In this document: in pieces, positions 1 to 64,000 of the stretch
How the letters are laid out: each line of letters starts with the position of its first letter
How positions within the stretch are numbered: position 1 is the stretch's first letter
Program-made: the position numbers and the translations under genes
NCBI GenBank assembly: GCA_016937855.1
Contig: JAFGVU010000045.1
Span: 1 to 64,000, forward strand
Origin: Bacteroidales bacterium
GTDB lineage: Bacteria; Bacteroidota; Bacteroidia; Bacteroidales; ML635J-15
DNA length: 64,000 nucleotides
Reading direction: 5' to 3'
The notes under the pieces: model-generated
What the model was told of the DNA's origin: nothing
Database searches by the model: none
Seen by the model: the letters and a program-made list of their open reading frames with translations, nothing else

Positions 1-3000
1 CAACTGTTGGAGTTCCAAGATCTACACCGCTAGCTGTACATTCGTCAGCGTCAGTATTAACTGCTACAGGAGCAGGACATACTATTGATGGGAGTTCGAT
101 ATCAGTTACAACAACAAGTTGATCACAGGATACCGAATTACCTCCAAAATCAGTAACAGTCCATGTAATGGTTGTTGTTCCAAGTGGATAAGGATCAGTC
201 AAAGCTAACATATCATCTCTAACACCTGTTACAGTGTTCACACCACAATTATCATTAACTATTGGAGTTCCAACAACAACATTTGTTGCTTCACAATTTC
301 CGGCATCGCTGTTTACATCAACATCACCGGGACAAGTAATTGTTGGATCCACAAAATCCTGAATAACAACTGTAATATCGGCATTATCACAATTTGTTGG
401 GTTTATTACTTCACAAATTTCATAAGATAAATAGTAAGTTCCAACAGCAAGACCGGCTGGGATATTTACATCTCCGTTAGCAGATATTGATGCACCAACT
501 ATTCCTCCGTCATTTGTAAGCGTTATAATTACATCGGCCGGGTTCACTGCTGCAGCGTCAAGCAAGTCGTTGTCAAGAACATTTCCGGCAACACCACCTA
601 ATTCGCAATCAACGGCAGACGAAGTATAATCATCATCAACAGCAGAAATGCTTGCATGAAGCACTGTTACAAAGACTTGAGCGTCATCACAATTAGAAGG
701 ATTTAAAACTTCACAAATTTGATAAGTCAAGTAATAGGTTCCGGCTGGAGTATTTGGTAATACATCAACAGTTCCATCAGGATTTAAAACAAGATATCCG
801 TTATCTTCAGGAATTGTTTCGGTTAGAATCACTTCTGCAGGATTAACTGGGTTTCCATTTAGTAAATCATTGTCAAAAACGATTACAACAGCTGTTTCAC
901 CAGTATGACCATTTACATCATAAGCATAATCGTTATTTGCAATAATACTTGTTGCTGCAACAGTAATAATTACCAAAGCATCATCACAATTTGTTGGATT
1001 TAGAATCTCGCAAATCTCGTAAGTAAGTGTATATGTTCCAGCAGGCGTGCCAGGCGCAATATCAACCGAGCCATCAGGATTTAAAGTAAGGCTTCCGGTT
1101 GGGTCGGCAACTGTTTCTGCAAGAGTTACATCGGCAGGGTTAACAGGATCTCCACTTAATAAATCATTATCAAAAACATTTAGAATATTTGTCTGACCAT
1201 CGTAACCATTTACTCCACCTTGAATATCATCGTTAGCGATAATTTCACCGGGAATTACATTTACAGTTACAATAGCGTCATCACAATTTGTTGGATTAAG
1301 TATTTCGCAGATTTCGTAGGTCAGAGTATAAGTTCCAGCTGGAGTTCCGGGAGCAACATCAACACTACCATCAGGATTTAAAGTAAGAGTTCCGGTTGGG
1401 TCTGTAACTGTCTCTGTAAGAGTTACATCCGCAGGATTAACAGAATCTCCATTTAACAAATCGTTTTCAAATACATTTAGTACGCCAACAACACCAGCCG
1501 TTCCGTCAACATCGTTAGCAGTATCATCATTTGCAATAATTGATGTTGCAATAACAGTTATAATAACTTGAGCATCATCACAATTTGTTGGATTGAGGAT
1601 TTCACAAATTTCGTAAGTTAATGTATATGTGCCAGCTGGAGTTCTGGGAGCAACATCAACACTACCATCAGGATTTAAAGTAAGAGTTCCGGTTGGATCT
1701 GCAACTGTCTCTGTTAAAGTTACATCTGATGGATCAACTGGATTTCCGTTTAATAAATCATTGTCAAAAACATTTAATACACTTATGTGCCCATCAAAGC
1801 CATTAACACCACCTGCGATATCATCGTTTGCAATAATCTCAGGAGCTTCAACAGTAATTGTAACGATAGCATCATCACAATTTGTTGGATTAGCAATTTC
1901 ACAAATTTGGTAAGTCAATGTATAAGTTCCAGCAGGAGTATTTGGTGCTAAATCAACGGATCCGTCAGAATTTAAAGTAAGGCTTCCGGTTGGGTCAGCA
2001 ACTGTCTCTGTTAGAATTAAATCAGCAGGGACTACCAACGAACCATTTAATAAATCATTATCAAAAACATTAAGAATATTTACAGCACCATCAAATCCGT
2101 TAATCGGACCGGCAGCATCGTCATTCGCAATAATAACATTTATAGGGTCGGTATTTTCATCGTCCTCATTATTATCATTATCAGGATCAAACTGATCCAT
2201 ATCTGTAATAGTTGATACATTAAGATAATTTCCACCAGGCACATTTACAGTTGCAGTAATTGTAAGAACCTCATTTCCGGGGAAAGTTACAGTTCCAACT
2301 TCCCACAATCCTGTTCCAGAATCGAATGTTCCTGTTGTAACAGTGTGCGAAACGTAAGTATATCCGGTTGGGAGTTGATCAACAACCTCAACATTTGTTG
2401 CTTCGCTTGGACCGTTATTAGTTAAAGTAATTGTAAAAGTTACATCATCACCAACATAAGGAGTGCTATTGTTTACAGTTTTATTAATACTCAAATCAGC
2501 TTGAGCCTGAATCGGAGTAACAAAAGTTGATTCATCATTACTTGGATCAGGGTCTGTAACATCATCACTGTGAATGTATGCGGTATTCACTAGATTTCCG
2601 GTAGCTTCGGGAACAACCGAGCCTCTAATTACAAGCACACATCTACCACCGGCGATAATAGTTCCGAGATTTCCAGTTCCAGTCCAGCTTCCATAATTAG
2701 CCTGACATCTTGATCCTTCCCAATCAATTACAAAACCGGGAAGAATATCATCAATAATTACATTTGTTGCATCACTAGGTCCGTCATTCCAATAAAATAA
2801 TACATAATAAATATCATCCCCCGCAGTAATTTCAACAGGATTTATGACTATATCATTTGGATTCCCAAAAATTTGCGCTTCGGTTAATGGCAGAATAGAT
2901 GGATCTATTTGAATTTTAACAATGTTTAAATCAGCGACAACTTCAACAACAGTAATAACAGTAGATGTATTATTTGTCAAGTCAGAATCCGGGGTATTTG

Positions 3001-6000
3001 TTTCAACCGTAGCAGTATTTATAACATTTCCGGTATGGCTTGCAATAACAGTTCCTCTGATTAAAATTTCAAAATTTGCCAATGGCGCCATGTCCCCAAT
3101 TGTGTAATCGCCTGTCCATGGCAACCAAGTTGCACCAGCATCATCGGAATACTCAGCATTTAGGATTATGGCAGAATTTATAACATCATGAATATGAACA
3201 TTTAATGCATCGAAAGTATTGCTATTATTTGTTGCAGTAATAGAATATTGAATTTGTGTTCCGGCAACAACTGTAGCAGGTCCTGACTTTAAAATTGACA
3301 CATCAGCATCATCATTTAGAGGAGTGTTAATTGTCTCTTCGTTATTTGTTGGATCCGGATCTGGATCAGAAGATGTAACAGAAGCCGTATTTGGTATTGG
3401 GTCAACATTTGGAGCAGGAGACATGTCTATAACTGTTCCTCTGATTAAAAGAGTAAAAATATCACCATCATTCATATCACCCACATTTAAACTTCCTGTC
3501 CAAGGACTTAACCAAGTTCCACCGCCATTAACCGAGTATTCGACACTAGAAATAATTGTAGGGTCTATATTATCGGTAATTATTACATCTGTTGCCACAG
3601 AAGGACCAAGGTTTGTAACAACAATTTCATAAACTATCTGACCACCAATTACAACGGGAGACGTTAATGCTCTTTTCGACAACTCAAGATCGGCAGAAGA
3701 TAAAATATTTGTAACAACTGTTGATTCGTTATTTGACAAATCAGGGTCGGTAGTTAAAACGCTATAAATTGTTCCGGTGTTCACCAATGTTCCGGTAGCA
3801 GCCGGGTCAACATCACCACGAATCATTACGTAGTTAACTCCCGGATAAAGGAATTCGCCTAGATATCTTGTCCCGCCCCATGCAAACCATGAATTTCCAA
3901 AGTTAAGCGAATATTCAGGATTTAAAATTTCGGCAGGAATAATATCCTCAATTGTTGATTGAAGCGAATTGTCAGGTCCAAAATTTTCAACCATTAAAAA
4001 ATAATATATTTGCGTTCCGGCAGTAATTACTGAAGGGAATACTTCGATCAATTGCGTTGGATCTCCAACCGGCAAATTAGAAGGATCTATATGAGTTTTT
4101 ACTATCGAAACATCCGAAGTTTTAATTACCTCAATTGTTACAATTGCATCGTCGCAATTTGTTGGATTCAGGATTTCGCAAATCTGATAAGTTAGTGAGT
4201 AAGTTCCACCTGGTGTAAATGGAGCAACATCAACTGAGCCATCAGGATTTAAGGTAAGCGTTCCGGTTGGATCTGCAACAGTTTCTGTTAAAGTAACATC
4301 AATAGGGTTAACAGGATTGCCATTTAATAAGTCATTGTCAAACACATTTAACACATTTGTTTGACCAGTCGAACCATTTACACCTGTTGCCGAATCATCA
4401 TTGGCGATAATTTCTGGGGCTTCTACTGTAATTGTTACCGTTGCCTGGTCGCAGTTTGTTGGATTTGCAATTTCACATATTTGATAAACCAAATAATATG
4501 TTCCTGCCGGTGTTCCCGGAGCAACAACAACATCTGTTCCAACGAGGCTGATATTTGGATCGGTTGAACTAATAAAAGTTAAATCAACATCTGCGGGATC
4601 AACCGGACTTCCGTTAAGTAAGTCGTTCGATAAAACATTTGTTACCGCAGTTCCACCTGTCATTCCGTTTATTGTACCTGCATCGTCAACTGCAATTATT
4701 TCAAGTGCATTATTTACAGTAATTGAAGCAGTTTCTGAACATCCTTCTGAATCAGTTACAACAATATTGTAGTTTCCTGCTGGCAAATTATCAAAAACAT
4801 TAGAAACTTGAGGTGTTCCTCCGTTAAGACTATATGTAAATGGAGGAGTACCACCGCTTGCAGTAACTGTAATTTCACCCGTTGAACCATTGTAAAAATC
4901 TATTTCGGCAGTAACAGCTAAACCAACAACTATTGCAGGCATAACAGTTACGGTAACTTCGGCACAAGTTGAAACTCCACAAGAGTTTTCCCATGCAGCA
5001 TAATAAGTTGTTGTAACCGATGGCGCTGCAATACTTAAATTATTTCCTGTTCCAATCAAAGTTCCTTCACAAGAGCCGGTGTACCAATTTAGCACATCGC
5101 CCAAACCGCCTGTTGCTGAAAGAACAATATTTCCGGTAGCGTTAAAACAAACCGAAGAAACATCAGAAGATGCTACGCTTGGAGCCTCTGGTAAAGGATT
5201 AACTATTACTTGAATCGGAACTTTGTTAGGACTAATACACGAACCCGATAATCCTTCAGCAACATAGTAAGTATATGTCCCCACTACAGAAGTGGATGGA
5301 GTAATTGATGTTTGCGGAACTCCTGCAAGACTAGTATAATAATATAAAGTGTATGAAGGATCACTTGCAGTGGCAGTTAATGGAACTGCAACATCGTTCT
5401 GACAATATGTTACAGGACTGGCTGCTATTGGAGTACTTGTTAAATCAAGAACCTCTATTGTAAACTCAAAATAGCAGCTAGTTGACCCGGGAGGAACAGC
5501 ATAATATGTGCTAACGCCCGGAGTTGCAGGAAAAGGATTCGAAATTGTATATTCAGTTGTTGATCCTGTAATAGGATATTGATTGTAATATCTTGAACCG
5601 GCAGGGAAATGACCAGAAACTTCTGTTATCGCAATTGAACCACTTACATTACACTCTAAAAACTCTAGAACAGTTGGGGTTGCGACACAGTTTGCTGTAA
5701 CAAAAGCCGATTCGTCAATTGCAAATCTAAAAGGTTCTATGATAGGCTCTCCAGCACAAATTCCAGACATTTCATAACCCTGCATTGTACTATGATTGTC
5801 AAAAACAGTTCCGCTAATCTGACCAATACCGTTCATGTGACCATGTATTAATATTTCTGCATCACAATTTGTATTTGATAATATTGTACAATCTTCGGTA
5901 ACTTTCACTTTAAAAGTTAATAGTCCAAGTAAATCATTTGGATCAGCAGGCATTGGTAAAGTTCCTATTTCCCAAACAATTGAACCATTAGCTCCTAAAG

Positions 6001-7393
6001 AAGGATCGAAATACAAGTCGTTTGGACTTGGATCGGGAGTAAAAAATATTTGATTATTACTACTCACATAAGATGCAGCGAAAGGAATTGGAACAACAAG
6101 CTCGGCATTATCTATAGGCTCTGTTCCTTTATTGCGGACTTCGATTGATATTTCTATCTCCTGACCGGGTTCTGCTACTAATGGATCGCCGGGTATGTAT
6201 GGAACACCATTAATACTAAGTACAGAATTTTGTGCTTCTGGAGTTGGAATATATGCATCAACAGACATTGCCAGCATAAAAATTACATAAGTATCTTGGG
6301 TACTTCCATAACGGAAAGAGGTTGATGTTTGATTATTCGTTATAACTGAATTACCTGCATTTGGCACATCAAACATCGAAATATCCAAACCTGTATTATT
6401 TAGAATATTAGGGTTTCTTGAGTTGCCTCCGGTAAAAATAGAACTATTAAAAAAGTTATTGTCGGAGTTCCCTGCGTGACTTAAATCAATCCAGTTTGCA
6501 TCAGAATGATCTCGAATCTGAAAATAATCGCCTGAAATATTGCGATCACCTTCACCAGCCACAAGACCAAGTTTTAGATTAACATCACCTGCCTGAACAG
6601 TATTGAAGCCGGAAACAGGAATTGTAAAATCGGCAGTTACCGAACCAGCTACATAGGCGTGTCCATCAAAAATTGTAACATCTCTCCAATTCATCTTAGA
6701 ATTTTCGTAAATTACAACCATGGCCCAACCTCCATAATAACCTGTTCCACCGCCATTACCCTCTCTTAATGCAACATTAGCAACTAAGTATTCACCAACA
6801 CCATATTGACGAACATAATCAGTGACTTCGGCATACGCTGAATACATCTGTCCGTGTTCGGTAACAGGATAATAAATATCATTTGCATTAGCAGTAACTG
6901 TTGTATAAGCACCGGCTCCAGGCCCTCTTAATAAGACTTCACGTTTATTAAAATCAACGGTTACACTACCTTTGGTAACAGAAAATTCCAAGGGACTGTC
7001 CCCACCATTGTGCGAGCGTCCTGTCCAATATAATCCGGCATAAACTATGTCTGAACATTCTGGAATAGCTCCGTTTTCCGACGAAAACTGCAAACTTGAT
7101 GATGATGAGTTTAAAGTTGATGCATCTGAATCGACATCAACATATTCCATACTGTTATTATTGGACGTATTATCGCCATAATTAACTAAGGTCAGATTTG
7201 TGTTCCCAATTAATGTAAAGTCTCCCTTAACATTGTAAATATATTTACCGGGAGTATATTGTGAACTGCGTTGTGTAAACGGCTTAATTACCTGTGCGTT
7301 TATAAACGAAAAAAATACTGACAATAAAATTATCGTAAGTAAAGATTTTTTCATGACTACTTTATTTATAAGTTTAGTAATATTGTTTTTCAT
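1..7393 (-). CDS. Giant repetitive secreted surface adhesin (DUF11, Ig-like/DNDLLNG-type repeats, HYR domain), C-terminus cut by window edge
   Basis: Manual reverse-strand translation: start ATG at 7393 (in-frame alternative at 7354, [21 protein letters not shown] signal peptide). The reading frame matches that of the leftmost codons (..[30 protein letters not shown], HYR-like). Repeated '[66 protein letters not shown]' units and DUF11-like '[21 protein letters not shown]...DPDPSND' units. Confidence 0.9.
   Translation of the reverse strand, partial: [2464 protein letters not shown]
360..2160 (-). repeat. Tandem ~295-298 bp (about 98 aa) coding repeats within the adhesin
   Basis: Anchor 'catcatcacaatttgttggatt' (ICEI.NPTNCDD) recurs near 387, 685, 981, 1276, 1571 and 1869; the central copies are very similar at DNA level. 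Confidence 0.85.
2160..4120 (-). repeat. Block of about five DUF11-like repeats inside the adhesin
   Basis: Translated units ending in DPDPSND / [10 protein letters not shown] / [12 protein letters not shown], each about 110-130 aa. Confidence 0.7.
4120..4700 (-). repeat. Two further copies of the ~98 aa DNDLLNG repeat, separated from the main array by the DUF11 block
   Basis: Same NPTNCD anchor near 4147 and 4444. Confidence 0.8.
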
Positions 7394-7410
7394 GCTCTAT
7401 GTTTTTATGG

Positions 7411-7926
7411 TTATTGTGGTATTGATACCAAATAGTATATTGGAATATCGTTCTTGTTTTGTGGTGCTATTAGCTTTTGTATTTGTGATGGTGTACAATT
7501 AAAATCACATTGAAAGACAATTGCTTTAAGATTCGACAAACTAGATATTTTAGACAAATCTAGGGTCGCTGGTTGGTCTGCCTGATTGTAAATAACTCGA
7601 ATAAGCTCAATGCTGTTTAGATTAAAACTCTTTTCACTTACCAAATTAAGATTAGACACATTTATCTCTAAAACCCTGTTTTCCGAATTAGAATCGGAAG
7701 AAACAGATTTCTCAGCACTGATTAAAAGACTCGAATGATTATCATAATATAAACTGTATAAATCTGATGAACCTGATCTCATGTCTTTCTCAGCAACAGG
7801 TTTAATTGTTTCAAAATTTGTAACTGTTTGTCCAAAGGAGTTTAAGGTCATAAATACTAGTATGACAATAAATGTAAAAGACTTTAATTTATTAAGCCTT
7901 AGGTTTTTATAATAATTGTTTTTCAT
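7411..7926 (-). CDS. Small secreted protein of unknown function, upstream of and likely co-transcribed with the adhesin
   Basis: 171 aa ORF with N-terminal signal peptide (FIVILVFMTLNSFGQ); ends 17 nt before the adhesin ATG. Confidence 0.75.
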   Translation of the reverse strand: MKNNYYKNLRLNKLKSFTFIVILVFMTLNSFGQTVTNFETIKPVAEKDMRSGSSDLYSLYYDNHSSLLISAEKSVSSDSNSENRVLEINVSNLNLVSEKSFNLNSIELIRVIYNQADQPATLDLSKISSLSNLKAIVFQCDFNCTPSQIQKLIAPQNKNDIPIYYLVSIPQ

Positions 7927-8122
7927 ATGCTTACTTTTTTAATTAGATTGGTTCTAAATAATTTTACCCTCACACACAAAACAGATAATAATAAAACTTG
8001 TTTAGACAAATTCTAAATAAATTTGCATTATTTTTAACTCAAACCATCATGTTGCTGATTTACAGGCACTTATGTGTTTTGTAATTTGGAACAATCTGCT
8101 ACAAAACACATTTTTGGAACAT

Positions 8123-8147
8123 AAAAAAACAGAGCTTTAAGCTCTGC
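8123..8147 (-). terminator. Rho-independent terminator of the 8218-8904 gene
   Basis: On the minus strand: CAGAGC-ttaaa-GCTCTG hairpin followed by a T run. Confidence 0.65.
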
Positions 8148-8217
8148 TAAAATAATATTTACAAAATTTGTGCTTAAGATCTGACAATCTTAAAAGAAAA
8201 AGTTAAAGTGAAATATA

Positions 8218-8904
8218 TTATTCTTTAACCTCAATATTTACAGCTGCGGTTTGATAAATTCCTGCACAAATTGCACCGGCGGATGTAGTTTGCTGAGCAG
8301 TTGTTTCGTTACGTCTTCTTAAGTAAACAGTATTTGTTCCAACGCTCAACTTACTTGTTTGTGTTGCAGGAATAACAATAGAAGTCGCTCCCGAAGTATT
8401 TTGATAAACATTTATCTCATCTTGCTCCATTTGACCATTAATATATGCATAAACGCCTTCGCCATTTGCAAGAGCTTCACCTGTAAAAAACAATTCGAAT
8501 GAGCTCCCTTTGACAATAGTATCAAGTGTCTCAGGCAAACCTATTCCCTTAATATAAGCCATATTCTCGAAAGAATTACCTTCGGTATCAGTAAAAACAA
8601 ATGTTCCAGTGTCAACCATACCGGTATATTGCTTTTCATAATAAGCCAATGCTTCTTTAAACCCCAGTAAATCCTGATTACATGAAACATTACTTGGATC
8701 TGCTAATTGCAATTTTGTGCCTGTAATACTTCCAAAAAAGAATGATGCTCTGGCATAAGTAATGTCGGCAGATTCTTCATAAACCATTTCGTAAACGGCA
8801 TAAATTCTATCCTGATTAACATCAGAACTACTTTCGCGTTCGCAAGCACTAAATATGTACAATGCTGAAATAAATAAAAATAAAATTAAAGTAAGTTTTT
8901 TCAT
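8218..8904 (-). CDS. Putative lipoprotein, unknown function
   Basis: 228 aa ORF with lipobox-like FSAC after a hydrophobic segment. Confidence 0.75.
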   Translation of the reverse strand: MKKLTLILFLFISALYIFSACERESSSDVNQDRIYAVYEMVYEESADITYARASFFFGSITGTKLQLADPSNVSCNQDLLGFKEALAYYEKQYTGMVDTGTFVFTDTEGNSFENMAYIKGIGLPETLDTIVKGSSFELFFTGEALANGEGVYAYINGQMEQDEINVYQNTSGATSIVIPATQTSKLSVGTNTVYLRRRNETTAQQTTSAGAICAGIYQTAAVNIEVKE

Positions 8905-8941
8905 AGTTTTTTGCTTTATGATTTTTACAAAAATACGAATT

Positions 8942-9793
8942 TCAGAAATATGATTGAATAAATCTTGGCTTATTATTTAAATCTTTAATAATATTGGTTG
9001 AATTAAATCCATGTTTTTTACACAAATTCGAGATTTCTTCAGGGAATTTTTCATTTATTTCCAGCCATAAGACTCCGTCATCATTTAGCATTTGGGCAGC
9101 TCTATTTACAATTGATTCGTAATATATAAAAGGGCTGTCATCTTTCACAAATAAAGCAATTTCCGGTTCAAAATCGAGAACATTTTTGTGCATAAGAGTT
9201 TTCTCCGACTCGGTAACGTAAGGAGGATTACTAATTATTACATCCAGCTTTTCTACAATGGGAATATTCTTATCAGATAAAATATCGAATTCGAAAAAAT
9301 CAATATCAACAATATGATTTGTTGCATTTTTTTTTGCAACATTTAATGCTTTTTGAAAAATATCCAGTGCAAACACTTCTGATTGAGGAAAAGCTAGTTT
9401 TAAGCAAATTGGAATACATCCGGAACCAGTTCCAATATCGAGAATTCTTAAATTCGAATCAGAGTTTCCTTTAATAATAGAATCCACCAAAATTTCTGTT
9501 TCCTGTCGTGGGATTAGTACATTTTCATCGACATAAAACTTGTGATTATAAAACCAAGCAGTATGAGTTACATATTGAACCGGCTCACCATTCTCCAGCC
9601 TAAGACGTCCTGTTTCAAGCAAATCAAAATCTTGTTCAGACAAGAGTTCGGTTCTCTTTAGAAGAAACTCGGTTCTGTTAAAACCTAAAAGCTCGCAAAC
9701 AAAAAATTCGGCAATTGAACCAGCCTCCTGCTCGGAATATAATTTCGACAGACAGGTCTCCAATTGTTTAATATAGTTCTTTAAAGTAATCAT
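8942..9793 (-). CDS. prmC: Peptide chain release factor N(5)-glutamine methyltransferase
   Basis: GTGSGCIPI SAM motif and NPPY catalytic motif; full-length PrmC/HemK pattern. Confidence 0.93.
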   Translation of the reverse strand: MITLKNYIKQLETCLSKLYSEQEAGSIAEFFVCELLGFNRTEFLLKRTELLSEQDFDLLETGRLRLENGEPVQYVTHTAWFYNHKFYVDENVLIPRQETEILVDSIIKGNSDSNLRILDIGTGSGCIPICLKLAFPQSEVFALDIFQKALNVAKKNATNHIVDIDFFEFDILSDKNIPIVEKLDVIISNPPYVTESEKTLMHKNVLDFEPEIALFVKDDSPFIYYESIVNRAAQMLNDDGVLWLEINEKFPEEISNLCKKHGFNSTNIIKDLNNKPRFIQSYF

Positions 9794-9804
9794 AAATCCT
9801 AGGA

Positions 9805-9812
9805 CAAATATA
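9805..9812 (-). promoter_or_regulatory. Bacteroidetes-type -7 element (TATATTTG) upstream of prmC
   Basis: CAAATATA on plus strand = TATATTTG on minus strand, matching TAnnTTTG. Confidence 0.4.
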
Positions 9813-9857
9813 GCAAGGATATCACAAGCTTTTCATAAGTTTATATTTTTGGCATCG

Positions 9858-9945
9858 TATTTGAAAACGGTTAATCGGTAACTTTTTGAAAATGTCTGAA
9901 TTTTTCTCCGGTGGTCATGCCCAACAGATTACCGGAGTTTTTTTT
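9858..9945 (+). ncRNA. Candidate orphan small RNA ending in an intrinsic terminator
   Basis: TATTTTTG (TAnnTTTG) at 9844-9851; CTCCGGT(9906)...ACCGGAG(9937) hairpin followed by T8. Both flanking genes are on the minus strand. Confidence 0.35.
9906..9945 (+). terminator. Plus-strand intrinsic terminator hairpin with T8
   Basis: CTCCGGT-N18-ACCGGAG followed by TTTTTTTT; no T tract on the minus strand side. Confidence 0.6.
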
Positions 9946-10504
9946 ATCTGATAACCTCAATCTGACCATTTTTAAACACTTTTACAATATCTGAGCTTTT
10001 GGCAGTACTAAGTTCATTTAGTTGCAATGGTACAATATAGTCAACAGCCATTTTAATTTCATTATCAATATCAAAAAAGCCTAATGGAGGCTTTTTCCCT
10101 GCAACGTTGGCTGAGGTTGACACTATTGGCTTTCCATACTCACCAATAAGCTGTTGGCAAAACTCACATTTCGCGACCCTAATACCAATAGTTCCATCAG
10201 CAGCAATCAGACTTTTTGACAAGTTCTTTGCCTTTGGGTAAATAATCGTAAGAGGTCTTGTTGAAGCGTCTATTAGTTGATATGCAACATCGGGAATAAA
10301 CTCAACATAATTCTTTAACATTTCTATGCTATCAACCAAAACTAGCATGCTTTTGCTTTCCGATCGCTGTTTTATGGCATAGATAGAAGCTATTGCTTGG
10401 GCGTTGTTTGGATCACAGCCTAAACCCCAAATAGTATCGGTCGGATATAAAACAACACCACCCGAGTTAAGCACTTTAATTGTTTCAGCAATTATTTCTT
10501 TCAT
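9944..10504 (-). CDS. tsaC: L-threonylcarbamoyladenylate synthase (Sua5/YciO/YrdC)
   Basis: PTDTIWGLGCD and STSANVAG motifs. Confidence 0.9.
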   Translation of the reverse strand: MKEIIAETIKVLNSGGVVLYPTDTIWGLGCDPNNAQAIASIYAIKQRSESKSMLVLVDSIEMLKNYVEFIPDVAYQLIDASTRPLTIIYPKAKNLSKSLIAADGTIGIRVAKCEFCQQLIGEYGKPIVSTSANVAGKKPPLGFFDIDNEIKMAVDYIVPLQLNELSTAKSSDIVKVFKNGQIEVIR

Positions 10505-11610
10505 AAAGAATTATAAAAATTATTTAGTTTATTACTAACAGTTTCCCTGTCAAATAGTTTATATCTTTGTTTTCCTTCTCTAATTAAGTTTTGTGCAAGT
10601 TCGGGGCTATCCAAAACAGATCTTATGGCAATTCCAATACTTTTTGAGTTTAAAGCTTCGACTTGTATTGCAGCATCTCCTCCTATTTCTGCCGGGCTTC
10701 CTGTATTTGAAGTTATAACAGGCACACCAGAGCTAAAAGCCTCAATTATGGGTATTCCAAATCCTTCGTAAAGAGAAGGGTAAATAAACAACTTACTATT
10801 TTGATAAATAGCTGCCAATTCTTCGGTACTTACATTGCTTAAAAAATGTACACTCTCGTTCATTTTATGAGTATCAATATATTCTTTAAGCTCCTTATAA
10901 TACGATGTTTTCCGCCCCACAAATACAATATCTGTTTTAATGTTAAAATAATAAACTGCCTTAAGTATATTTAGTGCGTTTTTTCTCACCTCCAATGTAC
11001 CGACATTAAGAATGTAATTGTTTTTAAGATTATATTTTTCAAGCACATTTTTAGCTGTTGTTTCTTCGACAGGTTTGGTAAAAATCTGATTACACGATTG
11101 ATAAATCACAACAATTCTGTCATTTTCAATTCCAAAATGCTTAATTATATCACTTTTTGTTTGCTCACTTGTTGCTATTATTTTATCTGCTGATTTACAG
11201 GAGTGTAGAAACTTTTTGTGATATATTTTTCTGTCAATAAAAGGATAAAGCTCTGGTATTTCAAGAAAAATTAGGTCGTGGATAGTAACAACTTTTTTCA
11301 ATTTGAGTTTTTCAATTCCAAATGGCAGTTCATTGCTTAATCCGTGGTAAATATCTAGATTTCTTTTTTCGATATCCTTAACAATTGAGAAAGATCGCCA
11401 ATAGGACTTTCCGGGTTTTGTTTTTGCTTTAGGAAACTCTACATTTTTAAGATATTTTTTTTCGAGTAATTCAGTACTTCTTTCGGGGCTATAAAGCACA
11501 TATTGGTCTTTGGGAAAATACTCATGAAGCGACCTGATAACATCGCGACTGTAGTTGCCCAAACCACTTCTATTTATAAATGCTCTTTTAGCGTCGAAAC
11601 CTATGATCAT
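10501..11610 (-). CDS. Glycosyltransferase family 1 (GT4-like)
   Basis: YPSLYEGFGIPIIEAFSSGVPVITSNTGSPAEIGGDAA signature; overlaps tsaC by 4 nt. Confidence 0.9.
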   Translation of the reverse strand: MIIGFDAKRAFINRSGLGNYSRDVIRSLHEYFPKDQYVLYSPERSTELLEKKYLKNVEFPKAKTKPGKSYWRSFSIVKDIEKRNLDIYHGLSNELPFGIEKLKLKKVVTIHDLIFLEIPELYPFIDRKIYHKKFLHSCKSADKIIATSEQTKSDIIKHFGIENDRIVVIYQSCNQIFTKPVEETTAKNVLEKYNLKNNYILNVGTLEVRKNALNILKAVYYFNIKTDIVFVGRKTSYYKELKEYIDTHKMNESVHFLSNVSTEELAAIYQNSKLFIYPSLYEGFGIPIIEAFSSGVPVITSNTGSPAEIGGDAAIQVEALNSKSIGIAIRSVLDSPELAQNLIREGKQRYKLFDRETVSNKLNNFYNSL

Positions 11611-11615
11611 ATTCT

Positions 11616-11667
11616 AGTTCGGCACTTCGACTCCGCTAAGTGACCTCACATAACGAAGTTCGGAGTT
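11616..11667. repeat. Intergenic REP-like palindromic repeat (GTTCGGCACTTCGACTCCGCTAAGTG...CGAAGTTCGGAGTT)
   Basis: Self-complementary CACTTcgactccgctAAGTG; related to 46645-46686 in opposite orientation. Confidence 0.55.
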
Positions 11668-11683
11668 TTAAGTTAATATATAT

Positions 11684-12502
11684 TTACACAGCCACATCAT
11701 TATCCCTCAACGCATCGTTAAGAGATGTTTTTTTATCTGTTGACTCTTTCCTTTTACCAATAATAAATGCACAAGGAACTTGAAATTCACCGGCAGGGAA
11801 TTTTTTTGGTACAGTACCCGGTATTACTACTGATCGTTCTGGCACAAAACCTTTGTTCTCAATTGGAGTTTCTCCTGAAATATCAATAATTTTTGTTGAT
11901 GCTGTAATTACAACATTTGCACCAAGCACAGCCTCTTCCCCAATTCTTACACCTTCAACAATTATGCATCTGGAACCGATAAAACAATTGTCTTCAATTA
12001 TTACTGGAGCAGCTTGTACGGGCTCTAAAACTCCGCCAATTCCTACGCCACCTGAAAGGTGTACATTTTTACCTATTTGCGCACACGAACCTACAGTTGC
12101 CCATGTATCAACCATTGTTCCAGAATCTACATAAGCACCAATGTTTACATACGACGGCATCATGATTACTCCTGACGCTAAATATGAACCATGTCGGGCA
12201 ACTGCATGAGGAACAACCCTTACGCCAAGTTTATCATAACCGCTTTTCAAAGGTATTTTATCGTGATACTCAAATATCCCAACTTCGCTTTTCTCCATTT
12301 TCTGAATTGGAAAGTACAAAATGACGGCTTTCTTTACCCAATCATTAACTTTCCAACCTTCTGAAGTCTTTTCCGCTACTCGTATTTTTCCTAAATCAAG
12401 CAGGCTAATTACCTCACGGATAGCTTTTTGAGTATTCTCTTCTTTTAACAACTCGCGATTATCCCAAGCAGTTTCAATAATGTTTTTAATCTGTTTAAGC
12501 AT
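11684..12502 (-). CDS. dapD: 2,3,4,5-tetrahydropyridine-2,6-dicarboxylate N-succinyltransferase
   Basis: 272 aa with left-handed beta-helix hexapeptide repeats and GYDKLGVRVVPHAVARHGSYLASGVIMMPSYVNIGAYVD. Confidence 0.95.
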   Translation of the reverse strand: MLKQIKNIIETAWDNRELLKEENTQKAIREVISLLDLGKIRVAEKTSEGWKVNDWVKKAVILYFPIQKMEKSEVGIFEYHDKIPLKSGYDKLGVRVVPHAVARHGSYLASGVIMMPSYVNIGAYVDSGTMVDTWATVGSCAQIGKNVHLSGGVGIGGVLEPVQAAPVIIEDNCFIGSRCIIVEGVRIGEEAVLGANVVITASTKIIDISGETPIENKGFVPERSVVIPGTVPKKFPAGEFQVPCAFIIGKRKESTDKKTSLNDALRDNDVAV

Positions 12503-12577
12503 GGCAACAATTTATAAAATTCAAAATTAGCAAATAGATTTGAAGAAATAGAATATTCAGAAAGATTTTGCTAGGAC

Positions 12578-13537
12578 TTAATCCATTTTTTTCTTAGCAA
12601 TAACTATCATCTCTTCTCCATATTTTAGACAGGACATCGTTTTGTAGATTATATCGTGAGCCAGTAAACCAATCCAAATTACAAATTTTGGAACTTTTGT
12701 TATTTTATTAAAAAAATTCTGACGTTCTGAATTTGATATTGCTTGTTGTGAGGTTTCGGTTTCCTTCTTTTTACGACCTTTTAACCAAGGCAACACAGTA
12801 AACATAAGGAATAATTTTAACTCATAGCTAGATTTAATTTTAATTATTTCGAAACCTTCTTTTTCGAGGAGATATTTGATGCTTTCTTTTGAAAAATAAT
12901 TGATGTGCTCTATCGACATCATGCTCCAGTTCTGTTTTTGCTTTTTTGCAACTTTACTATCTATCTGAGGAACTTGAAAAATAAAATATCCATCGTCTTT
13001 TAATATTGTGCGAGCACGACGAACCACTTCTGCGGGTTTTTCGATATGCTCTAGAACATCCCACATAGTAACAACATCCCAATTTTTTTCTGGAAGACTT
13101 AGATTAAAAAAGTTGTCGTGAACAACGTCAAGATTTAAGTCGTTTGCAGCATAATAATGCATTAACTCAGAGATTTCTACACCTGATACATCAAACCCCA
13201 TAAGTTTCGCGGTGTACAAAAAATGTCCCCATCCAACGCCAATATCATACAACTTGCCCTTCTTAACGAATTTTCGAATTAGTTTAATCCTAAGTTTATG
13301 ACGACGAATTTTTATGTAGTTATTTCCTTGCCTGACAGACTTTAAAACCTCTTCGTCTCGGTAATCTTCATAGGGAATGCTTTCGCGATAAAATTGCGGA
13401 ATAAAAACAAATTTGCAATTCTGACATTCACAAACTTTAAAGTCGTTTCTTTCAAATTTTAATAAAAATGCTTGCGGATCATTATTCCCACATACTTCAC
13501 AATTTATGTTTTCACGATAACTCATACTCGTCGGCAA
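12578..13537 (-). CDS. Class I SAM-dependent methyltransferase with N-terminal zinc-ribbon-like Cys motifs
   Basis: CEVCGN..CECQNCKFV; YDIGVGWGHFLYTAK; WDVVTMWDVLEHIEKP. Confidence 0.88.
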   Translation of the reverse strand: MPTSMSYRENINCEVCGNNDPQAFLLKFERNDFKVCECQNCKFVFIPQFYRESIPYEDYRDEEVLKSVRQGNNYIKIRRHKLRIKLIRKFVKKGKLYDIGVGWGHFLYTAKLMGFDVSGVEISELMHYYAANDLNLDVVHDNFFNLSLPEKNWDVVTMWDVLEHIEKPAEVVRRARTILKDDGYFIFQVPQIDSKVAKKQKQNWSMMSIEHINYFSKESIKYLLEKEGFEIIKIKSSYELKLFLMFTVLPWLKGRKKKETETSQQAISNSERQNFFNKITKVPKFVIWIGLLAHDIIYKTMSCLKYGEEMIVIAKKKMD

Positions 13538-13605
13538 ATATACTAAACAAAAATGTCAATACAAACATAAAAACATTATCGGATTTTCTAATGATGTCAA
13601 ATTAA

Positions 13606-14685
13606 CTAATCGTTATTAAACCCTGCAACAATTGCAAAATGGTCAGAATCTGAGGTTTTAATAATTTCATGTGAAACACAATCGAATTTTTTGTCGAAGA
13701 GAATATAGTCAATTCTTTGTTTAATGTTAAAGTTGTCCCAAGTGTAACCGGGATATTTCCCCTTTGATACATAGGTGTCTTTTAATCCTTTGGCAACAGT
13801 AAAATAAGTGTAGGTTAATGGACCATCATTAAAGTCGCCACAAACAAAAACAGGATAACTGCAAGAGTCTATTGATGATCTTACCATTTCGGCTTGATGT
13901 GCTCTGGTTTTTAAAGATGACAGGTACTTTTTTAATACAATTTTTATTTTCGTATTATCATCAGATTCTGCAAATTCTTCTATCAGAGTATAATCGTTTT
14001 GATTTAGTTGTATTGACTGTAAATGAACATTAAAGACACGCACAGTATCACTATTAATAACTATATCGCTATAGATATAACCATTAAATGACTGATCAAA
14101 CTTTTTAGCATACTCATTAATTATTGGAAATTTAGATATTGTTACCAATCCAAAATTTTGTCCGCCGACAGCAGTAGCCATTGCAACTTGATGTATATCT
14201 TCTGCTCCAATTTTTTGCATTATTGGTGATAATGTAATAAAATTTTGATTACTATTATTCCAATATGCTTCTTGCAAACATAAAATATCTGGGTTTTCAT
14301 GCTCTATCGAGGAAATAATATTATTCTTTATTTGTTGATTATTATCCCAATTATAAAACCCAAAAACCATAACGTTATACGACATAATCTTAAAATCAGC
14401 GGAAGTATCGGAGGTGCTAAACAAAGTCGAAAACGGAAACACAAGACTGATAAACTTTATACCGGCTAATACTGTAACAAAAGAAATAAATGAATATTTC
14501 CATTTTAATATTAACCAGATTATTGCAAAAAACAGATTTAGTACTGTTAGCCCAACATAAATAAAAGGCAGAAGCGCTACAGCTATAGTTTTTTCCGGAG
14601 AAATGTAAACAGAGAAATAAGTTAAAACAAGAAGAATGGCAACAATAATATTAACTGTCAATAATATAATTCTAATTGTTTTCAA
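13606..14685 (-). CDS. Endonuclease/exonuclease/phosphatase family protein with N-terminal TM helices
   Basis: SYNVMVFGF, ILCLQEAYW, VCGDFNDGP, SDHFAIVAGF motifs. Confidence 0.9.
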   Translation of the reverse strand: MKTIRIILLTVNIIVAILLVLTYFSVYISPEKTIAVALLPFIYVGLTVLNLFFAIIWLILKWKYSFISFVTVLAGIKFISLVFPFSTLFSTSDTSADFKIMSYNVMVFGFYNWDNNQQIKNNIISSIEHENPDILCLQEAYWNNSNQNFITLSPIMQKIGAEDIHQVAMATAVGGQNFGLVTISKFPIINEYAKKFDQSFNGYIYSDIVINSDTVRVFNVHLQSIQLNQNDYTLIEEFAESDDNTKIKIVLKKYLSSLKTRAHQAEMVRSSIDSCSYPVFVCGDFNDGPLTYTYFTVAKGLKDTYVSKGKYPGYTWDNFNIKQRIDYILFDKKFDCVSHEIIKTSDSDHFAIVAGFNND

Positions 14686-14686
14686 A

Positions 14687-15589
14687 TTATTTTTTATTAC
14701 TCATGTTAAACAATTTTTCCTTTTCACTTTTTGATAAACTTGAGTACCCGGATTGAGCAATTTTTTCCAGAATTTTATCAATTTCGTCCTGTTCAGCCTT
14801 CTTTCTAGCATTATATTCCATATCGTTTTCGGGGCGATTTGGCTTGGTTTTCTTTTTATTGCGATAAGTTATTTTCATGTCCTTCGAAGGCTTAAAGAAC
14901 TCTTTAATCCCATATAAAAACCTTGATAACCAAATAGTTATATCTGTTCCTTTTCGATAGTTAATAACAAATAAATAACCCAAAAAAGCTCCGCCCAAGT
15001 GAGCAATATGTCCTCCGGCATTGTCTATTGGAATACTTATTAAATCGATTACGATTATTCCGATTGCGAGATATTTTAATTTCACCTTACCAAAAAATAG
15101 CATATATACTTGCTGGTTGGGAACCAATGTTGCAACAGCAATAACAATTGCCATAACAGAAGCAGACGCACCCAAAGCTACTGAGAAAAGTGCATCAAAA
15201 GAAAAAGCTGGTATTAAATTAAATGCTGTAATATAAAAAATTGCTCCGGAAATTCCTCCCAAAATATAAACGCCTAACATTTGGCGTTGCGACAAAAATT
15301 GCAAAAAAAGTTTACCAAACCAAAAAAACACTAATAGGTTAAAAAGGATATGAAAAAAATTTGAATGAGTAAACATGTATGTTACAATTGTCCACGGGCG
15401 AACCAAAAGAGAATCTATATCAGCAGGCACAGCAAGCCACGGAACAATGTCAAAAAAGTCTGAGCCTGACAAAAAGCCAAGTATTTTAAACACCATAATT
15501 ATCCCGAAAACAATTAAGTTTAAATAGATAAGTGTGTTAAAATTGTTACGACCTTTGAGGCTATATTTTATTTCGTCGATAAAACTCAT
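14687..15589 (-). CDS. Rhomboid family intramembrane serine protease
   Basis: TYMFTHSNFFHILFNLLVFFWFGK, GASASVMAI (GxSx), AHLGGAFLGY. Confidence 0.9.
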   Translation of the reverse strand: MSFIDEIKYSLKGRNNFNTLIYLNLIVFGIIMVFKILGFLSGSDFFDIVPWLAVPADIDSLLVRPWTIVTYMFTHSNFFHILFNLLVFFWFGKLFLQFLSQRQMLGVYILGGISGAIFYITAFNLIPAFSFDALFSVALGASASVMAIVIAVATLVPNQQVYMLFFGKVKLKYLAIGIIVIDLISIPIDNAGGHIAHLGGAFLGYLFVINYRKGTDITIWLSRFLYGIKEFFKPSKDMKITYRNKKKTKPNRPENDMEYNARKKAEQDEIDKILEKIAQSGYSSLSKSEKEKLFNMSNKK

Positions 15590-15590
15590 G

Positions 15591-16322
15591 TTAATCCCAC
15601 CTGTTAAACTGTTTTTTCTTCCAAAGCAAAATAAAAATTAAACCAAACAGCATCCCTCCAAGATGGGCAAAGTGAGCAACATTATCTCCACTTCTGTTAG
15701 CAAATCCCATATATATCTCTATCGCGGTAAAAATCATCACTAAGTATTTTGCTTTGATTGGAATTGCAAAATATACATAAAGTAAAACGTTTGGAAACAT
15801 CATTCCGAAGGCAAGTAACAAACCATAAACTGCTCCGGATGCACCAACTGTTGGGGTATTAATCATTAAATTTAAATCGCGCATTTGCGGATCGACATAA
15901 TTTTTACCACTCATTAAAATGTTTCCACCTTCGTTTAACACAGTCTGCACTTGTTCGGTTGCCATTTGGTTTATAAGTGCATTTATCTCCAAATGCATAA
16001 CTCCAAGATGTAAAGCAGCTGCGCCAAGTCCGGTTACAAAGTAATAAATAAAAAACCTTTTTTGTCCCCACACATCTTCGAGTATCTTACCAAACATATA
16101 TAAGGCAAACATATTAAAAAACAAATGCCAAAAGTCGCCATGCATAAACATATGCGAGATTAGTTGAATAGGTTTAAAAAACTCTGATTTCGGACTATAA
16201 ACAGCTAGGAAAAGCTGTAATTCCGGAAACACCATTGTTAACAAAAACAAGGCAACATTAATAATCAGCAATGTTTTTACCACCGGAGGCAAATCTAAAA
16301 ATCCTTTTCTTTGATAATACAT
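15591..16322 (-). CDS. Rhomboid family intramembrane serine protease (second tandem copy)
   Basis: HMFMHGDFWHLFFNMFALYMFG, GASGAVYGLLLAFG, AHFAHLGGMLFG. Confidence 0.93.
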   Translation of the reverse strand: MYYQRKGFLDLPPVVKTLLIINVALFLLTMVFPELQLFLAVYSPKSEFFKPIQLISHMFMHGDFWHLFFNMFALYMFGKILEDVWGQKRFFIYYFVTGLGAAALHLGVMHLEINALINQMATEQVQTVLNEGGNILMSGKNYVDPQMRDLNLMINTPTVGASGAVYGLLLAFGMMFPNVLLYVYFAIPIKAKYLVMIFTAIEIYMGFANRSGDNVAHFAHLGGMLFGLIFILLWKKKQFNRWD

Positions 16323-18148
16323 TAATTCAGTTTCCTTTCAATTTCGTCTATACTAATTATTTCGAGTATTTTTTTCCCATCGGCAGTATGATTATGATTA
16401 GCACACGACATTAATCTATAAAACAAATCCTGCATCTCTTCTTCGTGCAGATGCTTTCCGATTTTAAAAGCAGCAGTTTTGGCAAGAGATAGAGCAATTT
16501 TTTCGTGTAAAACCATTTCTGCACTTGCCGATATTTCTCCCAAAACATAAACCATTTGTTCTAGTGTCTTTTGTGGGTCAATATCAGTCAAATCGCCCGG
16601 AACACCTCTGATTTCAAATTTATCACTCCCCATCATAACAATTTCAAAACCAATATTGTTTAGCTCACTCAACACTTCGACAAGAATCGCTCTATCAGAA
16701 GGAGCTGGCTGAAAAACAACAGGAAAAAGAGTTTTTTGCACAACCCCTTTGCGCGTTTCGAGTAGTTTTAAGAATTTTTCGTACAAAATTTGCTCATGAG
16801 CACGTTTTTGATTAATTAAAATCAATCCTGATTTACCCGAAGTTAAAATATATTTGTTCTTTAGTTGAAAAAATATGTTGCGCTCTTCATTTTTAACACT
16901 TTGCTGATCAAGCAAGCTTGTTTGGGTAGGTATATTTTCCTGAGGTAAATAGAAATCGTCGGGAGTTTGGCTTTTGTTTGTCGTATATACACTCTCCCAA
17001 TTTTCAGGAATTTTATTTCTTTGATATTTTGGAGTACTGCTTTGTTCAAAGGGGTTATAATCAGGATTTATCGGGATATTTGGAGCCTTAAAACTGGTTT
17101 TAGATGTAAAATGTGCATCGCGTGTAATGTTTTCCTCAAACTCCAAACTCGGCACAATGTTAAACTTGCCCAACGACTCTTTTACGGCGGCATTTAAAAT
17201 TTGAAAAATTGCTTGCTCGTCCTCGAACTTAATCTCAGTTTTAGTTGGATGAATATTTATATCAATATTTGCAGGATCGACATCCAGATAAATAAAAAAT
17301 GTGGGGTGTTCTCCTTCTGGAATAAGCTTGTTGTATGCCATCGAAATTGCTTTTCGAAAGTATGGATGATACATATACCGATTATTGACAAAGAAAAACT
17401 GCTCGCCGGTAGATTTTTTTGACCTTTCCGGCTTCGCAATAAAGCCCGACACATTAACTATTGAAGTATCGGTATTGATACTGATTAAATTTTGATTAAG
17501 ATTTTTTCCAAATACAGTTACAATTCTTTGTCTTAGGTTTTCGGGCTTAATCTGAAAAACAGGATTGCCATCAGACACAAATGTAAAAGATATTTCTGGG
17601 TTGGTAAGTATTATTCGATGAAGTTCGTTTAAAATGTGCCTATATTCAGCTCTATCAGATTTTAAGAATTTTCGCCTTGCTGGCACATTATAAAACAGGT
17701 TTTTGATCAAGAAATTTGTTCCTACTGGGCAAGCAGTAGGTTCTTGAGATATTATTTCGGAGCCGGATATGCAAATATGAGTTCCAACACTTGAAGTCTC
17801 TGTTTTTGTTTTGACCTCTACCGAAGCAATTGCTGCAATCGAAGCCAAAGCTTCGCCACGAAACCCCATTGTTTTTATGGCAAATAGATCTTCGGCTTTG
17901 GATATTTTTGATGTTGCATGGCGTTCAAAACACATTCTGGCATCAGTTTGCGACATACCACAACCATTATCTATAATCTGTATAAATGTTTTTCCGGCAT
18001 CTTTAACCTGTATCTGTATTTCGGTTGCACCTGCATCAATAGAATTTTCGACGAGCTCTTTAATTACAGAAGCCGGTCGCTGAATAACCTCACCGGCAGC
18101 AATTTGGTTTGCAACGGCATCGGATAGTAATTTGATCAAGTCTGACAT
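16322..18148 (-). CDS. mutL: DNA mismatch repair endonuclease MutL
   Basis: IAAGEVIQRPASVIKELVENSIDAGA, DNGCGM, TMGFRGEALASIA; C-terminal MutL domain. Confidence 0.97.
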   Translation of the reverse strand: MSDLIKLLSDAVANQIAAGEVIQRPASVIKELVENSIDAGATEIQIQVKDAGKTFIQIIDNGCGMSQTDARMCFERHATSKISKAEDLFAIKTMGFRGEALASIAAIASVEVKTKTETSSVGTHICISGSEIISQEPTACPVGTNFLIKNLFYNVPARRKFLKSDRAEYRHILNELHRIILTNPEISFTFVSDGNPVFQIKPENLRQRIVTVFGKNLNQNLISINTDTSIVNVSGFIAKPERSKKSTGEQFFFVNNRYMYHPYFRKAISMAYNKLIPEGEHPTFFIYLDVDPANIDINIHPTKTEIKFEDEQAIFQILNAAVKESLGKFNIVPSLEFEENITRDAHFTSKTSFKAPNIPINPDYNPFEQSSTPKYQRNKIPENWESVYTTNKSQTPDDFYLPQENIPTQTSLLDQQSVKNEERNIFFQLKNKYILTSGKSGLILINQKRAHEQILYEKFLKLLETRKGVVQKTLFPVVFQPAPSDRAILVEVLSELNNIGFEIVMMGSDKFEIRGVPGDLTDIDPQKTLEQMVYVLGEISASAEMVLHEKIALSLAKTAAFKIGKHLHEEEMQDLFYRLMSCANHNHTADGKKILEIISIDEIERKLN

Positions 18149-18474
18149 TATTTGCTAAAAAATTTAATTAAAGGCGTTAAGTCAACTACTAATAAAATGT
18201 ATGCCATAAAGAATAAAACTGCCATAATGACAAAAAGTCTTATTGTTGAGCTTCGACTTCGATATGCTTTTCGCGGCATTTTTGGACGAAAACTGCCTTT
18301 AATTGTACTCCCGGGTTTGTACCCATCTTCATTGCTGTCAACTTGTGCTTTGCCTCTCATTTCACGTAATTCTTTACGTCGCTCATCTCTATCCTCCTTG
18401 TCTGGATCGTAAAAACGAGGTTTATAATCGAAAACGTTATATTGTGGTAATTTAAAAAAACTTCCTACACCCAT
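18148..18474 (-). CDS. Small membrane protein of unknown function, overlapping the mutL start
   Basis: 108 aa with single C-terminal TM helix; 1-nt overlap with mutL. Confidence 0.75.
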   Translation of the reverse strand: MGVGSFFKLPQYNVFDYKPRFYDPDKEDRDERRKELREMRGKAQVDSNEDGYKPGSTIKGSFRPKMPRKAYRSRSSTIRLFVIMAVLFFMAYILLVVDLTPLIKFFSK

Positions 18475-18562
18475 AATTAAATTTTTTACAAAAGTATCAA
18501 TTTTTTAGTACTGTTCTTAGACTTAATAACACTATTTTATTGCTTTTATTTTTATTCCGTAA

Positions 18563-20053
18563 TTATTTATTGTCCCTTTTTACGAAAAACTGAAAGATCT
18601 TTTTTAGCATGTCGCTTGTCTCAGGGGAATATCCAGCTATTAAAAGAGGAAGGATATAGATTATTGATATGATGGCACTTCTAACGAACAAATCAATTAT
18701 TAGTGATCCAAAATCCGGTATCAACCAAGAAATAAAATAAGCAAAACCACCCAATAATATCATTACCAAATGCTTGTAATTATATGGTTGCGCATTAAAC
18801 TTTATTTTTACATAAACAATTTGAATAAGACCAACTGAAACAAAAGAAATAAAAGATGCTAGAGCAGCTCCGTCAATTCCATAATCGGGTAATAGAACAA
18901 TGTTTAATACAACAATAAGAACTATAAGAAAGAGCATCAAATAACTATGTTGTCGATAATATTTACTGTACTGAATTATTACACCGCTAATTGCAGAAAC
19001 ACTTTGAACAACAAATGCCAACGAAATAAATAGAATTACATATCGTCCTGATTCAAACTCGGCAGGTAAAAATTTCATAATGTTATTTATATTCCCCCAA
19101 ATAAGAATAAACATAAAAACACTTAGCAATAGTAAATTGTGAGTGCTTTGAGAATAAATGTTTTTTATTTTACCCCAATTATCTTGTTTAATATCTTCGC
19201 CAATAATTGAACTGGATATTCTGATAAGTGCACGTGCCGGTAAAAGAATAATTGTCCCAAAAAAGAATGCAGTAGAATAAACTCCTGTTGCACTAAGATC
19301 GCAATAGTGATTGATTAAATATCTATCAACTTGAAAAACTGCAATTGTACTAAAACCGGAAATAAGTCCAAAAGCAGCCACACTAATTATTTCTCGAATA
19401 AATTTTTTATCCAGAATCAAAAAAGATGGTTTTATGCTCAGTTGATTTTTATACAGCAGCAATAAGCAAATCAGCAATAAAGGCACACCATAAGCTATGG
19501 TATAGTAGATTATAAATGCATGAAAATCGAAAACATCTAAATAAAACAAAATAATTCCTGCAAGATTTAATATCCGCAACAGAAACTCTTTTACAAAAAG
19601 TCCAAAGGATGCATTAAATAGAACTCTATTGTATGAATCAACTAATAAATAAAATATAGAAATAAAAATTAGCGGAATAAGCAAATAAACATATTCTGCA
19701 AAAAGTGGTGAGGACTGAACATTTGAATTGACGAGAAAAGGTTTCCAGATGTAATATGCAATTGCACAAATTATAAAACCTAGAGTTCCAACTGATAATA
19801 GCAGAAAAAGAAAACCATTGTTTTTGTTTTTTGAGTCTTTAAAATATGGAAATAGCTTAACGCTAACATTCATAAAACCTAAAGTCCCAAGTTGTCCAAA
19901 TATTGCAGAAAGAGAGATTAACAAATTTGTTAAGCCGATTTCGGCTGTCGAAAAAATCTGTGGCATTATTAGTCCAATATTGATAAAACCAATAATTGCG
20001 CCTAATGCCGAATAGGCAGAACCCTTTATAGTTTGTCTAGCAATAATGCCCAT
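18563..20053 (-). CDS. Oligosaccharide flippase / polysaccharide biosynthesis family protein
   Basis: 496 aa, multi-TM MATE/Wzx-like pattern. Confidence 0.85.
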   Translation of the reverse strand: MGIIARQTIKGSAYSALGAIIGFINIGLIMPQIFSTAEIGLTNLLISLSAIFGQLGTLGFMNVSVKLFPYFKDSKNKNNGFLFLLLSVGTLGFIICAIAYYIWKPFLVNSNVQSSPLFAEYVYLLIPLIFISIFYLLVDSYNRVLFNASFGLFVKEFLLRILNLAGIILFYLDVFDFHAFIIYYTIAYGVPLLLICLLLLYKNQLSIKPSFLILDKKFIREIISVAAFGLISGFSTIAVFQVDRYLINHYCDLSATGVYSTAFFFGTIILLPARALIRISSSIIGEDIKQDNWGKIKNIYSQSTHNLLLLSVFMFILIWGNINNIMKFLPAEFESGRYVILFISLAFVVQSVSAISGVIIQYSKYYRQHSYLMLFLIVLIVVLNIVLLPDYGIDGAALASFISFVSVGLIQIVYVKIKFNAQPYNYKHLVMILLGGFAYFISWLIPDFGSLIIDLFVRSAIISIIYILPLLIAGYSPETSDMLKKIFQFFVKRDNK

Positions 20054-20063
20054 AAATTGACTT

Positions 20064-20483
20064 TTAGAAAAGGAGTTTTTCTTTTGACTTTAGCTTTTCA
20101 GGCTCCAGACTAAAGACAGCAGTAATACCATCTTCTTTTTTTAAATTTGTCATTATAATCTCGTCAATGTGTGTTTCTTCGTCACTATTTACAATAATAA
20201 AATAATCAATATTTTTTAACTCTTCAATTAAAAAACCTTCCATTCCTTTATTTGCAACTAGTTTTATGTCTGGGAATTTATATTTGTCTTCAATTTCGAA
20301 CACACTAAAAACCAAATATTCGGTAAACCTTGGGTCGATAATTTGCAGCGATTCGGATTTTACAAATTCGCTTTTAAGTATTTTGCTCAATCGCCAAGAA
20401 ATTTTGTAGTCTTCTTCGGCAGAAGAAATTCCTATTAGTTTAAAATTGAACTGTGGTTTATATTTAAGCTTTTTCGTCTTCAT
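20064..20483 (-). CDS. IPExxxVDY family protein
   Basis: 139 aa; FKLIGISSAEEDYKISWRLSKIL N-terminus and position next to rnc. Confidence 0.75.
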   Translation of the reverse strand: MKTKKLKYKPQFNFKLIGISSAEEDYKISWRLSKILKSEFVKSESLQIIDPRFTEYLVFSVFEIEDKYKFPDIKLVANKGMEGFLIEELKNIDYFIIVNSDEETHIDEIIMTNLKKEDGITAVFSLEPEKLKSKEKLLF

Positions 20484-20522
20484 TTATGCAAATGTAAACA
20501 TTATAACTTAAACTTCAGAGTT

Positions 20523-21242
20523 TTATTTACTATTACATTTTATTTTTTTAAGTGCATTTTTCGATGCAATCTGCTCTGCTTCTTTCTTTGACCAACCCTT
20601 ACCGCTTGCCACATATTGGCTATTAATACAAATTTCGCAAATAAAATGTTGGTTTTTTTCGTTAAGTTCAACGTTTTCGAATGTATCAATCAAAAGATCG
20701 AGTTTACACTTCTGAATATGTTGCAAAAGTCTTGATTTATAATCTGTATTCTGTGTAATGAGATTTGATAAGTCGAAATGTTTGTCAACTATTGATTTCA
20801 AAAATTTACCACAATAACTATATCCTCTATCATAAAAAATCGCTCCAACAATAGCTTCAAAAGAGTTCCCTCCCATGTTTTTCATTACATTCTGAGTCGA
20901 AGTTCTGTATTCCATTAGTCCAGGTATATCGAGGTCGCTAGCGATTTTGTTTAATGTTTTTCGGTTTACGATTGTTGATCTGAGAATAGACAGTTTTCCC
21001 TCGTCAGCTTTTGGAAAATAAACAAATAAAATATCGCTTATAATAGCATTCATTATGGCGTCACCAACAAACTCGAGTCGCTCATTATTGCTGTTTCTGT
21101 TGTTGTTTTTCCCAACAGCTGACGCATGTCTTAGGGCTTGTTTATAATAAAACAAATCCCGAGGTTTAAACCCAAGGATTTGAATTAGTTTTTTTTGAAG
21201 TAATTTATCGGATTCTGATTTTTTACCGAAAAAAGAAAACAT
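20523..21242 (-). CDS. rnc: Ribonuclease III
   Basis: NERLEFVGDAIMNAIISDILF signature and C-terminal dsRBD. Confidence 0.95.
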   Translation of the reverse strand: MFSFFGKKSESDKLLQKKLIQILGFKPRDLFYYKQALRHASAVGKNNNRNSNNERLEFVGDAIMNAIISDILFVYFPKADEGKLSILRSTIVNRKTLNKIASDLDIPGLMEYRTSTQNVMKNMGGNSFEAIVGAIFYDRGYSYCGKFLKSIVDKHFDLSNLITQNTDYKSRLLQHIQKCKLDLLIDTFENVELNEKNQHFICEICINSQYVASGKGWSKKEAEQIASKNALKKIKCNSK

Positions 21243-21250
21243 TTGATACT

Positions 21251-22501
21251 TTATTCGTATTTTTTGAAAATAACTGATGTATTGTGTCCTCCAAATCCAA
21301 AAGTATTACTTAGAGCATATTTCACATCTCTTTTTTGTGCAGTATGCAAAGTCAAGTTTAGTTTTGGATCAATTTCGGGATCTATTTGTTGGTGATTAAT
21401 AGTTGGAGGAATAATGCTATCGTTTATTGCTTTGATGCAAAACATTGCTTCCATAGCTCCGGCAGCACCTAATAAATGACCGACTATAGATTTAGTAGAA
21501 CTTATATTTAAGTTATATGCATGTTCACCGAAAATTTCTTTAATAGCAAAAAGCTCCGAAAGATCGCCACGAGGAGTTGCTGTACCATGAGCATTGATAT
21601 AATCAATGTCTTCAGGTTTAATACCTGCATCAGCTAATGCGTTTCTCATAACAATTGCAGCACCACGTCCTTCAGGATGTGGAGCAGTAAGATGGTGTGC
21701 ATCAGCAGACATACCAACACCTACAACTTCGGCGTAAATTTTTGCACCTCTGGCTTTTGCATGCTCATATTCTTCAAGGATCATTGCGGCACCGCCTTCA
21801 CCCATAACAAATCCACTACGAGTTGCACAAAATGGTCTTGATGCAGTTTTATATTCTTCGTTATTTGCTGATATTGCCATCATAGATTGAAATCCACCCA
21901 TGCCAATTTCGTTTATTGCAGCTTCGGAACCTCCGGTAACCATTGTATCGGCCATACCAAGACGAATGATATTAAAGGAATCGATAATTGCATTAGTTGA
22001 AGATGCACATGCAGAAACAGTACAATAATTTGGTCCCATCATACCATATTTCATGGAAATGTGACCTGCTGCGATATCAGAAATGATTTTTGGAATGAAA
22101 AAAGGACTGAATCGAGGAGTGTAATCACCCTCGATATAGCCCTTAACTTCTTGATAAAAAGTTTCAACTCCACCAATACCCGATGCCCAAATTACACCCG
22201 TACGCTCTTTGTCAACAGATTCGAGGTCAAGACCTGAGTCTAAAACAGCTTCGTCGGCTGCAATCAAAGCAAATTGTGTAAATCTGTCGATTTTCTTTGC
22301 TTCTTTACGATCGAAATACTGGTTGGGGTCATAGTTTTTTACTTCGCAAGCAAATCTTGTTTTAAACTTACTAGCATCATAGTGTGTTATCCAATCTATG
22401 CCGCTAACTCCGTTTTTTACGTTCTCCCAAGTTTCATCTGTGTTTGAACCAACGGGCGATAATGTGCCCAGACCGGTTACTACAACTCTTTTCAAAGTCA
22501 T
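21251..22501 (-). CDS. fabF: 3-oxoacyl-ACP synthase II
   Basis: VVTGLGTLSPVG, SACASSTNAI, NAHGTATPRGD, SIVGHLLGAAGA. Confidence 0.97.
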   Translation of the reverse strand: MTLKRVVVTGLGTLSPVGSNTDETWENVKNGVSGIDWITHYDASKFKTRFACEVKNYDPNQYFDRKEAKKIDRFTQFALIAADEAVLDSGLDLESVDKERTGVIWASGIGGVETFYQEVKGYIEGDYTPRFSPFFIPKIISDIAAGHISMKYGMMGPNYCTVSACASSTNAIIDSFNIIRLGMADTMVTGGSEAAINEIGMGGFQSMMAISANNEEYKTASRPFCATRSGFVMGEGGAAMILEEYEHAKARGAKIYAEVVGVGMSADAHHLTAPHPEGRGAAIVMRNALADAGIKPEDIDYINAHGTATPRGDLSELFAIKEIFGEHAYNLNISSTKSIVGHLLGAAGAMEAMFCIKAINDSIIPPTINHQQIDPEIDPKLNLTLHTAQKRDVKYALSNTFGFGGHNTSVIFKKYE

Positions 22502-22528
22502 ACTAGTAAAGTTTAGTTAACAATAAAA

Positions 22529-22765
22529 TTACTTAACGTGTTCTTCCATGTAGCTTATCGCATCGCCTACGGTGCCGATTTTCTCAGCATCCTGATCTGA
22601 AATGGAAATCTCAAATTCTTTTTCAAATTCCATAATCAATTCAACTGTGTCTAATGAGTCTGCTCCAAGATCATTTGTGAAACTTGCTTCTGGAGTTACT
22701 TCTGTTTCGTCAACACCTAGTTTATCAACGATAATACTTTTTACTCTTGATGTAATGTCTGACAT
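22529..22765 (-). CDS. acpP: Acyl carrier protein
   Basis: 78 aa with [17 protein letters not shown]. Confidence 0.97.
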
Positions 22766-22917
22766 AATTAATAATTTTGAATTAATAAATTAATTACTTT
22801 TGCGGTGCAAATTAACGAAAATCATTTATTACAGTCAAAACTTTTAACAATATTTTTATCAACAATTTTTGTAAGTGTCTGATTTTCAACACTTAAGATG
22901 CAAAGAAATATCAGTTT

Positions 22918-23508
22918 ATGAAAAACACAGTCAATTTAGCCCTATTTGCCTCAGGATCAGGCACTAACGTCGAAAACATAATTCATTATTTTAATGATTA
23001 TTCAACAATTAATGTTTGCTGTATTCTATGCAATAACAGCAATGCAGGAGTTATTGAACGAGCTAATAGACTTGGTGTAGATATTTTGGTCTTTAATAGG
23101 GCAAATTTCTATGATTCGGACATCGTAATCGACTATTTACGTCATAAAAACGTTGATTTAATTGTTCTTGCGGGATTTTTATGGCTCATTCCCGAAAAAA
23201 TTATTGTATCGTATAATAATAAAATCATAAATATCCACCCTGCCTTATTGCCAAAATATGGTGGTAAAGGTATGTATGGAAATGCTGTCCATAAAGCTGT
23301 TTTTGAAAATAAAGATGAATATACGGGTATAACCATACATTATGTAAATAAAGACTACGACAAAGGAGATATTATTTTTCAGGAAAGCATTAAAATTGAT
23401 GCGGAAGACAGCCCTGATTCTATTGCCGACAAGGTTCACAAGTTAGAATATACATATTATCCTACAATAATTAAAAAAATAGCAGTAAATTTGCAACATA
23501 ACAATTGA
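22918..23508 (+). CDS. purN: Phosphoribosylglycinamide formyltransferase
   Basis: FASGSGTNVENI and NIHPALLPKYGGKGMYG. Confidence 0.94.
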   Translation: MKNTVNLALFASGSGTNVENIIHYFNDYSTINVCCILCNNSNAGVIERANRLGVDILVFNRANFYDSDIVIDYLRHKNVDLIVLAGFLWLIPEKIIVSYNNKIINIHPALLPKYGGKGMYGNAVHKAVFENKDEYTGITIHYVNKDYDKGDIIFQESIKIDAEDSPDSIADKVHKLEYTYYPTIIKKIAVNLQHNN

Positions 23509-23573
23509 TTATTAACTGCAGAAGAATCTCAAAATTATAATCGAGATAAATATCTGCATCAAAATATTTACGT

Positions 23574-24617
23574 ATGATGAACATTTTTAAACAACTAATT
23601 GTATTTGGTTTATTATTAATAAGTATAAACTTGTTTTCTCAAATCCCTGCAGGGTATTACGATAGTGCGGAAGGGCTTGAAGATGAACTGTTAAGACAAG
23701 CCTTACATAATATTATTGATGATCACGACCCTGTATCGTATGATGATTTGTGGGATGTTTACGAGGACTCAGACAAACGAGCCGATGGTAAAGTTTGGGA
23801 TATGTATTCTACATGTAATTTCAACTTTGGATCTGATCAATGTGGAAATTATCAAAATATTTGCGACTGTTTTAATCGCGAACACACAGTACCTCAAAGT
23901 TGGTTTAATGATGCCAGCCCTATGGTTACCGATGCCCATCATGTTGTTCCCACAGACGGCAAGGTTAATGGGTATAGATCAAATTGGCCATATGGAGAAT
24001 GTACATCAGGGACCAGTTATGGTACAGGACGATTAGGCTCGTGCACCTACCCGGGTTATAGCGGGACAGTTTTTGAACCTGATGATGAGTATAAAGGAGA
24101 TTTTGCAAGAATTTACTTTTATATGGCTACTCGTTATATGGATGTAATGTCAAGCTGGCCCGGCGGAGCTTCGTTTAGCGGTAATAATTTTAGCGAATGG
24201 ACAAGAAAAATGTTGCTTGATTGGCACCACGACGACCCCGTTTCACCAAAGGAAGTTGCTCGCAATAACGCAGTATATTCGCATCAAGATAACAGAAATC
24301 CATTTATCGACAATCCAATATGGGCAGATGCTATTTGGGATCCGGACTACATGCCAAGTTTTACAGCAATTTCTGAATCATATTTTGCAGTTTATCCAAA
24401 TCCGGCAAAAGATTTCCTAGAAATTAAACAAAATATTATTCTTCACGGACAGTCTGTCGTAATTATGTCTGACGTAAGCGGTAGAGTAATTGTAGAATCA
24501 AAGTTAGAAAATAATTTACAAATAGATTTGTCGAAATTCCCTGAAGGCCTATACATTATTTCCATTATTAATAATGGAAAACAGGTCTATTGCAAAAAGA
24601 TTAGTGTTATCAGATAG
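23574..24617 (+). CDS. Secreted endonuclease I family protein with T9SS type A sorting domain
   Basis: NREHTVPQSWF, DAHHVVPTDGKVNGYRSNWPYGE; C-terminal FAVYPNPAKDFLEI...GLYIISI. Confidence 0.92.
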   Translation: MMNIFKQLIVFGLLLISINLFSQIPAGYYDSAEGLEDELLRQALHNIIDDHDPVSYDDLWDVYEDSDKRADGKVWDMYSTCNFNFGSDQCGNYQNICDCFNREHTVPQSWFNDASPMVTDAHHVVPTDGKVNGYRSNWPYGECTSGTSYGTGRLGSCTYPGYSGTVFEPDDEYKGDFARIYFYMATRYMDVMSSWPGGASFSGNNFSEWTRKMLLDWHHDDPVSPKEVARNNAVYSHQDNRNPFIDNPIWADAIWDPDYMPSFTAISESYFAVYPNPAKDFLEIKQNIILHGQSVVIMSDVSGRVIVESKLENNLQIDLSKFPEGLYIISIINNGKQVYCKKISVIR

Positions 24618-24744
24618 TTCCTCTAATTCTCAGTTTGTGTACAAAAAGTATTAGGTTTCTACCTCACTAAACTTTTTTATTGTTTATACAACAATATTCT
24701 CCATTTTTTATAAGTTTGTAAATTAAATTTTAAAACTTAAAATT

Positions 24745-25356
24745 ATGTTTTCAGGTATAGTAGAAGAAACCGCAAAAATCGTAAAAATCGAGCAAGACAA
24801 AACAAATTTTCACTATTATCTTAACTGTTCGTTTGCCGACCAGTTAAAAATAGATCAAAGTGTTGCACATAACGGAGTTTGTCTCACGGTTGTTGATGTT
24901 GACAAAAACGAAAAAGTTTACAAAGTAACTGCTGTTCAGGAAACACTCGACAAGTCAAACCTGGGCTTACTAAATGTTGGCGATAAAGTAAACATCGAAC
25001 GCAGTATGACAATGGACAAACTTCTCGATGGACACATGGTTCAAGGTCATGTTGATCAAACAGCTGTGTGCACTGAGATTAAAGAAGTGGACGGAAGCTG
25101 GTATTTTACTTTTCAATATGATAAATCGAAAGGAAATATTACTGTAGAAAAAGGATCTGTTTCTGTAAATGGTGTTAGTTTAACAGTGGTTAATTCCAGA
25201 GATGATAAATTCTCAGTAGCAATTATTCCTTTTACATACGATGTTACAAATTTTCATACCTTTAAATTAGGTAGCGTTGTAAATCTCGAATTCGATATTA
25301 TTGGCAAATACATTCAAAAAATAATGGCTGGATATCTTGAGAATTTGCAAAAATAA
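24745..25356 (+). CDS. ribE: Riboflavin synthase alpha subunit
   Basis: MFSGIVEE, NGVCLTVV, GHMVQGHVDQT, VNGVSLTVV duplicated lumazine-binding fold. Confidence 0.96.
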   Translation: MFSGIVEETAKIVKIEQDKTNFHYYLNCSFADQLKIDQSVAHNGVCLTVVDVDKNEKVYKVTAVQETLDKSNLGLLNVGDKVNIERSMTMDKLLDGHMVQGHVDQTAVCTEIKEVDGSWYFTFQYDKSKGNITVEKGSVSVNGVSLTVVNSRDDKFSVAIIPFTYDVTNFHTFKLGSVVNLEFDIIGKYIQKIMAGYLENLQK

Positions 25357-25496
25357 AATTCAAAAATTCAAAATCCAAAATTCTAAATCCTAAAATCTAA
25401 AACCTAAATTCAAAAATTCAAAATCCAAAATTCTAAATCCTAAAATCTAAAACCTAAATTCAAAAATTCAAAATCCAAAATTCTAAACTCAAAACT
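25357..25496. repeat. 50-bp tandem repeat, about 2.8 copies, with sub-periodic aaattctaaatcc-type units
   Basis: 'caaaaattcaaaatccaaaattctaaa' starts at 25361, 25411 and 25461 (exact 50-bp period). Confidence 0.92.
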
Positions 25497-25595
25497 ATAA
25501 ATTCTAAACTATAAACACTAAACACTCATAACTTTAGGCACTCAAGGCACTTTAAAAACTCAAAACTCTATACACTCATAACTAAAAATATAAGA

Positions 25596-25976
25596 ATGGA
25601 ATTTAACGAGCCAAATGTGATATATAACTTAGAAGAAAGGACATTACAATTTGCGAAAAGAGTAAGGGCCTTTACAAAAAAACTTCCAAGGAGTATTGAA
25701 AATATTGAAGATATTAAGCAACTCACAAAAGCATCAGGCTCGCAAGGAGCAAACTATATAGAAGCAAATGAAAGCATAAGTAAAAAAGACTTTGTTTACA
25801 GAATAAAAATAAGCAGAAAAGAAGCAAAAGAAAGTGGTTTCTTCCTTAAACTAGTTGACACAAATAATGATGTTGAATTAGAAAATGAGAGGCAATCATT
25901 GATTCAGGAAGCAGTTGAATTAACAAAAATATTCGGTTCGATAGTTACTAAAACCGAACGAAATTTAATCCAATAA
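25596..25976 (+). CDS. Four helix bundle protein (23S rRNA intervening-sequence-protein-like)
   Basis: 126 aa; YNLEERTLQFAKRVRAFTKKLP..., QGANYIEANESISKKDFVYRIKISRKEAKESGFFLKL typical of the family. Confidence 0.9.
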   Translation: MEFNEPNVIYNLEERTLQFAKRVRAFTKKLPRSIENIEDIKQLTKASGSQGANYIEANESISKKDFVYRIKISRKEAKESGFFLKLVDTNNDVELENERQSLIQEAVELTKIFGSIVTKTERNLIQ

Positions 25977-26031
25977 CTTTAATCACAGAATGTCTGGAAA
26001 GTTTCACATAATTTTACATACTTTTGATTAT

Positions 26032-26064
26032 TGTTTAGAATTTTGAGTTTAGAATTTTGAATTT
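26032..26064. repeat. Inverted copy of the low-complexity repeat (aaattcaaaattctaaactcaaaattctaaac on minus strand)
   Basis: Reverse complement matches the 25457-25512 sequence (aaattcaaaatccaaaattctaaactcaaaactataaattctaaac). Confidence 0.8.
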
Positions 26065-27376
26065 AAAAAAACATATTACCAACGTTAGAGCCCTGCAGTT
26101 CTTTCAGATATTTCGATTCGGAGTATTATTATTAATTAGTATTATTTTTACTAAATCCGATTTGGGTATTGGTCAGATCGGAGTTTACGAAACTTTCTTA
26201 TTAATTGCAGGTGCTGTTAGTTTCTTTTGGATTGGAGGAATGTTGCAATCGTTATTAAGTATATCAGAAAACAACAAGAGTTTTGGAACAGAAAAAAACT
26301 CTCCGGTTTTCTTTAATACCTTTTTACTATTTACGATTTTTAGCGCATTTGCGGCAATTGTAGTATATGTCATGCAGCCGGTTTTTGCCGACATGTTTAG
26401 CCTAAACGGACATCAAATACCTTACATGAAAATTTTATTCATGTATATTATTGTCTCAGGCCCTGTAAATTTGATTGAGTATATCTATTTATTGCGGAAT
26501 AAGAGTTTAAATATTCTATTATACGGCATATTAACATTTGGAGCTCAACTTTTTTGTGTAACCGTACCAATACTTTTAGGTTACGATCTTGGATACGGCC
26601 TATACGGACTGGTACTTATTAATATTATCCGATTTATCTGGCTAGTTATCATTGTTTTTAAATACTCTCGAATACAATTCTCCTTTGAGTACATAAAAGA
26701 ATATTTAATATTATCGACACCATTGGTTTTAAGCATATTAATAAGTGGAAGCGCTCAATACATAGATAGCTTCATAATATCATACAAATACGACGAAGCA
26801 ACTTTTGCTGTTTTCAGATACGGAGCAAGAGAACTCCCTTTTATTGTATTACTCATATCTGCATTTGGAAATGCAATGACTCCCAGATTTTCGAACCCAT
26901 CAAATATAAATTCTGCCAGTACTGAATTAAAAAGCGGGACAAAGCGCCTGATGCATTTTTTATTCCCAACATCTATCCTCTTTATTTTAACAAGTAAATA
27001 CCTTTATCCTATAGTTTTTAGTCCGGAATTTGGCGAAAGTGCTATAATATTTAACATCTATATTCTGATAGTTGTAACGCGGTTTGTCTTTGCCAGAATA
27101 ATACTAATTGGCCTTAAAAAAACAAAAACCATATTTTATTCTTCGATAATAGAAATCGTTCTTAATGTTGCTTTAAGCTTATTGTTTATTCAGTATTGGG
27201 GAATAGCCGGAGTAGCATACGCAACAGTAGTTTCCTACATTATTGAAAAGCTATACCTTGTAATTGTTTTATCAAAAAAATACAAAATCGACTTAATACA
27301 ATATTTAGACATAAAAGTTTATCTAATTTATTCAACAATTTTGATTTTAGCATTTATTTTAAGCATATTTCTTTAA
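26057..27376 (+). CDS. Oligosaccharide flippase family protein, probable TTG start inside the repeat
   Basis: 439 aa multi-TM; in-frame TAG at 26036; the only start candidate before TM1 is TTG 26057. Confidence 0.85.
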   Translation: MNLKKHITNVRALQFFQIFRFGVLLLISIIFTKSDLGIGQIGVYETFLLIAGAVSFFWIGGMLQSLLSISENNKSFGTEKNSPVFFNTFLLFTIFSAFAAIVVYVMQPVFADMFSLNGHQIPYMKILFMYIIVSGPVNLIEYIYLLRNKSLNILLYGILTFGAQLFCVTVPILLGYDLGYGLYGLVLINIIRFIWLVIIVFKYSRIQFSFEYIKEYLILSTPLVLSILISGSAQYIDSFIISYKYDEATFAVFRYGARELPFIVLLISAFGNAMTPRFSNPSNINSASTELKSGTKRLMHFLFPTSILFILTSKYLYPIVFSPEFGESAIIFNIYILIVVTRFVFARIILIGLKKTKTIFYSSIIEIVLNVALSLLFIQYWGIAGVAYATVVSYIIEKLYLVIVLSKKYKIDLIQYLDIKVYLIYSTILILAFILSIFL

Positions 27377-27385
27377 TATTCAGAG

Positions 27386-28966
27386 ATGGTTAATGTTATA
27401 ATACAAGAGAACAAAACATTTACCTGGTTTAATTCAGGGAAATACTATTTTATCGGTTACGTGTTTGATGATCATGACACACTGCTGATAGAGCAACAGG
27501 CTATTGATTATTTGACTAAATATCAACTTAACAAATCTATTGCCATCGGCTTGTACACTCTAATTGAGATAAACGAAAAGGCTATCCACATTTTTACCGA
27601 TTCAATTAATTATTTCCCGGTTTTCTATTATTTTGACTCAGGAATTTGGGTATTAAGTAATAGTTTTGATAAAATAATTACGCATAAAGGAGAATTCAAT
27701 CCAAATTCAGATGCAGAACAAGAATTTCTTATGGGAGGATTTGTCTTAGGATCTGAAAGCTTAGATAAAAGTATAAAAAGAACTCAAGCCGGAGAAAAAC
27801 TAGTTCTCACTCCTGACGGCAAAATTCAAAAACATAATGTTTGGTTTTTCTCAGATTCTGATAAAAATGAAGCCAATTACTCTGAATTGATTACTGAAAC
27901 AAAAACACAAATAGATAATTCTGCAAAAAGAATGATAAAATTCTTGAATGGCAGAACTGCAATTTTACCTCTAAGCGGTGGTTTCGACAGCCGACTAATT
28001 GCATGCATGCTAAAGCAAAATAACTATAATAACGTTATTTGTTTTACTTATGGACAATACAATGCCGAAGTTCCGATTAGTAAAAAAGTTGCCGAAATTC
28101 TTGAGTATAATTGGTATTTTATTGATTACAAAGATTTGGAAATAACTAATTTTCAAAAAGAAAAAGATTTTATTCAATACTTTAGTAACGCCGGCAATGG
28201 TTTTGCAATGCCATATCTCCAAGAATACTTTGCTGTTAGAGAATTAAAAAAACAAAATCTAATTCCTGAAGATTCTGTCTTTCTGCCTGGTCATTCAGGC
28301 GATTTTTTGGGAGGAAGCTACGTAAAAAAAACAGTAAAAACGAAAACATATATCGCTAACCTCTACAAACATATTTTAAAAAAATACTTTGTCTTTTTTA
28401 ACCTAAAAAACTCCTATGTAATTGAACAGAGGATTAGTAATAATTTAAAGGGATACGATTGTAAAACCGACCCACACATTCCTTATAAAACAATTATTGA
28501 AGATTGGGATGTAAAAGAGAAGTTATCTAAATTCATTTTCAATTCATCTCTCGTATTTAATTACTTTGGATATCAACATTATTTTCCTCTTTGGGATACT
28601 CAGTTGGTAAAACATTTCAGCTCCTTAGATTACAAATATCGTGAAAACAAAATGCTTTACGACGAAACACTTATATTGAATTATTTTAAACCATTTGGGG
28701 TTTATTTTGAATCTGATGAGTTGTCCGTATCCCGTTTTAAAAAATCAATTCAAAAAACAAAAGATTTTTTGCGAAGACTTGTACCTTGGAAAATTGTTTA
28801 TAAACGAATGTTAAAAACTGATTGGATTTATTATTCAGCTTTTTGTTCAGAATTGGAAAAAGAAATGATTTACAAAGGACAACCTAAAATAAAAAACTAT
28901 AAATATTTTAATGCCGTAATATGTAAATATTACTTATTTTGGTTAGGTTTCTACAATAAAGACTAA
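27386..28966 (+). CDS. Asparagine synthase-related protein
   Basis: AILPLSGGFDSRLIACML PP-loop; degenerate N-terminal class-II amidotransferase-like region. Confidence 0.85.
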   Translation: MVNVIIQENKTFTWFNSGKYYFIGYVFDDHDTLLIEQQAIDYLTKYQLNKSIAIGLYTLIEINEKAIHIFTDSINYFPVFYYFDSGIWVLSNSFDKIITHKGEFNPNSDAEQEFLMGGFVLGSESLDKSIKRTQAGEKLVLTPDGKIQKHNVWFFSDSDKNEANYSELITETKTQIDNSAKRMIKFLNGRTAILPLSGGFDSRLIACMLKQNNYNNVICFTYGQYNAEVPISKKVAEILEYNWYFIDYKDLEITNFQKEKDFIQYFSNAGNGFAMPYLQEYFAVRELKKQNLIPEDSVFLPGHSGDFLGGSYVKKTVKTKTYIANLYKHILKKYFVFFNLKNSYVIEQRISNNLKGYDCKTDPHIPYKTIIEDWDVKEKLSKFIFNSSLVFNYFGYQHYFPLWDTQLVKHFSSLDYKYRENKMLYDETLILNYFKPFGVYFESDELSVSRFKKSIQKTKDFLRRLVPWKIVYKRMLKTDWIYYSAFCSELEKEMIYKGQPKIKNYKYFNAVICKYYLFWLGFYNKD

Positions 28967-30585
28967 TATACTTTACGGTCGGACATTAAGATATTTACTG
29001 CTGAATCCAGAGCAACATCATATTCGTTTGCAACTTCGTAAAATGCATCATCTCCAAGAACCATTCGTGCAATATAAGCAACAACACCATTTTCAATATA
29101 TTTTCCGGATATTGCTACATCAGAGGACTTTGCATTTATTCCTTGTAATGCTATAAACTGCCAAAATTTGCCATATACATTCCTAGTACTCAAGAACAAT
29201 TTGAGCTCCTCGAGACTTTCGATTTCATCTAGCTCCGTCCTATGATTATCTACATATTCTATGGCAAAATAGTACTCAAGATTTGCTCTTGATATGTTTG
29301 CATAAAGATTAGAGTATCCGATTGTGTCAATTGGAACAAAAACATCTGGCATAATTCCGCCACCACCGTAAACAGCTCTGCCTTTATTAGTATAGTAAAT
29401 AAGTGAATCTATTTGATGAATACTGTCTGCTTCCAAAAACTCGCCATGAGCATACCTATTATAGATGTCAGAATAATACTCATCAATGCCTTCGTCATAC
29501 GACTTTTGAATGCACCTCCCCGAAGGAGTATAGTATCTGGCAGTTGTTAATCTAATAATTGAACCATCGTCAAAAGTGGTTGATTCTTGAACAAGTCCTT
29601 TTCCGTATGATCTTCTCCCTACCACAAAACCTCTGTCATTATCCTGAATTGCTCCGGCTACTATTTCGGAGGCAGAGGCAGAAAACTCATCAATCAATAC
29701 TACGATATCTAAATCGAGACATGCACTTCTTTTCTTTGTAGAGCTTATTACATTTTTTGGTCGGGAGTTCCCCTCGGTATAAACCAAAGTCTTTCCACTT
29801 TCAAAAAACTCGTCTATAATATCAGTTGCAGAGTTAAGGTAACCTCCCGAGTTATTCCTCAAGTCAATAATTACCGACTCAATTCCTTTTCTTCGCATTT
29901 TAAAAACAGCATCAATAAACTGATTATGAGTGTTTCTTGAAAATGTACTAATTTTGACATAGCCTATTTTCTCATCGATAATATAAAAACCATCGATACT
30001 TCTCAAAGGAATACTACCCCTAACCACATTATATTCAATCAAATTGTCCTGGTCTTTTCTCTTAACCTTAAGCTTTACTTTTGTCCCCGAGGTACCTTTT
30101 AACATCGACATTACATCATTATTAGTTATGCCAATACCTGCAATAATTGAGTCATTCACCATTACTATTCGGTCACCATCTTTTAATCCGTATTTTTCGG
30201 AAGGTCCACCAGGGATAACGCTAACTACTAAAACTGTATCTCGAAAAATATTAAACTGCACGCCTATTCCGCTAAATTCTCCTTGCAATTCTTCCTCAAC
30301 AGCTTTTGCCTCATCGGCTGTAAAGTAAACAGTATGTGGATCAAGAGTTTCAAGAAACTTTGGGATAGCAATTTCTGCAAGATAATCTCTATCAACTTTA
30401 TCAACATATTCGTTGGCAACATAATCGACAACCATATTTAACTTATCTTTTGGAGGAGATATTAATATGCTTTTTGAGGTATTTCCCTTATTTAAAACTT
30501 CGGCAATTATAATTCCCAACACAATAGAAAAAGATATCACCAAAGGTAAAACGATGCTAAATCGAGTGTTTTTATATTTATTCAT
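28963..30585 (-). CDS. S41 family C-terminal processing peptidase (PDZ)
   Basis: PDZ region plus VIIDLRNNSGGYL, DEFSASASEIVAGAIQDNDRG, RRSYGKGLVQ. Confidence 0.94.
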   Translation of the reverse strand: MNKYKNTRFSIVLPLVISFSIVLGIIIAEVLNKGNTSKSILISPPKDKLNMVVDYVANEYVDKVDRDYLAEIAIPKFLETLDPHTVYFTADEAKAVEEELQGEFSGIGVQFNIFRDTVLVVSVIPGGPSEKYGLKDGDRIVMVNDSIIAGIGITNNDVMSMLKGTSGTKVKLKVKRKDQDNLIEYNVVRGSIPLRSIDGFYIIDEKIGYVKISTFSRNTHNQFIDAVFKMRRKGIESVIIDLRNNSGGYLNSATDIIDEFFESGKTLVYTEGNSRPKNVISSTKKRSACLDLDIVVLIDEFSASASEIVAGAIQDNDRGFVVGRRSYGKGLVQESTTFDDGSIIRLTTARYYTPSGRCIQKSYDEGIDEYYSDIYNRYAHGEFLEADSIHQIDSLIYYTNKGRAVYGGGGIMPDVFVPIDTIGYSNLYANISRANLEYYFAIEYVDNHRTELDEIESLEELKLFLSTRNVYGKFWQFIALQGINAKSSDVAISGKYIENGVVAYIARMVLGDDAFYEVANEYDVALDSAVNILMSDRKVY

Positions 30586-31024
30586 CTTCTGAAAAATTTA
30601 TCACTTCAATTCCGGCACGCCTAAGCAAATCTAAACCTTCGGTGTTGTGATACTCGTTTAAGTACACAACTCGTTCCACTCCTGCCTGAATAATTAGTTT
30701 TGCACATTCAATACATGGCGATGTTGTAACATAAAGAGTTGCACCGCAAGAATTGTTGCCAGATTTTGCCACTTTCGTAATAGCATTTGCTTCGGCATGC
30801 AAAACATAAGGTTTTGTCTTAAAATCGACATCCTCACATTCATTTTCAAATCCGGCTGGGGTTCCATTATAGCCATCCGAAATTATCATTCGATCTTTTA
30901 CAATTAGCGCACCGACCTGACGACGTTTGCAATAAGAATTTTTAGACCAAATCGAAGCCATCTCTAGATAGTGTTTATCAAACTGCTTTTGCTTTTCTTC
31001 CGATTTTTTGATACTCATAACCAT
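30578..31024 (-). CDS. dCMP deaminase family protein
   Basis: HAEANAI and TSPCIECAKLI zinc motifs. Confidence 0.93.
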   Translation of the reverse strand: MVMSIKKSEEKQKQFDKHYLEMASIWSKNSYCKRRQVGALIVKDRMIISDGYNGTPAGFENECEDVDFKTKPYVLHAEANAITKVAKSGNNSCGATLYVTTSPCIECAKLIIQAGVERVVYLNEYHNTEGLDLLRRAGIEVINFSEDE

Positions 31025-31033
31025 AATATTAAT

Positions 31034-31056
31034 AAAAAAACCCCTCTTAAGAGGGG
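31034..31056 (-). terminator. Intrinsic terminator downstream of tRNA-Leu
   Basis: Minus strand CCCCTCTTAAGAGGGG followed by T7. Confidence 0.8.
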
Positions 31057-31059
31057 GTG

Positions 31060-31142
31060 TACCCGGGGCCGGGGTCGAACCGGCACTCCAAAAAGGAACT
31101 GGTGTTTGAGACCAGCGCGTCTACCAATTCCGCCACCCGGGC
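31060..31142 (-). tRNA. tRNA-Leu, anticodon CAA
   Basis: Minus strand GCCCGGGTGGCGGAATTGGTAGACGCGCTGGTCTCAAACACCAG...GCCGGTTCGACCCCGGCCCCGGGTA folds as a tRNA with variable arm; no encoded CCA. Confidence 0.95.
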
Positions 31143-31273
31143 TCTTTTGTGCTGCAAAGATAATATTTTTTTTAATGCACAAGATTTTTTTTCAAATTTT
31201 GTGATTATTGAGCATTCGATATGTCTAAATTGTTTATTTTTGAACTTATTGTTAAAATAATAAATTCTATGCA

Positions 31274-32722
31274 ATGAAAAAAGCTAAAACTATTTCTTTA
31301 ATAACACTCGTTCTGCTAAGGTTAACATGCTACCCTCAACAATTCTCAGTTTCTGTAAACAACGGCTATGGTTCAGGATTGTACGAGCAAGGTGAAACTG
31401 TTTATGTTTTTTCTCGCGAAACAGCAGAAAACGAAATTTTTGTGGAATGGGAAATTGGTACTCCTCTGGAATTCATTAACGATGAGGGCGAATGGCGTTT
31501 TTCATTTGTTATGCCGCCTGAAGATATTACAATTACTGCTGTTTTTGATGAATTACCCGAAGACTTTGTGGTTTATGAAGAAATTCAAGGAGTAAACATT
31601 TTAAAACCAGTGTTTTCTGCGATAGTGGAAGAGTCTAAAGGCACAGTTTTTCTTTTTCATGGTACAGGTGGGAGTGCAGCAGGTTGGATTGGAATAAATA
31701 AAGATCAAAATTACACTTTGCTAAAGGATTTGTTTTATAACGGGTATTCTGTTATTGTTACCGAATGTGAAGAGTCAACTTTGGGAACAGATACTAATGG
31801 CGATGGCAAAATCCGTTGGTTTACTTTCCCTATTGACACAGTAAATAATGTCGATTATGCCAATATTAAGGCAATAATTGATACTTTTGATAATCGCGGA
31901 CTAATTGACAGAAATAAACTTTTCTCAATTGGTATGTCGGCAGGTGGAGCATATTCAACTGCATTTTCTGTAGCTTTCTCGAGTATTGCATCTGTTACTT
32001 ATTGTGCCTCAGGACAAGCAGCTGTAATTGAGGCTACAAATTCGCCAATTCTGTTTTGCATGATGCCTAATGATGAAGTAATTGGGCAAGAAGGAAACGA
32101 CGATGCCGTAACAAATTATAACATTCTTCTCGACAGAGAGATTTGCACCGGTTATTTTATGAATTATGCATTTCCTGTTTATCCCCAATACTTTATGAGA
32201 GTTGGACTATCTCAATCAGAATCCGAAGCTGTATGTAACGAACTTAATACAAATGGATTTTTAGATTTAGATAATTTTTTAACAGGAACCGACATAGATA
32301 TTCAATCACATATACAATCAAATCCGCAATTATGGACTGGTTTTAATGCACTAACAGGCTTGCAAAAAGTGGCTGTTGCTAATTTAGTCGGTGTTGCTTA
32401 CGGCTCTCATAATTTTTACTCAAATCATAATAAAAGAACAATTGACTTTTTTGATAATCTTTGCGAAACTCCGGTTTTTAATAATGAATTTATTGCAAAT
32501 AATAATTTTGTTAAAATATATCCAAATCCCGCCTCAAATCTAATTTTTATAGATACTGACTTAATCGATTATGAAATCCAAATAATCAACCTAAGTGGAC
32601 AAGTTTTATTATCGGATAGGAATACTAGAAAAATAAATATTTCTGGATTTGCTGAAGGAGTGTATTTGGTGAGAATCAAATCGAGAGAAAGAGTTGAAAC
32701 AATTCGGTTATTGGTTTTATAG
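31274..32722 (+). CDS. Secreted alpha/beta-hydrolase-like protein with T9SS type A sorting domain
   Basis: FLFHGTGGSAAGW, GMSAGGAYS nucleophile elbow; C-terminal IYPNPASNLIFIDTDLID...EGVYLVRI. Confidence 0.85.
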   Translation: MKKAKTISLITLVLLRLTCYPQQFSVSVNNGYGSGLYEQGETVYVFSRETAENEIFVEWEIGTPLEFINDEGEWRFSFVMPPEDITITAVFDELPEDFVVYEEIQGVNILKPVFSAIVEESKGTVFLFHGTGGSAAGWIGINKDQNYTLLKDLFYNGYSVIVTECEESTLGTDTNGDGKIRWFTFPIDTVNNVDYANIKAIIDTFDNRGLIDRNKLFSIGMSAGGAYSTAFSVAFSSIASVTYCASGQAAVIEATNSPILFCMMPNDEVIGQEGNDDAVTNYNILLDREICTGYFMNYAFPVYPQYFMRVGLSQSESEAVCNELNTNGFLDLDNFLTGTDIDIQSHIQSNPQLWTGFNALTGLQKVAVANLVGVAYGSHNFYSNHNKRTIDFFDNLCETPVFNNEFIANNNFVKIYPNPASNLIFIDTDLIDYEIQIINLSGQVLLSDRNTRKINISGFAEGVYLVRIKSRERVETIRLLVL

Positions 32723-32776
32723 AAATAAATGAGTTTTGAAATAGAATAAAGAAATTAACAATTATAAGTTATCATT

Positions 32777-34192
32777 ATGAAAAACAAGTTAAACATTTTA
32801 ATATTAATATTTTTTGCAATTGCTCTCAATCTTTCTGCTCAACTTGATTACACAAATATGGATAATTGGGCATTTCATCCTGACAAGCCTGGAACAATGA
32901 TGGCTAATTATAATACAAATATTGTGGTGGTCAACGAGTTTATGGAGATCGACAGTATTATATTCAATATTAATAATTCTATGACCAATACAGGCATTGA
33001 TGTTTTTTTTGTTCATCCAACTGTGCTAGACGGAACTTTTACCACACGCCGAAATACTGAATTACACGAGCAACCAGAGTTCTATGTTCTTGCCACAATT
33101 GTCGGTCAAGCAGGTTTGCTTTGTAAATTCGGAAGAATGTTTGCTCCAAGGTATCGGCAATCAACTCCATTAACTTATTTTGGAGTAAACGATGAGATCC
33201 AAGCCGAAGTTATCGGAGAAACCGTTAAAGACATTAAAGCGGCATTTTTGCATTATCTCGAAAATCATAATAACGGGAATAAAATAATTCTTGCTGCTCA
33301 TTCTCAAGGTGCATATATAACTGCATTGATGCTAAGGAATTTAGCGGATAGTAATCCTGAAATAAAAGATAAAATAATAATCGCAGCTTTAGGTGGTATG
33401 TGGCAAATTTTTGCCGAAAAATATGATTTCACAGGCGGATGGATGGAGAATATTGAATTGTGTACTGAAAATAATCAGTGTGGTTGTATTTTAACGTGGC
33501 GATGTTTTAAAGAAGGGCAAACTATTGACATTGCAAATAGTCCAAAGATAAGTGCAAACCAAAATCTTGTTGATGAAAATTATTTGTATAGAACATATAA
33601 TGAAACAAATGACTGGGGTTTGCATGATTTTCTTTATTATTCAGAAGAAACGAATCCGTTGAGATATTACATTTTGCCATCAAGTCAAACTCCCTTTGCT
33701 GGAACAGCAGGTTTTGTTGCATACGATAGTTTATATAACATCAGACTCGACAGACAAGCAGACGATCGTGTTGGTTTTATGCTAGATTTTAATCCAAAAC
33801 CCAACGATTTAAGAGAAGACGATTTAATTGGAGAAGAAGAACACGATTTATATGATATGTGGGGATATCATCGCAAAGACTATAATATATATGTGTGGGC
33901 TTTAATGCAACAAATTGAACAACGAATTGATAATTGTAATCCTACCAAAATTTCTGATTTTGAAAAAGCAAGAAAGTCTTTTATAATATACCCAAATCCA
34001 GCAACAAATCAAGTTTTTATAGATACAGATTTAATAGATTATGAAATTCAGATAATCAACCTAAGTGGACAAATTTTATTATCGGATAGGAATACTAGAA
34101 AAATAAACATTTCAGGACTTGCAGAAGGAGTGTATTTGGTGAGAATCAAATCGAGAGAAAGAGTAGAAACAATTCGGTTATTGGTTTTATAG
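32777..34192 (+). CDS. DUF3089-like secreted hydrolase with T9SS type A sorting domain
   Basis: DVFFVHPTVLDG, ILAAHSQGAYIT; C-terminal IYPNPATNQVFIDTDLIDYEIQIINLSGQ. Confidence 0.85.
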   Translation: MKNKLNILILIFFAIALNLSAQLDYTNMDNWAFHPDKPGTMMANYNTNIVVVNEFMEIDSIIFNINNSMTNTGIDVFFVHPTVLDGTFTTRRNTELHEQPEFYVLATIVGQAGLLCKFGRMFAPRYRQSTPLTYFGVNDEIQAEVIGETVKDIKAAFLHYLENHNNGNKIILAAHSQGAYITALMLRNLADSNPEIKDKIIIAALGGMWQIFAEKYDFTGGWMENIELCTENNQCGCILTWRCFKEGQTIDIANSPKISANQNLVDENYLYRTYNETNDWGLHDFLYYSEETNPLRYYILPSSQTPFAGTAGFVAYDSLYNIRLDRQADDRVGFMLDFNPKPNDLREDDLIGEEEHDLYDMWGYHRKDYNIYVWALMQQIEQRIDNCNPTKISDFEKARKSFIIYPNPATNQVFIDTDLIDYEIQIINLSGQILLSDRNTRKINISGLAEGVYLVRIKSRERVETIRLLVL

Positions 34193-34412
34193 AAAATAGA
34201 GAGTATTTATAGTGGCTGGTGAAACGGGGACTTCGAGACAATTTTTTAACAGTGGGACTACGGTTAGTAGCCTGCGGCTACACCTCCGTCCCACTGATAA
34301 AAAATCCCTCAGCCCCCTTACATTTGTGCTCCAAGGTGGCTGAGGTATTTTCGGAGTTTACGGAGAAAATTGTCTCGAAGCCACCGATATTTACAAAAAA
34401 TACTCTATTTTT
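34193..34412. repeat. ~220 bp cruciform / MITE-like element with terminal inverted repeats and two internal hairpins
   Basis: AAAATAGAGAGTATTTATAGTGG..CTTCGAGACAATTTT versus inverted GAAAATTGTCTCGAAGCCACCGATATTTACAAAAAATACTCTATTTTT; internal CAGTGGGAC..GTCCCACTG, AGTAGCCtgcGGCTAC and CCTCAGCC..GGCTGAGG. Confidence 0.75.
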
Positions 34413-34453
34413 AAGTTTTCAAAAACCAAGTAGTTGCCTCTAAATTTTAGAAA

Positions 34454-34924
34454 ATGAAAATGACCACAATAAAAAACATCCTCATTAGCCTCGTACTCCT
34501 ACTAATTACCTCCACTTGCTTAGCCCAAAGCAATATCTATCTCGAGATAGCCGGAACCGGAGGTTTAGGGTCAATTAATTACGAAAAAGTGTTTAAACCT
34601 GAAAAAGATTTGAGCTATTCTCTTAGAACTGGATTTAGCATTGCCCCAATTGATAAAAATAATGGTGTTGCACTAATATTCCCTGTGATGTTTAATGGTA
34701 TTTACGGGCAAAATAAACATAAACTAGAGTTTGGTCTTGGTCAAAGTTTTACATTATCAACCAAAGGCAGTTTTTTTATTATGGGAGTTTCAAATCTTGG
34801 ATACAGACTTGAGCCGGATGATAAAAACTACTTTTTTCGATTATCATATACTCCAATTATTTCATATTTAATAGATTTTCAATGGCAACATTGGGCAGGT
34901 ATAAGCATAGGATATAAACTTTAA
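34454..34924 (+). CDS. Hypothetical secreted / outer-membrane-like protein
   Basis: 156 aa with signal peptide (ILISLVLLLITSTCLAQ) and beta-strand-rich body. Confidence 0.7.
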   Translation: MKMTTIKNILISLVLLLITSTCLAQSNIYLEIAGTGGLGSINYEKVFKPEKDLSYSLRTGFSIAPIDKNNGVALIFPVMFNGIYGQNKHKLEFGLGQSFTLSTKGSFFIMGVSNLGYRLEPDDKNYFFRLSYTPIISYLIDFQWQHWAGISIGYKL

Positions 34925-34934
34925 ACTTAGCAAA

Positions 34935-35699
34935 ATGAAAAAATCAACAACATACTTCACTCTTATAATGCTTGTTCTATTTGTAAGCTGTAATAAATAT
35001 GAAATTTTTGATGGAGATAATTTCTACAACGAAGGATTTGAAAATTATACAAGTTATAATGATTTAATGTCCGATGAGAGAAATTATTTCAGCCAGATTA
35101 CTTATCCCGAAAACTACATTGCTCCTGATAGTATTATCAAACACAGCGGAAATCAGTCGATGAAATTTTTCGGAGTTGGCACAAAAAACGATTTTCTATG
35201 TAAGTGCTCATATTCACATCGCTATTTGGCATTTTGGGAAGGAGAAACAATTGTAGTTTCTGCATGGTATTACATCGATTCGGACGAAGACTTACCATGG
35301 TTGTTTATTATGGATTTAGAAGAAAGAACTAATATTGGCGCAGGTCCCGGTATTCGACCATATATTTCAAAAAATAATTCTTTCGGAATAAATTTCAAGT
35401 ACAATCAGCCTAATGTCGAGCAAGATGTTGACAATCAGGTTACTATTCCTCGAAAACAATGGTTTAAACTTAGCATGGAAGTATATCTTTCACAAAAAAA
35501 GAACGGATGGATAAATCTTTATCAGAACGATACTTTAGTTTTAAATTTAGTGGATGTACAAACTTTACCCACCGACATTTTGTATTTTCAGCAAGGTACA
35601 AAAGGGATGTACAATTCTGCAGAATTTGGGATAACTGCTAATCCAACAGAAGTTGATCTAACTTTATATGTTGACGACATTGAGGTTTATGTGAAGTAA
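34935..35699 (+). CDS. Lipoprotein, LamG/polysaccharide-lyase-like jelly-roll candidate
   Basis: Lipobox LFVSC; ..SAWYYIDSD.., KQWFKLSMEVYL.., LYVDDIEVYVK. Confidence 0.65.
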   Translation: MKKSTTYFTLIMLVLFVSCNKYEIFDGDNFYNEGFENYTSYNDLMSDERNYFSQITYPENYIAPDSIIKHSGNQSMKFFGVGTKNDFLCKCSYSHRYLAFWEGETIVVSAWYYIDSDEDLPWLFIMDLEERTNIGAGPGIRPYISKNNSFGINFKYNQPNVEQDVDNQVTIPRKQWFKLSMEVYLSQKKNGWINLYQNDTLVLNLVDVQTLPTDILYFQQGTKGMYNSAEFGITANPTEVDLTLYVDDIEVYVK

Positions 35700-35781
35700 T
35701 GATGAGCAATTCAAACAAAGTATATTTTTTATTCTCAAAACAATACCATATAAAGACTGATAGAGCGAAGAAAACATTTTA

Positions 35782-35831
35782 GCATTAACATATTAACCTA
35801 AGTCATAATATCATTTTTGCGTTTGTAATCG
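35782..35831 (+). repeat. Dispersed intergenic repeat copy A (gcattaacatattaacctaagtcataatatcatttttgcgtttgtaatcg)
   Basis: Close match to 49134-49182. Confidence 0.55.
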
Positions 35832-35884
35832 GGGGGGCTATGCTTGATTATGCCCGAATAATTGCAATTTGATTGATTTTTCCG

Positions 35885-35892
35885 TATTTTTG
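35885..35892 (+). promoter_or_regulatory. TATTTTTG -7 element upstream of rlmN
   Basis: TAnnTTTG with TTG about 20 bp upstream (35862). Confidence 0.5.
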
Positions 35893-35923
35893 CCCACAGG
35901 AATTAAAACCGCCATTTAAGTTT

Positions 35924-36961
35924 ATGAATAAAAAGTGTATCAGGGATTTAAGCATCGAAGATTTAACCAGTTTTTGCAAGGATAGCGGACAAAGACCATT
36001 TAGGGTTCGTCAAATTTTGTATTGGTTGTGGCGCAAAGGGGTAAGTGATTTCGATCAAATGTCTGATATTTCAAAAGAATTTAGAGTAACACTCGAGAAC
36101 AATTTCTATTTTGACAATATCAAAGTTGACTCAATTTCTCGTTCATCCGACAAAACAACAAAGTTTTTATTTAGCTCGACAGACAACAAATATTTTGAAG
36201 GAGTATTGATTCCTGATAAAGACAGGGTTACAGCATGCATATCAACACAAGCCGGATGTGCCCTAAACTGTGCATTTTGTTCAACCGGCAAAATGGGTTT
36301 TATACGAAACCTTAGCGTAGGGGAAATTTTTGGTCAGGTTTTTGAATTAAACCAAAACTGTAAAAAAGATTTTGGCAGATATTTAACGAATATTGTTATT
36401 ATGGGGATGGGAGAGCCACTATTAAATTACGAAAACACAATTAAAGCCATTGAACATGTAACAAACAACGATGGTTTAGGCTTTTCTCCTCAACGAATAA
36501 CATTGTCAACAGCAGGCATAGCGCCAAAAATCAAAAACCTAGCTGACGACAATATAAAATTTAATCTATCTATTTCGTTACACTCTGCCGACAACAAAAT
36601 ACGAAGTAGCATTATGCCGATAAATAAAAAATATGATCTCGAAACTCTAAGTACAGCACTAAGTTATTTCTACAACAAAACTGGCAAAAGAATAACTTAC
36701 GAGTATCTTTTGCTAGAAGGAATAAATAACAGTTTAGAGGATGCAGAAAAACTTGCCAAATTTACTAAAATTTCTCCATGTAAAATCAATTTAATTGAAT
36801 ATAATCCTAGCGATTCTGACATATTTTCACCTTCGAATAAGCAAAAACAACAATCATTTATTGATTTTTTAGAATCCAAAAATCTTGTCGTAACTCTTAG
36901 AAAGTCGAAAGGACAAGACATTAACGCTGCCTGTGGTCAATTGGCAAATAAAAAACAATAA
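35924..36961 (+). CDS. rlmN: 23S rRNA (adenine(2503)-C(2))-methyltransferase
   Basis: Radical SAM CALNCAFCSTGKMGF; MGMGEPLLNYENT. Start moved from the ORF-track 35873 to ATG 35924. Confidence 0.95.
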   Translation: MNKKCIRDLSIEDLTSFCKDSGQRPFRVRQILYWLWRKGVSDFDQMSDISKEFRVTLENNFYFDNIKVDSISRSSDKTTKFLFSSTDNKYFEGVLIPDKDRVTACISTQAGCALNCAFCSTGKMGFIRNLSVGEIFGQVFELNQNCKKDFGRYLTNIVIMGMGEPLLNYENTIKAIEHVTNNDGLGFSPQRITLSTAGIAPKIKNLADDNIKFNLSISLHSADNKIRSSIMPINKKYDLETLSTALSYFYNKTGKRITYEYLLLEGINNSLEDAEKLAKFTKISPCKINLIEYNPSDSDIFSPSNKQKQQSFIDFLESKNLVVTLRKSKGQDINAACGQLANKKQ

Positions 36962-37018
36962 TTTTAGTATGTGAAAAAAAAATTCTATATTAGCAACCTA
37001 TTAAGAAAACAAGATATT

Positions 37019-38581
37019 ATGAAAAAATTAGCATTATTATTTATCGCAGCAATTTTTTGCACAGGGATAGTTTTTTCTCAAGCATCAGCAAGTTTTGGAT
37101 ATGACAGAGATATCATCATGGAAGATATGAATGAGTATGTAAGGCTTATCGGAGCAGACTCCGACGGCTTTTATGCTTTGAGAATGGACGAAAAAGACAA
37201 TTTGAATCTTGAGTTCTTCAACAGTGCAACAATGAATCGTGAGTCAACAAATCAGCTTATTCTGCCTATGGTTGGTGGAATAAACTCTGAGTATGTTGCA
37301 ATGTTTTATCTCGATAGCAAATTAGTTCTTTTTACTCAAGTTGTAAACAATACGATTAAAGAAAAATCACTCTACATCCAACAAGTTAACAAAAGTGGTC
37401 AGATAATGGGTGAACCTAAAATTATTGGAAAACTCACAAATCAAAACATTGGCGTTGATTTCAATGTAGAACTAACACCAAATCAGCAAAACATTTTTGT
37501 TTACTACAGCAGACCTTTCCAAACATACAACGAAGAACCTTTCTTTTTCAAAGTTTATGACGCAGACATGGAAGAAATCTACAACAATACCATCAAACTT
37601 CCTTTAGTGGACGAAGCTTTCACTCTATCTCAAATTGAGATTTCAAATAATGGCAATATTTATATGCTTGCCAAAATTGAACCTGATGCTAGAAGAGCGA
37701 AAAGAATGAAAGAAATTATTTATGACTACAAGCTCTTGGTTTTTGATAATACTACTAAAGTCGTCGAACAATACGAAGTTAAAGGTAAAAAATACATTCT
37801 TGTTGATGCAATTTTTGGATTAGATGACGAAGAAAATGTTGATATTTATGGTTTTCTTGTAAGAAAAGGAAAAACAAATTACGAAGGGATTTTCCACCAA
37901 AAATTAAACACAAAAACCAAAGAGTTTGAAATGCCTTCAAACGCAAAACAAGCCGATTACATGTTCGCTAAAACTGAGACTCCTGATTTTAGATCCGAAA
38001 GACTATTGAAATTCTACGACGAAATGTATAACTATAAATTATTAGATGTACTACATTTATCTAATGGCGGATCTGTTGTAATTGCTGAGCACTACAATCA
38101 TTGGGTTGATTCAATAATTGTCCCCGGAAGCAAAGAAATAATCTATAATGATTATTATTTACACAATGATGTTTTAGTTGCTTATTGTAGTGCAGAAAAC
38201 AATATGGAATGGATGACAAGAATTCCAAAAAGCCAGTATAGTTATGATTATAAAGGAGAATTATTCTCTTCAATTGCTTATACCGCTGTTGGCGAAAAGG
38301 TATTCTTGTTTTATAACGACAACAAAAAGAACATTAAATTATTAGAACAGCAAAATCTAGATGGATTTGAATACAAAAGCATAACGGCTCCCGACCGCAA
38401 AGGAACTGCTGTTGTCGTTTCAATTTTCTCTGATGGAAAAGTGCACGGAACCTCCTTATTCACAAAAAAGAATAAAAAATATAAAATTATTCCTGAACTA
38501 ATGAAAGAGTATAATTACAAATATTATATGTGTACTCAAAACGGAGCCAAAGTTAAATTTGCTTTGTTTACCGGCCAGTAA
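37019..38581 (+). CDS. Hypothetical secreted protein
   Basis: Signal peptide MKKLALLFIAAIFCTGIVFSQ; in-frame upstream GTG extension considered unlikely. Confidence 0.75.
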   Translation: MKKLALLFIAAIFCTGIVFSQASASFGYDRDIIMEDMNEYVRLIGADSDGFYALRMDEKDNLNLEFFNSATMNRESTNQLILPMVGGINSEYVAMFYLDSKLVLFTQVVNNTIKEKSLYIQQVNKSGQIMGEPKIIGKLTNQNIGVDFNVELTPNQQNIFVYYSRPFQTYNEEPFFFKVYDADMEEIYNNTIKLPLVDEAFTLSQIEISNNGNIYMLAKIEPDARRAKRMKEIIYDYKLLVFDNTTKVVEQYEVKGKKYILVDAIFGLDDEENVDIYGFLVRKGKTNYEGIFHQKLNTKTKEFEMPSNAKQADYMFAKTETPDFRSERLLKFYDEMYNYKLLDVLHLSNGGSVVIAEHYNHWVDSIIVPGSKEIIYNDYYLHNDVLVAYCSAENNMEWMTRIPKSQYSYDYKGELFSSIAYTAVGEKVFLFYNDNKKNIKLLEQQNLDGFEYKSITAPDRKGTAVVVSIFSDGKVHGTSLFTKKNKKYKIIPELMKEYNYKYYMCTQNGAKVKFALFTGQ

Positions 38582-38602
38582 ATTATAATCCAGATATAAA
38601 AA

Positions 38603-38628
38603 AACCGACTATCGTCGGTTTTTTTTTG
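38603..38628 (+). terminator. Probably bidirectional terminator between convergent genes
   Basis: ACCGACtatcGTCGGT hairpin with A run upstream and T run downstream. Confidence 0.8.
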
Positions 38629-38658
38629 CTAGTAATTCTCGTGAATATCTAACAGTCT

Positions 38659-39879
38659 TTACATTGCTGCTAAAAGCAAATCTATATCTTTTGAAAATAT
38701 CCCGTGGATAATTCCAATATGCTCATCGGTTAAAATTCCGTTATACAAATAAACTCCTGTTCTAATTCCCGGATTAGACTTAAGATAGTAATTTAAGCCC
38801 CCACAAATTTGCATTTTTTGCAATTCGGAGGCTAGAATATTACTAATCGAATAAGATGCAGTGCGAGAAACCCTCGATGCAATATTAGGTACACAATAGT
38901 GAATTACTCCATGCTTTGTATAAACAGGATTTTTATGAGTTGTTGGCTTTCCTGTTTCAACAATTCCTCCTTGGTCAATACTTATATCAACAATTATTGA
39001 GTTGTTTTTCATCTGTTTAACCATATCCTCAGTAATAATAATCTTAGGTCTTTTGTCTCGAATGCGAAGAGCCCCAACGACAACATCGGCAGTTTTAAGG
39101 GCATTAGCAAGAACTTTTGAATGGATTGTAGATGTATAAACTTTTGTACCCAGATTTTTCTGAAGTTGATCGAGATTAGAAACTGAATTATCAAACACTT
39201 TCACAAGAGCACCCAGCGAGAAGGCTGTTTGTGCAGCATAAGTCCCTGCTGTTCCAGCCCCAATAATTACGACTTCTGTAGGCGAAACACCGGTCAAACC
39301 ACCGAGCATTTCACCTTTTCCCTTATGAATATTGCTAAGATATTCCGAAGCAATTAATATTGATGACCGACCAGCTATCTCACTCATAGATCTCATTATT
39401 GGATTAATTCCATGATTATCTTGAAGTGTATCAAATGCAATTGCTGTAATTCGCTTTTTTATCAAGCTAGTGAAATACTCCTTGTTTTGACAATTTGAAT
39501 GTAAAGAAGTAATAATGATTTGATTACCTGTCAAAAGTTCAATTTCTTCAATTGTAAGAGGCATTACCTTAAGAACAATATCACATTTTGCCACTTCAGG
39601 TTTAGAACTAACTATTTGTGCTCCATAATCAGAAAACTGTCTGTCGGTAAAATTGGCACCAACTCCGGCTCCCTGTTCAATTAGGATTTCAAAACCTTCA
39701 TTGACCAACTGCTCGACCGCCAATGGAGCAAGCGGCACACGATGCTCAAAACCACTATTGTCAGCCAATACGCCAATTTTAAACGATTTTTTCTCTTTCT
39801 TAATCTCAAGCATTTCCTCTTGAGGCATCAAAACAGAACCATGAATAAATGCTCCCGAATTATCAGACGATGCAACCAT
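38659..39879 (-). CDS. ald: Alanine dehydrogenase
   Basis: 406 aa; HRVPLAPLAVEQL, VVIIGAGTAGTYAAQTAFSLGA, VDISIDQGG. Confidence 0.88.
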   Translation of the reverse strand: MVASSDNSGAFIHGSVLMPQEEMLEIKKEKKSFKIGVLADNSGFEHRVPLAPLAVEQLVNEGFEILIEQGAGVGANFTDRQFSDYGAQIVSSKPEVAKCDIVLKVMPLTIEEIELLTGNQIIITSLHSNCQNKEYFTSLIKKRITAIAFDTLQDNHGINPIMRSMSEIAGRSSILIASEYLSNIHKGKGEMLGGLTGVSPTEVVIIGAGTAGTYAAQTAFSLGALVKVFDNSVSNLDQLQKNLGTKVYTSTIHSKVLANALKTADVVVGALRIRDKRPKIIITEDMVKQMKNNSIIVDISIDQGGIVETGKPTTHKNPVYTKHGVIHYCVPNIASRVSRTASYSISNILASELQKMQICGGLNYYLKSNPGIRTGVYLYNGILTDEHIGIIHGIFSKDIDLLLAAM

Positions 39880-39934
39880 AATATTTTTTGTTATAAAGAT
39901 ACGAAATTTATTAAAACCACTTTATGCAAAAACA

Positions 39935-42091
39935 TTATTCTTTTTCGGCCAGTTCAAAATCGATCTGTTTTTTTTGCAAGCTAACATTCGTTATAACAAC
40001 GCTAACAACAGCCCCAAGCTGGTACTTCTTCTTATTGTTTCGACCATAAATACAGTAGTCATCCTGATCATAAATATACATATCGTCGTTTAATGTACGC
40101 ATGTGTACAAGTCCTTCGCAAGCATTTTCTTTTAGTTGAACAAAAAATCCCCATTCGGTAACCCCCGAAATAACACCTTCAAATACTTGTCCTATTTTAT
40201 CTTGCAAGAACTCAACTTGTTTATACTTAATTGAGCTTCTCTCTGCCATCACAGCTTGTTGCTCCTGATATGAACAGTATTTGCATTTCGACTCTAAATT
40301 TGATGTGTCCGGATTACGTTTTTTTAGGTAATCAAACAATAGCCTATGAACTAACACGTCGGGATATCTACGAATAGGTGACGTAAAATGAGTGTAATAG
40401 TCAAATGCCAATCCATAGTGTCCTATATTTTTAGTTGTATAAACAGCTTTAGACATTGATCGTACGGCAAGGTTTTCGATTATATTCTGCTCGGGTTTAC
40501 CACTTACATTTTTGACAATTTCGTTCATCGACTTTGAAAGTGCTATATTATTTGATGTATCTATCTTATATCCAAAACGTGCGATAAAACCCGAAAAATT
40601 TTCGAGTTTTTCCATATTTGGCTCAGCATGAATTCGATATACAAAATCTTTAGGACTCTTGGCTGCCCCAATAAACTCGGCAACAGTTCTATTTGCCAGA
40701 AGCATAAACTCTTCGATAAGATTATTTGCTTCCTTCGACTCCTTAAAATATACTCCTGTTGGAATTGCATTTTCTCCTAAAATGAATTTTACTTCATCAT
40801 GTTCAAAATTAAATGCCCCTTTTTCGAGTCGCTTTTTTCGCAATATCTTCGCTAAATCGTTGATTATCAACAACTCTTTTGCCAAATCGCCGTTGCCAGT
40901 TTCAATCACTTGTTGTGCATCTTCGTAAGCAAATCGCCTATCAGAATTGATAATTGTTTTTTCGATTTTAAAACCAAGTACTTCGGCTTTATCATTCATC
41001 TCGAAAATAACTGAGAAACAAAGTTTATCCTCATTTGGTCGTAGTGAGCACAAAAAGTTTGATAATCTTTCGGGTAACATTGGTACAACTCTATCAACAA
41101 GATAAACTGAAGTCGCTCTATCGTATGCTTCTTTATCTAACTCTGTTCCTGGTAAAAGATAATGCGAAACATCGGCAATATGAACTCCAATACTATAATT
41201 ATTACTTTCAGTAAGTTCAAAAGAAATTGCGTCATCAAAATCCTTTGCATCTTCAGGATCAATAGTAAAAGTTAATACATCTCTATAATCGGTTCGTGTT
41301 TCATAATCAAATTGGGTAAACTCTTCTTTTATTTTGTTGGCAGCCTTCTCTATTTCGGGAGAAAACTTTGCAGGAAGACCAAACTCTGCCAAGATGGCAT
41401 GCATTTCAACCTCGTTATCACCTGGATTCCCAAGTATTTCGACAACTTTTCCTGTCGGATTTTTCGACTTCCGATGCCATTCTGTTATCTGAACAACGGC
41501 TTTTTCTCCATCCTTTGCTCCATTTAAACCATCTGCCGGAATAAAAATATCGAAAATCATTTTATAACTGTCCGGTATCAAAAATGCATAAGACCCCGAC
41601 TTTTCAATTGTACCAACAAATCTATCAGTTGAACGTTTTATTATTTCTACCACTTCGCCCTCAACTCTATTTCCACTGCGTTTTGCGTATAAACTAACTT
41701 TAACAGTATCTCTGTGCAAAGCTGTATTAAGATTAGCAAACGACACAAAAACATCTTCTGTTATATCGTCAGAAACGACAAACGCATTTCCGGTTTTATT
41801 TAAATCTATCTCACCTACAATAAAACCAACTTTTGACTTAAGTCTATATTTCCCTCTCGAAGTTTCCTTTAAACTACCCACATTAGTTAACTCATCAAGA
41901 ACTTTAGAAATCATGGCTCTTTGAGCCGACTCGGTAATGTTTAACAGTGACGAAAGCTGTTTGTAATTATATTCCTTTTGCGGACTAGACGAAAAAACAC
42001 TTAAAATCTTTGCTGTTAATGTTTTCTTATTTAAGCCCTTATCATTTGTGCTATGTGTTTTGTTTTTTCTTTTACTCATTTTTTTTGGCAT
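39935..42091 (-). CDS. rnr: Ribonuclease R
   Basis: TIDPEDAKDFDDAIS, HIADVSHYL, YTHFTSPIRRYPDVLVHR; C-terminal S1 domain. Confidence 0.96.
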   Translation of the reverse strand: MPKKMSKRKNKTHSTNDKGLNKKTLTAKILSVFSSSPQKEYNYKQLSSLLNITESAQRAMISKVLDELTNVGSLKETSRGKYRLKSKVGFIVGEIDLNKTGNAFVVSDDITEDVFVSFANLNTALHRDTVKVSLYAKRSGNRVEGEVVEIIKRSTDRFVGTIEKSGSYAFLIPDSYKMIFDIFIPADGLNGAKDGEKAVVQITEWHRKSKNPTGKVVEILGNPGDNEVEMHAILAEFGLPAKFSPEIEKAANKIKEEFTQFDYETRTDYRDVLTFTIDPEDAKDFDDAISFELTESNNYSIGVHIADVSHYLLPGTELDKEAYDRATSVYLVDRVVPMLPERLSNFLCSLRPNEDKLCFSVIFEMNDKAEVLGFKIEKTIINSDRRFAYEDAQQVIETGNGDLAKELLIINDLAKILRKKRLEKGAFNFEHDEVKFILGENAIPTGVYFKESKEANNLIEEFMLLANRTVAEFIGAAKSPKDFVYRIHAEPNMEKLENFSGFIARFGYKIDTSNNIALSKSMNEIVKNVSGKPEQNIIENLAVRSMSKAVYTTKNIGHYGLAFDYYTHFTSPIRRYPDVLVHRLLFDYLKKRNPDTSNLESKCKYCSYQEQQAVMAERSSIKYKQVEFLQDKIGQVFEGVISGVTEWGFFVQLKENACEGLVHMRTLNDDMYIYDQDDYCIYGRNNKKKYQLGAVVSVVITNVSLQKKQIDFELAEKE

Positions 42092-42209
42092 TATGTTTGT
42101 TTAAAATAAATTTCAAAATATATTTTTAATAAAAGTATTGAAATTATAATAAAAAAACGTATTTTTAACAAATATTTTAAAATTAGTAACCAAATTAAAT
42201 TTTATTACC

Positions 42210-42794
42210 ATGAAGACAATTACAAAAAGCATTTTAATCGTAGCTGTACTAAGTTCAGCAATAGCATTTTCTTCTTGCAAAAAGAACAAAGACGTTATCA
42301 GACCAGACAAAGACGCTAAAGAAATTATCATTCCTTGTAAAGATGAAGGTCGTTCAGACAAGAATTTCTTTAGAGCTGATGCTCAATCAACATCTCAAGA
42401 CATGAGTCTTTCAAGAGAAAAAGCTTTAACTATGGCAAAACAGCGTGTTGCCGGTTTAATTAATACCAAAATCAAATCTGTTACCGATCGTTATGTAAAT
42501 GAAACAGAAGTTGGAGCAAATTCTGATTTTGAGCAAAAATTTGAGAATTTAACTAGAGAAGTTGTCAATCAGACTTTAGTTGACATTGCAATTGTTTGCG
42601 AAAAGAATTTTCAGGAAGCAACCGGAAAATACACAACCTACATTGCAATTGAAATTAGCAAAGATGCTATGTTAAACGGAATCAACGGAGGTATTTCAAA
42701 AGACCAAAAATTAAGAGTCGATTATGACAAAATGAAATTCGAGCAAATTTTCAACGAAGAAATGGAAAAAATAGGAAACGAAGCCGGATACTAA
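42210..42794 (+). CDS. Putative lipoprotein (LPP20-like)
   Basis: Lipobox IAFSSC; EKALTMAKQRVAGLI... Confidence 0.7.
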   Translation: MKTITKSILIVAVLSSAIAFSSCKKNKDVIRPDKDAKEIIIPCKDEGRSDKNFFRADAQSTSQDMSLSREKALTMAKQRVAGLINTKIKSVTDRYVNETEVGANSDFEQKFENLTREVVNQTLVDIAIVCEKNFQEATGKYTTYIAIEISKDAMLNGINGGISKDQKLRVDYDKMKFEQIFNEEMEKIGNEAGY

Positions 42795-42818
42795 GAATCT
42801 AAAAATACTTATACAAAA

Positions 42819-42846
42819 ACCGTGGTTGTGATCACGGTTTTTTTTT
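42819..42846 (+). terminator. Intrinsic terminator
   Basis: ACCGTG-gttgtga-TCACGGT hairpin followed by T run. Confidence 0.8.
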
Positions 42847-42893
42847 ACCTTTATTCTGCTCACTAAACATATTTGTTATAAGTTTTAATTATG

Positions 42894-42901
42894 TATATTT
42901 G
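42894..42901 (+). promoter_or_regulatory. TATATTTG -7 element upstream of rsfS
   Basis: TTTG at 42872 about 19 bp upstream; matches the TTTG-N~19-TAnnTTTG consensus. Confidence 0.6.
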
Positions 42902-42918
42902 CAAAAAATTATTTATAT

Positions 42919-43290
42919 ATGGTAAAACGTGGGACAAAACAAGAAACAGCAATACTCTTAAAAACAATTAACAACGCTATACTTGAAAAAAAAGGTGACG
43001 AACTACTTAATCTCGATCTAACTAAAATAGATAATGCAGTTGCAGCGCACTTTGTTATTTGCCATGGAAACTCATCAACCCAAGTAAAATCAATAGCAGA
43101 CTTTGTCGAAAAAATGGTTAGAGACAATGTAAATGAGAAACCATGGAAAAAAGAAGGTTACGAAAACAGCGAATGGATTTTACTTGATTATGTTGATGTT
43201 GTTGTTCACATTTTTCAAGCTCCAGCGAGAGAATTTTATAAATTAGAGAAGCTTTGGGCAGATGCTAAAACAGTATTAATAAACAATTAA
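42919..43290 (+). CDS. rsfS: Ribosome silencing factor
   Basis: HFVICHGNSSTQVKSIAD; WILLDYVDVVVHIF. Confidence 0.93.
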   Translation: MVKRGTKQETAILLKTINNAILEKKGDELLNLDLTKIDNAVAAHFVICHGNSSTQVKSIADFVEKMVRDNVNEKPWKKEGYENSEWILLDYVDVVVHIFQAPAREFYKLEKLWADAKTVLINN

Positions 43291-43348
43291 CAGTTTTGTC
43301 CGAACAAAGTAATTAGAAAAAAGGTTAAAAGCAATTACAGATTAAACA

Positions 43349-45361
43349 ATGGAAGAAAAAAAAGGATTTGAAAATAAAAAGCCACCCCAAAAGCCTAAAA
43401 TGCCGGGTGGAGCACCGGATAATAAAAATCGTATTTGGATTTATATAGTTCTATTTGGTGTTTTTTTAGTTTTTTCGTTTATCGATTTTGGAGGATCTTC
43501 AAAAGAAATTACACGTGAACGGTTTGAGAACGATCTTTTAGTTAACAAGAATGTCGAAAAAGTAATTATCGTCAACAAAGAAAGAGTTGATGTTTTTATA
43601 AAACCCGACCTTCTTGAAAGCGAAAAATTTAACGACATTAAAAATTCCGGACCATTGGGTTTTTCCTCAAACAAAGGGCCTCATTATCATTTTACAATTG
43701 GCGATGTAGAAACCTTTGAAAGACAATTTAAAGAAGCTCAAGAAGGATTTTCACCCGAAGAACAAATAATGACTCAATACAAAACCGAACACAATTACAT
43801 GGGTGAGATTCTTAGCTGGGTTTTACCTATTGCATTATTGTTTGGACTTTGGTATTTTATTTTCAAAAGAATGAGTGGTGGTGGTGCCGGAGGAAATCAA
43901 ATTTTCAATATTGGCAAATCAAAAGCACAAGTATTTGACAAAGAAAAACGTGTTAAGGTTAACTTTAATGACGTTGCCGGACTAGAAGAAGCCAAAGTAG
44001 AGATTATGGAGATTGTCGATTTCTTAAAAAACCCCGGTAAATACACAAAATTGGGTGGTAAAATACCAAAAGGTGCTCTACTTGTTGGTCCTCCCGGTAC
44101 AGGAAAGACTTTACTTGCAAAAGCAGTAGCTGGAGAAGCCGACGTGCCATTTTTCTCACTAAGCGGTAGCGATTTTGTCGAGATGTTTGTTGGCGTTGGT
44201 GCTTCAAGAGTTCGCGATTTATTTAAACAAGCAAAATCAAAATCACCATGCATTATTTTTATTGACGAGATTGATGCTATTGGTAGAGCAAGAGGTAGAA
44301 ATCCGAATTTTAACTCTAATGACGAAAGAGAAAATACTCTTAATCAACTTTTGACAGAAATGGATGGATTTGACACAAATAGTGGAGTAATTTTACTTGC
44401 TGCTACTAATCGTGCCGACATTCTTGACAAAGCACTTATGAGAGCCGGACGTTTTGACCGTCAAATTCATCTCGAACTTCCCGACATTATTGAACGTGAA
44501 GCTATTTTTAGAGTTCATACTAAACCTTTAAAAATGTCAAAAGAGGTACTAATTGAGTTTCTAGCAAAACAAACTCCGGGATTTAGTGGTGCCGACATTG
44601 CTAATGTATGTAACGAAGCTGCTCTTATTGCTGCCAGAAAAAATAAAAAAAGTATTGAAAAGCAAGACTTTCTTGATGCCGTTGATAGAATTATTGGTGG
44701 ACTCGAACGAAAAAGCAAGATTATTTCTGCTGACGAAAAGAAAACCATTGCATTTCATGAAGCTGGTCACGCAACTGTTAGTTGGTTGCTCGAACATGCA
44801 AACCCATTACTAAAAGTAACCATTATTCCTCGAGGAAGAGCACTTGGCGCAGCATGGTATCTCCCCGAAGAAAGATCCATTACCACAAAAGAACAACTTC
44901 TTGACGAGATGTGTTCGGCTCTTGGTGGAAGAGCAAGCGAAGAAATTGTTTTTGGAAAAGTCTCTACCGGTGCTCTTAACGACTTAGAAAAAGTCACAAA
45001 ACAGGCTATTGCCATGGTTAGCTTTTTTGGAATGAGCGAAAAAGTGGGAACACTATCTTATTACGACTCAACAGGACAAAACGAATATGGTTTCACTAAA
45101 CCTTATAGCGAAAAAACAGCCGAACTTATCGACGGTGAAATTAAAAGTATAGTTGAAGATCAATACAAAAAAGCTAAAAAAGTCCTATCCGACAATATGG
45201 AAGGTCTTACTAAATTAGCCGAAACTTTGCTTGTTAAAGAAGTAATATTTAGCGACGACTTAGAACGCATATTCGGAAAAAGACCATGGTCAAAAGAATC
45301 GGACGAAGAACAGAAAAAACCAGAAACAGAGTCGAACGAAGAAGTAGAAAATGATGAATAA
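43349..45361 (+). CDS. ftsH: ATP-dependent zinc metalloprotease FtsH
   Basis: [29 protein letters not shown]. Confidence 0.97.
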
Positions 45362-45581
45362 CACTAACGAAAATCTTGAACTGGTTTACGCTACCGGAAC
45401 AGAATATTTGGCAGAGTTACTAAAACAAATACTCGAAGAAAACAATATTACTGCTCTAGTTATTAATAGACAAGACTCTTCATACCATTTTGGTGATATA
45501 GAAGTATATGTTAATGCCGAAGATTTGTTTAGGGCAAAAGAGATATGTGAAGAATTTGAAAACAACACACAAATTGAATAA
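45351..45581 (+). CDS. DUF2007 domain-containing protein
   Basis: 76 aa; LVYATGTEYLAELLKQILEENNITALVINRQDSSY. Confidence 0.8.
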   Translation: MMNNTNENLELVYATGTEYLAELLKQILEENNITALVINRQDSSYHFGDIEVYVNAEDLFRAKEICEEFENNTQIE

Positions 45582-46413
45582 TTTTTTAAAAAGAACTGTT
45601 ACCGGGAGCCTGATTGTACTAGCAACTTCGGTGCTAATACTGACTAATGAATGGACTTTTTTCAGCTTTATCCTCATTGCAGCTATTTGGTTGAGCATAG
45701 AATTTATAAGGATTACCAAAAACGACAACAATAAACCTGCTGTTTTTCTCACAGTATTTTCTGGAATAATTATTCTATCAATTGTTTTCTTTACTACTAA
45801 ATTTGAATTTAATCCTGCATTTTATTGGCTAATTCCAATACCCATTTTAATTCTATTCATTAAAGAATTATTTTCCAATAATAAAACGCCAATGAGAAAT
45901 ATTGCCATATCAGTATTTTCATTAGTGTATATTATTTTACCATTAGCTTTATCGATATTACTTGTAACAGGAAATTACTTATATTTTCAGGATAGCACAA
46001 ATTCATTTACTCCAACAACACTAATGGGAATACTTGTATTGATATGGGTTTATGATAGCATGGCATACTGTGTTGGAGTACCTCTTGGACGTCATAGATT
46101 ATTTGAACGTGTTTCTCCCAAAAAATCTTGGGAAGGAACAATTGGAGGCGCGATACTTACTTTAGTTGCCGGATATTATATCAACTTGTTATTTCCAATA
46201 ATGTCGCAAGCTGATTGGTTAGTTGTAACTGGCTTAGTAGTTGTTTTTGGAACCTTTGGCGACTTAATAGAATCGCAATTTAAACGTAGCATTGCAATTA
46301 AAGATTCCGGCGATTCTTTGCCAGGACACGGAGGGTTGTTAGACCGATTCGACAGTTTTATCTTTACAGTACCTTGGGTTTGGATTTATCTAATTGTCAG
46401 GAGTAGCTTATAA
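45574..46413 (+). CDS. cdsA: Phosphatidate cytidylyltransferase
   Basis: SPKKSWEGTIGGA and FGTFGDLIESQFKRSIAIKDSGDSLPGHGGLLDRFDS; TTG 45574 preferred over ORF-track 45508. Confidence 0.92.
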   Translation: MNNFLKRTVTGSLIVLATSVLILTNEWTFFSFILIAAIWLSIEFIRITKNDNNKPAVFLTVFSGIIILSIVFFTTKFEFNPAFYWLIPIPILILFIKELFSNNKTPMRNIAISVFSLVYIILPLALSILLVTGNYLYFQDSTNSFTPTTLMGILVLIWVYDSMAYCVGVPLGRHRLFERVSPKKSWEGTIGGAILTLVAGYYINLLFPIMSQADWLVVTGLVVVFGTFGDLIESQFKRSIAIKDSGDSLPGHGGLLDRFDSFIFTVPWVWIYLIVRSSL

Positions 46414-46644
46414 AACAATTTCTGTTTTAACTGTACAAATTCCACCAGCCGCATAGCGGTGACTTTGATTACAATCCTTCGCGTTCTGAACGCAGTTCCG
46501 ACTGCTCAAGCCTTTCCTGTTTTTAGTGTTTTGCTACAAAAGTAGCGAGGGTGCAGAATCAGCCAACTGGATGTTCGAGGACACTCGTAAAGACGGTGCT
46601 AAAGCCGTTGGTGGTAAAAAAAATCAAAGTGAGGCAATACTTGT

Positions 46645-46686
46645 ACTGAACTCCGATATCTGTCGAAGTCGAAGTAAGTGCCGAAC
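46645..46686. repeat. Intergenic REP-like repeat (inverted relative of 11616-11667)
   Basis: gaactccgatatctgtcgaagtcgaagtaagtgccgaac; ends match GTTCGGCACTT / CGGAGTT. Confidence 0.5.
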
Positions 46687-46714
46687 GAAAAATCACTACT
46701 GGAAAATCTCAGTC

Positions 46715-47743
46715 TTATTTATCCTTTAGTTTTCTCTCTAATTCGTCAATTCGTTTCACAATTTTATCGAGGTTTTTAAAATGAACATAAGCACGGTGAT
46801 ATTCTCTTAAATCAAAAGCCGGTGCACCCATCAAGATACTGTTTTCTGTTTTAATGTTATTTGCTATTCCTGACTGCGCCGACATTTTTGTTCCATTTGC
46901 GATTTTCACATGCGGTCCTATACCGACCTGTCCGCCAAACATGCAATTATCTCCAATTTTAGCAGTTCCTGCTATCCCCGATTGAGCCGCGATTACGGTA
47001 TTTGATCCTATTTCGACATTATGAGCAACATGATTATGATTATCTAATTTAACTCCTTTTCGGATAATTGTTGAACCCATTGTTGCTCTATCAATTGTAA
47101 CAAGAGCTCCGAGCTCAACATTATCTTCAATTATGACGTTTCCAATTTGAGCAATTTTAACAAACGCATCGTTACCGTTTGGAGCAAACCCAAAACCATC
47201 TGCACCAATAACACTACCGGAGTGTATTGTACAATCCTTACCAATAATCGTATTGTAATAAATCTTAACTCCGGGGTGTATTACAGTATTTTCTCCAATT
47301 TTTACATTATTACCAATATAAGCTCCCGGATAAATTTGAACATTGTCACCAACTTCGGCATCTTTTCCAATATAAGCAAATGCACCTATATAAACATTCT
47401 TTCCAATTTTGGCTTTTTTATGAATAAAAGAATTCTTTTCAATTCCGACAGGTTTATCTATCATCGAATTATAAACAGCAAGCAATTGGGCAATTGCTTT
47501 ATATGAATCTTGCACTCTGATAAGTGTACAACTAATTTTTTTTTGAGCGACAAAATCATAATTTACCAAAACAACTGATGCTTCAGTTTCGTAAATATAG
47601 TTTGTATATTTTGGATTTGCCAAGAATGACAATGAACCTGGTTTTCCTTCTTCAATTTTTGAAAAGCAATTAACGATAACGCTAGCGTCTCCATCAACTT
47701 TACCTAGTAACAATTCTGCAATTTGACCTGCTGTAAACTCCAT
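46715..47743 (-). CDS. lpxD: UDP-3-O-(3-hydroxymyristoyl)glucosamine N-acyltransferase
   Basis: Hexapeptide repeats; [38 protein letters not shown]. Confidence 0.95.
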
Positions 47744-47746
47744 TTA

Positions 47747-48973
47747 TTATCTATTTGAATTAATAATTTTTTCCGGACCACAAACATAATATTTTTTGAC
47801 GACTTTACTTAAAACGGACAGATTTAACATATCAGAAGCTTCTGCTATATCGAGCAGCTTATCGCCATAAAGGATATTAATTCTTTCATCTATATCACTA
47901 TAGGCATTATTTGAGATTTCTCCGCTATAGACATAAAAATCAATATTTTGAGAATTGATATTAAGCTCTTTTATTGCCTGTTGCTTAATGTTCTCAATAA
48001 AAGTATCAAGAAATGGCTCTTTTCTGACAATTATTTTTGGCAAATCGCGGTTAAGCACAGACTTTGATAAATGGGCTAGTATCTTATCCTTTGAATAAAT
48101 ATTTTGTTTCAGTAAACTAATAATATCATAATCGTCGAGCATGTAAAAATTTTGAATTACTTCTTTTTGGTTGGACAAATATCTCCTTTTAAGAAAAAAC
48201 TCAAGATGTTGGTTATCAACGAGAATTTCATCTCTTTCGTAAAGATGTTTTAGTCGCTCCAGCAATTTAACAAGCAAAACCTCTCCAACTAAAACCGTTT
48301 TATGGAGATAAACTTGCCAATACATAAGTCTTCGTGCAACTAAAAACTTTTCGATACTATAAATACCCTTAGCTTCGACCACTAAATTATCATCAACAAC
48401 TTGAAGCATTTTGATAATTCGTTCAGAGCCAACTATTCCTTCACTTACCCCTGTATAAAAACTATCTCTTCTAAGATAGTCGAGTCTATCCATATCAAGT
48501 TGCCCTGATATAAGCTGATGTAAGAATTTTTTTTGATATTCGTTTTTAAAGATTTTTATAGCTAAATCCAGTTTTCCATTAAACTCATAGTTTAATTCTT
48601 CCATAAACATCAACGAAAGCGCTTCGTGTGGTAATTCAGGAATAATACAACTTTCTAATGCATGAGAAAAAGGACCGTGTCCAATATCATGAAGTAAAAT
48701 TGCTGCCATTGCTGCCTCTGCCTCATCGTTTGTAATAACGTGACCTTTGCTCCTAATAACATCTATGGCAATACTCATTAGATGCATTGTTCCGAGGGCA
48801 TGATGAAAACGTGTGTGAACAGCTCCCGGATATACCAAATATGTAAGCCCTAATTGCTTAATCCTACGTAATCTCTGAAAATATTTATGTTCAATAATGT
48901 CATAAATCAATCCTGCTGGAATATTTATAAAACCATATACCGGATCATTTACTATTTTTTTCTTTTTAGACAT
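47747..48973 (-). CDS. HD domain-containing phosphohydrolase (dNTPase-like)
   Basis: RFHHALGTMHL, LLHDIGHGPFSHALE. Confidence 0.9.
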   Translation of the reverse strand: MSKKKKIVNDPVYGFINIPAGLIYDIIEHKYFQRLRRIKQLGLTYLVYPGAVHTRFHHALGTMHLMSIAIDVIRSKGHVITNDEAEAAMAAILLHDIGHGPFSHALESCIIPELPHEALSLMFMEELNYEFNGKLDLAIKIFKNEYQKKFLHQLISGQLDMDRLDYLRRDSFYTGVSEGIVGSERIIKMLQVVDDNLVVEAKGIYSIEKFLVARRLMYWQVYLHKTVLVGEVLLVKLLERLKHLYERDEILVDNQHLEFFLKRRYLSNQKEVIQNFYMLDDYDIISLLKQNIYSKDKILAHLSKSVLNRDLPKIIVRKEPFLDTFIENIKQQAIKELNINSQNIDFYVYSGEISNNAYSDIDERINILYGDKLLDIAEASDMLNLSVLSKVVKKYYVCGPEKIINSNR

Positions 48974-49133
48974 TTATGAATAATTATTGTTTGCAAAAAT
49001 AAGAATAAAGAAACATTTATGTCGGATAAAAAATAAAAAAAATCATGTAACTATTCTGGGGCTACTAAACCTTTAGGTCGATCATCCTTTTGTATTTTAC
49101 CCGATTAAGTATTAAAATTTAAACTCCGATTAC

Positions 49134-49182
49134 GCATTAGGATACTAATCTAAGTCAATCTATCATTTTATATTTGTAATCG
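49134..49182 (+). repeat. Dispersed intergenic repeat copy B
   Basis: gcattaggatactaatctaagtcaatctatcattttatatttgtaatcg, matches 35782-35831. Confidence 0.55.
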
Positions 49183-49232
49183 TGAGTTTAACCCAGCTAA
49201 ATATTTACAAAAACATTTACAAACGAGAACAA

Positions 49233-50171
49233 CTACTCTCCTCCCTCCTTTAATCTGTGTTTATCGTCATCATCCATAATTATGTTTAGATACGACTTAT
49301 ATCGCCACCATGCAATTTCACCAGACTCAACAGCATCTTTAACAGCACAGTCGGGCTCGTTTAAATGGTTACAGTTGTAATATTTGCAGTCTTTTGCAAA
49401 ATTAAAAAACTCAGGATAATAATGATATATTTCTTCTTTTTTTAAATCAACTAATCCAAAGGCCTTAATTCCGGGAGTGTCAATTATCCATGCATCAAAT
49501 GAGAGTTTGTGCATTTTTGCAAAAGTTGTAGTATGTTTTCCAGTATGATGAGCATCTGAAATATCACCAATTTTAAGATTAAGTCCGGGAGAGACGCAGT
49601 TAACAAGCGACGATTTGCCAACCCCGCTTTGTCCGGCAATAAGACTTGTTTTACCAACTAAAACCGATTTTAGCTCTTCAATTCCAAGATTATTTTTTAT
49701 TGATGTTGCAATTACGCGATATCCGATATCAGCGTAAACAGCCATAATTTCAGCCAACTTAGGATACTCATCCTGACTATAAATATCTGCTTTATTAAAT
49801 ATTATAATTGTGGGTATGCTATACGATTCGGCAGAGACCAAAAATCTATCAAGAAATGTTGTGGTAGTTTCAGGATTTCGCAGGGTAAAAACAAAAATTG
49901 CCTGATCGATATTTGAAGCAATTACGTGTGAGTGTTTCGACAAATTTGTTGAGCGTCTGATTATACAATTTCTACGTTGATGTATTTTGGTGATAACACC
50001 GGTGTTAGCGTCAATCATTTGTATGTCAACCTCATCACCCACTGCAACAGGATTAGTGCTGCGATAACCTTTAAGTCTGAGTTTTCCTCTGATATTACAG
50101 AAAATCTCAGCACTATCGGTTTTTACGACATATCCCGATCCTGTTGATTGTATAACTTTAGCTGTTAGCAT
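49233..50171 (-). CDS. rsgA: Ribosome small subunit-dependent GTPase A
   Basis: LIAGQSGVGKSSLVN, circularly permuted GTPase, zinc site CKYYNCNHLNEPDCAV; start trimmed to MLTAKVIQ. Confidence 0.95.
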   Translation of the reverse strand: MLTAKVIQSTGSGYVVKTDSAEIFCNIRGKLRLKGYRSTNPVAVGDEVDIQMIDANTGVITKIHQRRNCIIRRSTNLSKHSHVIASNIDQAIFVFTLRNPETTTTFLDRFLVSAESYSIPTIIIFNKADIYSQDEYPKLAEIMAVYADIGYRVIATSIKNNLGIEELKSVLVGKTSLIAGQSGVGKSSLVNCVSPGLNLKIGDISDAHHTGKHTTTFAKMHKLSFDAWIIDTPGIKAFGLVDLKKEEIYHYYPEFFNFAKDCKYYNCNHLNEPDCAVKDAVESGEIAWWRYKSYLNIIMDDDDKHRLKEGGE

Positions 50172-50245
50172 AAAACAAATGCAAAGATAATTCATTTAAG
50201 GAAATATCTTTGCATTATAAATAATTATCCACGACTAGCTAGTTT

Positions 50246-51964
50246 CTAATCATCATGACTGCTAATCATTTCTTCTTTCTGAAATTTTAGTGCCTCTGCA
50301 ACATTTAGCAAATGATCGCCTATTGTTTCACAAATCGTAATAATATCAATATAAATAACGCTTGAGTTATAGGTATATTTATTTTCTTGAAGATTTTTGC
50401 TATTTTGTTTTTTAAGCTCTGTTCTTAATTCATTTATTCGATTTTCAACAACGAGAACTTCAGTAAGATCAATTTTCTCGGAATTTATATTCGACAGAAA
50501 TGACATTGATAACTCAAAATTCTTTTCCAGTAATTCAAACAGTTCCAAAACATCTGACCTCTGCTCAGGAGTAAACCAAATTTTCTTTTTGTGCTTTCTT
50601 ATTATTGCTCTTGAAAGGTTAAAACTACCGTCTGCTAAAGACTCTATATTGTCACTAATTTTTAATAAGGTTCTAATTCTTCTTGCACCACTAATACTGA
50701 GTTCTCCCTCCGAAACACTGGTAAGGTAGTTTGCAATTTCGGCTTCAAGGTCATCCATTATTAGCTCATTTTTTGCAATTTTATCGCTTAGTTTTTTAAA
50801 TTTTTTCTCATCATTTTCTGCAAACAATTTTCTCACCTGATCAAACATTTTTTGAGCTTTTATTCCATATTCGGCAATTTCTTTTCTTGCTTGTAAAATA
50901 GAAAGTTCGGACGTTGAAAGCATTCCAGTTTGAATAAACTTTAACCCAAATTCTTCTTCTTCGTCTTTTTTCCCTTTTACGATTTTGGTAACAACTTTCT
51001 CGATAAATTTGACAAACCAAATTTGGATTAACACGTTTGTTATATTAAAAGTAGTGTGAAATAAAGAAAGGGCGATAGGAATTGCAGCCACGGCAACAAA
51101 AGGAGATTCCCCTTCAATATTTTCGGTAATTCCGGCAATAAGATTAATAATTGGTCGATATAAGATTAAAACCCAAATAACCCCAAAAACATTAAACATC
51201 AAGTGCGCTAAAGCTGCACGCTTAGCCGATCGGTTTGCTATTAATGCTGCCAAATTTGCTGTTATTGTTGTACCTATATTCTCTCCGAGTATCATCGCTG
51301 CTGCCATATCGAAAGATATCCAACCATTATGACACATCACGAGTGTTAGAGCCATAGTTGCACTTGATGATTGAATAATAATTGTCAACAATGTTCCAAT
51401 AGCCAAGAAAATTAAAACACTCCCAAATCCTAGGTTTGTATAAGATTGTAAAAAAGTTAATATTTCTGGATTGCTACTAATATCAGGTACGCTGTCTTTT
51501 AGTAAATCGAGTCCCATAAAAAGCAAGGCAAAACCCATTAATGCCTCTCCCCATGATTTCCGCATGCTGTTTTTCGAAAAAATCAAAGGAAATCCTATTC
51601 CTATTAGAGGTAAAGCTAAAGCAGATATTTTAACTTTAAATCCGATTAATGAAATAATCCATGCAGTAATTGTGGTTCCAATATTCGCCCCCATTATTAC
51701 TCCGATAGATTCGGCTAATGAAAGTAGTCCGGCATTAACAAAACTAACAACCATAACAGTTGTTGCCGAAGACGACTGAATTACTGCTGTAATAAGTAGT
51801 CCTGTTAATACTCCAAAAACGCGATTTGAAGTCATTGCAGCAAGGATTTTTCTTAGTTTATTGCCTGCCACCTTCTGCAACGCTTCACTCATAAGTTTCA
51901 TTCCGAAGAGGAATAACACCAAGGCTCCAATCAGTGTTAGTAAATCTAAAATTCCGTATTCCAT
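50246..51964 (-). CDS. Na/Pi cotransporter family protein (PhoU-like C-terminus)
   Basis: Duplicated QSSSATTVM / QSSSATMAL repeats; C-terminal helical PhoU-like domain. Confidence 0.94.
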   Translation of the reverse strand: MEYGILDLLTLIGALVLFLFGMKLMSEALQKVAGNKLRKILAAMTSNRVFGVLTGLLITAVIQSSSATTVMVVSFVNAGLLSLAESIGVIMGANIGTTITAWIISLIGFKVKISALALPLIGIGFPLIFSKNSMRKSWGEALMGFALLFMGLDLLKDSVPDISSNPEILTFLQSYTNLGFGSVLIFLAIGTLLTIIIQSSSATMALTLVMCHNGWISFDMAAAMILGENIGTTITANLAALIANRSAKRAALAHLMFNVFGVIWVLILYRPIINLIAGITENIEGESPFVAVAAIPIALSLFHTTFNITNVLIQIWFVKFIEKVVTKIVKGKKDEEEEFGLKFIQTGMLSTSELSILQARKEIAEYGIKAQKMFDQVRKLFAENDEKKFKKLSDKIAKNELIMDDLEAEIANYLTSVSEGELSISGARRIRTLLKISDNIESLADGSFNLSRAIIRKHKKKIWFTPEQRSDVLELFELLEKNFELSMSFLSNINSEKIDLTEVLVVENRINELRTELKKQNSKNLQENKYTYNSSVIYIDIITICETIGDHLLNVAEALKFQKEEMISSHDD

Positions 51965-52084
51965 ATAAATTTTAATTAAGAATGCAATATTAATACTAAG
52001 ATGATTAACAAATTTATTTTTAATGTTAAGTTATTGTAAACAAATTTAAGTTTACATTTTATTGCATTATCATTGTATTAATCT

Positions 52085-52092
52085 TATTTTTG
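52085..52092 (+). promoter_or_regulatory. TATTTTTG -7 element upstream of the MMPL gene
   Basis: TTG at 52062, about 20 bp upstream. Confidence 0.5.
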
Positions 52093-52110
52093 CAGCCTGA
52101 AATTATTAAT

Positions 52111-54513
52111 ATGTGGCATAAAGTAGCAGGAATTATTTTACGAAACAGGATTACACTCTTAATTATTATGGGTGTAATAACCGCATTTATGACATGGCAG
52201 GCAACAAGAATTGAGATGGATTACCACTATGCCAATATGTTGTCGGAGAATGATCCGGTTTACCTAGATAAGATAAAATTTCATGAAATTTTTGGTGACG
52301 AAGCTAACGGTATTGTTGTCGGATTTGCAAATAAAGAACTTTTCGAATACGATAATTTTATTGCATATCAGAAACTCTGCGATGATTTATTGGAAATTGA
52401 AAATATTGCCTCAGTCCTAACCATTTCACAGGCAGTTAATGCTCGCCAGGTTACGGTAACAGACGAAAATGGGGGAAAATCCCGTCAGTTTGAGTTTTAT
52501 CCAATTTTCCCCGAAAAGATTAATTCTCAAGCAGAACTTGACAGCATAAAAGATGTATTTTTCTCGCTCCCGTTTTATCAAGGAATGCTATATAATATAG
52601 ATCGTGATGTTTTTTTAATGAGCATTTCCTTAAACAAAGAAATACTAAACAGTAAAGCAAGAATTCCGGTTGTACTAGAAGTTGAGAAAGTTCTCAAAGA
52701 GTATGCAGCCAACGAAAATGTAGATATTCATATTTCAGGACTACCATTTATCAGAACCAAAATGATGGATTTGATCAAAACAGAAATTATAATTTTTATT
52801 ATTTTAGCTGTTCTGATTGTGATAATCATTCTTTATCTCTTTTTTCGCTCGTTTAAGGTAATTGGAGTTGCAATGATAGTTGTTGGAGTTAGTGTTTTAT
52901 GGGCACTTGGACTAATGGGCTTATTCGGGTTTAAGATAACTGTTTTAACTGGTATGATTCCACCACTAATTATTGTAATAGGAATCCCCAACACGATATT
53001 TTTATTAAACAAGTACCACACGGAAACGGTAGCTCATGGAAACAAAATCTTAGCGTTACAAAGAGTAATATCAAAAATTGGAAGCGCTGTATTTCTCAGT
53101 AATCTAACTACTGCAGCAGGTTTTGCAACATTTACAATAACCAACTCTTCGCTATTGGTGCAATTTGGTATTGTTGCCTCCTTCGGAATTCTTTTTGCCT
53201 TTATTTCGGCACTTATAATAATTCCGTCTGTATTTAGTTTCATGCAACCACCATCTAACAAATACACTAAACATTTAAAAAGCAAATTCATTACAAAAGT
53301 CGTTGATATTCTTAGTAGAATTGTAACAAAACACAGACCCAAAGTGTACATTACTGTTGGAGTTGTAATTATGATTGCTGTTTATGGAGTAACTCTAGTT
53401 GAGCGGACAGGCTATCTTCTTGATGATGTTCCTGAAAGTGATGCTTTAAAAATTGACATGAAATTTCTAGAAAAGCATTTTAACGGAGTTAGTCCACTAG
53501 AAATTGCTGTTGAAGCCAAAGATTCTTTACAAGGCACTGAGATGGTTTCTCAAATTCAAAAAATTGATTCACTGCAACAAAAATTATCGGCTTACAGCGA
53601 ACTTTCTAGATCCTTATCTGTTGCCGACGCAGTAAAATTTCTTTACCAAGCATATAGTAAGGGAAAAGTTGAAAACTATTGTTTGCCTCCGAACCCTAAG
53701 ACATACGAAACCATATTTACTCGCTTACCAAAAGGAACAAACCAAAATATTACAAAATCTTTTATCGACAGCACTTATACAATAACAAGAATAAGTTTAA
53801 ATATTGCCGACATCGGAACAAACAACATGAAAGTTTTGCTTCCGAAAATTAAAAAAGACATATACGACATATTTCCTCAAGACAAGTACAACATAATGAT
53901 TACAGGATCGACAGTTGTTTACTTTACAGGCACAACATATTTGATAAATAATCTTTTTATCAGTTTATCTCTTGCATTGATAATTATTACACTGCTAATG
54001 TTTGGGTTGCTCAGATCGCCGAAGATGGTTTTAATTGCATTAGTTCCAAACATTATCCCTATGCTTGTTACCGCTGCTCTGATGGGATATTTCGGGATTC
54101 CGATTAAACCTTCAACGATACTTGTTTTTGGAATAGCATTGGGTATATCAGTTGACGGAACCATCCATTATCTTACAAAATACCGACAAGAGCTCTCGAA
54201 TAACAATTGGGAAATGGGTCCATCGATAAAAAAAGCTCTAAAAGAAACCGGAACAAGTATGATGTACACATCAGCTATTCTGTTTTTTGGATTCTTAATT
54301 TTTACCGCTTCGAGTTTTGGAGGAACAAAAGCATTAGGTCTTTTAATTTCCATGACTTTGTTGATTGCTATGATTTGTAATCTTATTGTTTTACCATCGA
54401 TGCTGCTTTCATTAGAAAAACATTTAAATAAAAAAGTGTTTAAAGAACCATTGCTGCAGATTTACGATGAAGAAGACGAACTTGACCTTGATGAACTAAA
54501 AATAGAGAACTAA
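52111..54513 (+). CDS. MMPL/RND family transporter
   Basis: Two six-TM bundles with large extracytoplasmic loops; start trimmed to ATG 52111 because the ORF-track TTG lies in the promoter. Confidence 0.92.
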   Translation: MWHKVAGIILRNRITLLIIMGVITAFMTWQATRIEMDYHYANMLSENDPVYLDKIKFHEIFGDEANGIVVGFANKELFEYDNFIAYQKLCDDLLEIENIASVLTISQAVNARQVTVTDENGGKSRQFEFYPIFPEKINSQAELDSIKDVFFSLPFYQGMLYNIDRDVFLMSISLNKEILNSKARIPVVLEVEKVLKEYAANENVDIHISGLPFIRTKMMDLIKTEIIIFIILAVLIVIIILYLFFRSFKVIGVAMIVVGVSVLWALGLMGLFGFKITVLTGMIPPLIIVIGIPNTIFLLNKYHTETVAHGNKILALQRVISKIGSAVFLSNLTTAAGFATFTITNSSLLVQFGIVASFGILFAFISALIIIPSVFSFMQPPSNKYTKHLKSKFITKVVDILSRIVTKHRPKVYITVGVVIMIAVYGVTLVERTGYLLDDVPESDALKIDMKFLEKHFNGVSPLEIAVEAKDSLQGTEMVSQIQKIDSLQQKLSAYSELSRSLSVADAVKFLYQAYSKGKVENYCLPPNPKTYETIFTRLPKGTNQNITKSFIDSTYTITRISLNIADIGTNNMKVLLPKIKKDIYDIFPQDKYNIMITGSTVVYFTGTTYLINNLFISLSLALIIITLLMFGLLRSPKMVLIALVPNIIPMLVTAALMGYFGIPIKPSTILVFGIALGISVDGTIHYLTKYRQELSNNNWEMGPSIKKALKETGTSMMYTSAILFFGFLIFTASSFGGTKALGLLISMTLLIAMICNLIVLPSMLLSLEKHLNKKVFKEPLLQIYDEEDELDLDELKIEN

Positions 54514-54514
54514 T

Positions 54515-55483
54515 ATGAAAACACTAGCTTCGAGACATTCCTTTAAAAGGAAAATATTGGTCACAGGTGGTGCAGGTTTTATTGCAAGTGCTCTTGCAGA
54601 GAAACTGGCTAATGATCCCGACAACCTGGTTATAATAATGGATAATCTCTCTACAGGAGCTTACGGGAAAATCCCACAACAAACAGACAATTTACGTTTT
54701 GTAAAAGGCGATGTTAATGACTATAAGGAAATACTCGAAGTGATGATTTCTTTTCAATTCCACTACGTCTTTCATTACGCGGCAATGGTTGGGGTGCAAC
54801 GTACACAAGAGCATCCTGTTGGAGTACTTAGAGATATCAGAGGAATAGAAAACATCTGTCGTATAAGCAAAAACACAGGAGTTCGCAGAATCTTCTTTGC
54901 CTCTTCCTCCGAAGTTTATGGTGAACCTGTCGAGTTTCCACAAAATGCACATACAACACCATTAAATTCAAGACTGCCATACGCAATAGTAAAGAATTTG
55001 GGAGAAGCATACCTTCGCTCTTACCACAAAGAATATAATCTTGATTTTACAATATTTAGGTTTTTTAACACTTATGGACCAAAGCAAAGTAAAGATTTTG
55101 TAATAAGTAAATTTCTTATGGCTGCATTAAAAAACGAAGATATTACAATATACGGAGATGGCTCTCAAACCAGAACATTTTGCTATATTGATGATAATAT
55201 TGAAGCCACAGTAGCAATTGCTTATCGCGATTTATTTATTAACGATGTTGTAAATATTGGAAATTCAATTGAAACACCAATTATCGAATTAGCCAAACAA
55301 ATAATAAAGATTACAGGATCTAATTCGAAAATAATAAACTTACCTCCTCTTGATGATGGAGATATGACACGTCGCCTGCCAGATAACAAAGAAATGGTAA
55401 GTGTTCTCGACCGACCACTAATTAGTCTCGAAAAAGGAATTAACTTAATATTGGAAAAAGGTTTGTTTGAAATAAACAAATAG
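54515..55483 (+). CDS. NAD-dependent epimerase/dehydratase (SDR)
   Basis: VTGGAGFIASALAEKL; YAIVKNLGEAY catalytic YxxxK. Confidence 0.92.
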   Translation: MKTLASRHSFKRKILVTGGAGFIASALAEKLANDPDNLVIIMDNLSTGAYGKIPQQTDNLRFVKGDVNDYKEILEVMISFQFHYVFHYAAMVGVQRTQEHPVGVLRDIRGIENICRISKNTGVRRIFFASSSEVYGEPVEFPQNAHTTPLNSRLPYAIVKNLGEAYLRSYHKEYNLDFTIFRFFNTYGPKQSKDFVISKFLMAALKNEDITIYGDGSQTRTFCYIDDNIEATVAIAYRDLFINDVVNIGNSIETPIIELAKQIIKITGSNSKIINLPPLDDGDMTRRLPDNKEMVSVLDRPLISLEKGINLILEKGLFEINK

Positions 55484-55489
55484 TATTTA

Positions 55490-56461
55490 ATGCAAGACGC
55501 AAAAACTCTATATCAAAGATTTAACAACGACTTGTCTAATTTAGACTTTGGTCAAAATCCTCAAAGACTTTACGACCCCGTATATTATTCACTTGGTGTT
55601 GGTGGTAAAAGAATCCGACCAATATTGTGTTTAATGGCATGTGAGTTATTTGGCAGCAATTACGAAGATGGAATAAATGCTGCTATAGGTATAGAAATTT
55701 TCCATAATTTTACTCTTTTACACGACGACATGATGGACAAAGCAGATGTGCGCAGAGGAAAACCTGCTGTTCATGTTAAATGGAATGAAAATATTGCATT
55801 ATTATCAGGAGATGCAATGTCAGTAATTGCCTATAAATATATATGTGAGACAAAATCAAATCTCCGACAAGTTTTAGAGGTTTTTTCCGACACGGCACTT
55901 AAAATTTGTGAAGGACAACAATACGACATGGATTTTGAAACAATGAGTGAGGTTTCCGAAAAACAATACTTATTAATGATTAATTTAAAAACTGCTGTTT
56001 TGTTAGCTGCAAGTTTAAAAATAGGAGCAATAATTGCCGGAGCAAACGAAAAAGATAAAAAAAATATTTATGAGTTTGGCGAAAATCTTGGCATGGCTTT
56101 TCAGCTGCAAGATGATCTTCTTGACACATTTGGCGACCCTGACGTTTTTGGTAAAAATATTGGCGGAGATATTGTCGCAAACAAAAAAACATACCTTTTA
56201 ATAAAAGCACTTGAAACTGCTGACACAAAACAAAAAAAAGAATTAAACAATTGGCTTTCACTCAAAACTTTTGATCCAATCGATAAGGTTCATTCCATTA
56301 AATATATTTATCAAAATTTGGGTATTCCAGAATTCTCCGAACAACTCATGAATCAATATTTTGACAAGGCTTTTGCGAAATTTGATCAGATAAACGAAAA
56401 AATATTTAATAAGAGCATTTTATATAATTATGCACTTTCATTAAAACAGCGTGATTTTTAG
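55490..56461 (+). CDS. Polyprenyl synthetase family protein
   Basis: LLHDDMMD and LQDDLLDTFGD aspartate-rich motifs. Confidence 0.94.
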   Translation: MQDAKTLYQRFNNDLSNLDFGQNPQRLYDPVYYSLGVGGKRIRPILCLMACELFGSNYEDGINAAIGIEIFHNFTLLHDDMMDKADVRRGKPAVHVKWNENIALLSGDAMSVIAYKYICETKSNLRQVLEVFSDTALKICEGQQYDMDFETMSEVSEKQYLLMINLKTAVLLAASLKIGAIIAGANEKDKKNIYEFGENLGMAFQLQDDLLDTFGDPDVFGKNIGGDIVANKKTYLLIKALETADTKQKKELNNWLSLKTFDPIDKVHSIKYIYQNLGIPEFSEQLMNQYFDKAFAKFDQINEKIFNKSILYNYALSLKQRDF

Positions 56462-56576
56462 TATTTGCAAGACCTTTATGATATTTAATCAAACTACATT
56501 TGTAATCGATAATATTTTTTTCTTAAAAAAAAATAAGAATATGTCTATTGTTTTTTTGTTTTGTCAATAAAATTTT

Positions 56577-56584
56577 TAATTTTG
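56577..56584 (+). promoter_or_regulatory. TAATTTTG -7 element upstream of atpD
   Basis: TAnnTTTG with TTG at 56556, about 18 bp upstream. Confidence 0.5.
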
Positions 56585-56604
56585 TTTTCACTAATTTTAT
56601 TTAA

Positions 56605-58119
<1,515 letters not shown>

Positions 58120-58121
58120 TT

Positions 58122-58358
58122 ATGAGAGTAGAAATAATTACACCCGAAAAAAGCCTTTTTGAAGGAGAATCAACAATGATTCGTGTGCCTGGAACACAAG
58201 GCTCTTTTCAGATTTTAAACAATCACGCACCAATTGTTTCGACACTTGAAAAAGGCGTTATATCGATAAGAAAACCAGATGACGAAGAAATAATATTTGA
58301 AATCAAAAGTGGACTTGTTGAGTGTAAAAATAATAAAATAATTATTTTAGTCGAATAA
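58122..58358 (+). CDS. atpC: F0F1 ATP synthase subunit epsilon (short form)
   Basis: 78 aa beta-sandwich domain, 2 nt after atpD. Confidence 0.93.
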   Translation: MRVEIITPEKSLFEGESTMIRVPGTQGSFQILNNHAPIVSTLEKGVISIRKPDDEEIIFEIKSGLVECKNNKIIILVE

Positions 58359-58426
58359 TAGACCTATCTATTAAACCTTTTGCAGACTTTTCGGTCTAAA
58401 TAGCTTAATCAAAATTTCATAATTTA

Positions 58427-60895
58427 ATGAAACACATTTCTATTTTATTATTCATATTATTTTGTGGCATTTTTGCTAATGCACAAAACCATTCAGGAAG
58501 CGGAAAACCAGGTAGTCAAAACATCGCCGATGGAGTAATCTCCGGATATGTTTTTGAAAAAGAATCAAAAGCTCCAATTGAGTTTGCCAATATTGTTATC
58601 TACAGCAAACGAGACTCAAGTATTGTTACAGGCGGAATCACCGATAAAAACGGCTATTTTAAAATAGATAAAGTTAGGTATGGCAAATTTTATGTTGATA
58701 TTAACTTTATTGGATATGGAAGTCATACCATACCCGAAATAATGATTAAGCCCGATAGTAAAACACTAAATCTAGGTAAAATTTATCTCGAAATAAATGC
58801 CGAAATGCTTAAAGAAGTGAGTGTAGAGGCAACCGTTAACAATGTTGATTACAGGTTAGACCGCAAAGTTGTTAATGTTAATCAGGATATTATTTCGGCA
58901 GGAGCAACAGCAGTAGAAGTATTAGAAAACGTTCCATCAGTTGAAACAGACATTGACGGCAATGTTAGTTTGCGTGGAACCGAAAGCTTTTTAGTTTTAG
59001 TTGATGGCAGACCAAGTCCAATTCAAGGTAGCGAAGCTTTGCAGCAAATACCTGCTAACACTATCGAGTCAATCGAAATTATTACTAACCCATCTGCAAA
59101 ATACGAAGCCGACGGAGTTGGTGGGATAATTAATGTTGTTCTAAAAAAAGAAAAAAGAAAAGGATACAACGGACAAGTTTCTGCTAACTATGGAACATAT
59201 AATTCTTATGGAGCAGATGCACTATTCAACTTTAGAACTGAAAAAATAAATTTCTTTGTTGGTGGAGAATATGGAAATAGAATATTTAGAGGCGATGCGA
59301 TAAGTAACAGCATCTCTTTCCTAAATGGAGATACTACATTTAACCTCAATAAATTCTCCGACTCCTATCGTCTTCGCAAATCAGGAAGCGCAAGACTTGG
59401 ATTGGATATTTATTTAAACGATAATGAGATACTAACTTTTTCGGGCAGATATGGACTTAGTGGTTACGGTATGGGCTCCGAGGCCTGGGCAGAAAGTTTT
59501 TTCATGCATGGTGATTCGTTGTATAACCCATATTATTATCTCACCGAAAACGCAATGCTGGCAAAAAGATCATATTTCTCAGGAGATGTAAACTACATGA
59601 AAAACTTTAAAAAAGCCGGTCATGAGTTGCAAATATTTGGAAGCATCGCAGGTGACTTTAGCGACGAAGAAGACAAATATGATGAGTTTGAAACAGATAT
59701 TTTAAGAAATCCAATTGGGGCTTTACTCTCAGAATATAGAACTATTGAAACCGGTAACGGAAATACTCTAACAGGAAAGGTAGATTATGTTTTACCACTT
59801 TTTACAAAGGCTAAATTTGAAGCCGGATATCAAATTAAATACTCTACCCAAGATAATGACTACCGTTACCAAACAATAGTATCACAAGAATGGACCGACG
59901 ACACAACACGTTTAAACCCTTATATTTATTCAAGAAATGTCCAATCGGGATATTTAATGTTTTCGAATTATTGGAAAAAACTAGGTTATCAATTTGGTTT
60001 ACGAACCGAATATACCGATCGGTTATTTCATCAAACCACAAGCGACCAAAAGTGGACATATAATAAATTCGATTTTTTCCCATCTGCACACATATCGTAT
60101 CAATTACCAGCCGACATGCAAGTTTTAGCAAGCTACAGCCGCAGATTAGACAGACCAAGAGGCTGGTATTTAGACCCTTTTGTAGAAGTAATTGACCCAA
60201 ATAATATTCGTCAAGGAAATCCCAATTTATTACCTGAGTACACAAATTCGTTTGATTTGAGCTTTCAGAAAAAATTTGGGCCAAATTTTATTTCACTTGA
60301 AGCATACGCACGTCAAACAACAAATAAAATTGAAAGAATTACAGAAGTTTACGAACCAAACCCCAGTATTTTTGTAATGACATTTGACAACATTGGCGAA
60401 GACATATCAATCGGAAGCGAATTGATGGCAAATCTAAATCTAACAAGTTGGTACAACCTCAACATTAGCGGAACAGCCTACTATTACGAAATAATATCCG
60501 AAGAATACAACTCTGCAAATACCTTTACATGGCGAACAAGATTAAACAACACATTCAAATTCAAAAAAACTGGAACAAGTTTACAGGTTGGTGGATTTTA
60601 TCGAGGCCCTTCAATCTCAGCTCAGACCACAGAAGAGGCAATGTGGATGGTAAATGTTGGTGTCAGACAAGATTTTCTTGACCGCAAACTTGCAATTAGT
60701 GCTAATATCAGAAATGTATTTTTATCTATGAAACATGAGTCTATTACCGAAACACCGACCATTTATTCCTACAACCTTAGACAACCAAAATATCCAATGT
60801 TTAACATCTCTATTACATACAAAATCAACGATTTTAAGAGAAGAAACGACAACGGAGATGAGCAAATAATGGAAGGTGCTGATGATGGTATTTAG
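58427..60895 (+). CDS. Outer membrane beta-barrel / TonB-dependent receptor family protein with carboxypeptidase-regulatory-like N-terminus
   Basis: GYVFEKESKAPIEFANIVIYSK, VEVLENVPSVETDIDGNVSLRGTESFLVLVDGRPSPI plug; long beta-barrel. Confidence 0.92.
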   Translation: MKHISILLFILFCGIFANAQNHSGSGKPGSQNIADGVISGYVFEKESKAPIEFANIVIYSKRDSSIVTGGITDKNGYFKIDKVRYGKFYVDINFIGYGSHTIPEIMIKPDSKTLNLGKIYLEINAEMLKEVSVEATVNNVDYRLDRKVVNVNQDIISAGATAVEVLENVPSVETDIDGNVSLRGTESFLVLVDGRPSPIQGSEALQQIPANTIESIEIITNPSAKYEADGVGGIINVVLKKEKRKGYNGQVSANYGTYNSYGADALFNFRTEKINFFVGGEYGNRIFRGDAISNSISFLNGDTTFNLNKFSDSYRLRKSGSARLGLDIYLNDNEILTFSGRYGLSGYGMGSEAWAESFFMHGDSLYNPYYYLTENAMLAKRSYFSGDVNYMKNFKKAGHELQIFGSIAGDFSDEEDKYDEFETDILRNPIGALLSEYRTIETGNGNTLTGKVDYVLPLFTKAKFEAGYQIKYSTQDNDYRYQTIVSQEWTDDTTRLNPYIYSRNVQSGYLMFSNYWKKLGYQFGLRTEYTDRLFHQTTSDQKWTYNKFDFFPSAHISYQLPADMQVLASYSRRLDRPRGWYLDPFVEVIDPNNIRQGNPNLLPEYTNSFDLSFQKKFGPNFISLEAYARQTTNKIERITEVYEPNPSIFVMTFDNIGEDISIGSELMANLNLTSWYNLNISGTAYYYEIISEEYNSANTFTWRTRLNNTFKFKKTGTSLQVGGFYRGPSISAQTTEEAMWMVNVGVRQDFLDRKLAISANIRNVFLSMKHESITETPTIYSYNLRQPKYPMFNISITYKINDFKRRNDNGDEQIMEGADDGI

Positions 60896-60956
60896 AAATT
60901 ATTAATTTGCAATCAAAATATTTCGATTATTTTTTTGGTAATTAAATAATGATGTT

Positions 60957-60964
60957 TATCTTTG
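60957..60964 (+). promoter_or_regulatory. TATCTTTG -7 element upstream of rpmE
   Basis: TAnnTTTG with TTG about 19 bp upstream. Confidence 0.6.
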
Positions 60965-61001
60965 CAGCCCAAATGTAGAAAAGTTTTAAAAATTTAATAA
61001 G

Positions 61002-61274
61002 ATGAAAAAAGGCATACATCCTGAAAAGTATAGATTAGTGGCATTTAAAGACATGTCTAACGAAAATGTTTTTATCACAAAATCAACAGCTAATACTAAA
61101 GAGACTATCGAAATTGACGGAGTAGAGTACCCTCTATACAAACTCGAGATTTCTAACACATCTCACCCTTTTTATACAGGTAAAATCAAACTTGTTGATA
61201 CAGCAGGTAGAGTTGATAAATTCCGTAATCGTTATCAAAAACACCTTGATCAAAGAAAAGAAGGCAAAAACTAA
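61002..61274 (+). CDS. rpmE: 50S ribosomal protein L31 type B
   Basis: [44 protein letters not shown]. Confidence 0.96.
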
Positions 61275-61297
61275 ATTTCATAATAATATATTAAAGA

Positions 61298-61323
61298 AGC
61301 TCCTGCAAACGGAGCTTTTTTTG
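61298..61323 (+). terminator. Intrinsic terminator after rpmE
   Basis: AGCTCC-tgcaaac-GGAGCT followed by T7. Confidence 0.85.
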
Positions 61324-61331
61324 TATCTTTG
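61324..61331 (+). promoter_or_regulatory. TATCTTTG -7 element upstream of the GlmU-like gene
   Basis: TAnnTTTG about 22 bp before the ATG. Confidence 0.5.
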
Positions 61332-61353
61332 AAACTGTCAAAAAAATTTAACT

Positions 61354-62520
61354 ATGAATATTATTTTAACTGATAATGGACTCTACAAAAGGTTTTTGCC
61401 CTTAACTTTTACACGTTCTGTTGCCGATTACAGAGCGGGAATTCTCACAATCCGCGAAAAATGGGAACATCATCTGGGGTATTTGCCAGAGATTATTACC
61501 GAAAAATATCTCCAGAATAAATATCCGACAGAAATCAAAGAAAATTCAATTATTGTTCTTTCATCAGTTATTCCAAATGAAGATTTTGTTAAATTTTTAA
61601 ACAATATTGGAGATAATGTTTTAACTAAAGATGGAAAAACCATTGCATATCGGCTCAAAAAGAATGATATCTCTGATATTCCAGAGAACAACACAGAGTA
61701 TCCTGATGATTTAATCACTTTAGAGTCGAATACAGATATCTTTAGTTTAAACGGCAGGTTTATCGAAGATGACTTTGCCTTAATAAGCTCCGGCAGAAAC
61801 TCCATAAAACTTTCGGAAACGAACACAATTTTTGGAAAACATCCGGTTTTCGCCGAAGACGGTTGCTTTGTAGAGTGTACAACCATTAACACAAACGATG
61901 GACCGGTTTACATTGGTAAAAGCGCAAAAATCATGGAAGGCTCGCACATTAGAGGCCCTTTTGCAATATGCGAAAACGCTGAGATTAAAATGGGATCAAA
62001 AATATATGGCCCAACGACCATTGGTCCTAATTGCAAAGTTGGCGGCGAAATAAACAATGCGGTTTTCTTTGCAAATTCCAACAAAGCACATGATGGTTTT
62101 CTTGGCAATGCAGTTATTGGAGAGTGGTGCAACATTGGTGCTGACAGTAATAACTCTAATCTAAAAAACAACTATGCCATTGTTAAACTATGGGATTACG
62201 AAACCGGCAGGTTTAAAAACACCGGATTGCAATTTTGCGGACTAATTATGGCAGACCATTCGAAATGCGGAATAAATACAATGTTTAACACTGGTACAGT
62301 TGTCGGTGTTTCGGCTAATATCTTTGGTAGCGGATTTCCTCGTAATTTTGTTCCATCCTTCTCTTGGGGTGGACACGCCGGAATGTCCGAATACAAGCTT
62401 AATACAGCTTTTGAAGTAATGGAGAAAGTAATGGCTCGACGAAATAAAGAATTAACCGATACAGATAAAGAAATTTTTGAGCATATTTTTAACCAAACAT
62501 CTACATATAGAAATTTTTAA
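61354..62520 (+). CDS. Bacteroidetes alternative GlmU-like sugar nucleotidyltransferase / acyltransferase
   Basis: N-terminal RFLPLTFTRSVADYRAGILTIREKWE and C-terminal left-handed beta-helix. Confidence 0.88.
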   Translation: MNIILTDNGLYKRFLPLTFTRSVADYRAGILTIREKWEHHLGYLPEIITEKYLQNKYPTEIKENSIIVLSSVIPNEDFVKFLNNIGDNVLTKDGKTIAYRLKKNDISDIPENNTEYPDDLITLESNTDIFSLNGRFIEDDFALISSGRNSIKLSETNTIFGKHPVFAEDGCFVECTTINTNDGPVYIGKSAKIMEGSHIRGPFAICENAEIKMGSKIYGPTTIGPNCKVGGEINNAVFFANSNKAHDGFLGNAVIGEWCNIGADSNNSNLKNNYAIVKLWDYETGRFKNTGLQFCGLIMADHSKCGINTMFNTGTVVGVSANIFGSGFPRNFVPSFSWGGHAGMSEYKLNTAFEVMEKVMARRNKELTDTDKEIFEHIFNQTSTYRNF

Positions 62521-62620
62521 ACATTTAAAGATTTTATATGTTTAGCAATTGGCACAAGTATTGCCAATACCTTGTGCACAAATTTTTACAAAGCTTAAAT
62601 GCCATTTTGACAGTATATTT

Positions 62621-64000
62621 ATGGGTAAAATAGAAGATTTTGATTTATATGGAATGTTGCCGGGCGGTGATGAGAGAGATTCAGACATAATCCCGATTGT
62701 AACAAATTTTTTTGAGGACGACGAAAAGGATTTGAAAAAATATCCCGAAGAACTCCCAATACTACCTTTGCGCAACACTGTATTATTTCCCGGAGTAGTT
62801 ATTCCACTTACGATTGGTCGAGACAAGTCTTTTCAGCTTATTAGAAGCATTCAAAACAATACTAAACTGTTTGGTGCGGTCTCCCAAAAGCAAGCAGAAG
62901 TTGAAGAGCCTAAACCAGAAGACCTATACTTAATTGGAACAGTTGCCGAAATTTTAAAAGTTATCGAAATGCCTGATAATACAATTTCTGTAATTATTCA
63001 GGGTAAAAAGCGTTTCATTATCGAAGATGTTTTTCAAACAGACCCTTTTTACAAAGCAAAGGTAAAATATGTGCCAGAAAGCAAAGCAAGTACTGATGAT
63101 AAAAACTTTGCAGCAATTGTTTCATCACTAAAAGACCTATCTCTAAAAATAGTTAAACTAAGCGCTTCAATTCCACACGAAGTTTCATTTGCAATAAAAA
63201 ATATCGACAATTCCTCGTTTTTAATCAATTTTATATGCTCAAACAGCGACATTCCGCCTGCTGACAAGCAAAAACTTCTCGAAATTGGCGATATCAGCAA
63301 AAGAGCTGTTAAACTTTTAGAGTATTTGTCAAATCAGGTTCAAATGCTTGAACTAAAGAATGACATACAAATAAAAGTCAAAAAAGAACTCGACAAGCAA
63401 CAAAAAGAGTATTTGCTACACCAGCAAATGAAAACAATACAGCAAGAGTTAGGTGGTGGACCTGCCGAACAAGAGAAAAAAGACCTTGAAGATCGTGCGT
63501 CAAAAATGAAGTGGTCTAAAGAGATTAAAAGTCATTTCGACAAAGAATTAAAGAAACTCGACCATCTTAACCCTGCCTCTGCAGAATTCTCAGTTCAAAT
63601 AAACTATTTGCACACTGTTCTCGACCTACCGTGGGGAGAATACACTAAAGATAATTTCGACTTAAAGCGTGCAAAAAAAATACTCGACGAAGACCATTAC
63701 GGACTCGACAATGTAAAAGATCGAATACTTGAACATCTTGCAGTATTAAAGCTAAAAGGAGACCTAAAATCGCCGATTCTATGCCTTTATGGACCTCCCG
63801 GAGTTGGAAAAACCTCCTTAGGCAAAAGTGTTGCCCGCGCTTTAGGTAGAAAATATGTCAGAATGTCACTCGGTGGTGTTCACGATGAGTCAGAAATTAG
63901 AGGACATCGCAAAACATACATTGGAGCAATGCCCGGCAGGATTCTGCAAAACATAAGAAAAGCAAAGTCATCAAACCCTGTTTTTGTTTTAGACGAAATA
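62621..64000 (+). CDS. lon: Endopeptidase La (Lon), 3' truncated by window edge
   Basis: Manual translation MGKIEDFDLYGMLPGG...LPILPLRNTVLFPGVVIPLTIGRDKS...; Walker A LYGPPGVGKTSLGKSVARALGRKYVRMSLGGVHDESEIRGHRKTYIGAMPGRI. Confidence 0.96.
   Translation, partial: MGKIEDFDLYGMLPGGDERDSDIIPIVTNFFEDDEKDLKKYPEELPILPLRNTVLFPGVVIPLTIGRDKSFQLIRSIQNNTKLFGAVSQKQAEVEEPKPEDLYLIGTVAEILKVIEMPDNTISVIIQGKKRFIIEDVFQTDPFYKAKVKYVPESKASTDDKNFAAIVSSLKDLSLKIVKLSASIPHEVSFAIKNIDNSSFLINFICSNSDIPPADKQKLLEIGDISKRAVKLLEYLSNQVQMLELKNDIQIKVKKELDKQQKEYLLHQQMKTIQQELGGGPAEQEKKDLEDRASKMKWSKEIKSHFDKELKKLDHLNPASAEFSVQINYLHTVLDLPWGEYTKDNFDLKRAKKILDEDHYGLDNVKDRILEHLAVLKLKGDLKSPILCLYGPPGVGKTSLGKSVARALGRKYVRMSLGGVHDESEIRGHRKTYIGAMPGRILQNIRKAKSSNPVFVLDEI

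What the first reader, a model, noticed from the sequence alone, without database searches (positions are those of the whole stretch)
25357..26064. Four-helix-bundle (IVP-like) gene flanked by inverted low-complexity repeats: candidate mobile cassette
The 126-aa four-helix-bundle ORF is preceded by a 50-bp tandem repeat rich in aaattctaaatcc-like words and followed by a single copy of the same sequence in inverted orientation (attgtttagaattttgagtttagaattttgaattt). This family is known from intervening sequences in 23S rRNA and from DGR accessory proteins. Paired inverted flanks around a stand-alone copy, with no recombinase, look like the ends of a transposable or recombinogenic unit.
Basis: partly seen in the sequence, partly recalled or inferred. 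Interest (0 to 1): 0.7.

Follow-up and report, generated by a model that had tools for sequence, protein, structure and literature searches.

The report
Small mobile element with heptamer ends
A gene for a small ring-forming helical protein sits between two mirror-image runs of a roughly seven-letter DNA word; comparison with many other bacteria shows that such gene-plus-words units are mobile elements that slip between neighbouring genes, and they may explain many of the seven-letter repeats scattered through bacterial genomes.

Summary
The pattern is general. Of 97 four-helix-bundle (PF05635-type) genes in 61 related genomes, about 35-40% per flank have short-period arrays (control intergenic 1%), usually inverted between flanks, with a different word at most loci. 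The same architecture recurs in Patescibacteria, Clostridia, Verrucomicrobia and Cyanobacteria. The ribE-flippase interval lacks the gene in every other congener that could be read across; closely related cyanobacterial plasmids give clean filled/empty pairs, two with 4-bp direct duplications. Arms travel with the element but change in concert at one locus. Heptads often carry TAG, giving stop codons in all frames, and the element sits at stop/start junctions. Word-only arrays elsewhere mostly match the word of a resident element and were not seen in gene-less genomes. Best reading: a compact mobile element, the free-standing equivalent of the 23S rRNA intervening sequence. No recombinase is encoded; how it moves is unknown. 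It may account for part of the intergenic heptamer repeats whose role published surveys left open.

The parts
25356..25529 (.). Left arm: degenerate heptad array (AAATTCT-type word), with an internal 50-nt superunit repeated 2.6 times; starts at the last base of the ribE stop codon
25530..25595 (.). Inner part of the left flank with decayed words (AAACTCAAAACTCTATACACTCATAACT) and the leader of the ORF
   Evidence: (family D2)
25596..25976 (+). Four-helix-bundle (23S_rRNA_IVP / S23) protein, 126 aa
26033..26065 (.). Right arm: the same word inverted (GTTTAGAATTTTGAGTTTAGAATTTTGAATTT), running into the TTG start codon (26057) of the flippase gene
   Evidence: the last bases (TTGAA.TTAAAAAA) are native to the flippase start in relatives
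25468..26066 (+). Predicted RNA closing stem: about 25468-25544 pairs with about 25987-26066, with the ORF in the loop
   Evidence: MFE -108.6, shuffles -96.2, z -2.3; coordinates derived from the duplex prediction
24745..25356 (+). Upstream host gene ribE (riboflavin synthase)
26057..27376 (+). Downstream host gene, MurJ/polysaccharide flippase-like
   Evidence: orthologues in all 25 other congeners

Best explanation
About 25356-26065 is a compact mobile element: one four-helix-bundle ORF between inverted arrays of degenerate heptads, inserted between the ribE stop codon and the flippase start codon and probably transcribed by read-through. Shown here for the family: it inserts as a unit, mostly at stop/start junctions; it can be flanked by a 4-bp direct duplication; its words move with it, differ in copy number between copies, and differ together on both arms between species; inward-reading TAG heptads can supply stop codons in all frames; arm-only copies exist. 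Inferred: the protein, an Avd-like pentamer by homology, recognises its own arms as DNA or as an RNA stem and recruits a host or trans-acting enzyme for insertion; template switching and slippage in the inverted arms homogenise the word; arm-only copies are moved in trans.
For: Flank statistics against control intergenics and swapped flanks; empty orthologous sites in the genus; base-resolved filled/empty pairs in cyanobacterial plasmids with TAAT and TTCT duplications; element homology of 419 bp that stops at the insertion boundaries; TAG enrichment and 7-nt TAG spacing; upstream neighbour co-directional in 87 of 88; concerted arm change; word travels with related proteins to other loci; purifying selection, median dN/dS 0.18; arm-only derivatives; word-only arrays mostly match a resident element and none found in gene-less genomes; Coxiella rRNA IVS has the same ORF family, terminal inverted repeats and tandem heptamers (PMC4990558).
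Against: No catalytic gene in the element and no partner enzyme identified; only two clear 4-bp duplications, both from related elements; 24 of 95 loci match better in direct than in inverted orientation; more than half of flanks have no array above threshold; the window copy's own ends are unresolved; action of the protein on its arms is untested.
Confidence: 0.72

Rival explanations
1. The element is a MITE-like passenger: an unidentified transposase acting in trans recognises the arms, and the four-helix-bundle protein has another role, for example RNA binding or autoregulation.
For: No recombinase in the element; arm-only copies are also found at gene junctions; 4-bp duplications are typical of several transposases (general knowledge).
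Against: Arms are not conserved in sequence between elements, which is unusual for ends read by one transposase; the ORF is kept under purifying selection; arrays were not found in gene-less genomes.
Confidence: 0.18
2. The arrays are host low-complexity sequence made by replication slippage, and the genes merely tend to lie next to it.
For: Short repeats expand by slippage; solo arrays exist; copy number differs between copies.
Against: Arm plus ORF plus arm is absent as a unit at empty sites; arms match each other within a locus far above swapped controls; homology between elements includes the arms and stops at the boundaries.
Confidence: 0.05
3. It is a retroelement or DGR-derived unit that uses a reverse transcriptase in trans.
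For: The fold matches Avd and canonical members match the PHROG Avd family; preference for transcribed junctions.
Against: Genomes with many copies have no PF00078 match: G012 with 11, G024 with 7, G009 with 6 copies; antisense insertions exist.
Confidence: 0.04
4. It is a host gene with a beneficial role (regulation or defence) whose arms are regulatory.
For: Purifying selection; long stay at some loci across species; copies inside CRISPR operons.
Against: Patchy presence and decayed copies; unrelated neighbours; no PADLOC hit; antisense insertions.
Confidence: 0.05

Closest known systems
23S rRNA intervening sequence (IVS) with S23p ORF, e.g. Coxiella burnetii (PMC4990558)
   Same: Same protein family; terminal inverted repeats that put the ORF in the loop of a stem; tandem heptamers of variable number before the ORF; patchy distribution; compact size
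   Different: Free-standing between protein genes instead of in 23S rRNA; arms built of longer word arrays; words dispersed in the genome; RNase III processing not tested here
REPIN-RAYT systems
   Same: A gene flanked by inverted repeats, with many gene-less copies of its repeat in the same genome
   Different: Four-helix-bundle protein instead of a Y1 tyrosine transposase; the repeat is a changing heptad array instead of a fixed palindrome
[quoted passage not shown]
   Same: Inverted ends, no recombinase, short direct duplications, gene-less forms
   Different: Carries a conserved ORF; ends have no common sequence and are tandem words
Avd proteins of diversity-generating retroelements
   Same: Same fold (4DWL matched); family similarity of canonical members
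   Different: No reverse transcriptase, template repeat or variable repeat needed at these loci
Intergenic heptamer repeats: cyanobacterial STRRs, TAACTGA arrays (PMC4679880), SPADE heptamers (PMC6344855)
   Same: Degenerate 7-nt tandem arrays in intergenic regions; MacGregor noted stop codons in the repeat and suggested that a repeat-binding protein could be the mobile element
   Different: Those papers did not link the repeats to this gene; here a specific family is linked by insertion sites and word matching. TAACTGA arrays themselves were not tested

Membership tests
PF05635 / TIGR02436 four helix bundle protein | Profile score above the curated cut-off | tested here: met
   42 bits against 33.8; 61.6 against 24
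PF05635 / TIGR02436 four helix bundle protein | Four-helix-bundle fold like 2GSC/2RLD | tested here: met
   Model pLDDT 92.2 with four helices; 2RLD TM 0.73-0.75
PF05635 / TIGR02436 four helix bundle protein | Homopentameric ring | not testable with these tools
   Known for Xcc0516, 2GSC (PMC4990558); not modelled here
23S rRNA IVS | Inserted in a 23S rRNA helix | tested here: not met
   Lies between ribE and a flippase gene
23S rRNA IVS | Terminal inverted repeats that close a stem around the ORF | tested here: met
   Complementary arms; predicted closing stem; own arms pair better than swapped arms
23S rRNA IVS | Excised from the transcript by RNase III | not testable with these tools
   Needs an experiment
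REPIN-RAYT | Gene encodes a Y1 (HUH) transposase | tested here: not met
   Only PF05635 matches
REPIN-RAYT | Dispersed repeats match the flanks of the resident gene | tested here: met
   7-8 of 10 blindly found arrays match an element of the same genome
MITE / DDE transposon | Target-site duplication of fixed length | tested here: inconclusive
   4 bp at two sites of related elements; not resolvable at the window site
MITE / DDE transposon | Encodes its own recombinase (autonomous transposon) | tested here: not met
   The four-helix-bundle ORF is the only gene between the arms
Diversity-generating retroelement (Avd) | Linked reverse transcriptase and template/variable repeats | tested here: not met
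   No PF00078 match in this contig and none in several copy-rich genomes

The most novel reading that the evidence does not exclude
A widespread class of mobile element that carries no known recombinase: a ring-shaped four-helix-bundle protein acts on its own heptad arrays, inserts at stop/start junctions with host enzymes, rewrites both arms in concert, and is the source of a large share of the intergenic heptamer repeats of bacteria, with rRNA IVSs and perhaps DGR Avd as specialised relatives.
Probability: 0.35. Interest if true: 0.93.

Novelty: new variant of a known kind. Interest (0 to 1): 0.78.

Why it matters
The SPADE survey of 7,006 genomes found tandem heptamers the most abundant tandem repeats in intergenic regions and said there was 'no clear clue' to their function (PMC6344855); MacGregor 2015 raised the possibility of a mobile repeat-binding protein (PMC4679880); the role and origin of rRNA IVSs are also open (PMC4990558). 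The element described here would link the three and make them testable: a named gene, defined ends, filled and empty sites, and a possible reason for the period of 7 (TAG every 7 nt closes all three frames). It also offers a simpler reading of the association of 23S rRNA IVP with CRISPR modules (PMC10910872): the element is inserted inside cas operons. If the protein does act on its own arms, it would be an unusual and very small kind of mobile element.

Tried and rejected
RT partnership: rejected as a general requirement. Words copied from the target at each insertion (suggested by TTTAGAATTTTGAACTT in the G019 empty site, and by TAGAAAC before glyS in empty relatives): not supported as the rule, because two related elements at unrelated sites share their word and words follow protein similarity at different loci; a local contribution is not excluded. 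Strict protein-word specificity: not seen below about 60% protein identity. Universal hairpin: rejected, 24 of 95 loci match better in direct orientation. Known RNA family: nothing relevant. Phage cargo: no hit in the phage collection, 3 IMG/VR contigs. Defence gene: no PADLOC match. Literature searches found no description of free-standing copies with heptad arms, but only open-licence PMC papers are held, so a prior description elsewhere is possible.

Full report
Observation. The ORF at 25596-25976 is a four-helix-bundle protein. A model from 41 homologues has four helices at pLDDT 92 and matches the S23-family structures 2RLD and 2GSC and, more weakly, the DGR protein Avd. Upstream, 25356-25529 is a degenerate 7-nt tandem array with a 50-nt superunit; downstream, 26033-26065 is the same word inverted. 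The array begins at the last base of the ribE stop codon, and the right block runs into the TTG start of the flippase gene.

Empty sites of this copy. The flippase gene was found in all 26 genomes of the genus. In 23 of the other 25, ribE lies directly upstream on the same contig, and none has a four-helix-bundle ORF between the two; most intervals are only a few tens of bases long. G025 has no ribE on that locus. The closest relative, G021, cannot be read across: both contigs end inside an array of another word, GGGTTTC, so an insertion there, with or without a gene, cannot be excluded. G003 has inverted words without a gene in the same interval. The window copy is therefore an insertion of limited age, but its exact ends cannot be read.

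The pattern is general. The own genome has three members above the cut-off, each with its own inverted word: AAATTCT here, GCATGGA in L001, GAGTTCG in L002. Among 97 genes in related genomes, 35% of upstream and 40% of downstream flanks reach a short-period score that 1% of control intergenics reach; period 7 dominates, then 8. Inverted similarity between the two flanks of a gene reaches 14 in 36% of loci, against 1% when flanks are swapped between loci. The upstream neighbour is co-directional in 87 of 88 cases (control 72%). Some loci are orthologous and so not independent. In 80 genome loci from Patescibacteria, Clostridia, Verrucomicrobia, Omnitrophota and others, plus 3 viral contigs, 46% are inverted against 2% when swapped, and 23 of 25 arrays have period 7.

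Why seven. In that second set, TAG is 4.6 times commoner upstream than downstream of the gene, and TAG-TAG distances peak at 7, 14, 21 and 28. The gene upstream of the element ends in TAG in 57% of cases against 22% in the background. Because 7 is 1 modulo 3, three heptads with TAG close all three reading frames, and because the arms are inverted this holds from either side. An insertion at or just before a stop codon then still ends the upstream protein, and the downstream arm ends close to the next start codon. That selection for this property set the period is inference.

Insertion at base resolution. In Trichormus variabilis plasmid C and Scytonema plasmid 1 the element sits between two genes that are 13 bp apart in Nostoc carneum: AAAAAG-TAAT-[AAATCAG...CTTTG]-TAAT-TAAC, against AAAAAG-TAAT-TAAC. 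In Nostoc ATCC 53789 pNsp_a and C052 pC052_D a relative sits at another junction; in pNsp_a it reads AGGTTCT-[AAATCAG...GGA]-TTCT-AG, against AGGTTCT-AGG when empty, and the host stop changes from TAG to TAA. The two elements are 78% identical over 419 bp and the homology stops at these boundaries. Further filled/empty pairs are nrdA-nrdB (antisense), a transporter pair (antisense), an integrase operon, a second junction of the same Nostoc operon and cas10-cmr3. Nostoc C052 pC052_E has a decayed copy at the first site. At another junction of the Nostoc operon lie arm-only derivatives of roughly 150 bp, one nested in another.

Arms evolve in concert. Where the same locus holds orthologous genes 76-87% identical in different species, the two arms match each other within a genome but in most pairs no longer match the arms of the other species. 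Repeated insertion at one site by related elements is an alternative that is not excluded. Known quasi-palindrome template switching plus slippage could do this (general knowledge, inference). At different loci, words are shared when proteins are more than about 60-70% identical, so words travel with the element and then drift. The ORF is under purifying selection, median dN/dS 0.18.

Dispersed words. Regions from gene-less genomes had no 7/8-nt arrays in 310 kb; gene-bearing genomes had 11 in 800 kb. The sample is small and not corrected for phylogeny. Of ten such arrays found blindly away from the gene, seven or eight match an element of the same genome better than nearly all of 38 other genomes. 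In the own genome at least ten arrays share the window's word. This resembles REPINs and their RAYT gene, with a different protein and changing words.

Relation to known things. The rRNA IVS of Coxiella has the same protein family, terminal inverted repeats with the ORF in the loop, and variable tandem heptamers before the ORF (PMC4990558). The window copy folds likewise: the end of the left array pairs with the right arm, and arms pair better with their own partner than with swapped ones. I therefore read the free-standing units as the mRNA-borne form of the same kind of element. Association of IVP genes with CRISPR modules (PMC10910872) may simply reflect insertions in cas operons. MacGregor 2015 already suggested a mobile repeat-binding protein for TAACTGA arrays, and the SPADE survey left the heptamers unexplained.

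Limits. No catalytic component is known, target duplications are few, about a quarter of loci have direct rather than inverted arms, the window copy's ends are unresolved, and open-literature searching cannot prove novelty.

Noticed in passing
L252 1480-1848, L254 1501-1860, L299 1492-1848: Copies of the element lie inside CRISPR operons (cas6-cas4 in two cyanobacteria, cas10-cmr3 in Picosynechococcus PCC 7003); the cas10 C-terminus appears rewritten by the arm.
   Followed up: partly
L035, L086, L106 and L139, downstream of the four-helix-bundle gene: The downstream arm lies inside the 5' coding region of the next gene (signal-peptide region in L035/L086/L106), read in frame.
   Followed up: no
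L056 1-260 and L162 1-300 (G021): Array of GGGTTTC words with interspersed palindromic blocks of about 40 nt (ACTCGCTTCGCTCGTGAGCTCGCCTGCGGCTCGG) at the same ribE-flippase interval; contigs break there.
   Followed up: partly
L004 1801-1870 and 2283-2350: A sub-threshold four-helix-bundle hit of the own genome has no heptads but is followed by a near-identical repeat of about 70 nt on one side.
   Followed up: no
L262 2318-2562: The cas6-cas4 gap of Dolichospermum UHCC 0315A holds a different inverted-repeat sequence (GTAGGTTGGGTTG...CAACCCAACCTAC) that also supplies a TAG stop codon.
   Followed up: no
L279 and L282, upstream of glyS: A near-perfect palindrome (TATTTGTAGAGGCGCAATGCATTGCGCCTCCTACAAATA) occupies the junction where relatives carry the element.
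   Followed up: no
window 959-2103: Tandem repeat of 297 bp, 3.9 copies, probably a repetitive surface-protein gene.
   Followed up: no
L164 and L165: The same element with identical flanks occurs in a 'Bacteroidota' and a 'Patescibacteria' MAG, probably a binning error rather than transfer.
   Followed up: no
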